From the NCBI GenBank assembly GCA_002838945.1, contig PGXB01000010.1, positions 1 to 64,000 on the forward strand: a stretch of DNA of 64,000 bases, given 5' to 3'. The stretch's first letter is position 1, and each line of letters opens with the position of its first letter. This document shows positions 1-64,000 of this stretch, piece after piece. Source of the DNA: a candidate division Zixibacteria bacterium HGW-Zixibacteria-1 (GTDB lineage: Bacteria; Zixibacteria; MSB-5A5; GN15; PGXB01). The position numbers and the translations under genes are program-made. The notes below the pieces were generated by a model. The model was not told where the DNA came from, searched no databases, and saw nothing but the letters and a program-made list of their open reading frames with translations.

Positions 1-1
1 C

Positions 2-61
2 GGTTATGAAAAAACTACTGATGATGATCCGGGCAATGTTGAAAAACAATTTACCCTTTAA
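2..61 (+). CDS. C-terminal tail of a gene entering from the left (partial)
   Basis: An open frame runs from the first bases of the window to a TAA at 59-61 and would encode about 19 acidic residues ending in KQFTL. The codons look ordinary, but the piece is too short to identify. It could be the end of an upstream gene or a chance open frame. Confidence 0.25.
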   Translation, partial: GYEKTTDDDPGNVEKQFTL

Positions 62-606
62 TCCTAACTATGCCCTTGACAGTTAAGACGGTATCTACGT
101 GTCTGTGGGTTCGATTATTATGGCATAAAATCTTGTATTATTTACCTGCATGCCGGAGAATAGCCGAAGAATTTTTTAAAAAAGCAAAAACAAACCCAAT
201 TCCGTGTAAGCCAAAGGAGTCATCAAGCTTAGGGGGAATTCGTCCAGTACTGGAGGGATCAACACTTTAATTTGGTAGTGATTTTGTTGTTTAAAGGCCG
301 CCTGCCGACACAATGACCTGTGATCGATAAGCCAAGAAAAAGGCCGACACTTGGGCCGGCTGCTCCCTCCCCAAAATGAAATTTCGTCTGATCGGGGAAA
401 AATTTGTGGTGGCGCCGGGTTTTTACACCCGGCACCACTGAAGGCGCTTCGCGCAGGAACGTAACCTTTTGGGCTTCCTTGTTACATTCCCGCGGTTTTG
501 ACGGAAACCCATCGCTTCAACCATGGGCCACCCGACCCGTCGTTTGAAGCGCCCTTCCTCAAAATAGGCTGGTCATCCCAGCTCCGCCATAAGGGTGTCT
601 TTTACC
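62..606. other. 545-bp intergenic region
   Basis: I see no convincing gene here. Short open frames at 70-270 and 498-698 lack a ribosome site and recognisable protein character. The region holds a strong inverted repeat at 409-438, which reads as a terminator for the minus-strand PAP2 gene, and a weaker GGCC-based inverted repeat near 341-358 preceded by an A-run. A small RNA cannot be excluded. Confidence 0.5.
398..438 (-). terminator. Probable intrinsic terminator after the PAP2 gene
   Basis: Twelve-base arms at 409-420 and 427-438 pair with one G-U wobble when read on the minus strand, around a six-base loop. A run of five U follows in the minus direction at 402-398, separated from the stem by several bases. 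It lies about 170 bases past the PAP2 stop codon. Confidence 0.5.
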
Positions 607-1470
607 TCAAAAATTCAAACTCAAACGTGCCCCATAGTTTCCATCGCCGACTAATGGCATTATATCAAAATGACTTTGCTCACCGGTTCGGTGCGTAACT
701 TTGTATGAAACATAACTTCCGATAATCGCCCCGGCCACGATGTCGCTGAGATAGTGGCGGTTCTCCTGCAGGCGCGAAAAGCCGACATAAGCGGCGGCAA
801 TGTGCGCCGGAATGCCGACATACGGCCCGAAATGATGATTCAAAACGCCGGCCGTCGTGAAAGCGGTCGAAGTGTGCCCGGACGGATATGAATACGGCCC
901 GCCATTGGGTCGACGGCGGTCGATAAGGCGTTTCATGCTGAGCGTCAGAAGTCCGTTGACCGCCTGGGCGCGAAAAAGATCGGAGCCGAATGTCTCGACC
1001 GCCCGAATATGCCCGATTTTTCCGATCGAAAGGGATAACCCGGATGCGGCCAATGGAATAATGGCATTGCCCATGCCGTCGCCGAATTCGAAAATACCGT
1101 CGGCAAAACCGGAATTGCCCCACATCTCGTTGAGCCCGGGATCTTCCTGCTTGACGGCCTTATTAAAGACCACCGGCGTGGCCCCGACTGCACCGATAAT
1201 TAAATAGAAATCGGGCTCCTGAACCAAATAGACAATATCATCTTTCAAATCGGGCAGAAGCGAACCAAGTGTGGCGCGGGCACCGGCCGGCTCCGGGACA
1301 AGGCTTTTCATAATCGAAGTAGCAACAGGATTATTGGCCGGAAAAGTCATTTTACTATCCAGCGCTGACTGTGCGGCAATCGGCTGATATAAAAGAACCA
1401 GGGAGATTGAAATTATAATCGAATAAAGTTTTAATGGAAGTGAATTTCGCTCAAAAGAAAAGAGCTTCAT
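607..1470 (-). CDS. Exported PAP2-family phosphatase (lipid phosphatase type)
   Basis: The 287-residue protein has the three signature blocks of type-2 phosphatidic acid phosphatases: KRLIDRRRP (about 180-188), PSGH (196-199) and SRxxxxxHxxxD (232-243), with the catalytic histidines. The family hydrolyses phosphate esters of lipids such as phosphatidate or undecaprenyl pyrophosphate, or acts as a nonspecific acid phosphatase. A hydrophobic N-terminus ending near AAQS looks like a signal peptide, and few other membrane segments are visible, so a periplasmic enzyme is more likely than a polytopic one. I chose ATG 1470 over an upstream in-frame start because AAGGA lies just before it and the signal peptide begins there. 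The true substrate cannot be read from the sequence. Confidence 0.85.
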   Translation of the reverse strand: MKLFSFERNSLPLKLYSIIISISLVLLYQPIAAQSALDSKMTFPANNPVATSIMKSLVPEPAGARATLGSLLPDLKDDIVYLVQEPDFYLIIGAVGATPVVFNKAVKQEDPGLNEMWGNSGFADGIFEFGDGMGNAIIPLAASGLSLSIGKIGHIRAVETFGSDLFRAQAVNGLLTLSMKRLIDRRRPNGGPYSYPSGHTSTAFTTAGVLNHHFGPYVGIPAHIAAAYVGFSRLQENRHYLSDIVAGAIIGSYVSYKVTHRTGEQSHFDIMPLVGDGNYGARLSLNF

Positions 1471-1619
1471 TATGCCTATCCTTTCACGATTGCCGGGGTC
1501 ACTTTCGGCGGCGACCCTCAAACCAGCGCCCTAAAGTTACTGTCTGCTCTTAGCAATCGTTACATAGGCGATAATTGTGCTCCTCAAACGGTTAGTATAT
1601 TTTTCTTACTGCAATACCC

Positions 1620-1647
1620 AATATAACCCTTTTTGCGGAATCGTCAA
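1620..1647 (-). promoter_or_regulatory. Probable sigma70-type promoter for the PAP2 gene
   Basis: On the minus strand TTGACG (1647-1642) is followed after 16 bases by TATATT (1625-1620) and then GGG. The arrangement closely matches the promoter in front of the inositol phosphate synthase gene at 3659-3686. It lies about 150 bases upstream of the PAP2 start. Confidence 0.5.
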
Positions 1648-1769
1648 GTATTATTTACGGCCATTTTCAACCGGCCGGATGGGGCGCCTTTTCGCCGGGG
1701 ATTTAGTCAGACTATTACTATGGTTTTTTATATATTTGCAGGGTTCGATCAAATTTGTAGATTAAAGGC

Positions 1770-2909
1770 ATGACCACGGCTCAATTTGTATCGGAACATC
1801 GCCGGCAGTTGATCCTGATTGGCCTTATTTTTGTTATAATGGTCGTCCTTTATGGGCGGATCGATACCGGCCGCGCGGACTATCAGCACTGGGACCTTCA
1901 TCAATACCAAATGATGGCCGAGAGGTCGCCCATGCCGCCCGATGATGTTTCTCGGCCGTTTGCGTATCGAATTTTAGGGCCTTACCTTGCCGGATTACTG
2001 CCATTCGATTTGGATACAAGTTTTTATATATTCAGTCTGGCGGTTTCGGCGATGCTCGTTTTTCTGTTTTATCGTTTCCTATGTTCATTGAAAATCGAAA
2101 GAACGGCGGCGGCCCTGGCGGTAATCATTTTTATCTTCAATAAATATTTCTTTGGATTTACGGTCTGGAATTTCTATCAGCTCAATGATGTCCTGTCGCT
2201 GATATTGATCCTTCTTTTGTTCTTCTCGATTCACAGACAGCAATGGCTCCAGTATGCAATATTCCTGGCGGTCGGCGCGATTACGCGCGAAACCGTCATG
2301 ATTATGGTTCCGGTGGCGTTAATTTATCTGGTTGAATACGGACGATTTAAACAGCATATCTTATCGTGGGTCATGGCCTCGCTCCCCGGCATTTTGATTT
2401 TCATTATATTGCGAATGGTAATTGTTCCGGCCGGCGGCGATGATCTCTGGGCAGCTTTTCTTAAATACTCCGGCAAACTCGGCTCACCCGGCCCATGGGC
2501 AGGCTTGACACTGTTCTGCACCATTCCGGTCAGTCTCGTTCCTATAGTGTATTTCAAGGAAACAATTGCCTTTTTCAAAGAAAGAATATATCTGCTGGCA
2601 TATGTCCTGCTGGTTTTTGTTTCGGCATTATTCGGCAGCAACAATGAACGGCTGATGGCGCCGGTATTCGCAGTTTTTTATTATTTGATCGCAGTGCTAT
2701 TCATGCGCACTACAGGCAGGATCGGATGGCTGAAGTACCTTATCATAGCCGCCGCTTTTATCTCAAGCTTTGATTTCTGGGCGGGGCTGCACCCTCTTCC
2801 CGACCGTGCCACGATGATGAAGGTAGATCTCATATGTCTTGGCGTGGTTACTATCGCCGTAACGCTCAGCCGTTTCCTGAGAGGCGGCCGACTTCATGAA
2901 ACCGGATAG
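1770..2909 (+). CDS. Polytopic inner-membrane protein, possibly a GT-C type glycosyltransferase
   Basis: The 379-residue protein has about nine or ten hydrophobic segments. The loop after the first (residues about 35-70) is acidic and polar, with a DLHQYQMMAER stretch followed by RPFAYRILGP. This resembles the first periplasmic loop of polytopic sugar transferases that use lipid-linked donors, but I cannot assign a family. RETVM near residue 170 is the other conserved-looking polar site. The ATG has only a weak AAAGG before it. The gene is convergent with the TetR gene and ends 13 bases from it. It could equally be an uncharacterised transporter-like protein. Confidence 0.6.
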   Translation: MTTAQFVSEHRRQLILIGLIFVIMVVLYGRIDTGRADYQHWDLHQYQMMAERSPMPPDDVSRPFAYRILGPYLAGLLPFDLDTSFYIFSLAVSAMLVFLFYRFLCSLKIERTAAALAVIIFIFNKYFFGFTVWNFYQLNDVLSLILILLLFFSIHRQQWLQYAIFLAVGAITRETVMIMVPVALIYLVEYGRFKQHILSWVMASLPGILIFIILRMVIVPAGGDDLWAAFLKYSGKLGSPGPWAGLTLFCTIPVSLVPIVYFKETIAFFKERIYLLAYVLLVFVSALFGSNNERLMAPVFAVFYYLIAVLFMRTTGRIGWLKYLIIAAAFISSFDFWAGLHPLPDRATMMKVDLICLGVVTIAVTLSRFLRGGRLHETG

Positions 2910-2922
2910 CGGTCGGCCGACA

Positions 2923-3582
2923 TCACCCCTTTATGCCGTCGAACAGGATTTTTTCGGCAGCGTCAATCAGTTCCGCCAGCCGCTCCCGGCGTTTCAATTT
3001 CGACATATCAGCGGAGATTCGGCGATGCATCGCTTCGGCCACGGCATTGATCACAAAAACAATCCGCTCAACCGAAATATCCTGCCTTATTTCGGCCGTG
3101 CGAATGCCGCGTCTTAAAAGCGCTTCGACATACTCGCGCTGAACCGATGTCAACCGTTCGATGAACGATCCGCTAAGTTCGCGGCTGTTTTCATACATCA
3201 TTTTGATATAGAAGAAGTATTCCAGCCGGCGCTCATCCCAGAATTCAAGCTGCGCGTTGAAATAAATCCGCAGCCGATCCAGAGTGCGCACCTCGCGGCT
3301 CTGATGATAGTTTTCATCCCATTCGCGCTTGTAGTTATCGATAAATATCTCGAACAGAAATTTCAGCACATTTTCTTTGCTGCCGAAATACTGAAACAGC
3401 GAGCCCTTGGAGACACCGGCCGCATCGGCGATACGGTCGATCGAGACGCGGTCAAAGACTTCGCGGGCAAACTCATTCAGCCCGGCCAGATACAGCTTCT
3501 GTTTTTTCTGCGGATGCAGCTTGCGGAACGTCGCCGAGACGATTCCCTTCTCTTCAAGCGCTACAATCAGATTTTCATTCAT
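2923..3582 (-). CDS. TetR/AcrR-family transcriptional regulator
   Basis: The 219-residue protein has the family layout: an N-terminal helix-turn-helix (IDRIADAAGVSKGSLFQYF, about residues 48-66) followed by an all-helical ligand-binding half. These dimeric repressors bind palindromes near their own promoter and release DNA when a small molecule binds. A near-perfect palindrome lies 20 bases upstream of the start codon (3603-3618), in the space shared with the divergent inositol phosphate synthase gene. Autoregulation is therefore likely, and control of that neighbour is possible. The ligand is unknown. Confidence 0.88.
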   Translation of the reverse strand: MNENLIVALEEKGIVSATFRKLHPQKKQKLYLAGLNEFAREVFDRVSIDRIADAAGVSKGSLFQYFGSKENVLKFLFEIFIDNYKREWDENYHQSREVRTLDRLRIYFNAQLEFWDERRLEYFFYIKMMYENSRELSGSFIERLTSVQREYVEALLRRGIRTAEIRQDISVERIVFVINAVAEAMHRRISADMSKLKRRERLAELIDAAEKILFDGIKG

Positions 3583-3602
3583 AGGCTATTACTTTATATA
3601 TA

Positions 3603-3618
3603 ATGACTATATGGTCAT
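3603..3618. promoter_or_regulatory. Probable TetR-type operator
   Basis: The 16-base sequence ATGACTATATGGTCAT is a palindrome with 14 of 16 positions symmetric (half-site ATGAC, six-base AT-rich centre). It lies 20 bases upstream of the TetR start codon and about 40 bases upstream of the -35 of the divergent promoter, where TetR-family operators normally sit. Confidence 0.6.
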
Positions 3619-3658
3619 CATCAATATACTATGGAATTATCATTTGTCAATATTTTTC

Positions 3659-3686
3659 TTGACATACCCGGCATCTTTGTTATATT
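3659..3686 (+). promoter_or_regulatory. Sigma70-type promoter for the inositol phosphate synthase gene
   Basis: A consensus TTGACA (3659-3664) is followed after 16 bases by TATATT (3681-3686). The predicted start point leaves a leader of about 38 bases with AAGAAGGGAG (3713-3722) placed 8 bases before the ATG at 3731. Confidence 0.7.
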
Positions 3687-3730
3687 GGCCGTGTCGATTA
3701 GAAATTATTCTTAAGAAGGGAGTTTTATAA

Positions 3731-4900
3731 ATGGGAAAAGTCAGAGTTGCCATTATCGGCGTCGGTAATTGCGCATCATCGTTCGTCCAGGGAGTGGAGT
3801 ACTACAAGAAAGCCAAGGACAGTGATTTTGTCCCCGGCTTGATGCATGTCAACCTGGGCGGGTATCATATCAGCGATATCGAGTTTTCGGCCGCTATCGA
3901 CATCGACAAGAACAAGGTCGGCAAGGATCTGTCGGAAGCCATTTTCACGAAACCGAACAATACCTACAAGTTTTGCACCGTGCCGAAAAGCGGCATTATC
4001 GTCCAGCGCGGCATGACCCATGACGGGCTTGGGAAATATCTCTCGCAGATTATCGAGAAGGCACCCGGCGACACGGTCAATATTGTCAAGCTTCTCCGGG
4101 ACACCAAAACCGATGTGGTCGTGAGCTATCTGCCGGTCGGTTCCGAGACCGCCACGAAGTGGTATGTCGAGCAGATTCTTGAAGCCGGATGCGGTTTTGT
4201 CAACTGCATTCCGGTATTCATTGCCCGCGAGAAATACTGGCAGGGCCGATTCAAGGAAAGAGGCTTGCCGGTTATCGGTGATGATATCAAGTCTCAGGTG
4301 GGCGCCACTATCGTTCATCGGGTTCTCACCCGCCTGTTCCGCGAACGCGGGGTCCGGCTGGAACGCACCAGCCAGCTCAATGTCGGCGGCAATACCGACT
4401 TTTTGAATATGCTTGAGCGGGAGCGTCTGGAATCGAAGAAGATATCCAAGACTAATGCGGTCACCAGCCAGCTTGATTATGATATCGGCAAGGCCAATGT
4501 CCATATCGGGCCGTCGGATTATGTGGAATGGCTGTCCGACCGCAAATGGGCCTATATCCGGATGGAGGGACGAACCTTCGGCGATGTGCCGCTCAATATC
4601 GAGTTAAAGCTGGAAGTGTGGGATTCGCCGAACTCGGCCGGCGTCGTTATCGATGCTGTCCGTTGCTGCAAGCTGGCGCTTGATAACGGTATCTCGGGGG
4701 CACTCGAAGGGCCGGCGTCATATTTCAAGAAATCTCCGCCGGTTCAATATACCGATGACGAAGCGCGCCAATTGACCGAGGAGTTTATTCTCAAATATGG
4801 CTGGAAAGATGCCAGCAAACCGAAAGGCAAGCCCAAAGCGAAACCGGCGGCAAAACCGGCGGCCAAAGCAAAGAAGGCTGCAACTCGTAAGAAAAAGTAG
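3731..4900 (+). CDS. ino1: Inositol-3-phosphate synthase
   Basis: The enzyme converts glucose 6-phosphate to 1L-myo-inositol 3-phosphate using bound NAD+, the first step of inositol synthesis. The 389-residue protein starts with a Rossmann nucleotide loop ([14 protein letters not shown], about residues 8-21) and contains the conserved [11 protein letters not shown] block near 182-192, which in this family lies by the active site. It resembles the shorter actinobacterial and archaeal form. The last 30 residues form a low-complexity Lys/Ala/Pro tail, unusual for a metabolic enzyme and possibly nucleic-acid or surface binding. It has its own promoter and a strong terminator right after it. Inositol could feed phosphatidylinositol-type lipids. 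Confidence 0.93.
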
Positions 4901-4928
4901 TTTTGCTTAAAGTATAAATGCGTATATT

Positions 4929-4961
4929 AAAGGCGAACAACAATTGTTCGCCTTTGTTTTT
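4929..4961 (+). terminator. Strong intrinsic terminator abutting the tmk start
   Basis: Perfect 12-base arms (4929-4940 and 4944-4955) with a three-base loop are followed by GTTTTT. It ends transcription from the inositol phosphate synthase gene. The T-run ends only three bases before the tmk ATG at 4965, so tmk has no room for a Shine-Dalgarno site outside the hairpin. Confidence 0.85.
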
Positions 4962-4964
4962 GAT

Positions 4965-5588
4965 ATGGACGGAAAAGGATATTTCATAACGTTCGAGGGC
5001 ATCGACGGCTGCGGCAAAACCACGCAGCTGAAGATGACTGAGCAGTATTTGTCGGAAAAGGGACTGCCGGTCCTGGAGATCCGGGAACCGGGCTCGACGC
5101 CGCTTTCGGAAAAAATCCGGGAAATCCTGCTGAATATGGAATTTCATATAAATCCGGTTTCGGAATTGATGCTTTATGTGGCGGCGCGGGCGGAATTGAT
5201 CAGGGATGTGATCATACCTTCTTTGTTTGACGGCAAAATAATTTTGTGCGACCGATTTTTCGACTCGACCACCGCCTACCAGGGTTATGGGCGCGACCTT
5301 GATATTGAATCCATAAAGCAGCTGCATAAGCTATCGGTCGGGCAGTTTATTCCCGATCTGACCATTCTGATCGATGTCGATTACGAAACCTCGCTGACAC
5401 GCCGCAAACAAAAGGCGGACCGGCTCGAATCGGAGTCGGAGGATTTTTTCAACAAGGTCAGGAAGGGCTTTCTCGAGATAGCCAAACAGGAACCGAAACG
5501 GATCGTCGTTATAGACGGCAACAAAAGTATAGAAGAAATCTTCAGCGAGGTGCAGGCTTGCCTCTGGACAAGACTGGAAATCAAATAA
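4965..5588 (+). CDS. tmk: Thymidylate kinase
   Basis: Phosphorylates dTMP to dTDP, an essential step in dTTP synthesis. The 207-residue protein has the P-loop FEGIDGCGKTT near its start, the DRFFDSTTAYQGYG block of the dTMP site, and an Arg-rich LID region (SLTRRKQKADR). I chose ATG 4965. An in-frame TTG at 4944 would add seven residues but lies inside the terminator hairpin, and family members begin just before the P-loop strand. No Shine-Dalgarno sequence precedes the ATG. The 3' end overlaps the next gene by 31 bases, so translation of the two is probably coupled. Confidence 0.93.
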   Translation: MDGKGYFITFEGIDGCGKTTQLKMTEQYLSEKGLPVLEIREPGSTPLSEKIREILLNMEFHINPVSELMLYVAARAELIRDVIIPSLFDGKIILCDRFFDSTTAYQGYGRDLDIESIKQLHKLSVGQFIPDLTILIDVDYETSLTRRKQKADRLESESEDFFNKVRKGFLEIAKQEPKRIVVIDGNKSIEEIFSEVQACLWTRLEIK

Positions 5589-7174
5589 CCGATTCCCCCG
5601 AAAGATACCGTCGCTCGACCATTCTCTGGTCGGTGATTTTATTCTGTTCGATGATCCTGATGATTACCGCCCTGTCTTTTTATGTTCTCTCGGACAACAA
5701 CCTTTATTATTCGATGCAACTGGCTGCCAGCCTTGACCTGATTAATTATCTTTATCCCGAAGAATACAATGCCACGCAGATGGTCAGGCAGGCCCGGCAG
5801 GCCATATTCAGCTCGCTTGACCGCTACTCCGGTTATCTCGAGCCGGAGGATCTTAATCGTGTCACCGAGGAATTTTCCGGATCATACGGCGGCATCGGCA
5901 TCACCGTCGTAACCGATGATAAGGGATTGATGATAATGTCCGTTCGTGAGGATGGGCCGGCGGGCCGGGTCGGAATGCAAACCGGCGATATTATAATCAA
6001 GGCCGACTCAGTGAGGCTCGGTGGGTTGAACTCCTATCAGTCAACATATATTCTACGAGGCGAGGAAGGAACATCGGTCAAGGTGACGGTTGCCCGCAAC
6101 CAGATGGCCGACACGCTGGAGTTCGATCTTGTCAGGGAGAAACTCAGGCTGATTCATATTCCCTATGCGGGCCTGACCGAAAACAAGAGTCTGTATATCC
6201 GCATAATGGACTTTGAGGCAAATCTCGCCGAGGATCTGCTGGCCTGCCTGGATTCATTATATTTAAATCAGAAAGATTCAGTTAAATCAATTATTCTTGA
6301 TCTGCGGGGCAATCCGGGTGGTTTGCTCAATGAGGCGGTCGCGGCGGCCAATCTTTTCCTTGATAAGGGGCATTTGATTGTCGGCGTCAAAGGGCGTTCG
6401 CGCTGGCGGAACGATCAATTTCAATCATCCGGGCGGGACATCACCAACGGCCTGCCGCTGGCGATTCTGGTCGATCGCGGGTCGGCATCAGCCTCGGAGA
6501 TCCTGGCCGGCGCTCTCAAATACGCCGGGCGCGCGGTTCTGATCGGCGATACCACCTTTGGTAAAGGGCTGGTCCAGGAATATAACGGGCTTTATGACGG
6601 CTCGGGAGTCAGGTTGACAACGGCACGTTATTATTTCGAGGGGAATCGATTTTTGAATGACCCGGAGGCGGAAGTGATCGACAGCGCCGCCGGCATTCCG
6701 CCTGATTATTATTATAAACCGCCGTCCAGTGAGCCATTCCCGCAGTGGCTGGAAAGAACGCAGCAACTTCGGGATTTTGCCATTAATAACAAGGAAGAAA
6801 TTATCGCCTATGCCCCATTCACGGAATCATCGGCCAGGTGGCTCGGCGATTTTGTGAACCATATGCGTCGCAAAAACCTGAAATATGAATCGGATATAAC
6901 GCTGCTGGCGCAGTTCGCCCGCGATGAAACGATATTTAACAACTATTCGGAGGGACTACTACGGGTAATCGACAAAATCAGCCGGATCGCGGAAGATGAT
7001 GATCTCCGACAGTATGAAGTCTATGGCGATTTTATCCGCCAGCGGCTTTATCAGATCGCAATCGAGGCCCAATTCGGCGAAGAGCGATCCTATCGGGAGG
7101 CAATTGTTCCATACCGTCGGGATATTATCATGGCTGAGGAAGTTTTATCTCCGAAAGCAAAGACTGACAATTGA
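5558..7174 (+). CDS. C-terminal processing peptidase, S41 family
   Basis: The 538-residue protein has one N-terminal membrane segment (about 23-43), a PDZ domain (about 105-180, GxxGRVGMQTGDIII) and an S41 protease domain. That domain carries the GSASASE nucleophile region (308-314) and the general base Lys336 in FGKGLVQ, so the Ser-Lys dyad is intact. Such proteases act on the periplasmic side and trim or degrade envelope proteins, often hydrolase adaptors. I use TTG 5558 as start: GAGGTG lies six bases upstream, and the next in-frame ATG is inside the membrane segment. About 130 residues follow the protease core, a longer tail than in minimal CtpA. Confidence 0.88.
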   Translation: MPLDKTGNQITDSPERYRRSTILWSVILFCSMILMITALSFYVLSDNNLYYSMQLAASLDLINYLYPEEYNATQMVRQARQAIFSSLDRYSGYLEPEDLNRVTEEFSGSYGGIGITVVTDDKGLMIMSVREDGPAGRVGMQTGDIIIKADSVRLGGLNSYQSTYILRGEEGTSVKVTVARNQMADTLEFDLVREKLRLIHIPYAGLTENKSLYIRIMDFEANLAEDLLACLDSLYLNQKDSVKSIILDLRGNPGGLLNEAVAAANLFLDKGHLIVGVKGRSRWRNDQFQSSGRDITNGLPLAILVDRGSASASEILAGALKYAGRAVLIGDTTFGKGLVQEYNGLYDGSGVRLTTARYYFEGNRFLNDPEAEVIDSAAGIPPDYYYKPPSSEPFPQWLERTQQLRDFAINNKEEIIAYAPFTESSARWLGDFVNHMRRKNLKYESDITLLAQFARDETIFNNYSEGLLRVIDKISRIAEDDDLRQYEVYGDFIRQRLYQIAIEAQFGEERSYREAIVPYRRDIIMAEEVLSPKAKTDN

Positions 7175-7276
7175 TATCAATAAGAGCACGGACCTCTGAT
7201 ATAAATTTGTATAATGTAAATTGCGGCTGTTTGGTTTTACAAATGCCGCGTATGATTTTTAAAAATAGCGCCGCCA

Positions 7277-7951
7277 ATGCCTGTAAAGACAAAAAAGACA
7301 ATAATATTTTCGGATTTTGACGGATCATTCTCCGAAAAGGATATCGGTCACCGCATTTTTCGACACTTCTCCGATGGCCGCATTATGCCGCTGGTCGAAC
7401 GCTGGAAACGCGGCGAGATAACATCACGCGAGTGCCTGACGAGCGAAGCGTCGATGATCCATCCGACCCTTGATGAAATTTATGAATTCCTGGCCGAATT
7501 TAAACCGGCCCGGGGTGCAATCGAGTTTTATCGAACCGTCAGGACAGCCGGAATTCCTTTTTATATTGTTTCGGACGGGACCGATATTTACATTGATTAT
7601 ATGTTAAAGAAGTACAATCTGGAGGAGATCAAGTACTTCAGCAACAAGGGAAAGGTCGAGAATCGAAGCTTTATTCTTGACTTTATTTATGACAATGACG
7701 GCTGCGAGCGATGCGGCTGCTGTAAAGGTGCCCGGATTAATGACATCGTCGGCCCCAGCCGAAATGAGTGGGAGATAGTTTTTATCGGCGACGGGCTGTC
7801 GGATTTATGCGCCGTGCCCCACGCGGATATTATTTACGCTCGTGGTGATTTACTGGAATATTGCCGGACCCATGACGTAAACGCAATTGAATACAATGAT
7901 TTTTTTGATATATTGGAAAGTATGAAAAAATCCGGACACTTACCCGGATAA
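7277..7951 (+). CDS. HAD-IB phosphatase, MtnX/SerB-like
   Basis: The 224-residue protein has HAD motif I FSDFDGS (Asp13 and Asp15), motif II VSDGTD and motif III-IV GDGLSD, with a helical cap between I and II as in the phosphoserine phosphatase/MtnX branch. A CERCGCCK cluster near residue 155 is a feature of MtnX-like proteins. MtnX acts in methionine salvage, but no other salvage gene is nearby, so the substrate stays open. No clear Shine-Dalgarno site precedes the ATG. It lies 33 bases upstream of the nucleotidyltransferase gene and probably shares its transcript. Confidence 0.75.
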   Translation: MPVKTKKTIIFSDFDGSFSEKDIGHRIFRHFSDGRIMPLVERWKRGEITSRECLTSEASMIHPTLDEIYEFLAEFKPARGAIEFYRTVRTAGIPFYIVSDGTDIYIDYMLKKYNLEEIKYFSNKGKVENRSFILDFIYDNDGCERCGCCKGARINDIVGPSRNEWEIVFIGDGLSDLCAVPHADIIYARGDLLEYCRTHDVNAIEYNDFFDILESMKKSGHLPG

Positions 7952-7984
7952 GTCCAGAGAGATTAATTTTATCGGAGATATCAC

Positions 7985-10483
7985 ATGAAGGCGATAATCA
8001 TGGCCGGGGGCTTTGGAACCAGGCTGCGACCGCTGACAATCAACGTCCCCAAGCCCATGGTTCCGATCGGGACCATTCCAATGATGGAGCATGTCGTTAA
8101 TCTGCTTAAGAAGAACGGCTTTACCGAGTTGGTATCTTTGTTGTTCTTCCAGGCGGAGGAGATAAAGAACCATTTCAATGACGGGCGCAAGTTCGGCGTT
8201 AAAATGGATTATTTGCAGCCCAATGAAGATTATGGGACAGCCGGCGCCGTGCGCTATGCCGACACATTTATCGATGAGACCGTTCTCGTAATTTCCGGCG
8301 ATGTTCTGACCGACTTCGATCTGGAGGGGACCATCCGGTGGCACCAGGAAAAGAATTCGGAGGCCACGATTCTATTGACGCGGGTCGAAAATCCGCTGCC
8401 TTATGGTATTGTGATTGTCAATGAAGAGGGAAAGATCGTCCGCTTTCTGGAAAAGCCGTCATGGGGCGAAGCTTTCTCCGATACTATCAATACCGGCATA
8501 TATATTCTTGAACCGCACACAGTAAGATTGATCCCGCCCAAAACCAATTTTGATTTTTCGCAAAACCTTTTCCCGCTGATGCTGTCAAAACAGATGGGCC
8601 TGTTCGGAATGATTACCGACGGCTATTGGAAGGATGTCGGCAATATCAATGAATACCGCCGGGCGCACGAGGACCTTCTCAGTGGGCAGATAAATCTTGA
8701 ACTGGGCATGAGACGGCAGAATCATGGCGAGGCGATGCTGCATCTGGGCCGGAATGTCCATCTTGGTGAAAATCTTAAGCTCGGGGGTGTTATTGTCTGC
8801 GGCGACAATGCGGTGATCGCCGACGGGGCCAAAATCGAGAATTCGGTTATCGGCGCGCGTACCAGAGTCGGCGAGGGCGCCGATATCAGCCGGTCGGTGA
8901 TCTGGTCCGATGTTCAGATAGGCGCCGAATCGCAGCTTACCAGCGCCATTGTATGTGACCGGGTGGCCATCGGGGAAAATGTTGCCCTGCTTGATGATGT
9001 TGTAGTTTCTGATGACAGCACGGTCGGCAACGGCGCCACCGTTAAAGCCAATTGCAAGATATGGCCCGGTAAAACGGTCGATGAGGGCGCCATTGTGTCA
9101 TTCTCACTGGTTTGGGGTGAAAAGTGGAACCGGGAGCTGTTTACGCAATCCAAAGTCACCGGTCTGGCCCTGACCGAAATAACGGCCGAAATGGCGGTCA
9201 AGCTGGGTGGTGCCTTCGGGGCCTATCTCGGTCAGGGAAAGCGGGTGGTAACCAGCCGTGATGCTTCGGATACCTCTCGTCTTCTCAAGCGCGGCTTGAT
9301 TGCCGGATTCCTGGCGGCCGGGGTCAACGCCGATGATTTGGGAATGCTGCCGATTCCGGTTGTCCGATATGCGCTCAGCAAGGGTGACTATGCGGCCGGA
9401 GTATATGTCAGGCACAATCCGACCGACCAAAATTTGATAGATTTCATTTTCTTTAACGGTGACGGGCTCGACATGCCCAGTGCCAATCTGAAAAAAGTGG
9501 AGCGTCTCTTTTTTGGCGAGGACTACCGAAGGGCCAGGCTGGATGAAATCGGACATCTTGATAATCCGCAGGGGATGCTGGAGCAGTATCGGGCCGATTT
9601 TATCGCGGCAATAAATCCGAGTGCCATCCGAAAAGCCGGCTTTAAGGTGGTTATCGATTATGCCAACGGCGGCGCCAGTGTCGTCTTCCCCACTATTTTT
9701 TCCCAACTGGGTATTAACCTGGTGGATCTCAATGCCTTTTTGAATCCAAGAAGTATTTCCCGCCATCCGGATGAACTGGTCCAGGCTATTGTCCAGCTCT
9801 CTTCGATTGTTCGGACGCTGCATTCGGATATCGGTTTTTTGATCAACCCGGCGGCCGAGAAGCTGACCGTGGTCGATGAAAATGGTTTCTTTATCGACAA
9901 CCAGCTGCTTCTGCTGCTGGTTACCGACCTGTTCCTGAGAACCCACACCGCCCATAGAATAGCCGTTCCGGTGGCGGCATCGATGGGTGTGGAGGAGATT
10001 GCCTCGAGGTATGGCATCGAAGTGATTAGGGTTCGGAATTCGCATCTGGCTATGATGGAGGCGCTGAAACAAAACAATGTCGATTTTGTCGGCGGCACTC
10101 TTGGCGGATTCATCTTCCCGGGGTTCCAGATGGGTTCCGATGCCATCCTGAACGCCGTTTATATCCTGGAAATGATGGCGAAGGAAAAGGTTCGCCTGGG
10201 CGAACTGCGGGGGCACTACGAAAAATACATCCGTAAATCGGTCAGTGTTCCCTGCCCCTGGGCCCAAAAAGGCAAGGTCATGCGCCGTCTGATCACCGAA
10301 ACCGAAACCAAGAATCGCCAGTTGATTGACGGTGTCAGGATTATTGAAAACGGCGGCTGGGTGCTGGTGGCTCCGGACAATCTGGCGGCCGCTTTTACGG
10401 TTCTGGCCGAATCGGAGTCGAAGGAATTTGTCGAGGAAACAATCGGTCATTACCGGACACTGGTGGAAAATGCCCAGGAGTAA
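7985..10483 (+). CDS. Mannose-1-phosphate guanylyltransferase-like enzyme fused to a degenerate phosphomannomutase domain
   Basis: The 832-residue protein has three parts. Residues 1-230 are a nucleotidyltransferase with the signature GGFGTRLRPLT and PKPM. Residues about 250-370 are hexapeptide repeats (left-handed beta helix). Residues about 380-830 have the phosphohexomutase fold. The first part should make an NDP-sugar, most likely GDP-mannose, feeding gmd and rmd at 39.6-41.6 kb. In the mutase part the serine of the usual TASHNP site is Arg476 (YVRHNP), the metal loop has become HSDIGFLINP, and the sugar and phosphate loops are also changed. I therefore expect no mutase activity and possibly a regulatory role. 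GGAGA precedes the ATG. Nucleotide specificity is inferred from the family. Confidence 0.85.
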   Translation: MKAIIMAGGFGTRLRPLTINVPKPMVPIGTIPMMEHVVNLLKKNGFTELVSLLFFQAEEIKNHFNDGRKFGVKMDYLQPNEDYGTAGAVRYADTFIDETVLVISGDVLTDFDLEGTIRWHQEKNSEATILLTRVENPLPYGIVIVNEEGKIVRFLEKPSWGEAFSDTINTGIYILEPHTVRLIPPKTNFDFSQNLFPLMLSKQMGLFGMITDGYWKDVGNINEYRRAHEDLLSGQINLELGMRRQNHGEAMLHLGRNVHLGENLKLGGVIVCGDNAVIADGAKIENSVIGARTRVGEGADISRSVIWSDVQIGAESQLTSAIVCDRVAIGENVALLDDVVVSDDSTVGNGATVKANCKIWPGKTVDEGAIVSFSLVWGEKWNRELFTQSKVTGLALTEITAEMAVKLGGAFGAYLGQGKRVVTSRDASDTSRLLKRGLIAGFLAAGVNADDLGMLPIPVVRYALSKGDYAAGVYVRHNPTDQNLIDFIFFNGDGLDMPSANLKKVERLFFGEDYRRARLDEIGHLDNPQGMLEQYRADFIAAINPSAIRKAGFKVVIDYANGGASVVFPTIFSQLGINLVDLNAFLNPRSISRHPDELVQAIVQLSSIVRTLHSDIGFLINPAAEKLTVVDENGFFIDNQLLLLLVTDLFLRTHTAHRIAVPVAASMGVEEIASRYGIEVIRVRNSHLAMMEALKQNNVDFVGGTLGGFIFPGFQMGSDAILNAVYILEMMAKEKVRLGELRGHYEKYIRKSVSVPCPWAQKGKVMRRLITETETKNRQLIDGVRIIENGGWVLVAPDNLAAAFTVLAESESKEFVEETIGHYRTLVENAQE

Positions 10484-10810
10484 AGTCTCTATAATTGCAA
10501 AGCGCCGACCGCAATCCCCGTCGGTCGGCGCCTTGTAGGCAATAGGTTGGGAATCAATTGCTCTTAAGCTGTTCTATTTGCTAATTGCGCCTTCTGTTTT
10601 TTTATACTGCCGGATTTCATATAATGTTTCATTTTTCCGCAAAAAATTTTGAATCTATTTCAATAATATTTTAAGGAGGGGGCCAAGACCTCTTTGAATT
10701 TCCTTGATTTATCGCCGACTATAAAATAATATAAGGCTCTTGATTAAGATTTTCCGACGCCGGAGCGTAGTTCGTTTTATATTATATAATTGTTACCGCT
10801 GGAGGATGTA
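10484..10810. other. 327-bp intergenic region before asnS
   Basis: The region starts with a 9-base-stem hairpin (10502-10531) and is then AT-rich. A weak promoter-like pair, TTGATT with TAATAT 17 bases later, lies near 10703-10731. GGAGG precedes the asnS ATG. I see no gene in it. Confidence 0.5.
10502..10531 (+). terminator. Hairpin after the guanylyltransferase gene, poor U-tract
   Basis: Nine-base arms GCGCCGACC and GGTCGGCGC enclose a 12-base loop, starting 19 bases after the stop codon. The following bases are CTTGTAGG rather than a T-run, so it may be a weak or factor-assisted terminator or a 3'-end protecting structure. Confidence 0.4.
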
Positions 10811-12205
10811 ATGGACTATTTCAAACGGACCAGGGTTGCTAAAATCCTCGTCGAAGATTCGGTCGCGACCGGCCAGGATTTGATTATTCTGGGCTGGGTC
10901 AGGACGATTCGTGAATCGAGCAATGTCGCTTTTATCGAAATCAATGACGGCTCCTGCATGAATAATCTCCAGGCGGTGATTAATAATCCGAAAGATTTTC
11001 CGGTCCTGAAGGATATCCTGACCGGCGCGGCGATTCGGGCCGAAGGAAAACTTATCGAATCGCCGGCCAAAGGGCAAAAATATGACTTTGTGGTCGAAAA
11101 GCTGGCCTTAGTCGGTCCGGCCGACCAGACCTACCCCCTGCAGAAAAAGCGGCACTCCTTCGAATACCTGCGGGAAATCGCCCATTTACGGATGCGCACC
11201 AATACCCTTGGGGCGGTCAACCGGGTACGTTCCAGTATTGCTTATGCGGTACATAAGTTCTTTCAGGACAGGGGTTTTTATTATATTCATACGCCGGTTA
11301 TTACCGCCTCGGATACTGAGGGTGTGGGCGATATGTTCCGCGTGACCACTTTCGAGTTGAATAAGGCTCCGGTTGTTGACGGCGGGGTAAATTTCAATGA
11401 AGACTTTTTTGCCGCCGAGACTTATTTGACCGTTTCGGGCCAGCTTGAGGCCGAAGTGGCGGCCCAGGCGCTGGGCGATGTTTACACGTTCGGGCCGACC
11501 TTCCGGGCCGAAAACTCGAATACGGCCAGGCACGCGTCGGAATTCTGGATGATCGAACCGGAAATGGCTTTCTGCGATTTGCAGGGTGATATGGAGATTG
11601 CGGTCGATTTCCTGAAATATCTGTTCCGCTGGGCGCTCGAGAAATGCGCCTCGGACATGACCTTTTTCAACCAGTGGGTCGACAAGGGTTTGATCGAGCG
11701 GCTTGAGCATGTGGTCAACTCCGATTTCGAGAAACTGCCATACACCGAAGCCATCAAAATCCTCGAGAAATCGGGCGAGAAGTTCGAGTTCCCGGTCGGC
11801 TGGGGTGTGGATATGCAGTCGGAGCATGAGCGGTATCTGACCGAGAAGGTCTTCAAGAAACCGGTCATCGTTTTCGATTATCCCAAAAAGATCAAGGCGT
11901 TCTATATGCGGGTCAATGATGACGGGAAAACGGTCGGGGCGATGGATGTGCTGGTGCCGAAAATCGGCGAGATTATCGGCGGCTCGCAGCGCGAGGAGCG
12001 TTATGATGTCCTGCTGGCGCATATGCAGGAAAAGGGGATGAACACGGCGCTTTACGACTGGTATCTGGATTTGCGCAAGTATGGCACGACACCGCACTCC
12101 GGATTCGGGCTTGGTTTTGACCGGACCTTAATGTATATTACCGGCATGGCGAATATCCGGGATGTTTCGCCGTTCCCGCGTGTCCCGCGTTGGGCGAAGT
12201 TTTAG
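10811..12205 (+). CDS. asnS: Asparaginyl-tRNA synthetase
   Basis: Charges tRNA-Asn with asparagine in the cytoplasm. The 464-residue protein begins with an OB-fold anticodon-binding domain (about 1-110) and continues with the class II catalytic core, including [21 protein letters not shown] (motif 2 region, shown here in part) and the C-terminal motif 3 [10 protein letters not shown]. The serine-to-alanine pattern around FRAENSNT is the AsnS rather than AspS form. I start at ATG 10811, which has GGAGG upstream, rather than at an in-frame TTG 21 bases earlier. A strong terminator follows. Confidence 0.95.
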
Positions 12206-12243
12206 AAATTCTAACAGTCGAAAAATTGTCTCGAGAAAAAGCG

Positions 12244-12284
12244 CACCGCCGCCGGGGTAATCCCCCGGCGGTGTTAAGTTTTTT
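12244..12284 (+). terminator. Intrinsic terminator after asnS
   Basis: A long GC-rich hairpin, CACCGCCGCCGGGG paired with CCCCCGGCGGTG around TAAT, is followed within six bases by six T. It starts 39 bases after the asnS stop codon. Confidence 0.85.
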
Positions 12285-12310
12285 GGCAGAATGTGGCAGC
12301 TACTTTGCCC

Positions 12311-12338
12311 TTGTCAAATCCGAAAAATTGACGATATT
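12311..12338 (+). promoter_or_regulatory. Possible promoter for the repeat surface protein
   Basis: TTGTCA (12311-12316) and GATATT (12333-12338) are separated by 16 bases, the spacing seen in the better promoters of this window. The position, between the asnS terminator and the next ATG, fits. Confidence 0.35.
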
Positions 12339-12389
12339 AGAATAAGTACCAGGGAAATCAAAAACCAACTATAAATTCGGGAGCCGAGC

Positions 12390-14669
12390 ATGCTCAACGC
12401 GAAATTGCACCAGTGTATTCTATGCACTTTGATATTGCTCACGATAGTAATATCGCTGTCGGCCGAAGTGCCGCAATTTATCAATTACCAGGGGCGGCTG
12501 ACCGACCCAGGCGGCGACCCGGTTGCCGACGGGCCGTACCTGATTAAGTTCAAAATTTACGGTTCGGAGGCCGGCAATGATTCCTTGTGGTCATCCGGGT
12601 TCCAGGCTGTCACCGTCAGCAACGGCCTGTTTAGTTACAAATTGGGCACAAGCGTCCCGCTTCCTGCCGATATATTCGGGCCCGGCAGCGATCCGTTTCT
12701 TGGAATAACGATAGGGACCGATGCCGAAGTCACGCCGCGGACAGCGATCACGTCAGCGGCCTTCGCCTGGCACGCCAATTCATCGGACACTAGTCAATTT
12801 GCGACTACAGTGACCGATGGCAGCATCACCAATGCCAAACTTGCTACGGATGCCGTCACGCAGGAAAAAATTGACGACAATTCCATTCATTCGGCCCATA
12901 TACAAAATCATTCAATTCTACTTGAAGACCTTAACCAGAACGGCGCGACGACAAATCAGATTATCAGGTGGGACGGTTCGGCCTGGGTGGTTTCCGATGA
13001 TGCAGCCGGATCCGGAGATATCACCGGTGTCACGGCCGGCAGCGGTTTGACGGGCGGCGGCTCATCCGGTGATGTCACAATATCGGTCGGTTCAAATGCA
13101 ATAAACTCCTCTCATATCGGCACCGCCGCAGTGGGATGGGATGAGATCGCCAACAGCGTTATTACATCAGAAAAAATAAACAACAACGCGGTTACAACAG
13201 CTAAAATCGCCGATTTCGCCGTCACGACCGGAAAGATTGCCTATAATTCCATAGTTGGAAATCATATAGTCACGAATGCTGTTGGGTCAGATGCAATTGC
13301 TGATAATGCCGTAGGTTCTTCCGAGATCGCCAATTTCGCCGTCACGACCGGAAAGATTGCCTATAATTCCATAGTTGGAAGTCATATAGTCACGAATGCT
13401 GTTGGGTCAGATGCAATTGCTGATGGTGCCATTACTTCAGGAAAAATTTATACAGGCGCCGTTACGGATGTCAAGATTGCATCCAACGCGGTTACAACAG
13501 CTAAAATCGCCAACTCCAGTGTTACTTCAGATAAAATTGTCAGTGACGCAGTTACAGCCGTGAAGATTGCCGCCGATGCTGTCGGTATTTCCGAAATTAC
13601 CACAAGTGCCGTGGGATCAGATGAAATTGTAGATAATTCCATTACAAACTTGGATATAAACACCATGGCTGACATTGCAACAACAAAAATCTATGGAACT
13701 GCCGTCAATTTCAGCTCAACTCAGTCAATCTGGGGAAATAAGACTTTTCATGATTTTCATCTTGGCGATAGCGTCTTGACTGCAGACGACGTCGGTATTG
13801 TCATTGGAACCGTCACAGAGACGGCCCCTTCGTATACAAACCTGCTGAATGTCAGTAGACACTTTTCTACATCATCCGTCAGAAATGGAATTAATTGTGC
13901 TATTGTGAACCCTAGCACCGGCACTTTGTTTGCTGTCAGAGGACAGTGCACAGGTGAAGGCGATCGCTATGGAGTTTATGGATATGTTACAAGTTGGGGG
14001 GTTAATCAATCTGGCGCTGCTTACGGCGTTTATGGCGCAAGTAGTTATGGGGTGAATGGCTATGGCGGTTATTTTTCTGCCACTAATGCCACGAATAAGT
14101 ATGGAGTTTATGGCAGCTGTGGCGTCAGCAACGGTAATTATGGCGCATACTTCTATGGCAATGTAGATATAACAGGTGGGTATACTAAAGCCTCCGGCGC
14201 ATTTAAGATCGACCATCCTCAGGATCCGGAAAATATGTATTTAATGCATGCCGATGTTTCTTCACCGGAAATGAAAAATGTCTATGACGGTGTCGCCGAG
14301 CTTGATGCCAACGGTGAGGCGACCGTCGAGATGCCGTCATATTTCGAATCGCTGAATGAAAGTTATCGGTATCAATTGACACCGATTGGATCACCGATGC
14401 CTGATTTATATGTTTCTCAAAAAGTTAAAGATAATCATTTTATGATTTCGGGCGGCAAGCCGTTTATGGAAGTCTCCTGGCAGGTAACCGGCATCCGCAA
14501 AGACGCCTTTGCTAAATCACAATCTTTTGAAGTAGAATCAACCAAAGTTGCCAATGAACGGGGACTATATCAAAACCCGGAGCTGTTCGGCTATGGCATC
14601 GAAAAAGCGGTCGATTATGAAAATCATAAGATTAAGCCGCAGGAAATAACGGCAGAAACCGAAGAGTAA
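12390..14669 (+). CDS. Secreted surface protein with decapeptide repeats
   Basis: The 759-residue protein has a signal peptide (cleavage near LSAEVP), then an N-terminal domain with INYQGRLTDPGGDPVADGPY and LWSS, a module seen in many secreted proteins of FCB-type bacteria. About 23 decapeptide units of the pattern A-V-T-x-x-K-I-x-x-x follow (residues 145-184 and 237-426), then a Gly/Tyr-rich stretch with repeated GVYG, and a C-terminal domain (about 595-740) with DHPQDPENMYLMH. The repeats resemble shaft sequences of trimeric fibres. The protein is probably an extracellular appendage or adhesin; its partner is unknown. A strong terminator follows, so it is likely monocistronic. Confidence 0.75.
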   Translation: MLNAKLHQCILCTLILLTIVISLSAEVPQFINYQGRLTDPGGDPVADGPYLIKFKIYGSEAGNDSLWSSGFQAVTVSNGLFSYKLGTSVPLPADIFGPGSDPFLGITIGTDAEVTPRTAITSAAFAWHANSSDTSQFATTVTDGSITNAKLATDAVTQEKIDDNSIHSAHIQNHSILLEDLNQNGATTNQIIRWDGSAWVVSDDAAGSGDITGVTAGSGLTGGGSSGDVTISVGSNAINSSHIGTAAVGWDEIANSVITSEKINNNAVTTAKIADFAVTTGKIAYNSIVGNHIVTNAVGSDAIADNAVGSSEIANFAVTTGKIAYNSIVGSHIVTNAVGSDAIADGAITSGKIYTGAVTDVKIASNAVTTAKIANSSVTSDKIVSDAVTAVKIAADAVGISEITTSAVGSDEIVDNSITNLDINTMADIATTKIYGTAVNFSSTQSIWGNKTFHDFHLGDSVLTADDVGIVIGTVTETAPSYTNLLNVSRHFSTSSVRNGINCAIVNPSTGTLFAVRGQCTGEGDRYGVYGYVTSWGVNQSGAAYGVYGASSYGVNGYGGYFSATNATNKYGVYGSCGVSNGNYGAYFYGNVDITGGYTKASGAFKIDHPQDPENMYLMHADVSSPEMKNVYDGVAELDANGEATVEMPSYFESLNESYRYQLTPIGSPMPDLYVSQKVKDNHFMISGGKPFMEVSWQVTGIRKDAFAKSQSFEVESTKVANERGLYQNPELFGYGIEKAVDYENHKIKPQEITAETEE
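12822..12941 (+). repeat. First block of decapeptide-coding repeats (4 units)
   Basis: Four consecutive 30-base units encode SITNAKLATD, AVTQEKIDDN, SIHSAHIQNH and SILLEDLNQN. They match the pattern of the larger block at 13098-13667 from which they are separated by about 50 residues of a different kind. Confidence 0.6.
13098..13667 (+). repeat. Main block of decapeptide-coding repeats (about 19 units of 30 bp)
   Basis: Nineteen in-register 30-base units encode decapeptides such as AVTTAKIADF, AVTTGKIAYN, SIVGNHIVTN and AVGSDAIADN with no insertions between them. Within the block about 110 bases starting at 13207 recur almost exactly at 13327, a period of 120 bases or four units. Confidence 0.8.
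13207..13437 (+). repeat. 120-bp near-identical tandem direct repeat
   Basis: Positions 13207-13317 and 13327-13437 are almost identical, with only a few mismatches. This suggests recent unequal recombination or slippage that added four decapeptide units. Confidence 0.85.
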
Positions 14670-14692
14670 TCATTATTAATAATATTTTATGT

Positions 14693-14727
14693 CAGGAGCG
14701 CCGATCATGGCGCTCCTGAATTTTTTT
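14693..14727 (+). terminator. Intrinsic terminator after the repeat surface protein
   Basis: Perfect ten-base arms CAGGAGCGCC and GGCGCTCCTG around a six-base loop are followed by AATTTTTTT. Confidence 0.9.
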
Positions 14728-14745
14728 GCGTATCATTGGAAATAG

Positions 14746-15336
14746 ATGATTAAAGAGCCTGATAATATGGCTATTCAAATAGACAGAATCGGACCGGACA
14801 GGTACTCGCTTTACAGCAGCATCCCCAGTCGCTTTCTGGTGGAGTCGATTTACCGGGTGGATGAAATTGACCATGGTCTTGGTGGTTTTCGACTCGTGGA
14901 AGAAAAGGTCGATATGCCGTACCTCAAAGATTATGACGCCGGTGGCGGCGATGTCATCTCGGCCTGGGCAAAGGAGTTTGATCCGGCAGACTGGGGCATA
15001 TTTTTGGCGCGCGATGGCGATGTTCCGGTCGGCGGTGCGGCGGTGGCCATTAATGCCGACATCTACCCGCTCGATAAATTCCAAAGAACAGATATGGCGG
15101 TCTTATGGGATATTCGGATTGATCAAAAGGTGCGCGGAAACGGTATCGGCCGAAAATTATTCCTCCATGCGGCTGATTGGGCAAAGGCGAAAGGGTTTGG
15201 CCAGTTGGGCATGGAGACCCAGAATGTTAATGTTCCCGCATGTAAATTCTATGCCCGGATGGGCTGCAGGCTGGGCGCGATTCATCGCTTTGGCTACGCC
15301 GGCTGCCCACGAAGCAATGCTTCTCTGGTATTATGA
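14746..15336 (+). CDS. GNAT-family N-acetyltransferase with a frameshifted C-terminus
   Basis: The 196-residue protein has the acetyl-CoA loop of the GNAT fold (IRIDQKVRGNGIGRKLF, about 124-140) and the later ETQNVNVPACKFYARMGC block. It would transfer an acetyl group from acetyl-CoA to an unknown amine. The current frame ends FGYAGCPRSNASLVL, unlike the family. The +1 frame over the same bases ends HEAMLLWYYEL, the usual GNAT ending of this subgroup, with a stop at 15341-15343. One extra base near 15298-15301 explains both. It is either a sequencing error or a real change to the last dozen residues. ATG 14767 is an alternative start. Confidence 0.75.
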   Translation: MIKEPDNMAIQIDRIGPDRYSLYSSIPSRFLVESIYRVDEIDHGLGGFRLVEEKVDMPYLKDYDAGGGDVISAWAKEFDPADWGIFLARDGDVPVGGAAVAINADIYPLDKFQRTDMAVLWDIRIDQKVRGNGIGRKLFLHAADWAKAKGFGQLGMETQNVNVPACKFYARMGCRLGAIHRFGYAGCPRSNASLVL

Positions 15337-15602
15337 ACTTTAGATAGTATTACTGATATATATTCAACTCTACTCCTCCACCGGCGCAGTGCCCCCCCCG
15401 GAGCCAAGACTATGGGTTGAATCCCATATTTTATTGATAATTCTGATATATAATTCTGGTTTTCAATCTCGCCCCAAAACCCGCTCGCCGTTAACCGTAA
15501 GAATGTCAACAGATTAAATAGGCATACTTTTGGGTAAATGATTTTGCCGTTCCGGCATCGAATATGCAATTAACCTCTGGCAAAAGAGGAGGATTCGTAT
15601 AT

Positions 15603-16001
15603 ATGAGACGGAATATAATATCAAACAGTGACGGTGTCAGTCTTCTGGAAGTTCTGATCGGGATGATTATTCTGGGGGTCGGGCTGATGGGTCTGGCGCC
15701 GATGGTGGTGGTATCGATTGAAGGTAATGTCATCTCGCGTGACAACTCCGTTGCCGCCAACCTTCTTAAACAGAAAGTGGAACATTTCGAGGGCCTCCAT
15801 ACCATGCCGACCGTCCCTTACATCGAAACGGAGACGGGCCTTCAAAGCATATATACGAGAACCACAAATATCCAGGATCATTCGGTCGATACGCTGATTC
15901 CGAACGGCGTTTATAAGATAGATGTTGTTGTCTCATGGACCGACAACCAGAACGTCCAGAGATCGAATCAGTATTCAACATATAAGGTCAAAAGTTCATA
16001 A
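15603..16001 (+). CDS. pilV: Minor type IV pilin, PilV-like
   Basis: The 133-residue protein has a class III prepilin N-terminus: short charged leader, then G-VSLLEVLIGMIILGVGLMG with Glu at position +5 of the mature chain. Prepilin peptidase would cut after the Gly. PilV-like minor pilins sit at the tip or prime assembly of type IV pili or related pseudopili. The ATG at 15603 has AGGAGGA ten bases upstream; an earlier in-frame ATG at 15564 would put extra residues before the leader. The gene is followed 16 bases later by the PilW-like gene. Confidence 0.85.
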   Translation: MRRNIISNSDGVSLLEVLIGMIILGVGLMGLAPMVVVSIEGNVISRDNSVAANLLKQKVEHFEGLHTMPTVPYIETETGLQSIYTRTTNIQDHSVDTLIPNGVYKIDVVVSWTDNQNVQRSNQYSTYKVKSS

Positions 16002-16017
16002 CAATGGAGTATGGCAG

Positions 16018-16590
16018 ATGAAGAAATTACGCAATAACAGAGGATACACGATTGCCGAGCTTTTGATCGCCATGTTTATTACGGGCGTTCTGGCGGCGGC
16101 AGGTTTCGAATTTTATATATCGATGCATAACCAGACGCTGGCCCAGGAAGAGATCTCCGACATGCAACAGGCCTCCCGGGCCAGCCTCCAGGATATCACC
16201 CGGACGCTGCGCATGGCCGGATATAAAGTGGGCGCTCATGCACCGTACCGAATCAACGGCGATTCATTATTGATATTCTACAGCGACACACAGCCGATCG
16301 ATACCATTATGTATTATCTCGAGGATTACACCAGTACTGAATTGCTGGCAATGCCCACCTTCCCTTCCGGCAGTTCGCCGCAAAAACTGATGAAAAAGGT
16401 CAACAGCGCCGCGGCGGAAGTCTTTGCGGACTGCATAACGGATGTCACTTTCACGGCCATCAATTCTTCTACGGTCCAGGTGACAATCGACATTCAGGCG
16501 GCCAAGCCGGATGAGGATTATGTTAATAATGGCGGGTACCGGACATACACGGCACTCGAAACGGTGAATTTAAGAAACGTTGCATTATAA
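16018..16590 (+). CDS. pilW: Minor type IV pilin, PilW-like
   Basis: The 190-residue protein begins with a prepilin signal RG-YTIAELLIAMFITGVLAAAG, with the conserved Glu at +5. It continues into a globular pilin domain with ISDMQQASRASLQDITRTLRMAGY, which is typical of PilW-like minor pilins. The start at 16018 has GGAG upstream and gives a leader of normal length. It lies between the PilV-like and PilX-like genes with 16- and 12-base gaps, so the three form one operon. Confidence 0.85.
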   Translation: MKKLRNNRGYTIAELLIAMFITGVLAAAGFEFYISMHNQTLAQEEISDMQQASRASLQDITRTLRMAGYKVGAHAPYRINGDSLLIFYSDTQPIDTIMYYLEDYTSTELLAMPTFPSGSSPQKLMKKVNSAAAEVFADCITDVTFTAINSSTVQVTIDIQAAKPDEDYVNNGGYRTYTALETVNLRNVAL

Positions 16591-16602
16591 AGGAAGGCGA
16601 AC

Positions 16603-17766
16603 ATGAGAAGAGCAATATTACATAATGAAAAAGGCAGCGCGCTCCTGATATCGCTGCTTCTGATGGGTATGCTGACGCTTCTGGCCGTGATGGCGGTCAG
16701 GTCGTCCAATACCGATATGGATCTGACCTTCAATCAGATCAACGGCGACAAGACCTTTTATATCGCCGAAGCGGGCGCCAAAAGAGCCATTGCAGAACTT
16801 AATATCGATCCGTCATGGACCGCCGGCTATTCGAATATTGGCTTCAATGGCGGTTCCTATACAGTCCAGATTACTGATAGTTCGACCAATGCCGCTCTGA
16901 TTGACACTATCATTATCACCTCAACTGGATGGACCATTAACGCCCAGTCGGCCGTGGAAATGGCCGTGGTTCCGCGATATAATAACCCTTTCAAGCATGC
17001 TCTGTTCGGCGATGACGGTGTCGAGCTGAAGAACGGTATGAGGACGGACTCATACAATTCCGACTCCGGCTCATACGCAGCGACCAGAGATACGCTGGAC
17101 GGCGATGTCGGCTCGAATGCCACTATCACCATGCATAACGGCTCTTATGTCGGCGGGGATGTGGTAACATCGAGCGACAGTTCGGCTCTGGACATCAACG
17201 GCGGTGCCACGGTCACGGGAGATGTCAAATACGATGTGCCTGAAGAGACGCTCGATCCGATCCCGCAAGCCGAATTTGATATGGCCGAGTCGAATAACGA
17301 CAATACCACCGGAATATCCGGCAGTTATTCCTATAATCCATCAACCTATGCTTTTCAATCCAGTGGTACTGTTACGCTCTCTGACGGAACGTACTACTTT
17401 TCAAGCATAATATTGAAAAACAGCGCCGAGCTGATTATTGCCCCCGGGGCGGAAGTAAAAATATATGTCACCGGTGATATCGAAATCAAGAATTCCGGCG
17501 GGGTTAATGTCGGCGGAACCCCGGGCGACTTGATGTTTCTTTCTCAGGGAGATATCGTCCTGAAAAACAGTGGAGAATTGTCGGCCATTTTCTACAGTCC
17601 GGATGGCGATGGCGACCTGAGAAATTCGGCCGACTTCTATGGTTCGATCGTTGCAAAAACCATTGTAGTGCATAACAGCGCCGCTTTTCACTATGACCGC
17701 GAGCTGGGTAAAAAGAGAATCAGCAGTATTATCGGCTATGAAGCGGTCGCCTGGCGCGAACTATAA
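16603..17766 (+). CDS. PilX-like minor pilin fused to a beta-helical domain, copy 1
   Basis: The 387-residue protein starts with a PilX-type N-terminus, KGSALLISLLLMGMLTLLAV, lacking the Glu at +5, followed by the AEAGAKRAI helix. From about residue 125 it continues with a long domain containing repeated rungs such as VELKNGM, IILKNSAEL, IEIKNSGG, IVLKNSGEL, DLRNSADF and VVHNSAAF. This pattern suggests a right-handed beta helix like DUF7305 and bactofilin-type proteins. It is much longer than PilX (about 200 residues). It is last in the pilV-pilW operon and is followed by a terminator. A near copy follows at 18132. A role as a large tip pilin or adhesin is inferred. Confidence 0.8.
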   Translation: MRRAILHNEKGSALLISLLLMGMLTLLAVMAVRSSNTDMDLTFNQINGDKTFYIAEAGAKRAIAELNIDPSWTAGYSNIGFNGGSYTVQITDSSTNAALIDTIIITSTGWTINAQSAVEMAVVPRYNNPFKHALFGDDGVELKNGMRTDSYNSDSGSYAATRDTLDGDVGSNATITMHNGSYVGGDVVTSSDSSALDINGGATVTGDVKYDVPEETLDPIPQAEFDMAESNNDNTTGISGSYSYNPSTYAFQSSGTVTLSDGTYYFSSIILKNSAELIIAPGAEVKIYVTGDIEIKNSGGVNVGGTPGDLMFLSQGDIVLKNSGELSAIFYSPDGDGDLRNSADFYGSIVAKTIVVHNSAAFHYDRELGKKRISSIIGYEAVAWREL

Positions 17767-17843
17767 ATTTAATGCATGAACCCTCCTTAAAAGTCGGGGA
17801 GTGATTGAAATCCCAACACATCACCCCCGCAACCCACAGCCGA

Positions 17844-17871
17844 ACGGCGGGCTTCACACCCGCCGTTTTTT
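17844..17871 (+). terminator. Intrinsic terminator after the pilin operon
   Basis: Eight-base arms ACGGCGGG and CCCGCCGT around a seven-base loop are followed by a run of six T including the last stem base. Confidence 0.85.
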
Positions 17872-17958
17872 AATGGCCGACAGACATGACAGTCCGAATA
17901 ATTACATCCTTCACAGATTATTTCAGTCTTAAAACTAGTTGAGATATCCGGGATACAA

Positions 17959-17996
17959 TATGGGGACAGCCCCATACCGGACCGTCGACCCGGTAT
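17959..17996 (+). promoter_or_regulatory. Two overlapping inverted repeats, possible regulatory leader
   Basis: Arms TATGGGG and CCCCATA (17959-17976, four-base loop) overlap arms ATACCGG and CCGGTAT (17974-17996, nine-base loop) by the three bases ATA. The two hairpins therefore compete at their junction. The second arm runs into TATAATATATATTT. It could be an operator, attenuator or part of a promoter. Confidence 0.35.
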
Positions 17997-18131
17997 AATA
18001 TATATTTGTAAGAGAATGTTTTACAGCAACTTAAAACCATACCGGGATGTCAATTTAAGTCGAATTTCTGGCAATAAAATTGCTTATTATTACAAAGAAT
18101 GCACAGACCACATACAAACGAGAGATAAGGC

Positions 18132-19292
18132 ATGATATATTGCGGAAATGAAAAAGGCAGCGCTCTGCTGATTTCGCTTCTGTTGATAGCGATGCTGTCA
18201 ATTCTGGCCATAATGACGGTAAAATCATCCAACACCGATATCGATCTTACCTTCAATCAGCTCAACACCGACAAAACATTTTATATTGCCGAAGCGGGCG
18301 CTCGGAGAGCCATCGTGCAGCTTAACGCCGATCCGACATGGACGGCCGGCTACTCCAGCGTTGCCTTCAACAACGGCACATACACAGTGCAAATAATCGA
18401 CAGTTCGGCGAATGCCGGGCTGAAGGATACCATCGTGATTATATCATCGGGATGGACCATCAGCGCCCAGGCAGTAATCGAGATGGCAGTGATCCCCGCA
18501 TATAATAGCCCCTTTAAGTCGGCCCTGTTCGGCGATGATATTGTCGAATTGAAAAACGGCATGAGTACGGATTCATACAATTCCGATTCCGGTTCATATG
18601 CCGCAACACAGGATACGCTTTGCGGCGATGTCGGCTCGAATGCCGGTATCGTTATGCACAACGGCTCTAATGTCGGAGGGGATGTGGTAACATCGAGCGA
18701 CAGTTCGTCTCTGGACATTAACGCCGGCGCCACGGTCACGGGAGATATCAAATACAATGTACCCAAAGAGACACTCGATCCGATTCCGCAATCCGAATTC
18801 GATATAGCCGAAGCTTATAATGATAATGTCAGCGGAATATCCGGGAGCTATTCCTATAATCCATCGAGTCATGCCTTTGAAACCAGTAGTACTGTAACGC
18901 TCTCCGATGGAACATACTATTTTTCAAGCCTGATTCTAAAAAACAGCGCGGAGTTGCTAATCGCCCCCGGAGCGGCAGTAAAAATATATGTGACCGGAGA
19001 TATTGAAATCAAGAATTCCGGCGGGGTTAATGCCGGTGGAACCCCCGGTGATTTGATGTTCTTATCTCAGGGGGATCTTGTCCTGAAAAACAGCGGGGAA
19101 ATATATGCGGTCTTTTATAATCCGGACGGCGACGCCGACCTGAGAAATTCATCCGATTTCTACGGATCAATTGTGGCCAATACAATTATAGTTCATAACA
19201 AGGCCGGATTCCATTATGATCGAAGTCTGGGCAGCAAGAGGCTGGGCGGCAATATCGGCTTTGCGGCGGTTGCCTGGCGGCAACGGAGTTAG
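18132..19292 (+). CDS. PilX-like minor pilin fused to a beta-helical domain, copy 2
   Basis: The 386-residue protein aligns with the 16603-17766 product over its whole length without visible insertions, and roughly three quarters of the residues are identical. It keeps the same prepilin N-terminus (KGSALLISLLLIAMLSILAI), the AEAGARRAI helix and the same rung motifs. It differs most at surface positions, for example a single Cys in DTLCGDVGS. It has its own upstream region and terminator, so the two copies can be expressed separately. GAGAT is the only ribosome-site candidate before the ATG. Specialised variants of one tip or surface protein is the simplest reading. Confidence 0.8.
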   Translation: MIYCGNEKGSALLISLLLIAMLSILAIMTVKSSNTDIDLTFNQLNTDKTFYIAEAGARRAIVQLNADPTWTAGYSSVAFNNGTYTVQIIDSSANAGLKDTIVIISSGWTISAQAVIEMAVIPAYNSPFKSALFGDDIVELKNGMSTDSYNSDSGSYAATQDTLCGDVGSNAGIVMHNGSNVGGDVVTSSDSSSLDINAGATVTGDIKYNVPKETLDPIPQSEFDIAEAYNDNVSGISGSYSYNPSSHAFETSSTVTLSDGTYYFSSLILKNSAELLIAPGAAVKIYVTGDIEIKNSGGVNAGGTPGDLMFLSQGDLVLKNSGEIYAVFYNPDGDADLRNSSDFYGSIVANTIIVHNKAGFHYDRSLGSKRLGGNIGFAAVAWRQRS

Positions 19293-19346
19293 CATACCTG
19301 CAGGTCTATGAATTGAATATTGTTGCTTTTCGTCTTCCATAATAAT

Positions 19347-19377
19347 AAAGGCGGTCGACCAGACCGCCTTTATTTTT
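19347..19377. terminator. Bidirectional intrinsic terminator
   Basis: Ten-base arms AAAGGCGGTC and GACCGCCTTT around GACCA are followed by ATTTTT on the plus strand and by ATTATTATT on the minus strand. It serves the second PilX-like gene and, in the other direction, the DUF5666 lipoprotein gene. Confidence 0.85.
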
Positions 19378-19436
19378 GCCTTAAAAGGCTCACCTAACCC
19401 CGAAATTGGCGCCGGCAAATTGCCTTTTACCTTAAT

Positions 19437-20393
19437 TTATTGCTGCTCCATCAGGCAGACTTTAAGGGTGTCGCCTTCGGTCGGATAACCTTTCACGGCA
19501 ACCTGATCACCCACCGAAAAATCGCAAAGGGCCAGAGGCGTCCCGTCAAGCCCGGTCAAAACGGCGCCGGGACAGACCCATCCGATCCAGTCAAAATCCT
19601 GGAAGGTGACGATACGCGTGTCGCAATCCAATGAGGCAATAAGGCCGTCAAATTCGACACAATCCTTGAAATTCGAGTCGGCCAGCTTGATCGAGACGGC
19701 CAGCAGGGTGGATGAATTGACAATATTGGCCTTGACCTCGACAACATCACCTACCTTCAAATCCGTGAAGGCATACCCGACAATTCTGAAAGATGGAACA
19801 TTACCGACAACGACTTTGGCATTTGTACCGAAGTTGCCTGTGGCCGCCTGCTCGGTAAACTCGACTTTGCCGCCATCCACGCCCCAGATAATTGTGAAAG
19901 CATCAGTAGTGATGGTCTCGGTGCGCTCCGAAACGGTGAAGGTTCCGGCATCGTAATCGATGGCTGTTATGATATCCCTGAAGGAGAGGTCATAGTCCGG
20001 GCAATCCGATTCGAGATAGACACGAATCCGATTGGCCAGGATATATCCACTCTCCTGCAGAGTGCCGCAGACCTGCACCGAGTCGCCGATCTGAATATAG
20101 TCGAACGGGACCGGTGTTTCCACGCCCTGCTGTATCGTAAAAATTTCAGTCTCTTCATCGACAACGGCGGTCTCGGGATGATCGACAAAGGTCAGCATCT
20201 GCTGGGTCGGATCGATAGTGGCCACCCTGGCAGATATCTGAACCGGATCTCCGGCGATCAAAAAGACCGGCTGTGTCGGCGACACAGCATTGCTGTCGCC
20301 CGAGCCGACCGGGTTGTCGGCGGAACATCCGGCGAGCAGAATCATCAGGAATCCTGCAAGAAACAGAAAACGATGATGCCTGTTTACTTTCAT
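19437..20393 (-). CDS. Lipoprotein with DUF5666 repeats
   Basis: The 318-residue protein has a lipoprotein signal (LMILLAGC, lipobox Cys near residue 23). The mature part contains about three copies of a small beta domain built on the phrase 'IGDSVQVCGTLQESGYILANRIRV' (here abbreviated IGDxVxVxG...LxAxxI), the DUF5666 pattern, which resembles an OB fold. The function of the family is unknown. AGGAGGAAGAG lies directly before the ATG. It is convergent with the PilX-like gene and shares its terminator. It probably sits on the outer membrane. Confidence 0.8.
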   Translation of the reverse strand: MKVNRHHRFLFLAGFLMILLAGCSADNPVGSGDSNAVSPTQPVFLIAGDPVQISARVATIDPTQQMLTFVDHPETAVVDEETEIFTIQQGVETPVPFDYIQIGDSVQVCGTLQESGYILANRIRVYLESDCPDYDLSFRDIITAIDYDAGTFTVSERTETITTDAFTIIWGVDGGKVEFTEQAATGNFGTNAKVVVGNVPSFRIVGYAFTDLKVGDVVEVKANIVNSSTLLAVSIKLADSNFKDCVEFDGLIASLDCDTRIVTFQDFDWIGWVCPGAVLTGLDGTPLALCDFSVGDQVAVKGYPTEGDTLKVCLMEQQ

Positions 20394-20971
20394 TCTCTTC
20401 CTCCTCTGGTACTTATATTAATTCTTCTATTTGCCTCAAATAGACGGTTTGCTTGTTGGGTATTTAATTTAACGGTCAATGCAGAAATTCCCCTCACTTC
20501 TGATTGCGGCGTGCTCTTGGGCCCCGCACTCGGGTTGGGGAGGGAATACATTGATCGACTCATTGACTCCTGCTCTGCTGTTTAACAATTATATTCGCGG
20601 GAATATCTCCCGCTGTGTTATCTAATATGGCAAACCCTGTGCCGACTTTGCCGACGCAGGCAACTGCAGCTATTTTAAGGAGTTGCGGGAAGTTTTAAAA
20701 AAGAACGGGGCGAAGATTTCGCCCCGAATGGTTCAAAACCGGATCAGAGTGTACCGCGAAGTACAAAATAAGAACCGGTGAGTATTTCAATTAAATCTAC
20801 AATTGCAGGGCTATCTGGTTAACAACAAATCCAAGCGCCATTTTAATCTGCTTCGCCACAATGACCGATGCATTGGAATTATAGCTTTACGAATAATCCT
20901 GGATGTTTTATCTTGGGAACTTAATATGCCTAAAGCGGTTGATATGATATTGTTTTGAGAGGATTGAAAAG
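20394..20971. other. 578-bp intergenic region
   Basis: The longest gene-free stretch in the window. It contains a short inverted repeat GCGGGA-ATATC-TCCCGC near 20597 and a strong minus-strand terminator (20695-20726) that follows no visible minus-strand gene. No open frame here looks like protein. A small RNA on the minus strand between about 20730 and 20970 is possible. Confidence 0.5.
20695..20726 (-). terminator. Orphan minus-strand terminator
   Basis: Nine-base arms CGGGGCGAA and TTCGCCCCG around GAT are followed in the minus direction by TTCTTTTTT. The plus direction has no T-run. No minus-strand coding gene ends here. Confidence 0.7.
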
Positions 20972-21871
20972 GTGAGGGCGCTGCAGATTACACCCGGGGT
21001 TAAATATATTCTCCTGTCGTCGTTTTTCTTCGCCCTGATGAATGTCGGGGTGAAATATTTGAGCCATATCCCCTCCCATGAGATTGTCCTCGTCCGCGCC
21101 CTTGTCACACTTATATTGGGATATATCCTGATCCGCAAAAATAACCTTAAACCCTGGGGCAATAACAAAAAGTATCTTCTTTTGCGCGGCCTGACCGGAA
21201 CGGCGGCGCTGGTAATGTATTTTTATACATTGCAGCATATGCCGCTGGCTTCGGCAGTGACGATCCAGTTTATGTCGCCGATTTTTACCATTATTATCTC
21301 AGGGATTTTCCTCAAGGAGCGCGCCACGCCGCTTCAATGGCTGTTTTTCCTGGTGGCTTTCGGCGGGGTGGTTATGGTCAAAGGCTTCGATCCGAGGGTG
21401 ACGGTGCCGGAGCTGCTTATCGGTATTACCGCAGCGGTTTTCTCGGCGATGGCATATAACTTCATCCGCAAGCTGAAAGACTTCGACCATCCCCTGGTGG
21501 TGGTGTTTTACTTCCCGTTGGTGACAGTTCCGCTGGTCGGCTCATATTCGGTATTTCACTGGGTGGCGCCGCAAGCGTGGGAGTGGTTAATTCTGATCCT
21601 GATCGGTCTGGCTGTGACCGCCGCCCAGATATTCATGACCAGAGCTTACCAGTCCGACCGGGCTTCCAATATTTCCATTTTCAATTATCTCGGGACTGTC
21701 TATGCGATTGTAATCGGCCTGACGCTGTTCGATGAAACCATCAGCCTGCTGGGGTATGCCGGTTTTGTCCTGATTATAATCGGCGTCGTTTTAAGCAATC
21801 ATTTCCGGGTCAATGATCAGCCGAATGGGGCAAAAAACCCGGCTGTTTCCTCCCCTATCGGTAAAAAATAA
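20972..21871 (+). CDS. EamA/DMT-family transporter
   Basis: The 299-residue protein has ten hydrophobic segments in two related halves, the EamA layout, with the motif SPIFTIIISGIFLKER in the first half and the matching LGTVYAIVIGLTLFDE in the second. Such inner-membrane carriers export amino acids, nucleobases or drugs; the substrate cannot be read. The GTG start at 20972 has GAGAGGA eight bases upstream. The protein ends with a short polar tail. It stands alone, with an exported peroxiredoxin gene 68 bases downstream. Confidence 0.85.
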   Translation: MRALQITPGVKYILLSSFFFALMNVGVKYLSHIPSHEIVLVRALVTLILGYILIRKNNLKPWGNNKKYLLLRGLTGTAALVMYFYTLQHMPLASAVTIQFMSPIFTIIISGIFLKERATPLQWLFFLVAFGGVVMVKGFDPRVTVPELLIGITAAVFSAMAYNFIRKLKDFDHPLVVVFYFPLVTVPLVGSYSVFHWVAPQAWEWLILILIGLAVTAAQIFMTRAYQSDRASNISIFNYLGTVYAIVIGLTLFDETISLLGYAGFVLIIIGVVLSNHFRVNDQPNGAKNPAVSSPIGKK

Positions 21872-21939
21872 TAATCGGAACATCGCTTCCCCTTTCTTGT
21901 TTTCAGGTTAAACAAAGAGATTTCTTTTTTGGAGGAAAT

Positions 21940-22476
21940 ATGAAAAAGTTATCAATTATATTTTTATTTATTTTGCTTATGTTACCGATTGGCATCAGGG
22001 CCGCGGATCAGTTTAGGGTCGGCGATTTGGTCCCCAATTTCGACCTGCCTTACGCAACCAAAGATACGATCGTCTTTTCCGGGATCAAGAATGAGGACCT
22101 CATGGGCAAGCGCTACGTGCTGGCCTTTTATCCGGCCGACTGGTCGCCGGGATGCACGCACGAAATGTGCACGTTTCGGGATGAGTTTGCCGATTTCCGC
22201 GACCTGAATGTGGAGATTCTACCGATATCGGGCGATTATGTCTTCAGCCACCACGAATGGGCCAAGCATCATAATCTCAATTTCAGACTTCTGGCGGACC
22301 ATACCCGCTCCTTCGGAAACAAAATGGGCGTTTATATTGATGATTATGGAATGTTCAAAAGATCAGTTTTTGTGGTCGGGCCGGATGGACGATTTGAGTA
22401 TATTGACTATGAATACTCGCTCGAAAACGATCAGGATTTCAGGGCTTTAAGGGCCTTTTTGATGGAAAAACGTTAA
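21940..22476 (+). CDS. Exported peroxiredoxin, AhpC/TSA (BCP-like)
   Basis: The 178-residue protein has a signal peptide (about 21 residues, ending IRA-AD) and a thioredoxin-fold peroxiredoxin domain with the peroxidatic site YPADWSPGCTHEMCTF. Cys72 is the likely peroxidatic residue and Cys77, five positions on, matches the BCP-type resolving position. It would reduce peroxides in the periplasm. The usual PxxxT/S-x-x-C is here PADWSPGC, with Ser in the threonine position. GGAGGAAAT precedes the ATG. An HMA metal-binding protein follows 54 bases later, which could reflect joint metal and oxidant defence. Confidence 0.87.
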   Translation: MKKLSIIFLFILLMLPIGIRAADQFRVGDLVPNFDLPYATKDTIVFSGIKNEDLMGKRYVLAFYPADWSPGCTHEMCTFRDEFADFRDLNVEILPISGDYVFSHHEWAKHHNLNFRLLADHTRSFGNKMGVYIDDYGMFKRSVFVVGPDGRFEYIDYEYSLENDQDFRALRAFLMEKR

Positions 22477-22530
22477 AAAGATGATATCGACAATAAATAT
22501 TGCAAGATTTTGTTTCGAGGTAAAACATAT

Positions 22531-22749
22531 ATGATGAAGACAATAAATTTGAGCGTTACAGGGATGCATTGCAGCGGCTGCGCGCTGGCCGTTCAGGACG
22601 CTCTTGAGAAAGTAAAAGGTGTGATAGCAGTCACGGTCGATCATAATAAAAGAACAGCAGTCGTTTCTTATGACCAGGAACTCCCCGAAACCGGTGAATT
22701 GCTTAAGGCAATAAGAGAAGCTGGTTATTCGGGAGGTCTTTCCTCCTGA
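22531..22749 (+). CDS. Heavy-metal-associated (HMA) domain protein, CopZ-like
   Basis: This 72-residue protein is a single HMA domain with GMHCSGCALAV, where the CxxC pair binds a soft metal such as Cu(I). The domain's second half has the usual VTVDHNKRTAVVSYD and REAGY. It would act as a cytoplasmic metallochaperone for a P-type ATPase or regulator, neither of which is in this window. I start at ATG 22531 with CGAGGT nine bases upstream; ATG 22534 is also possible. A strong terminator follows. Confidence 0.88.
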   Translation: MMKTINLSVTGMHCSGCALAVQDALEKVKGVIAVTVDHNKRTAVVSYDQELPETGELLKAIREAGYSGGLSS

Positions 22750-22775
22750 GAGAGCAGGTAGATAGCTCACTCATA

Positions 22776-22809
22776 ACCGCGATGGAATATGGCCCATCGC
22801 GGTTTTTTT
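22776..22809 (+). terminator. Intrinsic terminator after the HMA gene
   Basis: Ten-base arms ACCGCGATGG and CCATCGCGGT are followed by a run of seven T. Confidence 0.9.
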
Positions 22810-22810
22810 A

Positions 22811-22838
22811 TTGAAAATTGCGGGCCCAATCGTATATC
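22811..22838 (+). promoter_or_regulatory. Probable promoter for the YbjQ-like gene
   Basis: TTGAAA (22811-22816), 16-base spacer and TATATC (22833-22838) lie right behind the preceding terminator. The leader to the ATG at 22933 would be about 90 bases. Confidence 0.45.
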
Positions 22839-22932
22839 ATAACACCATTACAATAAACGGCGATGTGATGCCCGGTGTATTTCGATGTAGAATAAAATTA
22901 CCGGCGCTATTTCAAAGTATGGAGGTATATCA

Positions 22933-23256
22933 ATGATTATTTCGACCACCCCCACTCTCGAAGGAAAGAAGATTGTGGAATATTACGGCCTGGTCAGCGG
23001 CGAGGCGATTCTCGGCGCCGATCTCTTCAAGGATCTGTTTGCGAGTATTCGCAATATTGTTGGCGGAAGATCGGCCGCCTATGAGGAGGAATTGCGCAAG
23101 GCCAAGAATCTGGCTGTTCAGGAGATGACCGAGGAGGCCCGGCGTCTGGGCGGCAACGCGGTGGTGGCCGTCGATCTGGACTATGAGACAATCACATTCG
23201 GATCGGGCAGCATGTTGATGGTTTCGGCCAGCGGCACCGCAGTTAAGATTGCATAG
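22933..23256 (+). CDS. YbjQ/UPF0145 family protein
   Basis: The 107-residue protein matches the whole length of the YbjQ family: [20 protein letters not shown], then [30 protein letters not shown] and a [11 protein letters not shown] ending. The family forms pentameric dodecin-like barrels and is annotated as a heavy-metal-binding domain, but its role is unknown. A GGAGG lies nine bases before the ATG. It has its own promoter and stands apart from both neighbours, so context adds nothing. Confidence 0.88.
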
Positions 23257-23400
23257 AGCCGAACCCGGTAACTTTCATTATGAAAAAGTGATTGCCTGTA
23301 TCGTTGTTGCGAGGTATTAGTTCTCTGATGATAGAATCGTGAAGGCATATTACATTTTGCTTAAATCGGAGAATTATTACAATATTCGGGAGAGAGTATT

Positions 23401-24111
23401 ATGATAGTCAAGAGACTCAGAGAAGAGATCGCCCGGCAGAGTGTTCCGGAAAATATGATGAACTACCAGCGATGGTTCAAAGAGAAACTCGAAAATCCGG
23501 TCGGTCTGAAGGGGCCGATAATCAAACGAATATCGGCGCAGTTTTTCAAAGAGGTTAAAGGCGAATCGAAAAAGAAAATTTTGGAGGACTGCGAGGAATT
23601 GCTCGAATCGGATATTGGAACCGAGCGCGGGATCGCCTTCATGTGGGCCGCTAATATCACCGACAGGATGAGTAAAACCGATTTTCCCCGTCTTGAGGGG
23701 TGGCTGAAAAAATATGTCTGCAACTGGGGCGCGTGCGATTCTCTCTGCTGTTGCGCGCTGGGCGAGTTGGTTGCCCTCTATCCGGAATTGATTCCTAAAG
23801 TGAAAAAGTGGACACCATCAAAAAACCGCTGGCTGCGGCGGGGTGCGGCGTTGAGCATGATTCCGACAGTCAGGCGCGGAGAGGGCTTGAAAGATGCTTT
23901 CGCCATCGCCGACATTCTTCTGACCGACGATGATGACATGGTGCAGAAGGGATACGGCTGGATGCTCAAAGTGGCGGGTGACAGTCACCGGGATGAAGTT
24001 TTTAAGTACGTCATGAAGAACAAGCGCCAAATGCCGCGCACGGCGCTTCGCTATGCCATCGAGAAGATGCCGGCCAATTTGAAAAAAGAAGCCATGAAAA
24101 TAGATTGGTGA
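23401..24111 (+). CDS. AlkD-like DNA alkylation repair protein
   Basis: The 236-residue, all-helical protein follows the AlkD HEAT-like fold, including the KKYVCNWGACDSLCCCALG region that corresponds to the family's 'NWD..D' block, and WLRRGAALSMIP. AlkD enzymes remove positively charged alkylated bases such as 7-methylguanine. Here the position that usually carries Asp (NWD) reads NWG, although the second Asp (CDS) is kept, so activity is uncertain. AGAGAG precedes the ATG. It ends three bases before the SDR gene, so the two are co-transcribed. Confidence 0.75.
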   Translation: MIVKRLREEIARQSVPENMMNYQRWFKEKLENPVGLKGPIIKRISAQFFKEVKGESKKKILEDCEELLESDIGTERGIAFMWAANITDRMSKTDFPRLEGWLKKYVCNWGACDSLCCCALGELVALYPELIPKVKKWTPSKNRWLRRGAALSMIPTVRRGEGLKDAFAIADILLTDDDDMVQKGYGWMLKVAGDSHRDEVFKYVMKNKRQMPRTALRYAIEKMPANLKKEAMKIDW

Positions 24112-24114
24112 GAT

Positions 24115-24930
24115 ATGCTTGATGCCAAAAACAAAGTGATTGTCATCACCGGCGCATCGGCCGGGCTGGGCCGGGCGCTGGCAATGGAAGCGGGCCATCG
24201 AAAGGCTCGCGTCGTGCTGCTGGCCCGCGGTAAGACGGAACTGGAGAAAGTCCGCAAGCTTATAATCGAATCGGGCGGCGAAGCGCTGGTTCTTCCGACC
24301 GATATGACCAAACCGCCGGATGTGGCGCTGTCTTTTGCCGAGATCGAGTCGCGATGGAGCCGGGTCGATATTTTATTCAATGTCGCCGGGGTGGTCGAAC
24401 CGGTGAAACGTCTTGTCAATGCGGGCGATGATGAGATAGTCCAATCGTTGATGATCAATGTCCTCGGCGTTTATATCGGCAGCCGTGAAGCGGTCAAAAT
24501 CATGCAGAAGCAACTCTCGGGCGGGACAATTATCAATATCACCAGCGGCGCGGCCAAACGGGTGTATGTCGGCTGGTCACTGTATGGCTCGCAGAAAGCG
24601 GCCGTGGACCATTTTACGCGGGTGGTGGCGGAGGAATTGAAAGAGACGCCGATCCGAATTGCGGCCCTGTCCCCAGGACCGTTCGACAGTCATATGCAGA
24701 AAGTCATGCGCGGGACCGATATATCTGATTTCCCGGTTAAGGACAGGTTTGTTGAACTGCACCGAAGCGGCAAGCTGGCGACACCGGAACAACTGGCGCC
24801 GATGATTCTCGACATCGCCCTGACCGACTGGCCGGAACTGAGCGGGCGAGTTGAGGATATAAGGGATGGAGATTTCCAAAGATTATGTTTTCAAAACGGA
24901 GTTTTGATTCCTGATAGTATTCGCAAATAA
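24115..24930 (+). CDS. Short-chain dehydrogenase/reductase
   Basis: The 271-residue protein has the classical SDR features: TGASAGLG cofactor loop (12-19), NVAG (89-92), and the catalytic Ser144, Tyr157 and Lys161 (YGSQK). It would catalyse an NAD(P)-dependent oxidation or reduction in the cytoplasm; the substrate is unknown. The Arg residues after the second strand (LLARGKTELEK) suggest NADPH. The ATG follows the stop of the AlkD-like gene by three bases, with GGTGAG as ribosome site. Confidence 0.87.
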   Translation: MLDAKNKVIVITGASAGLGRALAMEAGHRKARVVLLARGKTELEKVRKLIIESGGEALVLPTDMTKPPDVALSFAEIESRWSRVDILFNVAGVVEPVKRLVNAGDDEIVQSLMINVLGVYIGSREAVKIMQKQLSGGTIINITSGAAKRVYVGWSLYGSQKAAVDHFTRVVAEELKETPIRIAALSPGPFDSHMQKVMRGTDISDFPVKDRFVELHRSGKLATPEQLAPMILDIALTDWPELSGRVEDIRDGDFQRLCFQNGVLIPDSIRK

Positions 24931-24957
24931 CAGATACTATGTGTAAGGAGGTTGCTA

Positions 24958-25563
24958 ATGCCTAAACAAGAAATGGGATTAATGGGATATGTGGGAGAGT
25001 CTGTTGTTGAACAATGGCTAAAAAAGAAGTATTCTTCCCCAAAATATACGATTGTCAGACAAATAATGCCGACCGCCGTTCCCAAGACAGGCGGCCCATA
25101 TCTCGATTTTGCAATTATAAAGAATGACAAAACGGTTGAAGCGATTTATGAGGTGAAGAGTCAGCATTTTATTTCCGGCGCCACTATGAAAATAAATAAA
25201 TCGCTCACACATTGTTGGATAAAGAAAGGTAGAAAACTGAGATTCCAAACGCAGGATGGCAATATTTACCATGGAAGAATTTCTACCAATGTCTTTTTGG
25301 TTTTACTCGTAGTTCCAAACGAAGGTGGAAGATCCGTCATCGGAAGAGCTAATCTTAAATACATATTGCTTTTTGAAGACATTTGGAGAGAATTGGGAAA
25401 AAGTTTTCGCAAAACTACTATACTGAAACAGATAAAAGAGGATGCATCAATAGTTATAGATATATTAAAGGCTCCACATAAAGGATTACATCATCATGAT
25501 TTATTGATGGAACATAGGGATATTGTAAAAAAACGAAAAAAAGCTTCAAGAAATAATAAATAA
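24958..25563 (+). CDS. AT-rich gene for a putative PD-(D/E)XK-type nuclease
   Basis: The 201-residue protein is not a family I recognise by name. Its first half reads like a restriction-endonuclease core: GESVVEQWLKKKY (helix with Glu), then GGPYLDFAII and, about 18 residues later, IYEVKSQ, giving the D...E-x-K arrangement of that fold. The C-terminus is very basic (KKRKKASRNNK). The gene is about 35% G+C, against about 50% for its neighbours, which suggests horizontal origin. AAGGAGGT sits six bases before ATG 24958. It has no methyltransferase beside it. It could be an orphan nuclease, a defence gene or a mobile-element leftover. Confidence 0.55.
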   Translation: MPKQEMGLMGYVGESVVEQWLKKKYSSPKYTIVRQIMPTAVPKTGGPYLDFAIIKNDKTVEAIYEVKSQHFISGATMKINKSLTHCWIKKGRKLRFQTQDGNIYHGRISTNVFLVLLVVPNEGGRSVIGRANLKYILLFEDIWRELGKSFRKTTILKQIKEDASIVIDILKAPHKGLHHHDLLMEHRDIVKKRKKASRNNK

Positions 25564-25571
25564 TACTGATT

Positions 25572-26450
25572 ATGAAAACCAACGGGCAGTCGGAAATCGG
25601 GACGATACGAAGTATCCTGCTCAAGCATCCCAAAGATGCTTTCCTGAGCCAGGGGAATATCGATCAGCAGTGGCGGCAGTTGAATTATACTGACCGGCCC
25701 GATTATAACAAGGCGCTCGAGGAATACGAAAAATTTCTCGGGCTGTTGCGGAAGGTCGTATTTGATTTTCATTTCCTTCCGGAAAACGACATCACCGGCC
25801 TTGATTCGATATACCTTCACGATCCGGTCATTATCACCAAAAAAGGCGCGATTCTCTGCAATATGGGCAAGAAGGAACGCGAGGATGAACCGGCGGCAGT
25901 CGGCCGGTATCTTTCGGAAACCGGCATCCCTGTTGCCGGCAAGATAACCGGCGACGGGCGGGTCGAAGGGGGCGATATTGTCTGGCTCGACGAGAAAACG
26001 CTGGCTGTCGGACACGGCTATCGCACCAACACCGAAGGCATCCGGCAATTAAAAGGGCTGACAGCGGACCTGGTCGAGGAATTTATAGTCGTGCCGCTCC
26101 CGCACTGGAAAGGGCCGGGCGATGTCATGCACCTGATGTCGATAATCAGCCCGATCGATAATGATCTCGCGGTGGTTTATTCGCTGCTGATGCCGATCCC
26201 GTTCCGGGAATATCTGATTAAACGTGGCATAGAATTAATCGAAGTGCCCGATTCGGAATTCGACTCGATGGGCTGCAATGTCCTGGCGGTGGCGCCGCGC
26301 AAGGTGATTATGCTTTCGGGCAATCCGATAACGCAGAAGGGACTGGAATCCGCGGGGGTTGAGGTTATGGTTTATGATGGCTTTGATATCTCCCGCAAGG
26401 GGGCCGGCGGTCCGACCTGCCTGACCAGACCGCTTCTAAGAAGCGACTGA
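25572..26450 (+). CDS. Amidinotransferase/dimethylarginine dimethylaminohydrolase-fold enzyme
   Basis: The 292-residue protein has the pentein landmarks: YLHDPVI, RVEGGDIVWLD (about 130-139), the catalytic His187 in GDVMHLMS and the nucleophile Cys283 in GGPTCLTRPL. Enzymes of this group hydrolyse or transfer guanidino groups of arginine derivatives through a Cys adduct. The length suits DDAH/arginine-deiminase-like hydrolases more than glycine amidinotransferase. It starts eight bases after the AT-rich gene without a clear Shine-Dalgarno site. The true substrate is not evident. Confidence 0.82.
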   Translation: MKTNGQSEIGTIRSILLKHPKDAFLSQGNIDQQWRQLNYTDRPDYNKALEEYEKFLGLLRKVVFDFHFLPENDITGLDSIYLHDPVIITKKGAILCNMGKKEREDEPAAVGRYLSETGIPVAGKITGDGRVEGGDIVWLDEKTLAVGHGYRTNTEGIRQLKGLTADLVEEFIVVPLPHWKGPGDVMHLMSIISPIDNDLAVVYSLLMPIPFREYLIKRGIELIEVPDSEFDSMGCNVLAVAPRKVIMLSGNPITQKGLESAGVEVMVYDGFDISRKGAGGPTCLTRPLLRSD

Positions 26451-26501
26451 AGGCAATTTATTTCGCTTTCGCGCCGATATAAAAAGAAAATATATTAATA
26501 A

Positions 26502-27344
26502 ATGAATATGACTGATAAAACCTATCCGGCCGCGAAGCAAAATTTATTCTATGTTCTGCTGGGATTATTATTCCTGATATATCTCCCGGCGCTCATCGAT
26601 CTGGTTCATGATTGGTATCATGACGCCAATTATTCCCATGGTTTTCTGGTTCCATTGGTTTCTTTTTACCTGATCTGGAAAAATCGTGGCGAGTTATCGC
26701 AAATCGAGGTCAAACCCAATGGATTGGGACTGGTAGTTATTATTTTCGGCGTCATTCTCTTTATTCTTGGCAATGGCGCTTCGGAATATTTCACGGTCAG
26801 GTTTTCGCTGGTGGTGATACTTTTTGGCATTATGCTGTATCATCTCGGCTCCGAATTTGTCCGCAAAAGCTGGTTTGCGGTTCTTTTTCTGGTCTTCATG
26901 ATACCAATTCCATATGTGATATATTTTTCGGCCACATTTCCGATGCAGCTTCTGGCCAGTAAAGTCTCCTCGGTGCTGTTGAACATAATCGGGATGCCGG
27001 TGGTCCGGCAGGGGAATATTATTCATTTGCCCAATCAGGCGCTGGAAGTGGCCGAAGCCTGCTCCGGAATGCGTTCGCTGGTGTCGTTGCTGGCGCTGGG
27101 GGCGATTTACGCCTACCTGTCGCAAAAAAGCCTTACCGCCAAAATCATTCTGTTTCTTTCGGCAATTCCGATTGCAGTTATCGGTAATGTCTTCCGGGTT
27201 TTTGTTACTTCGGTAATTGTCTATACTTCGGATCTGACTGTCACCGAGGAGCCGTTTCATTCGATTATGGGGGCGATGGTCTTTGTAGTCGCCTTTATTA
27301 TGCTGTTCGCGTTTGGCGCCATCCTGAGGAGGATATTCAAATGA
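26502..27344 (+). CDS. Exosortase
   Basis: The 280-residue polytopic inner-membrane protein has about eight hydrophobic segments and the exosortase triad: Cys187 in EACSGMRS, Arg232 in GNVFRVF and His253 in PFHSIMG. Exosortases recognise PEP-CTERM-type C-terminal signals, cleave them and are thought to attach the protein to a surface molecule, together with exopolysaccharide export. No PEP-CTERM protein is visible in this window, so the substrates lie elsewhere. The stop overlaps the EpsI start by four bases (ATGA). No Shine-Dalgarno site precedes the ATG; MTDKTY two codons later is an alternative start. Confidence 0.92.
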   Translation: MNMTDKTYPAAKQNLFYVLLGLLFLIYLPALIDLVHDWYHDANYSHGFLVPLVSFYLIWKNRGELSQIEVKPNGLGLVVIIFGVILFILGNGASEYFTVRFSLVVILFGIMLYHLGSEFVRKSWFAVLFLVFMIPIPYVIYFSATFPMQLLASKVSSVLLNIIGMPVVRQGNIIHLPNQALEVAEACSGMRSLVSLLALGAIYAYLSQKSLTAKIILFLSAIPIAVIGNVFRVFVTSVIVYTSDLTVTEEPFHSIMGAMVFVVAFIMLFAFGAILRRIFK

Positions 27345-27976
27345 AGAAGCAATATCTTCTCTCGATAGCTCTTATAATCTTCGGAGGCATTGTCGGCAAT
27401 GCTTTGCGTTTCACCGAAAAACAGCCCGACCGGATGCCGGATTTCAGCCTTATCCCTCTGGTATATGCCGAATATAGCGGCACCGAACAGGTTTTGCCGG
27501 AGTTCGCTTATGACATTCTGAAGGCCGATCTCAGCACCGTTCGCGATTATAAAACGGCCGATGGCGAACCGGTGGATTTTTTCCTGGCATATTTCAAATC
27601 CCAAAAATACGGCAGCCAGATTCACTCACCGAAACATTGCCTTCCGGGCGGCGGCTGGCGAATCGAGGAGATACATCCTTTCCAGCTGCAACTGGCCGAC
27701 GGGCGGATAAAAGATGTCAATCGACTGATTATATCGATCGATGACTATAAATCATTGATGTTGTATTGGTATGAAACCCGATCGGGTGAGATACGCAATG
27801 AATATGGCTTGAAATTCGATCTGGTCAAAAATTCGCTTCTGATCAGGCCGACCGATGCGGCCATTATTCGTATCACGGTCGGCGTGCCCGACGGCGATTT
27901 CAATAAAGCGACCCGGCAGGCGGTCGAATTTGTCCGCCGGTTTTATCCTTTTGTGGAAAAATCGCTTCCTTTTTAA
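27341..27976 (+). CDS. epsI: EpsI family protein (exosortase partner)
   Basis: The 211-residue protein has one N-terminal hydrophobic anchor and a periplasmic domain with the EpsI signature HSPKHCLPGGGW (His95, Cys100). EpsI accompanies exosortases, either fused or as the next gene, and is needed for exopolysaccharide or sorting function by an unknown mechanism. Here it is a separate chain, translationally coupled to the exosortase gene by a four-base overlap. The conserved Cys and His suggest a thiol-dependent step. Confidence 0.9.
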   Translation: MKKQYLLSIALIIFGGIVGNALRFTEKQPDRMPDFSLIPLVYAEYSGTEQVLPEFAYDILKADLSTVRDYKTADGEPVDFFLAYFKSQKYGSQIHSPKHCLPGGGWRIEEIHPFQLQLADGRIKDVNRLIISIDDYKSLMLYWYETRSGEIRNEYGLKFDLVKNSLLIRPTDAAIIRITVGVPDGDFNKATRQAVEFVRRFYPFVEKSLPF

Positions 27977-28025
27977 TCTAATTTTTTCTTGATATATTAG
28001 AAAACAGCAAGTACTATATATACTT

Positions 28026-28898
28026 ATGATCAAAAGCCTGTTCCGACTTTTGCGTCCTCAGCAATGGCTGAAAAACGGGGTTGTCCTGGCCGGACTTATT
28101 TTTGCCGGTGAGGCCCATGTCTTATCCAAAACCGTCATTGCCTTCGAGGCCCTGATCGCCTTCTGTTTTCTTTCATCCGCAGTTTATGTTCTCAATGACA
28201 TCATTGATCGCGAGCGCGACCGTCTCCACCCACTGAAAAAAAACCGTCCGATTGCTTCGGGGGAAATTTCGGTCTCGACTGCTTCCATAATCGGTGTTGT
28301 TTTGGCGGCGGTGGGAATTGCAATATCGGCCATGATTACTCAGTCGTTTCTAATAGTAGTCCTGAGTTATCTGGTCTTGAATATACTCTATACTTTTTTA
28401 TTAAAAAATGTGGTGATAATAGATGTCATGTGCATCGCGGCCGGTTTTGTTCTCAGAGCGGCCGGCGGCGCTGTGGCGATAGATGTCGAGATCTCGGGCT
28501 GGCTCTTGATAACCACCTTTGTTCTGGCTCTTTTTCTGGGGCTGGGCAAACGAAGGCATGAGCTTATTTATCTTGAAAAAGAGGCCGGGGCGCATCGCAG
28601 GATTCTCGAAAAGTATTCCACTTATTTACTGGACCAGCTTATCGGGGTCGTAACCGCTTCGACAGTTATAACTTACCTGTTTTACACTTTGTCTCCCGAA
28701 GTGAGCGCCAAACTGGGCACACAATATTTATTTGCCACTATTCCTTTCGTTATTTACGGCATCTTCCGCTACCTGTATCTGGTCCACAAGGAGGAAAAGG
28801 GCGGTTCACCGACCCGCCTTCTGCTTACCGATCGGCCGCTGCTTCTGGATGTTTTGCTTTGGCTTGCATCGGTAATCCTTATCCTTTATATTTTCTGA
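28026..28898 (+). CDS. UbiA-superfamily prenyltransferase, decaprenyl-phosphate phosphoribosyltransferase-like
   Basis: The 290-residue protein has eight or nine membrane segments and the first UbiA metal site NDIIDRERD (about 57-65). It opens with LRPQQWLKNGVVLAGLIFA, the typical N-terminus of the branch that joins phosphoribose to a polyprenyl phosphate. The second Asp-rich site is reduced, as in that branch. The product in actinobacteria is the precursor of the arabinose donor. It directly follows the exosortase pair and precedes a DUF362 gene. A weak promoter-like pair (TTGATA, TACTAT) ends only eight bases before the ATG. The real substrate is inferred from the family. Confidence 0.8.
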   Translation: MIKSLFRLLRPQQWLKNGVVLAGLIFAGEAHVLSKTVIAFEALIAFCFLSSAVYVLNDIIDRERDRLHPLKKNRPIASGEISVSTASIIGVVLAAVGIAISAMITQSFLIVVLSYLVLNILYTFLLKNVVIIDVMCIAAGFVLRAAGGAVAIDVEISGWLLITTFVLALFLGLGKRRHELIYLEKEAGAHRRILEKYSTYLLDQLIGVVTASTVITYLFYTLSPEVSAKLGTQYLFATIPFVIYGIFRYLYLVHKEEKGGSPTRLLLTDRPLLLDVLLWLASVILILYIF

Positions 28899-28927
28899 TG
28901 TTATAATTTGCTGATTAAGGGGAGCTG

Positions 28928-29881
28928 ATGGAACGTCGCGATTTTCTAAAAAAGACCGCCAATGCCGCGGGACTGGCCGCTCTTACCGGAATTGTTGGGT
29001 TCGGTTTTCACAACCGTGAGACTTCATCCTATCAGGCGACAATGGCCAAGACCAAAGGATTCGAGGTTGCCGCGGACAGGTCGTTCCCCGCGCTCGCCCT
29101 GGCCAGAAATGAAAACCACCCGGAAGCGCTTCGAGCGGCGCTGGATGCCGTCGGCGGCGTGGACAGGTTCATTCAATCAGGAGATCGGGTTACCATCAAG
29201 CCCAATGTCGGCTGGGACAGACTGCCCAAACATGCCGCCGACACCAACCCGGAGCTGGTGGCCGAAATGGTGCGGCTATGCCTGGCGGCCGGAGCCGCCG
29301 AAGTGATCGTTACCGATATCACCTGCAATGATGCCCGCAGGACCTTTATCCGTTCCGGCATCAAAGAAGCGGCCGAAAATGCCGGCGCCAGGGTGATCCT
29401 TCCGGTCGAAGAGGATTATGTCATGACCGATCTGGGCGGCCAGCTTCTGACGGTTTGGCCGGTCCTCAAATATTTTATCGAAACCGACAAATTTATAAAT
29501 ATGCCGATCACCAAACAACATTCGCTTTCCTCATGTACAATAGCCATGAAGAATCTTTATGGCATCCTTGGCGGTCGGCGGAATCAGTTGCATCAGCAGA
29601 TAGATCGAGCCATCGTTGATCTGGCGGCATTTATTCGACCGACATTGACGGTTGTCGATGCCACCCGTGTTCTAATGCGCAATGGCCCTCAGGGCGGATC
29701 GACAGCCGATGTCAGGATTGAGAATGTCGTCATGTGCTCGACCGACCAGGTGGCGGCCGATGCGCGCGCCTGCGAGTTTCTGGGATTGAAGGCCGAGAAT
29801 GTGAGCCATATCGTACTGGCGGCTCAATCGGGCCTGGGCAATATTGATTACCGTGCCGGGGGCTATAAAGAAATTGCATAA
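28928..29881 (+). CDS. Tat-exported DUF362 protein
   Basis: The 317-residue protein begins with a twin-arginine signal, ERRDFLKKTANAAGLAAL, so it should be exported folded, which often means it carries a cofactor. The rest is a DUF362 domain, with IKPNVGW, EVIVTD and MKNLYGILGG as the most characteristic stretches. DUF362 proteins have no settled function and often occur with ferredoxin domains. The gene ends inside the start of the iron-sulfur gene (TAATG), so the two products are translated together. GGGGAG precedes the ATG. Confidence 0.82.
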   Translation: MERRDFLKKTANAAGLAALTGIVGFGFHNRETSSYQATMAKTKGFEVAADRSFPALALARNENHPEALRAALDAVGGVDRFIQSGDRVTIKPNVGWDRLPKHAADTNPELVAEMVRLCLAAGAAEVIVTDITCNDARRTFIRSGIKEAAENAGARVILPVEEDYVMTDLGGQLLTVWPVLKYFIETDKFINMPITKQHSLSSCTIAMKNLYGILGGRRNQLHQQIDRAIVDLAAFIRPTLTVVDATRVLMRNGPQGGSTADVRIENVVMCSTDQVAADARACEFLGLKAENVSHIVLAAQSGLGNIDYRAGGYKEIA

Positions 29882-31560
29882 TGACTATTAAGACTGTCCG
29901 AAACCTCAGACGTATATCACAGATTCTTTTCTTCGGGATATTTTTCTGGCTGATACTGAAGACAAATTTTGAAGTCAATTTAAACCCGGCCGCCGGGGGT
30001 GAGATCATACTGCCCTATCCGGTTTCGATTGCCCTGCAATTCAACCCGCTGGTGGCGCTGGCCACACTTCTGGCGACAGGCACCATCTTCAAAGGGCTGC
30101 TCTGGTCGCTGGTTGTTTTGATCCCGACCATATTCCTGGGCCGTTTTTTCTGCGGCTGGGTCTGCCCTCTGGGAACACTCAATCACTGGGTGGCCGAAAT
30201 ACCATCGGAGCGGCTCAAGAGAAAGGGCCGCGGTCTGATCGAATCCAACCGGTACAAAAAATATCATCGCATAAAATATTACATACTTTTCGTTTTCCTG
30301 GCGGCGGCCGCAGCGGGGTCGCTTCAGATCGGCCTGCTGGACCCGTTGTCATTTCTGGCCAGATCCATCGGCACGGTCATCCTGCCGACCATTCACAGCA
30401 GCGCCGACGGCCTCCTGGGCTGGATAAAATCATTCGGGCTGGGGCCGATTTCAATAATGGCGCAATTTTTCTACGACCTTATATCACCGCTGCTGTTGAC
30501 CTTCCGACAAGTGCATTTCCACACCATTCTGACCATCGGAATTATGTTCCTGGCGGTCATTGTTCTCAACCGCATTTTTACCAGATTCTGGTGCCGGGGA
30601 ATCTGTCCGCTGGGGGCGATGCTCGGAATTTTCTCGCGCTATGCTATTTTCGGCCTGGCGAAAGATGCCCCGAGCTGCAACGGCTGTCAGAAATGCGTTC
30701 TGCACTGCCAGGGCGCCGATAATCCCGATGTCGGCTCGCGATGGCATCAGCCGGAATGTGTCCTTTGCCTTAACTGCCAGGCGGCCTGCCCGACCGGATC
30801 GCTCAAATTCAAATTTTATCCAAATCTCGAAAAGACCGAAGGCAACCCGGCCTCGACACAGAAAATCGATATTTCCCGGCGCAAGGTGATTATATCAACA
30901 CTTGGCGGATTGGCTCTGGTGCCGCTGTTTCGCTCCGGGGACGCCTTTGAAGTCAATGCCGATGCCACCTTGATTCGTCCGCCGGGCTCGATGGCGGAAA
31001 ATGAATTTCTGCAGCGCTGTATCAGATGCGGGCAGTGCATGCGGGTCTGCCCCAATAACGCCCTGCATCCGACTTTCATGGAATCGGGTCTGGAAGGGAT
31101 CTGGTCGCCTATCCTGATCGCCAAAATCGGCTATTGTGAGCCAACCTGCACTCTTTGCGGACAGGTCTGCCCGACCGGAGCCATTGCGGAGTTGACCCTC
31201 AAGGAAAAAGTCGGCGATGAGAAAACCAAACCGAACCGGATCGGAACAGCGTTCATCGATCGCGGCAGGTGTCTCCCGTGGGCCATGGCCGTGCCCTGTA
31301 TTGTCTGCGAGGAATGGTGCCCGACCTCCCCAAAAGCGATATACCTGAAGGAAGAAACCGTTATTAACAGCCGCGGCGAAGAAGTGAAAGTGAAGCAGCC
31401 GCATATTGATCCTGATCTGTGCACCGGCTGCGGCGCCTGTGAATACGCCTGCCCGGTAGCCGACCGGGCCGCGGTATATATCACATCGGTCGGCGAGTCG
31501 CGTTCGCTGCGCAACCAGGTTCTGCTTCAACGCAAAGGAATAGATCGCAGGAAAAAATAG
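29881..31560 (+). CDS. NapH/NapG-like iron-sulfur fusion protein
   Basis: The 559-residue protein looks like two redox proteins joined. The first half has about five membrane segments, two NapH-type motifs CGWVCP (91-96) and CRGICP (238-243), and two ferredoxin clusters (266-276 and 293-303). Residues 331-350 then resemble a Tat signal (ISRRKVIISTLGGLAL), and the second half is MauM/NapG-like with four further clusters (380-390, 419-430, 473-480 and 514-524). NapH and NapG pass electrons from quinol to periplasmic partners. Here the partner may be the coupled DUF362 protein. The role is inferred from families and context. Confidence 0.85.
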   Translation: MTIKTVRNLRRISQILFFGIFFWLILKTNFEVNLNPAAGGEIILPYPVSIALQFNPLVALATLLATGTIFKGLLWSLVVLIPTIFLGRFFCGWVCPLGTLNHWVAEIPSERLKRKGRGLIESNRYKKYHRIKYYILFVFLAAAAAGSLQIGLLDPLSFLARSIGTVILPTIHSSADGLLGWIKSFGLGPISIMAQFFYDLISPLLLTFRQVHFHTILTIGIMFLAVIVLNRIFTRFWCRGICPLGAMLGIFSRYAIFGLAKDAPSCNGCQKCVLHCQGADNPDVGSRWHQPECVLCLNCQAACPTGSLKFKFYPNLEKTEGNPASTQKIDISRRKVIISTLGGLALVPLFRSGDAFEVNADATLIRPPGSMAENEFLQRCIRCGQCMRVCPNNALHPTFMESGLEGIWSPILIAKIGYCEPTCTLCGQVCPTGAIAELTLKEKVGDEKTKPNRIGTAFIDRGRCLPWAMAVPCIVCEEWCPTSPKAIYLKEETVINSRGEEVKVKQPHIDPDLCTGCGACEYACPVADRAAVYITSVGESRSLRNQVLLQRKGIDRRKK

Positions 31561-31573
31561 AAGGAACTCAGTC

Positions 31574-32470
31574 GTGAAAAAAAATATCCATTTTTCGTTA
31601 ATTATTATTCTTGCCGCCCTGATACAATTGGGTTGCGGCGGGGACACGAAAGATGAATCCACCGCCCTACAGCAATATCTTCCGGCCCAGTTCACCGAGG
31701 CCGGTTTTATCAGGGCATCTGAAGTCCGCGCATTTCCCGGTAATTCGCTCTGGGAATATATCGACGGTCAGGCTGAATTGTATTACCTGTATAATTTTGT
31801 CGATGTCGCCACGACCATCTACAAAAAGGATGAAATGGAATTCGAGATCGATATCTACCACTTCGGATCACCTGATGACAGTTATGGTCTTTATTCCATG
31901 ATTCGAAATCCGGCGGATGACATTATCGGGATCGGAGTCGAGGGCTTTCTGTCTCCCGGCAGGCTGGTCTTCACCAAAGGCGAATATCTGGTAAAACTGA
32001 CCGGTTTTGATGAAACGGACGAAAGCATGACCGCCATAGTCGGTCTTGGCAGAATTTTCGAAAAAGAGCTGGTCGGGAAAACCGAGAAGCCGGCTGCATT
32101 TGGTCTGTTTCCGGCCGAAGATTTTGTTGCCAAAACCGACCGTTACTATGCTGATTCCTATCTCGGACAGAAATTTCTCACCCGGATTTACAGCCGGGAA
32201 TACATCAAGGAGGGGGACAGCCTTACGTTGTTTATTACCGCCGATGAAATGGGCGATAAATACGCAAAATGGCTGGAATTGGCCGATAGAATCGGCCGAA
32301 AAGCCGCTTCCCCCAATAGTCTTCCATTTGATCAAAATTTTACCTTTGTCTATGAAGATCCCTTTTACGGGCAGGTTATAGTCGGCCTTAAAAGCCAAAA
32401 ACTGGTCGGAATTGTTAATTTTAGCGACAAAATGAAAGATTATCTTACCCTGTGGCTGGAGTCTTTATAG
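31574..32470 (+). CDS. DUF6599-type lipoprotein
   Basis: The 298-residue protein has a lipoprotein signal with lipobox QLGC near residue 22. The mature domain contains LWEYIDGQAELYYLYNF and DIYHFGSPDDSYGLYS, which I associate with the DUF6599 family. The function is unknown; I believe the family tends to occur next to DUF362 and iron-sulfur genes, as here. The GTG start has AAGGAACT upstream and lies 13 bases after the iron-sulfur gene, so it is the third gene of the same operon. It would be a membrane-anchored extracytoplasmic subunit or sensor. Confidence 0.75.
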   Translation: MKKNIHFSLIIILAALIQLGCGGDTKDESTALQQYLPAQFTEAGFIRASEVRAFPGNSLWEYIDGQAELYYLYNFVDVATTIYKKDEMEFEIDIYHFGSPDDSYGLYSMIRNPADDIIGIGVEGFLSPGRLVFTKGEYLVKLTGFDETDESMTAIVGLGRIFEKELVGKTEKPAAFGLFPAEDFVAKTDRYYADSYLGQKFLTRIYSREYIKEGDSLTLFITADEMGDKYAKWLELADRIGRKAASPNSLPFDQNFTFVYEDPFYGQVIVGLKSQKLVGIVNFSDKMKDYLTLWLESL

Positions 32471-32522
32471 TCCATTACGGCTGCGGCGCGTATAAATAAG
32501 AAATACAATTTTAGGAGAAATT

Positions 32523-33275
32523 ATGCTAATTAGAGTTATCTTCCTGCTGTTTCTGGCATCAAACCTGTTTGCGGGCGATTTGGTGGATAACTGGACACCG
32601 GGCAAGACCGAGAAAATGACTTATGAGATCAAAACGATCGTTCCCAAGGAGACTATCAACTATAACAATGTGGTAATCAGCCGCCCGGCCGACAATAAAG
32701 ATATTTTGAATATCAAACAAACTCTTGATATCTCCAACCAGTCGATTAAAATCGTCAGTGAAGAAAATTATTCCTTCAAGGACCTCCGGTTGATTTCATC
32801 CATTAATCATTTTTTCATGCCGCCTATGGCTATCGAAAGGCTCGGAACCGATTCATTGATTGTCAAGGCAACCCGAAAGGGTGACAGCCTGTTTATTACG
32901 ACCAATTCCGACAAGGTCCCCCCCGGCTCGATGCCGTTTATCGGCGAAATGACCACCACCACCGGGTCGCAGCTTTTCGTCAGAAATATGAATTTTACGG
33001 TGGGGAAAAGTTACAAGTATGGTTATATCAATCTCTTAAGGATCACCGGGCAGTCGTTCCAAATAATGGAAGTAATCGACTCGGTCATATCGCAGGAGAA
33101 GATTACGACGCCAATGGGGACATATGATTGCTATAAGGTCCTGAACACGGTGCCGGGAGCCCTGGGATATTCCTATTATACGACCGATGCCCGCCATATT
33201 CCGGTCCTGATCGAGCTGCTGAATCCCGAAACCAAGGAGCAGGTTATGACCCTGACCCTTCAAAAGTATGAATGA
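32523..33275 (+). CDS. Exported DUF3108-like protein
   Basis: The 250-residue protein has a short signal peptide (ending LFAGDL) and a beta-rich domain. GKTEKMTYEIKTI near the start and the late motif TPMGTYDCYKVLNTV followed by YYTTDARHIPVLIEL match the DUF3108 style of periplasmic lipocalin-like proteins. The function is unknown. AGGAGAAATT precedes the ATG. It follows the DUF6599 lipoprotein after 52 bases and may share its transcript. Confidence 0.65.
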   Translation: MLIRVIFLLFLASNLFAGDLVDNWTPGKTEKMTYEIKTIVPKETINYNNVVISRPADNKDILNIKQTLDISNQSIKIVSEENYSFKDLRLISSINHFFMPPMAIERLGTDSLIVKATRKGDSLFITTNSDKVPPGSMPFIGEMTTTTGSQLFVRNMNFTVGKSYKYGYINLLRITGQSFQIMEVIDSVISQEKITTPMGTYDCYKVLNTVPGALGYSYYTTDARHIPVLIELLNPETKEQVMTLTLQKYE

Positions 33276-33324
33276 AAGTCATTTTCAGCTTGATATAACG
33301 CGGAAATAGGCTATTTTCCGATTT

Positions 33325-34254
33325 ATGGAAAGACAAAATAGAGATACTCGAAAGACGCGGCCGGGATTGACATATAATATAATCATCAATCCCAAGGCGG
33401 CCGATTACTCCCGCGAGAAAATCGATAAACTGTGCAAGGCCATAACCGATGCCGGCGGGCGTTATTACCTGAACGAACCCGATTCGCCTCAAAGTATTGT
33501 TTATCATACCAAGCGCATCATTACGAAAAATCCGGGCGGCATTATTGTTTGCGGCGGCGACGGCACCATCAATCTGGTGGCGCGGCATATAATTCGCCGG
33601 ACCATCCCGCTGGGGATAGTACCGATGGGGCGGTTCAACAATATTTATCGCTCGCTATATGGCGAACCTGATTTCAAGAAGGCGGTCGATCATATTTTAT
33701 CTGGAAGAGACAGAAAGATCGACTATGGGCTTGCCTCAGGCGAGTTTTTTCTCGGCTCGGTCGCGCTCGGATTTATCCCGCAATTGCACCAGCTTCTTCA
33801 GAATCGCAAGCCGCCCCGTTTTGCTATCAGCTGGTCGCGGTTGGCGGCTCAGGCGGCGGCCATGGTGGAACCCAAACCGTTCGCGATCAAGGTCGACGCC
33901 TTTGCGTTTGATTTTACACCGCAGACATTCAGCATCAACCTGCTCTCTCATATCGCCGGGATACCGATTATTCCTTCATGCATTCCCAATGATGGAAAAT
34001 GCGAAGTCGTCTTCGACATCGGTGAGGGGCATGCCATCATGTCGAGCTATCTGAGGCAATTATTCAAGCGGAAATATTTGTACTCCGATGATGTCCGGCT
34101 GTATCGAGGAGAACGGATTTCGGTAATATCGGTCGAGGGACAAAAAGCCTATATCGACGGCGAAATTGTCACTTTGCGCGCCCCGGAACTGCGTGTCGAA
34201 GTTTTTGCTCAGAAAATCAGAATTTTTCATAAACCTGACACCGTCAAGAAATGA
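33325..34254 (+). CDS. Diacylglycerol kinase-like lipid kinase
   Basis: The 309-residue protein has the DagK catalytic domain: IIINPKAA at the start, the nucleotide loop GGDGTIN (77-83) and the downstream IVPMGRFNN, which takes the place of the usual GTxND motif. Members phosphorylate diacylglycerol, sphingosine-like or undecaprenol-like lipids with ATP. The departure from GT-ND leaves the substrate open. No Shine-Dalgarno site precedes the ATG; a weak promoter-like pair ends eight bases upstream, so a leaderless message is possible. It overlaps the DUF5683 gene by four bases. Confidence 0.82.
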   Translation: MERQNRDTRKTRPGLTYNIIINPKAADYSREKIDKLCKAITDAGGRYYLNEPDSPQSIVYHTKRIITKNPGGIIVCGGDGTINLVARHIIRRTIPLGIVPMGRFNNIYRSLYGEPDFKKAVDHILSGRDRKIDYGLASGEFFLGSVALGFIPQLHQLLQNRKPPRFAISWSRLAAQAAAMVEPKPFAIKVDAFAFDFTPQTFSINLLSHIAGIPIIPSCIPNDGKCEVVFDIGEGHAIMSSYLRQLFKRKYLYSDDVRLYRGERISVISVEGQKAYIDGEIVTLRAPELRVEVFAQKIRIFHKPDTVKK

Positions 34255-34829
34255 ACAGGTATTTCAAAGTTGCGTTCTTTGTGCTCATAGCACTATCGGG
34301 CGCCGGTCCGATCCACGCGCAATTCAGAACGGCCGATTCCCCGACTTTTACCGAGTACCTGGCTGATGCCGGAGGCGGCAAAGTCGAAGCTTACTACGCC
34401 GACAAGCCAACCGATACGACGATCAAGTATCAGAATCCGACCACGGCCCTTTTCAAGTCGATGTTCGTGCCCGGATTGGGCCAGATCGGCAACAGGAAAT
34501 ACATAAAAGCCGGTGTCATTATTGCCCTGGAATCATCACTCATTGCCGGCCTGGTGCATTATGCCGACAAGACTTCGAATGCCAAAGATGCTTTCGATGC
34601 CGCCACCGACCTGACCGAAAGAACGCGCCTGTTCCAGGAGTACCGAATCGCCAAAGATGACCGCAATCGATTTTCATGGTACACCGCGACGGTGATTTTT
34701 CTTTCCATGTTCGACGCATATGTCGATGCGCACCTGGCCCGTTTTCCCAAATATGATAAAAATATATCGGTCGATATGTCTTCGGAAAAGGAATTGAGCC
34801 CGGTTTTGCAGTTCACATACCGGTTCTAA
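34251..34829 (+). CDS. DUF5683-type membrane-associated protein
   Basis: The 192-residue protein has an N-terminal signal (ending IHAQF), a characteristic FVPGLGQIGNRKYIKAGVI segment and a second hydrophobic stretch (WYTATVIFLSMFDAYVDAHLA). This is the DUF5683 layout common in FCB-group bacteria. The function is unknown. It is translationally coupled to the lipid kinase by an ATGA overlap and is convergent with the HD-GYP gene eight bases away, with no visible terminator between. Confidence 0.72.
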   Translation: MNRYFKVAFFVLIALSGAGPIHAQFRTADSPTFTEYLADAGGGKVEAYYADKPTDTTIKYQNPTTALFKSMFVPGLGQIGNRKYIKAGVIIALESSLIAGLVHYADKTSNAKDAFDAATDLTERTRLFQEYRIAKDDRNRFSWYTATVIFLSMFDAYVDAHLARFPKYDKNISVDMSSEKELSPVLQFTYRF

Positions 34830-34837
34830 GTCGGCAA

Positions 34838-36281
34838 TTACCTGTCGGAAAGTAATATATTTTTGATATCGATATTGTATTTTGACGGATCAATAATGCG
34901 AATCACCCGTTTGTCGGCATGTTCCGCCACGGACAAATCGATTTCCTCGAATTGAACATAAGGGCCGGACTTGTCTCCGATGACCTTGATTAGAGGACGG
35001 GAAAGGGCGCCCGGGTTGGTTCTGATTATCACGGCCAGTCGGTCGCCGGTCATTAATACCATCGTTCCCGGCGGATAAACGCCGATAATATTGACGAACA
35101 GCTTTATCAGAAATTCATCGAACTTGACATTCATCTGGTACATCATCTTTCGCAGAACCTCATCGGGAGGAATCGGCTTCTTGATATAGAGACGTCCCGA
35201 ATTAAGGGCATCGAAAGTATCGGCAATAGAAACAATTTTCGAAAACAGATTGAGAGGACGTTTGTCGATCAGGGAGGGATATCCGGTATAATCACGATTA
35301 ATGTGATGCTCGAAGGCGACGATAGCGGCCCGGGCGGTCTGCCGGCTGAGCTGCAGATTTCGCAAAATGGTTTTGGCCCCGAGAATCGGATGCCGCTGCA
35401 TTTGGATCCAGTCATCCTCATCAAAAACATCGGGCTTCCGGATCAGATCTTCGGGCAGTCTTATTTTGCCGATATCATGGAACAGGGCGGCAAAACCAAG
35501 GTCGGACAACTGGGTTCTATCGAGGCCAAGCTTGACGCCGATAGTCAGCGAATAGACACAAACATTGGCACAGTGGGCGTAAGTGTACTCATCGAAATCC
35601 CTGATATTTGTCAATTCGATAAGAGAACATTCATCTTCCGATATCTGATCGATAAGCGAATGCACCACCCGCCGCGCCTTGGAGATGTCGATTTCCTTGT
35701 CATGCGAGGCGCGGGTCATGCTTTCTTCCACGACCGAAATGGCCCTGAAGAAGGTTACCCTGGCGGTGCGCCTCATCAGCTTGCGTTTCTCTTCCGTGAG
35801 AACCGCCCTCTTTTCTTTTTTGACGGCGGCCAGAAGGGTGATCCCCTCGATTCCAAGCTCGGTCAAACGCGCGGCGACATCCTCACGATTCCGATTCTGG
35901 CGGTCAAGACTGTTGACGAGGTAGATGAACTTGTCGATCTGCCGGCTATCCAGCGAATCATCAAGAGTAATACCGCCGACCCCGACCTGATGCCAGGCAT
36001 CGACAACACCGCGCGCCCGGACAATGCCCTCACTGTCGAACCTGACCAGTTTGTCATGCACGAATATCCTGCCGTCGATGACCTTGACGGTTATTTTTCC
36101 ATAAGCATCGACCAGCCGCCTGAAAGACATATAAAACTTCGAGGACTGTGTCTGATAAGTGGCATTGTTGGCATCGACATATTGCGCCGTCCTGAAAAGA
36201 ATGAAGAAAGCATTAATGAAAGCTCCTTCATCTTTACCGGCAACATCGACCAGCTTGTTTTCTTTTTTGGACTTTGTTCAT
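34838..36281 (-). CDS. HD-GYP domain protein, frame interrupted at an A6 tract
   Basis: The C-terminal half has an HD-GYP-type phosphohydrolase domain (FHDIGK, then HHINRDYTGYP), which in the family degrades cyclic di-GMP or a related dinucleotide; the usual Glu after HH is absent. The uninterrupted frame starts at ATG 36130 (430 residues). Coding-like sequence continues upstream in that frame (ENKLVDVAGKDEGAFIN) with no start codon. An ATG at 36281 overlaps the upstream gene's stop as ATGA, and removing one A from the A6 run (36263-36268) joins them into 480 residues. I annotate the joined form; the break may be a sequencing error, slippage site or real mutation. Confidence 0.75.
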
Positions 36282-38167
36282 TTCACGCCTGAGTACTTAA
36301 TTTCTCTTCTGGCCCTGAGGGCATCACCGGCCATACGGCGAAGCCTCCGCCGCCAAGATCGGTTGAATTTCAGCAGCACCTTTTCTGCCTTCTCCGACAT
36401 ATTACGGGCGAGGGCATTGAAGGCGACTTGCTGGTAAAAATCCTTGATCTGACTCCGAAATAATCCCCCGCTCGTTATAAGCGAAGTCAGGTAACCGACG
36501 GCATGTTCGCCGCCGAGCACCGACAACAGCATGATGATCCTTTCCTGATTCGATTCGCTGAGCGTGGCGAACCTGTCGTCGTTGATGATATTCACAATTG
36601 TCTTAAGGCGGATATCATCCGGCAATCCCAGGATAGTATCGAGAGTTGTCTGCCTGACGCGCTCATCATTGTCCCAGACCAGCTTGAACAGCAATTCGAT
36701 ATTCTCGGCGGAGACTTTTCGGCACAATCCCAATGCAACCTGGTAGCGGACCCTTGGATCGGTGTGCGCGATTGCTTTTTCCAGATATGGAGCGACTTCT
36801 TCGGTGCCTATCTCGGCCAGAATCGCGGCCGTGTTTCTGACCACGAACCAGCGCCGGTCGAAGATTCCCTTCGAAATGATATCAACACGATCGCGTCCCC
36901 TATCGACCAGATAGTTGCAAATCGCCTCGCGATGCGGGCGATGCTCGAGAATGCCGAGAAGATCGGTTATGGTGGACAGCGATTCCCATCCGAAATGATT
37001 CAGGTAAGCGATCACATCATCACCTGCAATTGACGAATCGGCATTGAGAACATTGGCCAGATTCGACAATTTCTCCCATCCGCCGGACATCACCATCGCG
37101 TTATGCACCCGCTCCTCGAAACGGGCATCATTTTTCTTGATTCGTTTCCCGGCATCGGCCAGGCAGTCTATGATTTTTCCGGCCGCTTCAAGATTTCCCT
37201 GCTTGACAAATTCGGACTGAACCTTTTCGATGAGCATGACGACTTCCGAGAAATTCTGGAACTCCCTTTCCTGAAATAAAATTTCCTGAAGCAGGGCAAT
37301 TGTTTCGCCATAAATATCGAACTTTTCATTCTCTCGAACCATTTCCTCAACCTTGTCAAGCTCCTCTTTTTCGAGAGTAAAGGCTTCATTAAGGATCATG
37401 GTCGTATCGGGCAAGGCGGCCGCACCGGGCATCATCCCGGCGGCTTGACCGGAACTCGAAGCTCTTCCGGCAGGGACAAATCCGGCCGGAATCGGAATGC
37501 CCATAGGAAGACCGGCCGCTGCGGCATAGTTGCCGGCTTCGGCATTATCGACGGGCCCGGCCGGCTGAGAATCATCCTTATCATCATCATCCAGAAATAT
37601 GGCGGCATATTGGATGCGGCCGGAGTCATCGCCGGGATCGTGTTTGATGAACGAATCCTCATTGACGCAGGACTCCTGCACCAGAAATTCGCCTTCGTAC
37701 TCCTTGAGGGCAATATCTTCAATCGTGGCATACTTAAAACCATTGATGTCGGCCTGCCAGAAAAGGGCCACCAGATCTTCGGCCCCAGGCTCTTTGTTGA
37801 CATAAGATTTCATGACTTTGAAAAAGGCCGCCGCCTGCTTGTATTCGAAGTCTTCGGTGAAAGATATATCGGTTATTCCGGCATTGTGAAAGATTCCGGC
37901 CAGAGTATCATCCGATGAGTCATCTTCATAAACGGCCTCGCCCTTATAAGAAATTTTCCCGACATCAATTTGAAACATCACTCTTTTATTTTCTTTGATC
38001 AGATCGGTGAAGCGCTCGATGAAGGATTCTTTCAGCCGGGTCGGAATGGGATTATTCTCGGGATAGACTGAGACCACTTTTATGGTTTTCAGCAGATCAA
38101 CCAATAGCCGGGAGATTTCCTGGGATTCCCCGGAAAGCTCTTTATTTGATTTAAGATTTTCGCCCAT
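36278..38167 (-). CDS. HEAT-repeat protein
   Basis: The 629-residue protein has an N-terminal helical/beta domain (about 1-130), an acidic, Pro/Ala/Gly-rich linker (about 165-245) and a C-terminal solenoid of HEAT-like repeats (about 380-600), e.g. DPRVRYQVALGLCRKV and DNDERVRQTTLDTIL. HEAT solenoids bind proteins; no enzymatic motif is visible. It is translationally coupled to the HD-GYP gene, and the N-terminal region of each shares the style 'F..L...L......VY/Y....NN', so the two probably work together in signalling. The ATG lacks a strong ribosome site. Confidence 0.75.
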   Translation of the reverse strand: MGENLKSNKELSGESQEISRLLVDLLKTIKVVSVYPENNPIPTRLKESFIERFTDLIKENKRVMFQIDVGKISYKGEAVYEDDSSDDTLAGIFHNAGITDISFTEDFEYKQAAAFFKVMKSYVNKEPGAEDLVALFWQADINGFKYATIEDIALKEYEGEFLVQESCVNEDSFIKHDPGDDSGRIQYAAIFLDDDDKDDSQPAGPVDNAEAGNYAAAAGLPMGIPIPAGFVPAGRASSSGQAAGMMPGAAALPDTTMILNEAFTLEKEELDKVEEMVRENEKFDIYGETIALLQEILFQEREFQNFSEVVMLIEKVQSEFVKQGNLEAAGKIIDCLADAGKRIKKNDARFEERVHNAMVMSGGWEKLSNLANVLNADSSIAGDDVIAYLNHFGWESLSTITDLLGILEHRPHREAICNYLVDRGRDRVDIISKGIFDRRWFVVRNTAAILAEIGTEEVAPYLEKAIAHTDPRVRYQVALGLCRKVSAENIELLFKLVWDNDERVRQTTLDTILGLPDDIRLKTIVNIINDDRFATLSESNQERIIMLLSVLGGEHAVGYLTSLITSGGLFRSQIKDFYQQVAFNALARNMSEKAEKVLLKFNRSWRRRLRRMAGDALRARREIKYSGVK

Positions 38168-38268
38168 AATAGAAATAACTTTCTAACCTATTTATCGGCA
38201 AAAACTTGGGGCGATTTAGGAATATCTTGTCGAATAATTATTTTAACTGATTGATAATAAGCGAGTTA

Positions 38269-38297
38269 GCTTCCCCCGGCTAATTGCCGGGGGAAGC
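38269..38297 (-). terminator. Hairpin after the nucleotide-sugar operon
   Basis: Perfect 12-base arms GCTTCCCCCGGC and GCCGGGGGAAGC with a five-base loop start 12 bases past the dehydrogenase stop codon. The U-tract in the minus direction is poor (TAACTCGCTTATT), so termination may be incomplete and let transcription reach the HEAT gene. Confidence 0.6.
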
Positions 38298-38308
38298 CGA
38301 AAGGGCAC

Positions 38309-39616
38309 TTATAAGGTGGTGATTTTATTCCGGCCCGATTTGACCATTTGGGCGGCATTTCGGGAGTCAAAAATAAGTTTTGAGTTCTCGACAATCCAGT
38401 GATAATTGTAGCTGGTATGATTGGTCAGAATGATAACCAGGTCGGCTTTATTCAGAAGCCCGGCGGTCAATTTGACGGAACGATGAGACCCCTCGTTCCA
38501 TCTGATTTCCGGCACATGCGGATCATTGTAATGAAGTTTGGCACCGTCTTTTTCCAGAAGCTTCATGACATCCAGCGCCGGTGATTCACGCATGTCTTTG
38601 ATATCTTTTTTATAGGCGACACCAAGGATCAAAATATTCGAACCCTTCACTGACTTGCCGTAATGATTAAGAAGTTTTCTGACCCTCTCAACCACATACT
38701 CGGGCATATGCGAGTTAATATCGCCGGCCAGTTCGATAAAACGGGCGTAATAGTTAAGGCTTTTCAATTTCCATGAGAGATAATGCGGATCGATCGGGAT
38801 GCAGTGTCCGCCCAATCCGGGGCCGGGGTAAAAAGGCATAAACCCGAACGGTTTGGTGGCCGCGGCATCGATGATTTCCCAGACATTCAAGCCGAGACGA
38901 TCGCACATCAGTGCCACTTCATTAACCAGGCCGATATTAACCGAGCGGAAAGTATTTTCGAGAAGCTTGACCATCTCGGCGGCCTTGGTCGATGACATCG
39001 GTATGACCGTATTTATGATCTGCTCATAAAACACTTTGGCAATTTTGGTGCAACGGGGCGTGATGCCGCCGACGACACGAGGTGTATTGCCGGTCATGAA
39101 CTTGGTATTGCCGGGATCGACGCGCTCGGGCGAGAAAGCCAGGAAAATGTCCTTGCCCATCTTGAAACCCGAATCTTCCAGCAGCGGTTTGATCATATCT
39201 TCGGTGGTGCCGGGATAAGTGGTTGATTCCAGTATGATAAGCATATCCTTGTGAAGTATCTGCTTGATCATCTCGACTGCCGACAGAATATAACTGACAT
39301 CGGGGTCCTTGGTCTTCGAGAGAGGCGTCGGAACGCAAATCGACATCGTATCGACTTTTTTCATTAGCCTGGGATCATCGGTAGCGACAAGATTTCCCGA
39401 TTTGACCAGCTTCTCGACGACTTTATCCGGGACATCATCAATATCGGACTTCCCCGCACTGATCAGCTTAACCTTGCTTTTTGAGATGTCATATCCATAA
39501 ACGGTAAATCCGGCTTCGGCAAATTCGACCGCCAGCGGCAGCCCGACATATCCGAGACCGACGATTCCGATTACGGCTTCACGGTTTTTAATTTTCTTAA
39601 TCAGGTCATTGGTCAT
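38309..39616 (-). CDS. UDP-sugar 6-dehydrogenase, UDP-GlcNAc/ManNAc type
   Basis: The 435-residue enzyme oxidises the C6 hydroxyl of a UDP-hexose to a carboxylate in two NAD+-dependent steps. It has the N-terminal Rossmann motif GIVGLGYVGLP, a Glu in SPERVDPGN and the catalytic Cys in PGPGLGGHCIPIDP. SPERVDPGN and FMPFYPGPG fit the WbpA/WecC/TviB group acting on N-acetylated sugars rather than UDP-glucose dehydrogenase. The product would be a uronic acid for a surface polysaccharide. It is the last gene of the gmd-rmd operon, three bases after rmd. Confidence 0.87.
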   Translation of the reverse strand: MTNDLIKKIKNREAVIGIVGLGYVGLPLAVEFAEAGFTVYGYDISKSKVKLISAGKSDIDDVPDKVVEKLVKSGNLVATDDPRLMKKVDTMSICVPTPLSKTKDPDVSYILSAVEMIKQILHKDMLIILESTTYPGTTEDMIKPLLEDSGFKMGKDIFLAFSPERVDPGNTKFMTGNTPRVVGGITPRCTKIAKVFYEQIINTVIPMSSTKAAEMVKLLENTFRSVNIGLVNEVALMCDRLGLNVWEIIDAAATKPFGFMPFYPGPGLGGHCIPIDPHYLSWKLKSLNYYARFIELAGDINSHMPEYVVERVRKLLNHYGKSVKGSNILILGVAYKKDIKDMRESPALDVMKLLEKDGAKLHYNDPHVPEIRWNEGSHRSVKLTAGLLNKADLVIILTNHTSYNYHWIVENSKLIFDSRNAAQMVKSGRNKITTL

Positions 39617-39619
39617 ATA

Positions 39620-41576
<1,957 letters not shown>

Positions 41577-41592
41577 TTAAGATTTAAGTTCG

Positions 41593-41621
41593 AATATAAG
41601 ATGTTACAACTTATTGAGCAA
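41593..41621 (-). promoter_or_regulatory. Probable promoter of the gmd operon
   Basis: On the minus strand TTGCTC (41621-41616) and TATATT (41598-41593) are separated by 17 bases. They lie about 40 bases upstream of the gmd ATG. Confidence 0.45.
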
Positions 41622-41712
41622 ATGGTTTCGGGGAGAAAAAGAAAAGGAAAGGCGACGCCGGAGTAGTCGATTGCAGTCAAAGGGATAAATCAAATTATCG
41701 TGGAATCAATCT

Positions 41713-41766
41713 TCAATAAATCATATCTATGCCGAAACCGAAATAAGGGCCAACAAAATGCCCGCG
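41713..41766 (-). pseudogene. In-frame sequence after the tsaD stop resembling an outer-membrane protein C-terminus
   Basis: The 17 codons directly after the tsaD stop, in the same frame, read RGHFVGPYFGFGIDMIY and then stop. Alternating aromatic residues and a terminal Tyr are typical of the last strand of a beta barrel. It may be a relic of a lost gene, or chance. Confidence 0.2.
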
Positions 41767-42768
41767 TTAGACTAACTTCAAATACGGGACGGCGTTGATG
41801 TCGAGTTTCGAGGGGCCATCGAGCCGGTAACGCATATAGCCGGCCGCCGCAATCATAGCGGCGTTGTCGGTGCACAGTTCCGGCGGCGGGAAATAGAACC
41901 GGATGCCCGGTTTGGCCAGTTTCGCCTGCATCAGCTCTTTAAGACGGCTGTTTGAAGCCACCCCGCCGGAAAGAGTCACCGCCCCGACTTTGTATTCTTC
42001 CGCCGCCCGGACAGTCTTGACCATCAGGACCTCCAGAGCGGCTTCCTGGAACGAGGCCGCGATATCGGCCCGATGTTCTTCCAGCTCTTCCTGAGTGAGT
42101 TTTCCAATATGCAGCGCCACAGCGGTTTTGAGGCCGGAATATGAAAAATCGAAACTTTCTTCCTTGATGACACCGCGCGGAAAGCGGAAATATTTTCGGT
42201 TGCCGATCTTACCCAGGCGATCGATTTCGGCTCCGCCCGGATAACCGAGGCCAAGCAGCTTGGCGACTTTATCGTAAGCTTCGCCGACAGCGTCATCTTT
42301 GGTCTGCCCGAGCAATTTGTAATTTCCGAAACCGTCCACCAGCACCAGCGAAGTATGTCCGCCGGAAATAATCAGGGTCAGATGGCGCTCGGGCAGGTCC
42401 TTATGGATAATAAAATTGGCCGCGATATGTCCTTCGAGATGATTCACCGCCACAAACGGCTTGCCGTAGCCAAAAGCCAGCCCTTTTCCGAAGTTCAGGC
42501 CGACCAGAAGCGCCCCGACGAGGCCCGGCCCATAGGTGGCGGCGACCAGGTCGATATCTTTCGGCCCGATGCCCGCCTTCAGCAAAGCCTGCTCAAAAAC
42601 AGTCACGACCGCCTTGAGGTGTTCACGGCTGGCAATCTCGGGAACGACTCCGCCGAACCCGGAATGAACCAACTGACTCAGAATTATATTGGATAATATC
42701 TGTTCAAAATCCCTGACGACGGCGACCGAGGTCTCGTCGCAGGATGTTTCAATGCCAAGCGTAATCAT
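41767..42768 (-). CDS. tsaD: tRNA N6-adenosine threonylcarbamoyltransferase
   Basis: Transfers the threonylcarbamoyl group to A37 of tRNAs that read ANN codons, working with TsaB and TsaE. The 333-residue protein has the ASKHA start LGIETSCDETS, the metal-binding VNHLEGH, SGGHTSLVL and LSGGVASNSRL with DNAAMIA at the end. Nothing important is missing. It overlaps the YbbR gene by four bases (ATGA) and is the last gene of a long minus-strand run; tsaB and tsaE are not in this window. Confidence 0.95.
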   Translation of the reverse strand: MITLGIETSCDETSVAVVRDFEQILSNIILSQLVHSGFGGVVPEIASREHLKAVVTVFEQALLKAGIGPKDIDLVAATYGPGLVGALLVGLNFGKGLAFGYGKPFVAVNHLEGHIAANFIIHKDLPERHLTLIISGGHTSLVLVDGFGNYKLLGQTKDDAVGEAYDKVAKLLGLGYPGGAEIDRLGKIGNRKYFRFPRGVIKEESFDFSYSGLKTAVALHIGKLTQEELEEHRADIAASFQEAALEVLMVKTVRAAEEYKVGAVTLSGGVASNSRLKELMQAKLAKPGIRFYFPPPELCTDNAAMIAAAGYMRYRLDGPSKLDINAVPYLKLV

Positions 42769-43688
42769 CGTATTTCTGAAATCTTTACGGAATCCGCCGA
42801 TTTATTGACAAGAGTAATCGATGGGGGCAAAACAACCTGGACCGGGACATAACCGCCGCCGTCAACCAGAACATAATCGGCGATAGCCGAAATCATGCCG
42901 GCGGCGAGGCTGTCCACCACTTCGGCCTGTCCGGCAACCTGAATATCGATCATGGCAGGGATTAATTTGAATTGTCTTAACCTCGGGGAATTAATCAGAT
43001 TGACGTTTATTCCCTGAAAGACTTTGCGCCGAACCGGCCCGACCGTTATAAAGACCGAAACCGAATCGGGCTTAAAGGTGAGGCCATAGATGTCATCGGA
43101 TACAAGCGCCAGCTTTGTTTCAAAACTGTTGCGGGCGTTTTCCAGAACCTGTTTTTCCGTTTGCACATATTCCATCGCGGCCACCTGCCGATTCGGTCCG
43201 CTGACACTGACCGAGCCGGGGACAACCGAATCGCTGTTGAATATGGAATAGCCCTCATCGGGAACAACCGTAAGTCTTGATTTAACCGGTAATTCCCTGG
43301 TCGCTTTTCTGTCACTGGTAAAATAAACCTCGCGCGGCTCGATGACATCGATTAGAGTGACCTTGTCCGCTTTTACCAGGCTTAGATTGGTCGTGGAAAT
43401 ATCCACCTTAAATCGCCCCACATGCGTCCGGTCGGCGGTCAGTTTCAAACCTTTCTTCTTCCAGTCGGTTCGCAACAGTGTCTTACCGGTGGCGGAAACA
43501 GCCACTGTGATGGAATCGGGGGGCGGATCGGTCAATACCAGATTCTCATCAATACCGATCTGAGTGACCGGCAGCTTATACTGGTGCTGATAGACTTTAT
43601 CGGTGGCAACATGAAACCACAGCAGCACGGCCAGAATAATGGCGGCCAGCTTAACCCAGAGGTTATCAAAAATACCGGGCAATTTCAT
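42765..43688 (-). CDS. YbbR-domain membrane protein
   Basis: The 307-residue protein has one N-terminal membrane segment (LAAIILAVLLWFHV) and three or so YbbR-type beta domains, with the Y...LPV and VSGP patterns. In Firmicutes such a protein (CdaR) regulates the diadenylate cyclase CdaA; no cyclase gene is next to it here, so the function is open. The start codon overlaps the stop of the zinc-ribbon gene (TAATG), and its own stop overlaps tsaD, so all three are translated together. Confidence 0.85.
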   Translation of the reverse strand: MKLPGIFDNLWVKLAAIILAVLLWFHVATDKVYQHQYKLPVTQIGIDENLVLTDPPPDSITVAVSATGKTLLRTDWKKKGLKLTADRTHVGRFKVDISTTNLSLVKADKVTLIDVIEPREVYFTSDRKATRELPVKSRLTVVPDEGYSIFNSDSVVPGSVSVSGPNRQVAAMEYVQTEKQVLENARNSFETKLALVSDDIYGLTFKPDSVSVFITVGPVRRKVFQGINVNLINSPRLRQFKLIPAMIDIQVAGQAEVVDSLAAGMISAIADYVLVDGGGYVPVQVVLPPSITLVNKSADSVKISEIR

Positions 43689-43882
43689 TACTTGCTTGAG
43701 ACGGCTAAAGGTTTACCGTAGCTTATTTCTCCATTATCGATGCGCAGCGAGAAACCGCACTCCGGATTAGTACATACCCACGCTTTGTACTTGATGGTGG
43801 CGCCGTCACGGCCGTAATCGGAAAGCGGCAAAAGACGCCCCTTGTTACATTTGAGGCAAAGAGGAAATTCAAATTCTGACAT
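43688..43882 (-). CDS. Small zinc-ribbon protein
   Basis: The 64-residue protein has two Cys pairs, CLKC (residues 9-12) and CTNPEC (37-42), spaced as in a zinc ribbon, with a short strand region between and after. I do not recognise a named family. The one-base overlap with the YbbR gene and the good codon pattern support it as real. It could be a ribosome- or RNA-associated zinc protein or a partner of its neighbours. Confidence 0.7.
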   Translation of the reverse strand: MSEFEFPLCLKCNKGRLLPLSDYGRDGATIKYKAWVCTNPECGFSLRIDNGEISYGKPLAVSSK

Positions 43883-43893
43883 ACTCCACCCTT

Positions 43894-45402
43894 CTATCTA
43901 CTCATGTTATCCCTGTTTTTCAACACTGTCAGACGATCCAGACGGCCGGTGAGGTTATGCTCGACGATTATATCGGACCTGGTGCCGTCATTGAGGTGTA
44001 TGGGATGGATCTCCTGCGGATGATCAATCGACACCTCCAAGTCCGGCTTCTTCGACAGATAGTCGTCGTTGTTACCCCAGAAAAACTGTAATTTACCTTT
44101 TCCGTCGGAAAAAACAAGATCATTTAAATTATCGCCGTTATAGTCGGCGGTCCATTCCACAAAAACTTCGACCGTCGGCTGGGGATTATCGAAATCGAAA
44201 CGGAATTCATGCTGCATCCGGCGCGCCGGCTCATTATTGGGAAGGCCGTTTTCAAACGGATATATAAGCAGATGCAAATCGGCCTTCTTCATCAGGAACA
44301 TTTTTGTCGCGGCCAGGGCGCCCAGCTCCACCGCCGGGACAGCCATATCCGCCCTGCCGTCATGATTGAAATCGCCGATTATCAGGTTGCAATGTGAATC
44401 GGAAAGCGTGATTTCCTTACTGGCCTGATCGCTGATGCGGCCGCCGGCATCGGCCAGATATACCCGTATCCTGGTTTCGGTATTGGTAATACCACCCGAA
44501 GTATTGGAGACAACCGCATCCAATCGATCATCTCCATTGCAGTCAATAAGAGCACTTTCGAGATACCCCGGGTTATTTATCGGGTAAAAATCGATATCGA
44601 CATCAGGGTTCTGAGCGAAATTGCCGCTGGGATCCTGGAAAAAATAACACAGCTTATTATTCCACAATAAATACAGGTCGTTTAAACCATCGCCATTGCC
44701 GTCACCGACATATATTTGCGCCAGACTGACACCGAACTGCGAATTCCTTCCACCCCGAAAACGCTGGATACTTCTATGAATATTGACGCCGCGGATCGGC
44801 GCGGAAATATTATTCAAAATGACATACCTGCCTTTATCGCCCTGCTCGAAGACGGCATAGCCCGAGGCATTCGGAATTACGAACTGGGGCCCCGTTTTGG
44901 AATTGATGTTGAATATAAACGGTTCATCGATAATACCGCTGAATAGCGGTATGGAAAAAATAGTCTTATGATTAATAAATGGTTCCGCCGTCGACAGGCC
45001 CAGATCAGGAGTGAAAGTCATTCTCCTGACGCCGTCGGCATCTATTACATAAATTTCCGCCCGGCCGTCCTTATTAATATCGGCAACATCAACCTGGACC
45101 GCACTGGTCGGCAGCGGGACAAGATAATCTGCGACCGCCCGGAAACCGGATGTCCCCTTCTGCAAATAAAGGCCGATATACCGAGCATCCGGGTCATCAT
45201 TGGGAGAATATACCGTGGCGATATCGGTCAGCCCGTCACCGTCAAAATCGGCCGACAGGAAATCATATATATCTCCTTCAACTTCAAGGGAGTATATTTC
45301 AAACATATCCTGATCGGCGGCCGAGACAGCATAATATCCCTGAAAAGTAATAACACTGATAATCAGGGCCGGGAAAAGACAATATTTCAGAATTCTGTTC
45401 AC
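43894..45402 (-). CDS. Exported FG-GAP/VCBS repeat protein
   Basis: The 502-residue protein has a signal peptide (ending SAADQ) and at least six calcium-loop repeats of the form D-x-D-x-D-G-x-x-D (DFDGDGLTD, DINKDGRAE, DGNGDGLND, DCNGDDRLD, DFNHDGRAD, DYNGDNLND). These form the blades of an integrin-like beta propeller. It is likely secreted or at the cell surface; the ligand is unknown. It lies 11 bases before the zinc-ribbon gene and 97 bases after the propeller gene. Confidence 0.82.
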   Translation of the reverse strand: MNRILKYCLFPALIISVITFQGYYAVSAADQDMFEIYSLEVEGDIYDFLSADFDGDGLTDIATVYSPNDDPDARYIGLYLQKGTSGFRAVADYLVPLPTSAVQVDVADINKDGRAEIYVIDADGVRRMTFTPDLGLSTAEPFINHKTIFSIPLFSGIIDEPFIFNINSKTGPQFVIPNASGYAVFEQGDKGRYVILNNISAPIRGVNIHRSIQRFRGGRNSQFGVSLAQIYVGDGNGDGLNDLYLLWNNKLCYFFQDPSGNFAQNPDVDIDFYPINNPGYLESALIDCNGDDRLDAVVSNTSGGITNTETRIRVYLADAGGRISDQASKEITLSDSHCNLIIGDFNHDGRADMAVPAVELGALAATKMFLMKKADLHLLIYPFENGLPNNEPARRMQHEFRFDFDNPQPTVEVFVEWTADYNGDNLNDLVFSDGKGKLQFFWGNNDDYLSKKPDLEVSIDHPQEIHPIHLNDGTRSDIIVEHNLTGRLDRLTVLKNRDNMSR

Positions 45403-45499
45403 TCCAAAAAAACCGCCTTAAAATGTAAACTATTCTGTAATAATAAGAAAATATCGCTATTAGTTCAACAAAAATTGGAGGGGCCGATTTTGGGGAAAA

Positions 45500-46975
45500 T
45501 CAGAGCGCCGGGTTTTTATACCAGAATCGAGTCAGCCCCCTGTCGGTGGCCAGCCAGAGATAATCCCCATCGAACAGCAAATCCCTGATGTAATTGGAGA
45601 TTATACCGTCATTGGCCGTGAAAAGTTGATAGTGCGATTTTTCGCCGTCATAAATGATCAATAATCCGTTACCGGTAGCGACGGCGACCAGGGTATCGAA
45701 GGCGGCAACCGCCTTGACTCCCCCGTAATTCATAACTTCAGGATATATCTTTATGGCGGCCGTATTCAGGTCTATGGAAGCCAATTCATTTTCACCCGCC
45801 ACCCACATTTTGCCGTTGTAACTGTAAAGATCATTTATGACCCAGAATCCGGATAATTCATTGGCCGAGAGCCGGCCCAGTTTTTCTCTGTCCGGGCTCC
45901 AACGGAAGACACCGTTGTCGGTTCCGATCCAGACATCCTCGTCCGCTTTTTCCAGGCAATTAATGGTTGCCGACGGCATCATAACTTTTGCGACCTGTTC
46001 GGAAGTATCGGAATGCAGCTCCAGAACACCCAATCCGAACCGGGTTCCGGCCAGCAGATAATTTCCGGAGACAAGGATGCTCAGCACCAGATCATCAGGA
46101 ATACCGGCTCGTCGCGACAAACGCTCGACAAATTTATTTTTCTTAGGATCGATTATCCAGACGCCGTCGTCGGTGGCGGCATAAAGACGATCACCATCGG
46201 CATACAGGTCATAAACGCCGGCTGCCATAAGTTTTCCATCTCCGGTATATTCGACATAACTGAAATTGTTTCCGCGCCAGTCAAAACCTGTTACCCCGGT
46301 GCGATAGGCGCTGTCGATTAATCCGCCCATCCAGAGAACACCATCATTAAGGCATATGGTTGTGATATCCGAATAAAGCAGGCCGAAATTAAGAAGCTTA
46401 ATGCGGCGACTGTCAATATCGGCCCGGGCCGCCCCTAGCCCCCATGTTCCAATCCAGAGATTGGCCCAGCCGTCATCGACAATATCGGTCATTCGAAATT
46501 CGCGCCCATTATCATCGACCAGATAACCGCTCGGCATATAATTAAAACCCCAGGGAGCAAAATAGAAAGGATCGGGCTTGAGATGACGCCCCTGCGGCTC
46601 CTCGTTGGGCAGGTCATCGATCGGCCGCCATGATTTCAGAGTCTCGCTGTACTCGAAGTTGCCGACATCGGTCCTTACCCACAGGTTTTCATCGTCGAAC
46701 GAAGCTTTTATCTCATATATCATCCGGTCATAGAATCCGTCTATCGACGTCAGCGGGTCATCCCAGCGATTATTGACTTTGTCATAACGGATTATGCCGT
46801 GTGTCGTCCCGAAATAGACATACTGGTAACCCGCGGCAATGGAAGAAACATGGGAAAAATCGGAGTAATTGACGACCAGATTGGGGTAAAAATCGGATGA
46901 TAGCGATGACTGCGAGACAATCAGCAAAAAGAGGCACAGAAAAATAAAGCCGAATTTTTTCATACTATCAGCCAT
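45500..46975 (-). CDS. Exported propeller protein of the two-component-regulator sensor type
   Basis: The 491-residue protein has a signal peptide (FIFLCLFLLIVSQSSLS) and repeated blades of the form 'LWIGT..G', 'LYAATDDGVWI', 'VWIGTDNGVFRW' and 'LWLATDRGLTRF'. These match the Reg_prop repeats usually found in periplasmic sensor domains, here without kinase or membrane anchor. A stand-alone ligand-binding or surface role is likely. It overlaps the M20 gene by eight bases. The start may instead be the ATG at 46963, which fits the signal peptide equally well. Confidence 0.78.
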   Translation of the reverse strand: MADSMKKFGFIFLCLFLLIVSQSSLSSDFYPNLVVNYSDFSHVSSIAAGYQYVYFGTTHGIIRYDKVNNRWDDPLTSIDGFYDRMIYEIKASFDDENLWVRTDVGNFEYSETLKSWRPIDDLPNEEPQGRHLKPDPFYFAPWGFNYMPSGYLVDDNGREFRMTDIVDDGWANLWIGTWGLGAARADIDSRRIKLLNFGLLYSDITTICLNDGVLWMGGLIDSAYRTGVTGFDWRGNNFSYVEYTGDGKLMAAGVYDLYADGDRLYAATDDGVWIIDPKKNKFVERLSRRAGIPDDLVLSILVSGNYLLAGTRFGLGVLELHSDTSEQVAKVMMPSATINCLEKADEDVWIGTDNGVFRWSPDREKLGRLSANELSGFWVINDLYSYNGKMWVAGENELASIDLNTAAIKIYPEVMNYGGVKAVAAFDTLVAVATGNGLLIIYDGEKSHYQLFTANDGIISNYIRDLLFDGDYLWLATDRGLTRFWYKNPAL

Positions 46976-48155
46976 CCCAATAACTCAGAACAGCATGAAT
47001 CAAAAGAGCTGTTCCGTAATATATACTTCTTTCGTCTGCAATAAATTCGGGGGAATGCCAGGGTTTGTTGGCATGTATTTTATCATTCCTGACACCCAGC
47101 CGAAACATGGCGCCGGGCACCTTTTGCAGATAGAAAGAATAATCCTCGCCGCCCATGGTCTGCGGCGTCTCTCCCACATACTTTTTACCGAAAAGCGCCG
47201 CATAGGATTCCCCAAGAATCTTGTTGGCGGCAGGATTATTTTCGAGCACCGGGTACCCGGCCAGGATGGAAAACTCATATTTGGCGCCGCGCGCCCGACA
47301 GATGCCATCCAGGGTCCGCTTTATCAGGCGGGGGATGAGTTTTCTGACTTCGGCATCAAGGGTTCGGGCGGTGCCGCTCAGAACGACCCTGTCGGCGATG
47401 ATATTTCTGGCCGTCCCGCCGTTAATTGTACCCAAAGTAATTACGGCCGGATTCATCGGGCTGATGTCGCGGGATATGATTTTCTGGACCGATTCCACGA
47501 TTTCGGCGGCAACAGCGATAGCATCGACCGCACGATGCGGAACCGCCCCATGCCCTCCAACACCGATTACGGTGATATCGAAATCGGTCACCGAAGCCAT
47601 GGAAGCGCCGTCACGCAGAGTAATCCGTCCGACCGGCAGGGTCGGATCGGTGTGAAGCGAAAATATCATTTTCACCTCCGGTTTACTCAGAACACCCTCT
47701 TTTATCATCATCTCGGCCCCGCCCGGAGGAGATTCCTCGGCCGGCTGAAAAATAAACTTGATGCATCCCGGCAACTGTTTTCGGAATCGGTTCAAGATGA
47801 CCGCAGCGCCCAGCACGGTCGCCATATGAACATCATGTCCGCAGGCATGCATGACGCCAACGGTTCCTGATCGAAAAGGAAGCTTCACCGCTTCCGTGAT
47901 CGGCAGGGCGTCGATATCGGATCGGATGGCAACCGCATTCTTCATCCGGTGATTTATCAGGCCGACCGTTCCGGTCCTCATCTTCAGAGGTTTGATATCG
48001 ATCCCGGATTTTTTCAACTGTTCCTTGATAAATTTGGTCGTCTCGAATTCCATGTTTGATAATTCGGGATGCTGGTGCAGGTGACGCCTTAAATTCACCT
48101 GAAAAGGATAAATCTCTTCGGCCAGGCGTTTGATTTCTTCGATGGAAATAATCAT
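46968..48155 (-). CDS. M20-family amidohydrolase (M20D type)
   Basis: The 395-residue protein has the metal-binding sites HACGHDVHM, the Glu pair PAEESPPGG and GGEDYSFYL, and a dimerisation domain with VGGHGAVPH. This group hydrolyses N-acyl amino acids, hippurate-like or indole-acetyl conjugates; the substrate is not evident. I start at ATG 48155 since the frame upstream to TTG 48194 adds residues unlike the family, though neither start has a strong ribosome site. Using TTG, it would overlap the nfi gene by four bases. Confidence 0.85.
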   Translation of the reverse strand: MIISIEEIKRLAEEIYPFQVNLRRHLHQHPELSNMEFETTKFIKEQLKKSGIDIKPLKMRTGTVGLINHRMKNAVAIRSDIDALPITEAVKLPFRSGTVGVMHACGHDVHMATVLGAAVILNRFRKQLPGCIKFIFQPAEESPPGGAEMMIKEGVLSKPEVKMIFSLHTDPTLPVGRITLRDGASMASVTDFDITVIGVGGHGAVPHRAVDAIAVAAEIVESVQKIISRDISPMNPAVITLGTINGGTARNIIADRVVLSGTARTLDAEVRKLIPRLIKRTLDGICRARGAKYEFSILAGYPVLENNPAANKILGESYAALFGKKYVGETPQTMGGEDYSFYLQKVPGAMFRLGVRNDKIHANKPWHSPEFIADERSIYYGTALLIHAVLSYWDG

Positions 48156-48190
48156 TTTACCGGTGACATATTTCAAGAGGATTAACGGTT

Positions 48191-48913
48191 TCAACCGGCG
48201 TTTTTGCCGGCCATAGCATTGTTCTGCCCCATCTTTTTTTCAGCGGATTGCTTATATTTGTTGGCAAAGAGGTGGGCCAGTCGAAGCGGCTCGGGCATCC
48301 GGTACTCTGTCAGGCAACCCACGATAATATCAAGAGCATCGCGAATCGTGCATTTGTGTCCCGGTGAGATAAACATCGGTTTTACGTTCGATTTTGTCCG
48401 ATACACAAAACCTGCTTCTACATCGGAGACAAACAAAGAAGTGCATCCTCCCTTCTCCTGGGGCGGCGTTCGGTAATCGCCGACAAGACATCTTCGGGCA
48501 CAGCCGATTGATGGAATATCGGTGATTAATCCCAGATGGGAGGCCAGTCCCAGACCGCGCGGATGGGCCAGCCCGTGGCCGGGATAAATGATGACGTCCG
48601 GCTTTGTCTGCAATCGGCTGAGGGCTTTCAGAATGACCGGCCCTTCGCGAAAGGCCAGCAGGGCCGGAATATATTGAAAGTCGGCTTCGCATTGCGCCAC
48701 GGCTCTTTCATGGTTCTTCATATCCGGATATGTTAAAGTCACCGCAGCCGCATAAAGACGGTTGACTTTGCTGTTAAAAGCGGTATCGACGGCCGTGATC
48801 AATCGAGGTTTTTCAAGGCGCATGGATACGTCTAAACGAATTCTTAATTCATATTGCAACGTTGCCGCGTCATTGGGATTCTGAGGCCACTCATGCAAAG
48901 GCTGAAAATCCAA
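48191..48913 (-). CDS. nfi: Endonuclease V homologue with an altered catalytic residue
   Basis: The 240-residue protein has the endonuclease V fold and most signatures: AVDTAF (Asp43), YIPALLAFRE (Glu90), GHGLAHPRGLGLASHLG and ISPGHK (His186). Endonuclease V nicks DNA or RNA near inosine. The third metal-binding Asp, normally the first residue of DG[HQ]G, is here Pro111 (YPGHG, codon CCC), so ordinary catalysis is doubtful. The C-terminal 20 residues are Lys- and Asn-rich. The start is a TTG with GGGGA upstream. It heads the minus-strand run. Confidence 0.85.
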   Translation of the reverse strand: MDFQPLHEWPQNPNDAATLQYELRIRLDVSMRLEKPRLITAVDTAFNSKVNRLYAAAVTLTYPDMKNHERAVAQCEADFQYIPALLAFREGPVILKALSRLQTKPDVIIYPGHGLAHPRGLGLASHLGLITDIPSIGCARRCLVGDYRTPPQEKGGCTSLFVSDVEAGFVYRTKSNVKPMFISPGHKCTIRDALDIIVGCLTEYRMPEPLRLAHLFANKYKQSAEKKMGQNNAMAGKNAG

Positions 48914-49114
48914 AATCAGTTCCCCGGCTATAATCTTGTTAATTCATAGACCGTGTTTACCGACACAGTATTTCGACCTGAATGTACCTTTCCGCCCTGA
49001 TGAACAGGCGGTTTGCGGCAGAGTTTTTTGGCGTTCGTTAATAAACAATATTTTACTTTATTTGTCAATTCCTATGTTTTAAACATTCTTCGTTTTTCTG
49101 TCCGTTATAAGTAT

Positions 49115-49143
49115 TTGGACCAATCTTTTTTATTGATTTATCT
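49115..49143 (+). promoter_or_regulatory. Possible promoter for the OmpA-like gene
   Basis: TTGGAC (49115-49120) and TTATCT (49138-49143) are separated by 17 bases. The -10 ends 24 bases upstream of the ATG at 49168. Matches to consensus are moderate. Confidence 0.35.
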
Positions 49144-49167
49144 GACAATAAACACAAGATTACGGCC

Positions 49168-50565
49168 ATGAGATTACTAATACTCCTGGTCATGCTGATA
49201 ACCATGATCTCCCCGGCCTTTGCCGAAGGATTCTATCGTTTTTCCATAAGTGCCGATTATGGATATGCCACACTGGTTGGGGGAGTTCCGCCATGGTATA
49301 CGATTGAAAATACATACGGTCTTAAAATCGATACTTATTTCAAAAACAAATGGCGGATCGGAATGGGAATCAACAGGTATAAGATATATGATGATTCTTC
49401 GGCTCACAATGAATTTAAATTCGGGTCGGATGAGCAATTTCGACAAAAGGTTTGGAAGGGATATGATCTGGTTCTGTTCCTGAATTACAATTTGACACCG
49501 TATTCCAGTCGATTATCGGCCGAGGCCGGTTTTGGAGGCGGGGTGACGGTATGGAAAATTCATGATGCCATGACCGACACAACTATTAAGACAATCGGCG
49601 AACGAGGTGAGATGACCGATCTGGCTGCAACTGAGGTACTGCTTTTGTCAAAAATCGGGGTGGGCTATCGCCTCCACCCCCGATTCATGCTTGGTATCGA
49701 CATATACGCCAACTACTTAACCGGTGCTGGATTGGAATTTGACAAGACTTTTGAAAAACAGTTGAGTAAATGGAATCTGAAGACATCTATAAAACTATCT
49801 TATCTGTTTGGGATCGGCGGATGGCCGGAAAAAATGACCTCGGGAAGTTCTCAAGGCGTTATCCTGCAACGTATTTCTCAGACAGGAAAAAATGAGCCGC
49901 AACCCCAGGAAGTCACTATCCCGGCCCAGAACAGGGCCGATGCCGATGGCGACGGCATTCCTGATTATAATGACGATTGTCCGGGCACTCCCGGGGCCGC
50001 GTATGGAATGGTTGATTTGAGAGGGTGTCCGGTTGATGTCGATTGTGATGGTGTCCCGGACTATCTTGACAAATGCCCCAGAAATCAGGTGGGAGCGCTG
50101 GTTGATACGTATGGCTGCCCGCTGGACAGCGACAAAGATGGTGTTCCTGACGGCCTTGATGACTGCCCGGAATCCGATTCCGGGCTGGCGGTTGATAACA
50201 CCGGTTGCATCGATTTGACGGTCCTGGAGAAACCGGTGATTTTGAACATAAAATATGAGTCGGGTTCATTCGAGATCGACCGGGATACCCAGGAGAAACT
50301 GAATCAAATATCCCGACTGCTGTTGAAAGCGCCCGGAATAAGGGTCGAAATTAACGGATATACGGATAATATCGGGACGGCAGAGGCCAACCAGAGCTTG
50401 TCCCAAAAAAGGGCAAATCGGGTGCGGGATTATTTGGCAAAAATGGGCATAGAAAGCAGCCGATTGACACCTGTTGGGAAGGGCGAGGTCAACTTTGTGG
50501 CCTCCAATGAAACCAGTGAGGGCAGGCAGAAAAACCGGCGCGTGGAACTGGTATTTTTTAAGTAA
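49168..50565 (+). CDS. OmpA-family outer-membrane protein with thrombospondin type-3 repeats
   Basis: The 465-residue protein has a signal peptide (ending AFAEG), an eight-strand-type beta barrel (about 20-215), a linker of calcium-binding TSP3 repeats (about 252-345, DADGDGIPDYNDDCP, DCDGVPDYLDKCP, DSDKDGVPDGLDDCP) and a C-terminal OmpA domain (about 355-465, NGYTDNIGTAEANQSLSQKRA) that binds peptidoglycan. It should tie the outer membrane to the cell wall. It is monocistronic by position, divergent from nfi. Confidence 0.92.
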   Translation: MRLLILLVMLITMISPAFAEGFYRFSISADYGYATLVGGVPPWYTIENTYGLKIDTYFKNKWRIGMGINRYKIYDDSSAHNEFKFGSDEQFRQKVWKGYDLVLFLNYNLTPYSSRLSAEAGFGGGVTVWKIHDAMTDTTIKTIGERGEMTDLAATEVLLLSKIGVGYRLHPRFMLGIDIYANYLTGAGLEFDKTFEKQLSKWNLKTSIKLSYLFGIGGWPEKMTSGSSQGVILQRISQTGKNEPQPQEVTIPAQNRADADGDGIPDYNDDCPGTPGAAYGMVDLRGCPVDVDCDGVPDYLDKCPRNQVGALVDTYGCPLDSDKDGVPDGLDDCPESDSGLAVDNTGCIDLTVLEKPVILNIKYESGSFEIDRDTQEKLNQISRLLLKAPGIRVEINGYTDNIGTAEANQSLSQKRANRVRDYLAKMGIESSRLTPVGKGEVNFVASNETSEGRQKNRRVELVFFK

Positions 50566-50881
50566 TTATGGTATCAGGGGACTTGCTTTTTCTGAGCATT
50601 TGTGATATCTTGAAATGATTCATTTGGTGTTTTAACATCAAATTCAATGGAATGAAAGGGATATTAAACGTTGACGTGTATGCCTGGAAGCATTTGAATC
50701 AGCATTCGAGGGGATTATATAAATCAACCTGAACCTGTTGCATTCATGTCCTGCAGACAGAAATTTATTCAATAGAAAGGATAATCCTTAGACGCAAGTG
50801 GTTGCAGCAAATTATTTTGCTTTTTTATATTGCTTTTTTTAAGCTTCTATAGTAGATTTGCCGTCTAAAATGCGTAAGGCT
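50566..50881. other. 316-bp AT-rich region before the glycosyltransferase gene
   Basis: I see no gene, terminator with a T-run or repeat here. It is AT-rich, with T-runs near 50800-50840, and probably holds the promoter of the glycosyltransferase gene. The exact start of that gene is unclear: ATG 50870 and ATG 50882 and TTG 50858 are all in frame. Confidence 0.45.
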
Positions 50882-52102
50882 ATGAGAATCTTACTGATCA
50901 CGCAGCATTTTCCGCCCGAGCGCGGAGCAGTGCGCAGGCTATTTGAGTTCGCGGCTCATTTTAAGGATAACGGCCATGACGTAACCGTATTGACGGCCAT
51001 GCCCAATTATCCCGACGGTATAGTACCGCCCGAATACAGGGGTAAATTTCATCATCGCGAAGTTATCAATGGTATCGATATACGGCGTTCATGGGTACTG
51101 CCCGCATCCAATGCTCAGCCCAAAAAGAGAATGATCGGTTTCATCACCTTTTTGACGACCGCCATCATAAACAGCTTCCGAATCAAGGGCAAATTCGATC
51201 TTATCCTGGCCTCATCGCCACCGGTAACTTCGGCTGTTCTTGGTTATGTCATAAGCCGGCTTCGCCGTACCAAGCTGGTTTTGGAGATCCGGGATTTGCA
51301 GCCCGAATCCGGCGAGCAGTTCGGCAACCTTAATAAATCGCTCTTTACGGGCTTTATTGCCCGCGTGATGAAATTCCTTTATCGGAAAGCGGATCATATT
51401 GTCTGCGTTACTGAAGGCATCGAAGACTGGATGAGCGACAATGGAGTCGACCGCAGCCATTTGACGACAATTAAATCGGGTGTCGGTTATGACTTCATCA
51501 ACAGTCATTCCAATGGCATCAGGAAAAAATACGGCTGGGAAAATAAATATCTGATCATGTTCAGCGGGACGCTTGGCTGGGTCCGGCCGCTGGAGTCGAT
51601 AATCGAATCGGCCCGGTTGTTGTCCGGTGAAAAACAATATCATTTTGTTTTTGTCGGTGATGGCCAGAAAAAGAACTCACTGGAAAAACTGGCCAAACAG
51701 TACAAACTGGATAATATCTCTTTTATCGGATTGCAGCCGTTGTCGCAGATTCCGTTTTATCTCAAATCCGGTGATGTCCTGGTGGAATGTCTGAAGGAAG
51801 TCCCGGTTGCCAAGGTGGCCCTGCCGACCAAGATTTTTGAATACATGGCCGCCGGACGGCCGATCGCTTTTGGTTCTTTCGAAGGCGAAACCACCAAGCT
51901 TCTGGAAAAGGCCGGCGGTGCATTGACCTTCTCGCCCCGTAATCCGGAACAGCTGGCCGCTATTATCCGCTCGTTGTACAAGAAGGAAATCGATGGTGAT
52001 GAACTCGGCCGGAAATATCATGATTACGTCAGTAACTTTCATTCACGCGACAAGTGGGCCGATCGCTATATGCAATTGCTCGAGACCATCGAGCCGTCCT
52101 GA
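50882..52102 (+). CDS. Glycosyltransferase family 4, WbuB-like
   Basis: The 406-residue protein has the GT-B fold of retaining GT4 enzymes. The N-terminal half contains QHFPPERGAVRRLFEFA and ASSPPVTSAVLGYVISR with EIRDLQPES, which I associate with WbuB-type transferases acting on lipid-linked O-antigen sugars. The C-terminal half contains the donor site, FSGTLG, FVGDG and the E-x7-E-type stretch PTKIFEYMAAGRPI. It would act on the cytoplasmic face in surface polysaccharide synthesis. It is an isolated single gene. The start may be 12 bases upstream. Confidence 0.85.
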   Translation: MRILLITQHFPPERGAVRRLFEFAAHFKDNGHDVTVLTAMPNYPDGIVPPEYRGKFHHREVINGIDIRRSWVLPASNAQPKKRMIGFITFLTTAIINSFRIKGKFDLILASSPPVTSAVLGYVISRLRRTKLVLEIRDLQPESGEQFGNLNKSLFTGFIARVMKFLYRKADHIVCVTEGIEDWMSDNGVDRSHLTTIKSGVGYDFINSHSNGIRKKYGWENKYLIMFSGTLGWVRPLESIIESARLLSGEKQYHFVFVGDGQKKNSLEKLAKQYKLDNISFIGLQPLSQIPFYLKSGDVLVECLKEVPVAKVALPTKIFEYMAAGRPIAFGSFEGETTKLLEKAGGALTFSPRNPEQLAAIIRSLYKKEIDGDELGRKYHDYVSNFHSRDKWADRYMQLLETIEPS

Positions 52103-52147
52103 TTTCTTATCTCTCTTTATAAATTCGATTAGCTTGTGACAGGCGTT

Positions 52148-53266
52148 TTATGTCTGTCTGTACAGGCTGAAGATTTTTCCATCATATATCTCCCGCACCT
52201 TTTCGATTTCATCAGGCTTTCCGACAATTACCGCCATCCGGTCGGCCGGCACAAATGACAAATCAATTGCACCGATATGCCGGTACTCCTTTTCCGGCAT
52301 CCAGAATCCCTTCGTGCCGATACTCTGGAAATACGCTTTATCTTTATCTTCGAGATAGCCGAACATCTCCGGGTTGCCGTAAAATACTTTCCTGATGCCG
52401 AGCGTGTCGGCATAATCTTTGTGTATGGCGATGCCATACGGCTCGATGGTCATCTCCCGATAGCGTGCCCGCCATTGCATTAACGCGACCGCCTCACTTG
52501 GGAGAAGCGATGAGAAGGCCACCGCCGGGTATTCTTTACGATAGTGCCGCGATGACGGAAGCAATTTGCAACCGGCCAGAATGCGCAGGAGAGTGCTCAG
52601 ACCGCTGCGGGGATAGACCGATGCCGAATTGAATAAGGCGTGGTAATGGTCATATAATGATTCATCCGGCCAGACGGTGTTCGAAGCTTTGGTCCAATGG
52701 ATAATATAATCCTGAAAATGGCTGTCGATTCTGTTGTCGATTTTGGACGGATCGACACTGATTCGACATCTATGCTCGGTATCCTGATATTCGACCATAA
52801 AATCCGCGACTATCTCTTTACCGTTTTCCCGGGCCTCGGCAATCATCTTTTCGAGATTACCGCCGCCACGAATTGAAACCGGATACAGAATATCAGCCTC
52901 ACCTATGATTGATTTATCGCGCAATTGAGGCAGAATGTTCCGGTCGGGATGATCGTGCTCGACTAATGTCCAGTCACATAGCTCCGGATCGATGCAGAAT
53001 TGCGACATAAGCTCTTCTTTGGTATCTTCAAGCGGGCAATTATCATTGACAGGAAGGAATATTTCCTGATGTGCCTTAAAATGTGAGGCCAGAAACAGAA
53101 CCAACTCCCAGGTCTTCATGCCGGTCGAAGTGAGAATGGTGCAATTACGCGATATGGCATGCCTCAAGGCCAATTGCGAATTGACTATCCACGGATCATT
53201 GCCGACCGGCCGCAATCCCTGCCGCGAATTGAGAATAACCGCCTTTTTGCGAATATTATCCGCCAC
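52148..53266 (-). CDS. Unrecognised 372-residue cytoplasmic protein
   Basis: I cannot name this family. The N-terminal part (about 1-165) looks alpha/beta with AVILNSRQGLRPVGNDPWIVNS, ILTSTGMKTWELVLFL and EIFLPV, as in a Rossmann-like domain with small-molecule binding. The C-terminal part (about 240-372) has WRARYREM, YGIAIHKDYADTLGIRKVFYG, KGFWMPEKEYRHIG and IDLSFVPADRMAVIVG, a pattern that occurs in several uncharacterised and phage-defence-associated proteins. There is no signal or membrane segment. The GTG start has AAAGGA eight bases upstream, and an AT-rich promoter lies behind it. Confidence 0.65.
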   Translation of the reverse strand: MADNIRKKAVILNSRQGLRPVGNDPWIVNSQLALRHAISRNCTILTSTGMKTWELVLFLASHFKAHQEIFLPVNDNCPLEDTKEELMSQFCIDPELCDWTLVEHDHPDRNILPQLRDKSIIGEADILYPVSIRGGGNLEKMIAEARENGKEIVADFMVEYQDTEHRCRISVDPSKIDNRIDSHFQDYIIHWTKASNTVWPDESLYDHYHALFNSASVYPRSGLSTLLRILAGCKLLPSSRHYRKEYPAVAFSSLLPSEAVALMQWRARYREMTIEPYGIAIHKDYADTLGIRKVFYGNPEMFGYLEDKDKAYFQSIGTKGFWMPEKEYRHIGAIDLSFVPADRMAVIVGKPDEIEKVREIYDGKIFSLYRQT

Positions 53267-53319
53267 CCTTTTTATCCTTTATTCCAACGTCAGATAAAAA
53301 CCAACAGTTAATCTTAACG

Positions 53320-53351
53320 ATATATAATATATTAAATTATATATGATTCAA
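53320..53351 (-). promoter_or_regulatory. AT-rich palindrome and promoter of the 372-residue gene
   Basis: Nine-base arms ATATATAAT and ATTATATAT (53320-53344) overlap a promoter-like pair on the minus strand, TTGAAT (53351-53346) and TATTAT (53329-53324) with a 16-base spacer. A palindrome across a promoter can be an operator; simple AT-richness is the alternative. Confidence 0.4.
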
Positions 53352-53404
53352 GTGGAATTTGAAGAATGTGATATATTAATGACTGGTTTGATCGCTCGAC
53401 ATCG

Positions 53405-54685
53405 TTAATACAGCTTCACCACATTGGTATTGCTGTAGTAGAAAGTCAGAATATTCTTGAATTGCCGGCCGCTGCGCGACATCCCGATCGCGCCGCACTG
53501 ACACATCCCGACACCATGACCATACCCGCCTCCGACCAGCTCGATCGTCTCGACCTTGCCATTGGCATTCTTATTGACATTGACCTTAAACCGGGCCGAC
53601 TGAAGAATCATCTCCGGGTTGGAGGAGCGCTTGAACACCCAGCGGATTTTATCCCGGCCCAGGTCGTAATTTCCCTGCTCGGTTTGCACCGTCAACTCGA
53701 AAATTCGCCCGCCCGGTGTATATGACTTGATGTATATATCGGTGATGTCGCCTATCTTTATGACTCTCCCCCGCTCCGAGGACATATATTCCTCGATACG
53801 CATTTTCAGTTGCCCGGCGGTATAGGTTTCTTTCCAGTTATAATATTTCGACCAGGCGCAGAATTCGCTGTCATTGACGGCCCGCAGATAGGGCGCCGCT
53901 TTTTTGTCCCAGACCTCATCGATATCATCGGTATAGCCGCCGCAGGTGGAATGATAATAGGCGTTTATCATTTCATCACCGTATTTTATGACAAAACCGC
54001 GGGTCTCATCGATGGCTTTCGACACCAGCGGCTTCTCGACATCGACCCCATGATACAATTGATCGCTTACATCCGATTTCATGTCATAGGGCTTATCGGG
54101 GTACTGCAACAGATGGCTCATCGAATATGTCCGCGCCGCCACCGCCTGGGCCTTGATGGCTTCGAATTCCGGCTCGCCGACCCAGCCGATTTCGGGCGGG
54201 ACGACCCCTTTGAGATAGTCATCGAGATGGACAATATTGATTAAATCGAGAGTGCGGCCGTCCGGGATAATTTTGAACATACCGCGATAGCTGACATTGT
54301 TATAACTCAAAAGGCCGTCCTTGCTGCGCGGTGTAATTAAAACTTCATCGAACCGATCGCCGATACGGCTGCCGCGCATAGTAACACTCAGGGAGCCTTT
54401 GTCGAAACGGACGGTAACCGGCTGCGAGGCATAATAGACCAGATTTTTCCCTGCCCGGACACATTCGACCGAAACCGATTTATTACCGGCAATGGTCATA
54501 TCCGAACTGCCGCCGGCCAGCAGCACCCGGACAAACGGGAGCCGGACATAGTTGCCTTCGGAGCCCTCCTTGATGGTCGGCACTGCACCGCATCCCCAAA
54601 CGATTATTATCAGCAGGACGATTGTGCCCCAGCGTGAAACATGCCTCACGAAGTGATTAAGAAATATCGATGAACGAAAGTTCAC
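53405..54685 (-). CDS. SpoIID/LytB-domain lipoprotein
   Basis: The 426-residue protein has a lipoprotein signal (LLIIIVWGC, lipobox Cys at about 32) and a SpoIID/LytB domain with DDYLKGVVPPEIG, AIKAQAVAARTYSMSHL, AYYHSTCGGYT and GGGYGHGVGMCQCGAIGMS. SpoIID is a lytic transglycosylase acting on denuded glycan strands, and LytB activates an amidase, so the protein works on peptidoglycan in the envelope. I chose GTG 54685, with GAGGG upstream; a GTG 42 bases earlier overlaps anmK. It belongs to the anmK-nagZ cluster. Confidence 0.85.
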   Translation of the reverse strand: MNFRSSIFLNHFVRHVSRWGTIVLLIIIVWGCGAVPTIKEGSEGNYVRLPFVRVLLAGGSSDMTIAGNKSVSVECVRAGKNLVYYASQPVTVRFDKGSLSVTMRGSRIGDRFDEVLITPRSKDGLLSYNNVSYRGMFKIIPDGRTLDLINIVHLDDYLKGVVPPEIGWVGEPEFEAIKAQAVAARTYSMSHLLQYPDKPYDMKSDVSDQLYHGVDVEKPLVSKAIDETRGFVIKYGDEMINAYYHSTCGGYTDDIDEVWDKKAAPYLRAVNDSEFCAWSKYYNWKETYTAGQLKMRIEEYMSSERGRVIKIGDITDIYIKSYTPGGRIFELTVQTEQGNYDLGRDKIRWVFKRSSNPEMILQSARFKVNVNKNANGKVETIELVGGGYGHGVGMCQCGAIGMSRSGRQFKNILTFYYSNTNVVKLY

Positions 54686-54698
54686 TCTTTGTCCCTCA

Positions 54699-55877
54699 TC
54701 ACGGTTGTACGATTCTTCCGCCGACACTGTCCCGGGCCGCCCCGGTCACCCGGTGCATCCCCGACGGCATGGAATGTATCGTCATGGCGCCCATAACGGC
54801 ATAACAGACGGCCTCGAGATAATCCGGATCAAATCCGAGTTCCCCAATGGAATGAAATTGTATTCCCGGCATAATATCACTTAGCCGCTTTAAAAGAAAT
54901 TTGTTTTTCAGGCCGCCGCCGAATAAATATATATTTTCAATTCTGTATGTAACCAATTTTTCTTTGATGGCGCGCGCAATGGCCGCCGCTGTCAGTTCGG
55001 CGGTCGTAGCCAGGATGTCATACTTATTCAGGCGAAGTTTTAAGGCCGCATTGAGAATTTTGTCGGCAAATTTTTCCCCGAAGCGCTCCCGGCCGGTTGA
55101 TGGGCCGAACTTGCCTTTCAGAAAATTATCGGCCGTCAGGATTGTCAGCAGCCTTCGCGAAACATGGCCTTTCGATGCCAGCTGTCCGTTTTTGTCATAG
55201 CCTTTTTGAAAAAGGCGGCGGGCAATAATATCGATCAGGGAATTACCGGGTCCGCAATCGGCCGCCTGCATTTTAGTAAATGAAGCGCCCCGCGGAAACA
55301 AAAAATAATTCGATATTCCTCCGATATTGATAAGCAGCCTGTTTTCGCGCCTGTCGGAGAATAGATAATGCATAGCCAAAGAAGTTATCGGGGCGCCTTC
55401 ACCGCCACAGGCAATATCAGCCTGGCGAAAATCAGCCACGGTCGGAAGGCCGGTCGTTGCCGCAATAGTCTCCGGATGTCCCAGTTGCATGGTCCCGCTC
55501 TGCTTTTTGCGGTCAATCGGGACTTTTCCCGGAAGATGCCGCACCGTCTGGCCATGCGACGCAATCAGGTTGACGGCCATTTTTTTCTTTTTCAGATTAC
55601 GAATGAAAGCTGCCGAACGAACGGCATAAAAATGACCCAGTTCCCTGTCCAGCCGGATAACATCATCAATGGAACTCAGCCTATTGTTGATCGCCTCATA
55701 AATTCGATCGTGAAGTCTTTTGGGATAGGGAACCGTTTTGCCGGACAGAAACTTAATCGAAGGCTTCTTCGAGTTCAGATGTACCCTCACTGCCGCCAGA
55801 TCGAGTCCATCGGCCGATGTTCCCGAATTAAGTCCTATTATATTCAGGCTTTTCCTGACAAGCAGTCTGTTTAACAT
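54699..55877 (-). CDS. anmK: Anhydro-N-acetylmuramic acid kinase
   Basis: Phosphorylates 1,6-anhydro-MurNAc from cell-wall turnover to MurNAc 6-phosphate. The 392-residue protein has IGLNSGTSADGLD at the start, the HGQTVRH block, INIGGISN and DCGPGNSLID, as in the family. It lies two bases after nagZ and 13 bases before the SpoIID-type gene, forming a peptidoglycan recycling operon. murQ, the next step, is not in this window. Confidence 0.93.
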   Translation of the reverse strand: MLNRLLVRKSLNIIGLNSGTSADGLDLAAVRVHLNSKKPSIKFLSGKTVPYPKRLHDRIYEAINNRLSSIDDVIRLDRELGHFYAVRSAAFIRNLKKKKMAVNLIASHGQTVRHLPGKVPIDRKKQSGTMQLGHPETIAATTGLPTVADFRQADIACGGEGAPITSLAMHYLFSDRRENRLLINIGGISNYFLFPRGASFTKMQAADCGPGNSLIDIIARRLFQKGYDKNGQLASKGHVSRRLLTILTADNFLKGKFGPSTGRERFGEKFADKILNAALKLRLNKYDILATTAELTAAAIARAIKEKLVTYRIENIYLFGGGLKNKFLLKRLSDIMPGIQFHSIGELGFDPDYLEAVCYAVMGAMTIHSMPSGMHRVTGAARDSVGGRIVQP

Positions 55878-55879
55878 CG

Positions 55880-56866
55880 CTATAAAATTACCGATGAGGT
55901 TATTTTCGATTTTATACCGGAAACTCTATCGAGTGAAATAGCAATTCTTTCGCTGTCAATTTCCCCTTTTTGGCAGGCCTCTTTAAAATATGCCACCGCT
56001 TCCTGTGCCGCTTTGAAATCCGCCCCGAACAGCAATATATCATGCCCCGCCTTGAAGGCCTGGACGGCCCTTTCACCATAACTGCCGGAGACTTCGATAC
56101 CTTTCATCAGCAAATCATCGGTGATGGCGATGCCGTCGAAATTGAGTTTTTCTCTCAGGAAAAGATTGACAATCATTTCGGATTCGGTCGCAATACGGTC
56201 ATCGAGCTTTGGCAAAATAATGTGTGTGGTCATGACCATATCGGCGCCGCTGTCGATACCGGCCTTGAAGGTCAGCGCCTCACGATTGAGGAAGGTCTGC
56301 AAATCATAGTCGGCGGTTGCCAGCCGGTGGTGCGGGTCCTCGGTGGCGGCCCCGAGACCGGGGAAATGTTTCAGGCAGGTGAGAAGTCCGACCCGCTTGG
56401 CGATCCTGATGGTGCTTTCTACAAAGGGAATTACATGCGCCGGGCTTTTTCCAAAGGTTCGTCCTTTAAGGCACTCATTATGGGCGTTCAGGGCCAGGTC
56501 GGCCACCGGGCCGAGCAGCAGGTTTACTCCGAGCGCGTGCATATAATATGCCGCCCGGCTGAAATGCTCGGCATACTTTTCCAGATCGACCCGTTTTTTA
56601 AACTCGGAAGCGGCCGGATATTCAACCGGCACTCCCCGAAAACGGCAGACCCGTCCGCCTTCCTGATCGACCGCAATGAAAGGAACACCTTTGGAGACCG
56701 AACAAATTTGCTTGATGCTTTCCTCGGCCAGCTTGTGCGGATTACAGTTCTTCTCGAACAAAATGACTCCGCCGATATTTTCGGAAGCGACGAATTCCAA
56801 AAATTCACTCGACGGTTTCTGTCCGTCAAACCCGATAATAAAAAGTTGTCCGATTCGATCCAGCAT
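55880..56866 (-). CDS. nagZ: Beta-N-acetylglucosaminidase, GH3 (NagZ)
   Basis: Removes N-acetylglucosamine from GlcNAc-anhydroMurNAc peptides. The 328-residue single-domain GH3 enzyme has VDQEGGRVCRF, KHFPGLGAATEDPHH with the catalytic His of NagZ, and GIAITDDLLM with the Asp nucleophile. No signal peptide is visible, so it is cytoplasmic as in E. coli. Its product is the substrate of the next gene, anmK. It starts one base after the stop of the diguanylate cyclase gene. Confidence 0.93.
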   Translation of the reverse strand: MLDRIGQLFIIGFDGQKPSSEFLEFVASENIGGVILFEKNCNPHKLAEESIKQICSVSKGVPFIAVDQEGGRVCRFRGVPVEYPAASEFKKRVDLEKYAEHFSRAAYYMHALGVNLLLGPVADLALNAHNECLKGRTFGKSPAHVIPFVESTIRIAKRVGLLTCLKHFPGLGAATEDPHHRLATADYDLQTFLNREALTFKAGIDSGADMVMTTHIILPKLDDRIATESEMIVNLFLREKLNFDGIAITDDLLMKGIEVSGSYGERAVQAFKAGHDILLFGADFKAAQEAVAYFKEACQKGEIDSERIAISLDRVSGIKSKITSSVIL

Positions 56867-56867
56867 A

Positions 56868-58433
56868 TTATATTACGCACACCTTGTTTTTGCCCGAACC
56901 CTTGGCCCGGTACAGCGCCTGATCAACCACCGATAAAAGTTCCTCGTTCGGTTTGCCGTTTTCCGGGAAGGAGCTGACACCGACCGAAACAGTGACCTTC
57001 AGTTCCGGGATACCGTCACCGCCGCCGAAAGTGGTGGACTCAATCGAGTTTCTGATACGCTCGCCGATTTTAGTCACTTCATCACTGGGCGTCTGCGGCA
57101 AAATAATAACAAACTCCTCACCCCCATAACGGGCGAATATATCTACGTCACGAATACACATCCTGACGACTTTTGTAATCCCCTTAAGGACAATGTTTCC
57201 CACTTCGTGACCATAAGTATCATTAAACTTCTTAAACCAGTCAATATCAAGCATAATCAGCGACAGCGGCAAATCATATCTGGCGGCACGTCTTTGCTCT
57301 TCTTTCAGTTTCATGGCAAAATAACGGTAGTTAAACACCCCTGTCAACTCATCGGTAATAGTCAGTTCTTCCATTTTCTTATGCAGGGTGGCATTTTCGA
57401 GCGCCATGGCCGCGGACCGGGCCACCACTGAAAGGATTTTCAGATCTTTCTCGCTGAAGGCCCCGACCTGGGGCGATTCGGCAATGAGGATTCCATTGGT
57501 GCGGCCGTGCGAGACCATCGGCACCATCATGATTGCCCGGGTATTCAATTTAAGAGGAGCATAATCGCGCCGCCCGGCAATGTCCATAACGACCACCGGC
57601 TGGGCCTGACTGGCGACGCGGTGAATCAGATTGGACCGGCCTTCTTCGACCGCTTTCAGATGGAAATTGTCCTGGCCGGCAATATTGCGCCCTCTGTAAA
57701 TAAAGTTATTTCCGGGGCCAACCAACAGTAGTCCGCTGGCAGGATAAGCCAGGATTGACCCCATAATCTTCATAACGCCTTCGGCCATGCCATCCACATC
57801 AAGCGTTCCACCCAGAATACGGGAGTTCTCATATATCATTTCAAGGTGGGCCTGCGATTTCTCGAGCTCCGAGGTCCGCTGATTTAGAGTATCAAAAAGT
57901 TTAAGCAGCCGCCGTTCGGATCTCCTGACATAATCGGAAACGAAGGCAATAGCCAACGGCAGGCACCAGATCAGACCAATCCTGAGAATCAGGCCGAAGA
58001 TATTGTTCATTTCCAGGTTTAAAATCGAAATTACCAGATAAGCCGCCGTCGTAATGCCGACCAGAATCAGAGTGGCACTCATAGTCAGCAAATAGGCGGA
58101 AAATCCAACCATGACAAAATAAAGCAAATAGAAATCGGAATGATAACCGCCCGAATATTTTATCAGAACGGTTATGAACACCAGTTCAAATATAATGATC
58201 GAGAGGTATGGCCGTCTCAGGTCGCGTTGACTCTGCTTGAGAAGCCTCCAGAATATGACTAAAGTCAGGAAATAAGTAAAAGACAGAATAATTATGGGGA
58301 TCATTCCCCAGAATTGCGGAGTCGAGTTGACGATAAACCATCCTGTCCCCAATAGAATGAGCAGCCGCGACAGAAGAAAAATGGAGTCCACGCGGGGTAG
58401 GATTGTTTTTCCTTTATCCTGAAATATCTTCAT
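56868..58433 (-). CDS. Membrane GAF-GGDEF diguanylate cyclase
   Basis: The 521-residue protein has about six membrane segments (1-165), a short coiled-coil, a GAF domain (about 200-345) and a GGDEF domain (about 360-520). The active site is GGEEF, and an RxxD inhibitory site (RDVD) precedes it by five residues, so it should make cyclic di-GMP under product feedback. It overlaps the nagZ region as the first gene of the recycling operon, linking second-messenger and cell-wall turnover genes. I chose ATG 58433; an in-frame TTG lies 21 bases upstream. Confidence 0.9.
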   Translation of the reverse strand: MKIFQDKGKTILPRVDSIFLLSRLLILLGTGWFIVNSTPQFWGMIPIIILSFTYFLTLVIFWRLLKQSQRDLRRPYLSIIIFELVFITVLIKYSGGYHSDFYLLYFVMVGFSAYLLTMSATLILVGITTAAYLVISILNLEMNNIFGLILRIGLIWCLPLAIAFVSDYVRRSERRLLKLFDTLNQRTSELEKSQAHLEMIYENSRILGGTLDVDGMAEGVMKIMGSILAYPASGLLLVGPGNNFIYRGRNIAGQDNFHLKAVEEGRSNLIHRVASQAQPVVVMDIAGRRDYAPLKLNTRAIMMVPMVSHGRTNGILIAESPQVGAFSEKDLKILSVVARSAAMALENATLHKKMEELTITDELTGVFNYRYFAMKLKEEQRRAARYDLPLSLIMLDIDWFKKFNDTYGHEVGNIVLKGITKVVRMCIRDVDIFARYGGEEFVIILPQTPSDEVTKIGERIRNSIESTTFGGGDGIPELKVTVSVGVSSFPENGKPNEELLSVVDQALYRAKGSGKNKVCVI

Positions 58434-58501
58434 ATATATAAATCTGCTGTTCAAAACATTTATCGGCAGAAAATTGGGTTTATTTATTGCCGTTTAACAG
58501 A

Positions 58502-60253
58502 TTATGAAGAAATTCGAGGAGCTTTGCGAAATTGCGGGGAAAGAATGGTTTTCCTGACCGATTGAATGATGACGCCAATCGACAAAATCAGGAGGATAAT
58601 ATCGGTAATTATCAAGATCACATTAAAAGCGGGAATATAATGTTCAAATAGATAATATATCAATGCAGCTATTGTGGTTACAACCATTATAACCGCCGGC
58701 ACCAGGGTAAACCAGCTCTTTCGTCCTGACATATTGAGCCAGACCGTCACGGCAATAAGTGTCAGAGCGGCAAGCAATTGATTGCTGGCGCCGAAAACCG
58801 GCCAGATAAGTTTGTAACCATTGCTGACGGCCAGAACGAACATAAGGATCACGGCCAGCCCGGAATTGAACCAGAATTTCCTGAAGATAGGAGGAACGGT
58901 CGTGAAAAGACGCGCCCAGAATTCCTCGAATATGTATCGATTCAGCCGCACCGCCGAATCAAGGGTTGTGACGACAAACCCTTCGACCATCAAAATCCCG
59001 ATGATAGCGCCCATGGCGGTCGGGATGCCCAGCGCGAAGTTGACCAGATGGCCGATCGACAGCGCAAAGGCCAGGACCGGATTTCCCGCTCCCCCGGTCG
59101 GCCAGGCAATGGCCATATAGTCCGGCATTTTTAACGAGGAGGCAATAGCCAGGACCACCAGAATGGCCAGGATCGATTCCAGAATCATGGCGCCGAAACC
59201 GACCTTGCGGGCATCGCTTTCGCGAGCCAGCTGCTTGGAGGAGGTCCCGCCCGCGACCAGGGCGTGGAAGCCCGAGATGGCACCGCAGGCAATGATGATA
59301 AACAGAATCGGCCAGACCGGCCCCATATGCTGATTCCCGGCGGAAAGATTGAACATCGGCATCCGTGTACTCAGGCCGTTAAAGCCGCCGATAATAACGG
59401 CCAGCATTATTACTCCCAGACCGGCATAAAGAATTTGCACATTGATAAAATCGCGCGGCTGCAGAATTACCCAGACCGGCAGCCCGGCCGCGAACAAAAC
59501 ATATATCGAGAGTATAATCATCCATGCCAGACCCGGCAACTGCACTGGAATGATGAAACCGACATATATCGAGACGATGCAGACTAACATGGCCAGGGCA
59601 AAAGCCAGAGATGTTTTCAATGATTTCCTGAATATCAGAAATCCAAGCAAGGGCGCCATGGCGGTGATAATAATGACCGAGGTTGATGCGATCCCGCCGA
59701 TAATTCCCATTTCGCCGCCATCAACCATTTTGGTCTTCAGCAAAGTCTGGCTGTGGTCCAATCCAAGTTTGTCGATCGGCCAAATCGAGGTCAGCGAAAC
59801 CGCGGTCAGCGATAGAAAAGCCGATGTCACTAATAGGAGCATGATCGAAGTAAAGATAATAAACATCAAAAAGCCGCTCTCTCCCAAAGCCTTGCGGGCG
59901 ATTTCGGCCATCGAGCTTCCATTTTCTCTGATTGAGGCAAAAAGGGCGCTGAAATCATGAACCGCTCCGAAAAAAATTCCGCCGATAACGATCCAGAGCC
60001 AGGCCGGGCCGACGCCATACAATATTCCGAGAGTCGGGCCGATAATCGGGCCGGCCCCGGCAATCGTGGCATAATGGTGCGCAAAAAGGACCGCGGTGCG
60101 GGTCGGCACATAATCGACCCCGTCGTTCCTTTCCACGGCCGGTGTTTTTCGGCCGGGATCTTCGCCCAGTCGGGAAGCTATAAAACGGGCATAAAAGCGG
60201 TATCCAAGGATGAAGCAGATCAGCGCAAGCAAAAACAGGTAAAGTATATTCAC
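58502..60253 (-). CDS. cstA: Carbon starvation protein A family transporter
   Basis: The 583-residue polytopic protein has about 16 hydrophobic segments and the CstA signature GYRFYARFIA, DYVPTRTAVLFAHHYATIAGAGPIIGP (shown here in part: VLFAHHYATIAGAGP) and GAVHDFSALFAS. CstA and its relative BtsT take up pyruvate and perhaps peptides. At 583 residues it is shorter than E. coli CstA (about 700) and near the BtsT-like short form. It is a single gene with a good promoter, divergent from the bactofilin-like gene. Confidence 0.9.
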   Translation of the reverse strand: MNILYLFLLALICFILGYRFYARFIASRLGEDPGRKTPAVERNDGVDYVPTRTAVLFAHHYATIAGAGPIIGPTLGILYGVGPAWLWIVIGGIFFGAVHDFSALFASIRENGSSMAEIARKALGESGFLMFIIFTSIMLLLVTSAFLSLTAVSLTSIWPIDKLGLDHSQTLLKTKMVDGGEMGIIGGIASTSVIIITAMAPLLGFLIFRKSLKTSLAFALAMLVCIVSIYVGFIIPVQLPGLAWMIILSIYVLFAAGLPVWVILQPRDFINVQILYAGLGVIMLAVIIGGFNGLSTRMPMFNLSAGNQHMGPVWPILFIIIACGAISGFHALVAGGTSSKQLARESDARKVGFGAMILESILAILVVLAIASSLKMPDYMAIAWPTGGAGNPVLAFALSIGHLVNFALGIPTAMGAIIGILMVEGFVVTTLDSAVRLNRYIFEEFWARLFTTVPPIFRKFWFNSGLAVILMFVLAVSNGYKLIWPVFGASNQLLAALTLIAVTVWLNMSGRKSWFTLVPAVIMVVTTIAALIYYLFEHYIPAFNVILIITDIILLILSIGVIIQSVRKTILSPQFRKAPRISS

Positions 60254-60289
60254 GGCAGTTTTTTATTGCATTTCAATTCAGTCTTTATC

Positions 60290-60318
60290 ATTATAAATAT
60301 ACGTCCATAATTTGGCAA
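60290..60318 (-). promoter_or_regulatory. Promoter of cstA
   Basis: On the minus strand TTGCCA (60318-60313) and a consensus TATAAT (60295-60290) are separated by 17 bases. They lie about 40 bases upstream of the cstA ATG. Confidence 0.65.
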
Positions 60319-60414
60319 TAAGTTTTATGATTCTGTGTATGAGGCAACCTTCTATAATTCTATACGTAGATTAATACAGGAGAAAAAACGCCGGGAAAAC
60401 GGCCCTGAGACATT

Positions 60415-61584
60415 ATGAGCAAAAAACTGACCACATTATTGATCCTGCTGCTGGCCCTCGGATGGACATCTGCTTACGCATCCGTTTTCATGTCAAAAGA
60501 ATCCAATGTCGTCTCCAGCCTCGATTCTCTTGATGACGATCTTTATATTTTTTCCAACTATGGTGAGGTTTACGGCATTGTCGATGGTGACCTGTCCGCT
60601 TTTTGCTTTAATTATGAGGCCGACGGTTTTATAACCGGTAATGCCAATATTTTCGCATATACGGTGCGTCAGGCCGGTGATGTCAAAATGTCGGCCAGGA
60701 TATTCGGCTATGACGTTTATATCGACGCTGTAATCGGCCGCAATTTACTTGTTTATGGCAATGATATTGAAATTAGTCCCGATGCATCGGTCGGAAAGGA
60801 CCTTAATTGCGGCGGTGATATCATAAATATCAAAGGCAACATCAAGGGCAATGCCGATATCAAGGCACGGGTCGTATATATCACCGGCGTGATTGACGGC
60901 GATGTTGAAATAAAGGCGGATGAAATATATATCGATGCTCCCGCGCAGATAAACGGTGAGTTGATATATACCTCGAAATACAAAGCGGAAATTGATGATG
61001 ACGTCATAATCGGCGGCGGTGTCGATTGGATCGAATCAGAGGAAGACAATAGTGGAAAAGGCACGGGATTCCATCTCCCGCCGATTATTCGGGCCATTTT
61101 ATTCATGATGACGCTTTTGACGGGATTCGCTTTAATTCTGGTCCTTAACCGGCATACACGGGAATCCGCCCTGCAGATCGAGCACAAATTCTGGCGGACG
61201 CTGGCCATCGGTCTTCTGTCGGAAATAATCTTTATCGGGGGATCGGTGGTATTATGCCTGATGATTATCGGCATTCCTCTGGCCGTGATACTCTCCTTTA
61301 TTGGCTTTGTCCTTTTCTATGTCGGCAAGATATATGTATCGATCGCAATCGGGCGATTCATCTTTGGATTGCTGGCCCGGGGCAAGAAAGTGGCCATGGG
61401 CTGGGAATTCCTGGTGGGTCTGATTATCCTGACCATTCTCTTCAGGATTCCGGGGCTCGGAGTTATTGCCTACATTGTTGCTTTTGTACTGGGAACGGGC
61501 GCGGCCGTGACCGGCTACATATCCCTGTGCCGGATGCTGAAAAGCCAGGACAAGCCTCCTGAAATCGTCGAATCTGCTGCGTGA
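60415..61584 (+). CDS. Bactofilin-like (polymer-forming) membrane protein
   Basis: The 389-residue protein has a signal peptide (ending AYASV), a beta-helix-like region (about 40-200) with a rough 17-20 residue period (GDLSAFCFN, GDVKMSARIFG, GRNLLVYGNDIEI, GDIINIKGNIKGN, GDVEIKADEI), then four membrane segments (about 225-375). The first part matches bactofilin/polymer-forming cytoskeletal repeats, but here facing the periplasm because of the signal peptide. The function is unknown; an envelope scaffold is the obvious guess. It ends at a bidirectional terminator shared with ggt. Confidence 0.72.
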   Translation: MSKKLTTLLILLLALGWTSAYASVFMSKESNVVSSLDSLDDDLYIFSNYGEVYGIVDGDLSAFCFNYEADGFITGNANIFAYTVRQAGDVKMSARIFGYDVYIDAVIGRNLLVYGNDIEISPDASVGKDLNCGGDIINIKGNIKGNADIKARVVYITGVIDGDVEIKADEIYIDAPAQINGELIYTSKYKAEIDDDVIIGGGVDWIESEEDNSGKGTGFHLPPIIRAILFMMTLLTGFALILVLNRHTRESALQIEHKFWRTLAIGLLSEIIFIGGSVVLCLMIIGIPLAVILSFIGFVLFYVGKIYVSIAIGRFIFGLLARGKKVAMGWEFLVGLIILTILFRIPGLGVIAYIVAFVLGTGAAVTGYISLCRMLKSQDKPPEIVESAA

Positions 61585-61591
61585 AGATAAA

Positions 61592-63301
61592 TTAAAAACC
61601 GGCCGACCGGCCGTTTTTCCTCGGATCGGATGCTCCCGACATCAAGCCGTTGACGGCAATATGAACCATTTGTAAATCGGAATAAGGCTCTATTTCTTTG
61701 ATGACATGACCCCGCGAAATCAAATCCTGTTTGACATTAATGTCAAAACCGCCCAACTCGAGATATAATGTGTCGGGCATCCACTGATGATGGAACCTGG
61801 GACATTCAACCGTCTTCTGAAGATTCAGGTCAAAGCGGGTGAAATTTATAATCGCTTCGGCTACAGTCGTGATAATTTTGGATCCGCCCGGCGCACCGAG
61901 CGCCAGAAAAGGACGGTCCTTCAGCATCACAATCGTGGGCGACATCGATGAAAGCATTCTCTTCCCCGGTTCGATTTCATTGGCGCGGCCGCCGATCAGC
62001 CCATACAGATTGGGCACACCCGGTTTTATCGAGAAGTCATCCATCTCATTGTTGAGCAGAAAGCCGGCCCCTTCGACGACCAGTTTGCTGCCAAAAGAGG
62101 CATTGATGGTATATGTCAGGCTGACCAGATTGCCGTCCTTGTCGGAAATACAAAAGTGCGTCGTCGATTCCGATTCGACCGACTTATCCGGCAATCCGGA
62201 ACCAATCTCCTGGGAATTGGCCGCGCTCTGAAGATTGATCAGGGCCCGTCTCGATTCCAAATAATTGGGGTTCAGCAGTTCCGCCACCGGATTATCGACA
62301 AAGGCGGGGTCACCGAGATGCACGGCGCGGTCAGCATAAGCCAGCCGGCAGGCTTCGGTGAAAAGATGAATATATTCCGCATGATCGGGACTGTATTGAA
62401 AGAAATCGAACGGCTCGATTATCTTGAGAATCTCGCCGATAATAACGCCGCCCGACGAAGGCGGAGGCATCGAATAGATATCAAGTGAATCGAACTTGAA
62501 ATGTACCGGCTGACGCCATACGGGCCGATAACCGGACAGGTCCTCATGGCTGATCATGCCCCCGTTTTTTTCCATGGATTGGACGATCAGGTCGGCGGTC
62601 TCCCCGGAGTAAAAGCCATCGAGCGAGTCAAGACCGATTCTTTCCAGCGCCGAAGCCAGCTCTTTCTGGGTCAGCTTTTCGCCTTTGGCAGGGGTCGAAC
62701 CGCCCTTGAAGAAAACGCTTTTGGTTTCGGGAAAATATGAAAGATCCCGGGCATATTGGGCCAGTCTGCCGGCAAAGTAATCATCCAGCAGAAAACCGGT
62801 GTCGGCCAGCTTTATGGCCGGCTCGATTAAGCGGTACCAGTCAAGGGAGCCATATTTTTTCCACATTTCATAAAGACCGGCCACCGTCCCGGGCACTCCG
62901 GCCGCCTTGGCCCCAAGCAAAGAGCTGTTCGGGATGACATTTCCCTGCTCGTCAAGGTACATTTCCTTCGTGGCGACAGCGGGTGCGGTCTCACGAAAGT
63001 CCAGCGCTTCGATCCGGCCGGTTTGGGCGTCACGAATCATCGCAAAACCGCCGCCTCCGATATTGCCGGCTTCCGGATAACAGACAGCCAGTGCAAAGCC
63101 GACCGCCACGGCGGCATCAACAGCATTTCCGCCTTCCTTCAATACCTCAAGGCCGATATCGGTGGCGATGGGTGAAGCGGTTGCGACGACACCGTCGGGA
63201 TAATACTTCTCGACCGTCACCATGCCGCAGGCAAAAATCAGAAATGAAACAGCGGCAATCAGCAAAATCGCCGGAAACAAAATAGGACTATGTTTTCTCA
63301 T
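61592..63301 (-). CDS. ggt: Gamma-glutamyltransferase (glutathione hydrolase)
   Basis: The 569-residue protein is a Ntn hydrolase precursor that cuts itself before the catalytic Thr in STTHFCISDKDGNLVSLT and then transfers or hydrolyses gamma-glutamyl groups. Further family blocks are ASPIATDIG at the start, GNIGGGGFAMI and LSSMSPTIV. A lipobox-like LIFACG at about 21-26 suggests a lipoprotein on the periplasmic side. It is convergent with the bactofilin-like gene, and the shared terminator hairpin lies within its last codons. Confidence 0.92.
   Translation of the reverse strand: MRKHSPILFPAILLIAAVSFLIFACGMVTVEKYYPDGVVATASPIATDIGLEVLKEGGNAVDAAVAVGFALAVCYPEAGNIGGGGFAMIRDAQTGRIEALDFRETAPAVATKEMYLDEQGNVIPNSSLLGAKAAGVPGTVAGLYEMWKKYGSLDWYRLIEPAIKLADTGFLLDDYFAGRLAQYARDLSYFPETKSVFFKGGSTPAKGEKLTQKELASALERIGLDSLDGFYSGETADLIVQSMEKNGGMISHEDLSGYRPVWRQPVHFKFDSLDIYSMPPPSSGGVIIGEILKIIEPFDFFQYSPDHAEYIHLFTEACRLAYADRAVHLGDPAFVDNPVAELLNPNYLESRRALINLQSAANSQEIGSGLPDKSVESESTTHFCISDKDGNLVSLTYTINASFGSKLVVEGAGFLLNNEMDDFSIKPGVPNLYGLIGGRANEIEPGKRMLSSMSPTIVMLKDRPFLALGAPGGSKIITTVAEAIINFTRFDLNLQKTVECPRFHHQWMPDTLYLELGGFDINVKQDLISRGHVIKEIEPYSDLQMVHIAVNGLMSGASDPRKNGRSAGF
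61594..61618. terminator. Bidirectional terminator inside the 3' end of ggt
   Basis: A CGGCC-GACC-GGCCG hairpin is flanked by AAAAA on one side and TTTTT on the other, so both strands have a U-tract. It terminates the bactofilin-like gene on the plus strand. On the minus strand it sits over the final ggt codons and stop. Confidence 0.7.
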
Positions 63302-63339
63302 TATCTGCTCGAAGCTTAATCGAAAGCCGCCAAGATGCC

Positions 63340-64000
63340 TTATTTCTTTTCGATCAGGAAAATGCGCCCGTCGGGGAAGTCAATTTTCACCGGTATACCC
63401 TTGCGCATATTGTCCGAAGTTATAACCACCGGTTCCACGCCCTCACCCGCCAGCAGGTCGGTCATTTTGAGACGGGCCGAGGCGATTCCCAGCTTACGCA
63501 GATCCACCCTGACGATAACATCGCGGGAAGAGGTATCATTGATCGACGATAATTCACCCGCCGGCGGCGCCACCATAAACAGCACCGCTTTCTTGCCCGA
63601 TTTATAAACCGAAATATCGACCGAAGGATCGGAACAATACAAATATGGCTGGATGCCGTTTTCGGCCAGAAGGTTTTCCAGAAAGACCATCTTGTTATGG
63701 TCGCAGTTGGAACCAAGATTGAATGTGAAAAGATACAGGGTGCCCTTGTAGCGGGATGAGGCCACACCCACGTTTTTCTTGCTCAGAGTAGCCAGCTTCC
63801 GGACCTTGTTGTCGGTCGAAAGCACGTTGCCGTAGTAGCCGGCGGTAAACTGGATACCTTTCAACTGGATCAGTTTAATAATGTCGATGCCACCGCCAAG
63901 AGCGGTCTTGATTCTCATATGTCGAGATAAAACCGGGCAATCCTTGAACTCTTCGTCATACTTGGGCATCAGGCCGCACATAATGACATTGACGCCTCTT
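63340..64000 (-). CDS. C-terminal part of a glycoside-hydrolase-like protein (runs off the window)
   Basis: The frame is open from the right edge (no stop up to base 64000) to a stop at 63340, about 220 residues. An internal Met at 63981 is unlikely to be the start because coding-like RGVNVIMCGLMPKYDEEF crosses it. That stretch and the following small beta domains remind me of the C-terminus of GH35/GH42-type beta-galactosidases, but the catalytic part lies outside the window. It may be an uncharacterised relative without activity. It is 38 bases upstream of ggt in the same direction. Confidence 0.55.
   Translation of the reverse strand, partial: RGVNVIMCGLMPKYDEEFKDCPVLSRHMRIKTALGGGIDIIKLIQLKGIQFTAGYYGNVLSTDNKVRKLATLSKKNVGVASSRYKGTLYLFTFNLGSNCDHNKMVFLENLLAENGIQPYLYCSDPSVDISVYKSGKKAVLFMVAPPAGELSSINDTSSRDVIVRVDLRKLGIASARLKMTDLLAGEGVEPVVITSDNMRKGIPVKIDFPDGRIFLIEKK

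Follow-up and report, generated by a model that had tools for sequence, protein, structure and literature searches.

DUF362 and a NapH-NapG polyferredoxin as a conserved gene pair: a candidate extracytoplasmic redox module, frequently joined by DUF6599

What is a membrane polyferredoxin doing between a DUF362 protein and a DUF6599 protein, and do the three genes belong together at all? The locus that raises these questions lies in the window analysed here, a stretch of 64,000 nucleotides at the start of contig 10 (PGXB01000010.1) of the 3.8-Mb assembly of candidate division Zixibacteria bacterium HGW-Zixibacteria-1. It comprises three genes, all of them, like the motifs located within them, on the + strand: one for the DUF362 protein (28928-29881, 317 aa), one for a NapH-NapG fusion (29881-31560, 559 aa) and one for the DUF6599 protein (31574-32470, 298 aa). 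The TAA stop codon of the first gene (29879-29881) overlaps the ATG of the second at 29881 by one base, and 13 bases separate the end of the second, at 31560, from the GTG start codon of the third at 31574. This layout, proposed in a first-pass annotation of the DNA, is borne out by the open reading frames and by the Pfam and NCBIfam assignments.

The middle protein is a membrane polyferredoxin with Fer4 and Fer4_5 domains, in which NCBIfam models delineate a NapH region (residues 192-313) followed by a NapG region (residues 327-534), both under the equivalog cut-offs (108.9 bits against 269 for NapG and 79.2 against 213 for the NapH family). A motif scan recovers the six ferredoxin-type [4Fe-4S] cluster motifs that had been counted in the first pass. 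Two of these, C266-C276 and C293-C303 (30676-30789), lie in the NapH half and are expected on the cytoplasmic side; the other four, C380-C390, C419-C430, C464-C480 and C514-C524 (31018-31452), lie in the NapG half and are expected on the periplasmic side, so that the fusion, as read from its sequence, bears cluster motifs for both sides of the membrane. Of the four NapG-half motifs, the second and third deviate in spacing. The cluster cysteines of the NapG half are invariant in the alignments, as are those of the NapH half, C296 excepted, and the two CX3CP motifs of the fusion (C91/C95 and C238/C242). An internal twin-arginine motif, ISRRKVIIS, is found together with a hydrophobic stretch at 30871-30945; the arginine pair (residues 333-334) precedes the stretch and is conserved in both alignments. 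This combination should take the NapG half over the membrane via the Tat pathway.

A precedent exists in the dual Sec-Tat polyferredoxin, in which Sec inserts the NapH half and Tat then carries the NapG half out, and Tat-dependent translocation of the NapG half has been demonstrated for the PFD of strain MLMS-1 (Tooke et al. 2017, eLife, PMC5449189). Measured against the passages of that paper considered here, the fusion is, going by its sequence, a protein of this known type. The earlier description of the locus as an undescribed electron-transfer system is accordingly to be narrowed: an electron-transfer system encoded as a genomic unit is what stands, whereas its central protein belongs to a class already described. 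Among the ten annotated neighbours in the window, the Pfam and NCBIfam searches identified no periplasmic nitrate reductase gene.

The two flanking products match their Pfam families above the gathering cut-offs, the DUF362 protein with 162 bits to PF04015 (cut-off 24; E 2.5e-47) and the DUF6599 protein with 125 bits to PF20244 (cut-off 27; E 3e-36). Export or membrane signals, which the first-pass annotation had ascribed to all three products and which we assessed by motif, are evident in the fusion, with its arginine pair and hydrophobic stretch, and in the DUF362 protein, whose Tat-like N terminus, MERRDFLKK, is strongly conserved among 64 homologues (R3 in 64, R4 in 63 and F6 in 62). The case of the DUF6599 protein is less clean: it has a hydrophobic export signal, but its lipobox, IQLGC, is imperfect under the strict rule. 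Among the DUF6599 proteins of Zixibacteria, 22 of 45 bear a strict lipobox-like motif. The structural model of the DUF6599 protein, computed from eight sequences, has a pLDDT of 64 and is confident in the N-terminal domain only (residues ~35-170); its weak PDB matches, the PknH sensor domain (E 4e-3) and RseB (E 1e-2), are of the periplasmic sensor type and serve as leads at most. DUF6599 is unmentioned in the open-licence literature searched. Some DUF6599 genes in genomes' fusion-free loci adjoin UbiA or EpsI (L068, L069, L071). The short lipoproteins encoded after the fusion in Marinimicrobia are DUF6599-like and score under the Pfam cut-off, and we did not accept them as solid members of the triad.

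Whether the genes travel together was assessed across 132 Zixibacteria genomes, with genes in the fetched loci called by longest open reading frame. The fusion is encoded in 83 genomes, DUF6599 in 98 and some DUF362 protein in 109. A DUF362 gene lies directly upstream of the fusion on the same strand in at least 76 of the 84 fusion matches, and a DUF6599 gene is found within 3.5 kb in at least 45; these adjacency counts are lower bounds because several contigs end at the locus. In at least 29 of the DUF6599 cases the order is that of the window, with DUF362 upstream and DUF6599 downstream of the fusion; in at least 9, DUF6599 is upstream on the same strand, and at least 7 show other or partly listed arrangements. 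At the level of whole genomes, DUF6599 is found in 74 of the 83 genomes with the fusion versus 22 of the 49 others (Fisher p 1e-7, uncorrected for ancestry).

The association extends far beyond this phylum. We scanned named genomes with a NapGH alignment whose seeds all had DUF362 neighbours, and analysed the best 80 of at least 556 relatives; these come from Zixibacteria, KSB1, Caldithrix, Marinimicrobia, Electryonea, Nitrospirae, Deltaproteobacteria/Desulfobulbaceae, Krumholzibacteriia, Poribacteria, Aminicenantes, Anaerolineae, Acidobacteria, Omnitrophota and CSSED10-310. Three of the 80 loci are uninformative, being at a contig edge; in all of the remaining 77, spread over more than a dozen named groups, DUF362 adjoins the fusion. 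Given the choice of seeds and the restriction to the best 80 of at least 556, this figure holds for the subfamily and not for all NapH-NapG fusions. DUF362 is directly upstream in 67 of the 77 and labelled downstream in 5; the other 5 were scored as having none, on our reading of their coordinates only because the two genes overlap or because the match to the fusion begins within the gene. At one of the loci labelled downstream (L187), a further DUF362 copy abuts the upstream end of the fusion. Adjacency is thus not confined to one lineage; such confinement would have undone the proposal of a module.

The complete set of three genes also recurs elsewhere. DUF6599 proteins above the Pfam cut-off join the pair in Nitrospira (L142) and in Acidobacteria (L174, L175, L188), and a DUF6599 survey of 199 Acidobacteriota genomes yielded both the order of the window (L295, L296) and the order DUF6599-DUF362-NapGH (L315, L316, L322). 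At locus L190, the fusion continues directly as a DUF6599 domain within a single 825-aa open reading frame (PF20244 at 548-736, E 7e-27). The search for conserved gene order suggested in the first pass therefore finds the triad in Acidobacteriota and Nitrospirota, along with one gene fusion. Conservation across phyla places the arrangement far above chance, and the 77 of 77 adjacency among the best 80 of at least 556 relatives, the triads in the two other phyla and the gene fusion together make an extracytoplasmic electron-transfer system well supported as a genomic unit. The idea of a three-gene module holds for the pair and has to be relaxed for its third member: the core consists of two genes, those for DUF362 and for the dual-targeted polyferredoxin, and DUF6599 is a frequent but not constant third. 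None of the open-licence papers found on DUF362 names such a module in its title or abstract.

As to what the unit does, we lean towards a general model in which DUF362 and the NapH-NapG protein form an extracytoplasmic redox module, a transmembrane electron conduit that feeds reductive chemistry outside the cytoplasm. On the best reading of this model, DUF362 is the obligate partner and DUF6599 an accessory lipoprotein. The donor would be menaquinol or a cytoplasmic ferredoxin, whose electrons would enter the NapH half, travel on to the NapG half with its four periplasmic clusters and be handed over to DUF362, which could be either the catalytic subunit, carrying out two-electron chemistry in a LarA-type pocket, or a docking protein that passes the electrons on. 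DUF6599 might act as an extrinsic subunit in the envelope, keeping NapG and its client together. Another DUF362 protein encoded in the window's genome (L201) has two C-terminal ferredoxin motifs, which ties DUF362 to ferredoxin donors. The likely clients in many genomes would be a Tat-exported aldo/keto reductase with two ferredoxin motifs and an AmmeMemoRadiSam radical SAM enzyme.

Both candidate clients are encoded nearby. The aldo/keto reductase, with a Tat signal, adjoins DUF6599 in Zixibacteria, Acidobacteriota and Marinimicrobia, and at one locus (L060) it shares a single strand run with DUF6599-DUF362-NapGH. The radical SAM enzyme bears an N-terminal RRxF motif in 20 of the 21 exported-type enzymes inspected, and is often accompanied by a DUF362 of its own and by a MEMO-AMMECR1 protein that bears a signal; the window's genome encodes such an exported set, with its own DUF362, on another contig (G000:C37, L199). 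We found no paper on exported radical SAM enzymes of the RRxF type in the open-licence literature. A form lacking the Tat motif (~335 aa) is encoded in many genomes, with the fusion present or absent.

It is tentatively conceivable that the fusion and DUF362, with or without DUF6599, are the reducing supply for Tat-exported AmmeMemoRadiSam radical chemistry outside the cytoplasm. The stronger proposition, that the module exists to power this radical SAM enzyme, with the fusion as its reductant, seems rather unlikely to us. It can draw on operons of the form DUF362-NapGH-small lipoprotein-Tat radical SAM-MEMO/AMMECR1 in Marinimicrobia (L126, L132) and NapGH-DUF6599-DUF362-radical SAM-MEMO in Acidobacteriota (L174), on the RRxF motif and the set in the window's genome, and on the distribution of the exported-type enzyme in Zixibacteria, where it lies within 6 kb of the fusion in 19 genomes and is encoded in 70 of the 83 genomes with the fusion versus 7 of the 49 others (Fisher p 9e-16); the test makes no correction for ancestry, and shared descent inflates the co-occurrence. 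Against this, most of the named loci, among the best 80 of at least 556, have no radical SAM gene within ~6 kb, and the enzymes require SAM, which would somehow have to be available outside the cytoplasm. Menaquinol as the donor would be too weak to reduce a radical SAM cluster, a point that, like the sub-cut-off NapG and NapH scores, counts against the general conduit model.

A rival answer gives DUF362 itself the chemistry of LarA, the lactate racemase. The first-pass annotation had listed both flanking products as of unknown function; DUF362, for its part, is not featureless, as its AlphaFold2 model, computed with 64 homologues (pLDDT 91), has the LarA fold. Every top Foldseek match is to a LarA or malate racemase (E 1.8e-7 to 9e-5), the best being LarA, 2yjg_A (E 1.8e-7, TM-score ~0.5 by query length). 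Sequence searches against the PDB, single or by profile, gave nothing useful, and the fold search alone succeeded. Three residues, H198, K208 and H222, are invariant in the 64 homologues, and R98 is kept in 61; the spacing of the former resembles that of H174, K184 and H200 of LarA1, for which residue roles are given in PMC11770544. The conserved R98, K208, H222 and H198 would correspond to the LarA residues that bind the nickel-pincer nucleotide (NPN), R75, K184 and H200, and to the catalytic H174, with H198 and K208 paired by an hhalign alignment of very low probability (0.6%). The DUF362 family includes cytoplasmic forms as well.

On these grounds, DUF362 could be a periplasmic LarA-type enzyme that performs nickel-pincer nucleotide hydride transfer on a 2-hydroxy acid while the fusion drains or supplies electrons, and the window's genome does encode LarC, LarE and LarA. 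We consider this unlikely. The second catalytic histidine of LarA, H108, has no counterpart in the alignment with DUF362, hhalign placing there Cys133, which is not invariant. LarC is absent from 34 of the 83 Zixibacteria genomes that carry the fusion (Fisher p 0.15), the genomes without LarE are largely the same ones, and several of them are nearly complete (for example, G020, G025 and G028). Unless NPN is imported, it thus cannot be needed in all carriers, and the distribution of LarC and LarE does not support NPN dependence as a general need of DUF362.

The window suggests yet another role, service to the adjoining exosortase/EpsI/UbiA surface-polymer locus (26502-28898). Another genus of the family retains the order Xrt-EpsI-UbiA-DUF362-NapGH-DUF6599-DUF3108-DAGK (L108), and the fusion-less DUF6599 genes beside UbiA or EpsI point the same way, but triads of other families and phyla have no adjoining exosortase (L099, L100 and L109 among them). 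The link, tested as a general feature, proved lineage-specific, and we regard it as a very improbable explanation of the module. Finally, that three genes of separate functions are neighbours by chance is scarcely credible: DUF6599 and DUF362, including cytoplasmic forms of the latter, do exist away from the fusion, but with the constant DUF362 neighbour among the best 80 of at least 556 relatives, the triads in varied orders and the gene fusion, chance adjacency of DUF362 and the fusion is practically excluded.

The conduit model, which we prefer, looks like that of a widespread cell-envelope redox system. It gives a polyferredoxin whose biogenesis, but not purpose, has been studied a constant partner in more than a dozen named groups, and offers for DUF362, a large family without known function, a role that can be tested, that of partner to an iron-sulfur conduit in the membrane. 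The unusual tie to Tat-exported iron-sulfur enzymes makes it directly testable whether radical SAM chemistry takes place outside the cytoplasm.

The module can be set against four known systems. With the LarA (DUF2088) lactate racemase superfamily (Pfam clan CL0471), DUF362 shares the fold, the invariant His/Lys/His and the near-invariant Arg of the pocket; it differs in its length (~317 aa versus 420), in its Tat export, as judged by motif, in having no equivalent of H108 and in that many genomes with the module have no NPN pathway. The exported version of the AmmeMemoRadiSam system (TIGR04335/04336/04337) is a frequent neighbour that co-occurs with the fusion, but as a partner system outside the three genes of the window. 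The NapGH quinol dehydrogenase shares with the fusion two [4Fe-4S] motifs for the cytoplasmic side, four for the periplasmic side and the two CX3CP motifs, whereas the window protein is one polypeptide, scores under the cut-offs and has DUF362 as its partner. The fourth likeness, drawn from the published description (PMC5449189), is to PFD of the delta proteobacterium MLMS-1 (Q1NSB0), likewise a NapH-NapG fusion with a NapH-type membrane part, an internal twin-arginine motif before the last transmembrane stretch and a four-cluster periplasmic half; the passages of that paper considered here mention no partners. The polyferredoxin type is thus already known, and what is new here is its constant DUF362 neighbour and the DUF6599 gene as a third.

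Directly upstream of the DUF362, NapH-NapG and DUF6599 triad lie genes for an EpsH-type exosortase, EpsI/DUF3485 and a UbiA protein resembling decaprenyl-phosphate phosphoribosyltransferase (window positions 26502-28898). This order, exosortase-EpsI-UbiA followed by the triad, is retained in a locus from another genus of the same family (L108) and is absent from the other triads checked. In an uncultured bacterium, a single 825-aa open reading frame (locus L190, 5947-8421, + strand) comprises NapH, NapG and DUF6599.

The Zixibacteria genome itself encodes further DUF362 proteins. On contig 71 (locus L052, 4053-6375), a second DUF362-DUF6599 pair, with DUF6599 in a short, single-domain form, is followed by a nitroreductase-family protein that has an additional N-terminal domain. 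A DUF362 protein on contig 31 (locus L201, 1366-2505, +) is devoid of an export motif, and its C terminus carries two motifs of the ferredoxin type. Among the relatives, genomes G019, G065 and G071 contain LarA-type genes (PF09861), and the nickel-pincer synthesis genes LarC and LarE were not detected in the same genomes.

Contig 37 of the window's own genome (locus L199) harbors an exported AmmeMemoRadiSam set of four genes, encoding a MEMO-AMMECR1 protein with a signal peptide (2989-4479, -), a DUF362 protein (4568-5494, +), a radical SAM enzyme that bears a Tat-like RRLF motif (5494-6633, +) and a large membrane protein (6594-8762, +). We read the latter as spermidine-synthase-like; its homologue at another locus (L084, 3991-6219) had no match in Pfam or NCBIfam.

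At nine loci (L034, L035, L039, L040, L042, L044, L045, L047 and L066), DUF6599 has the Tat aldo/keto reductase as its neighbour, and beside that reductase lies a protein of roughly 530 aa whose N terminus is signal-like and which gave a weak PETase-like match.
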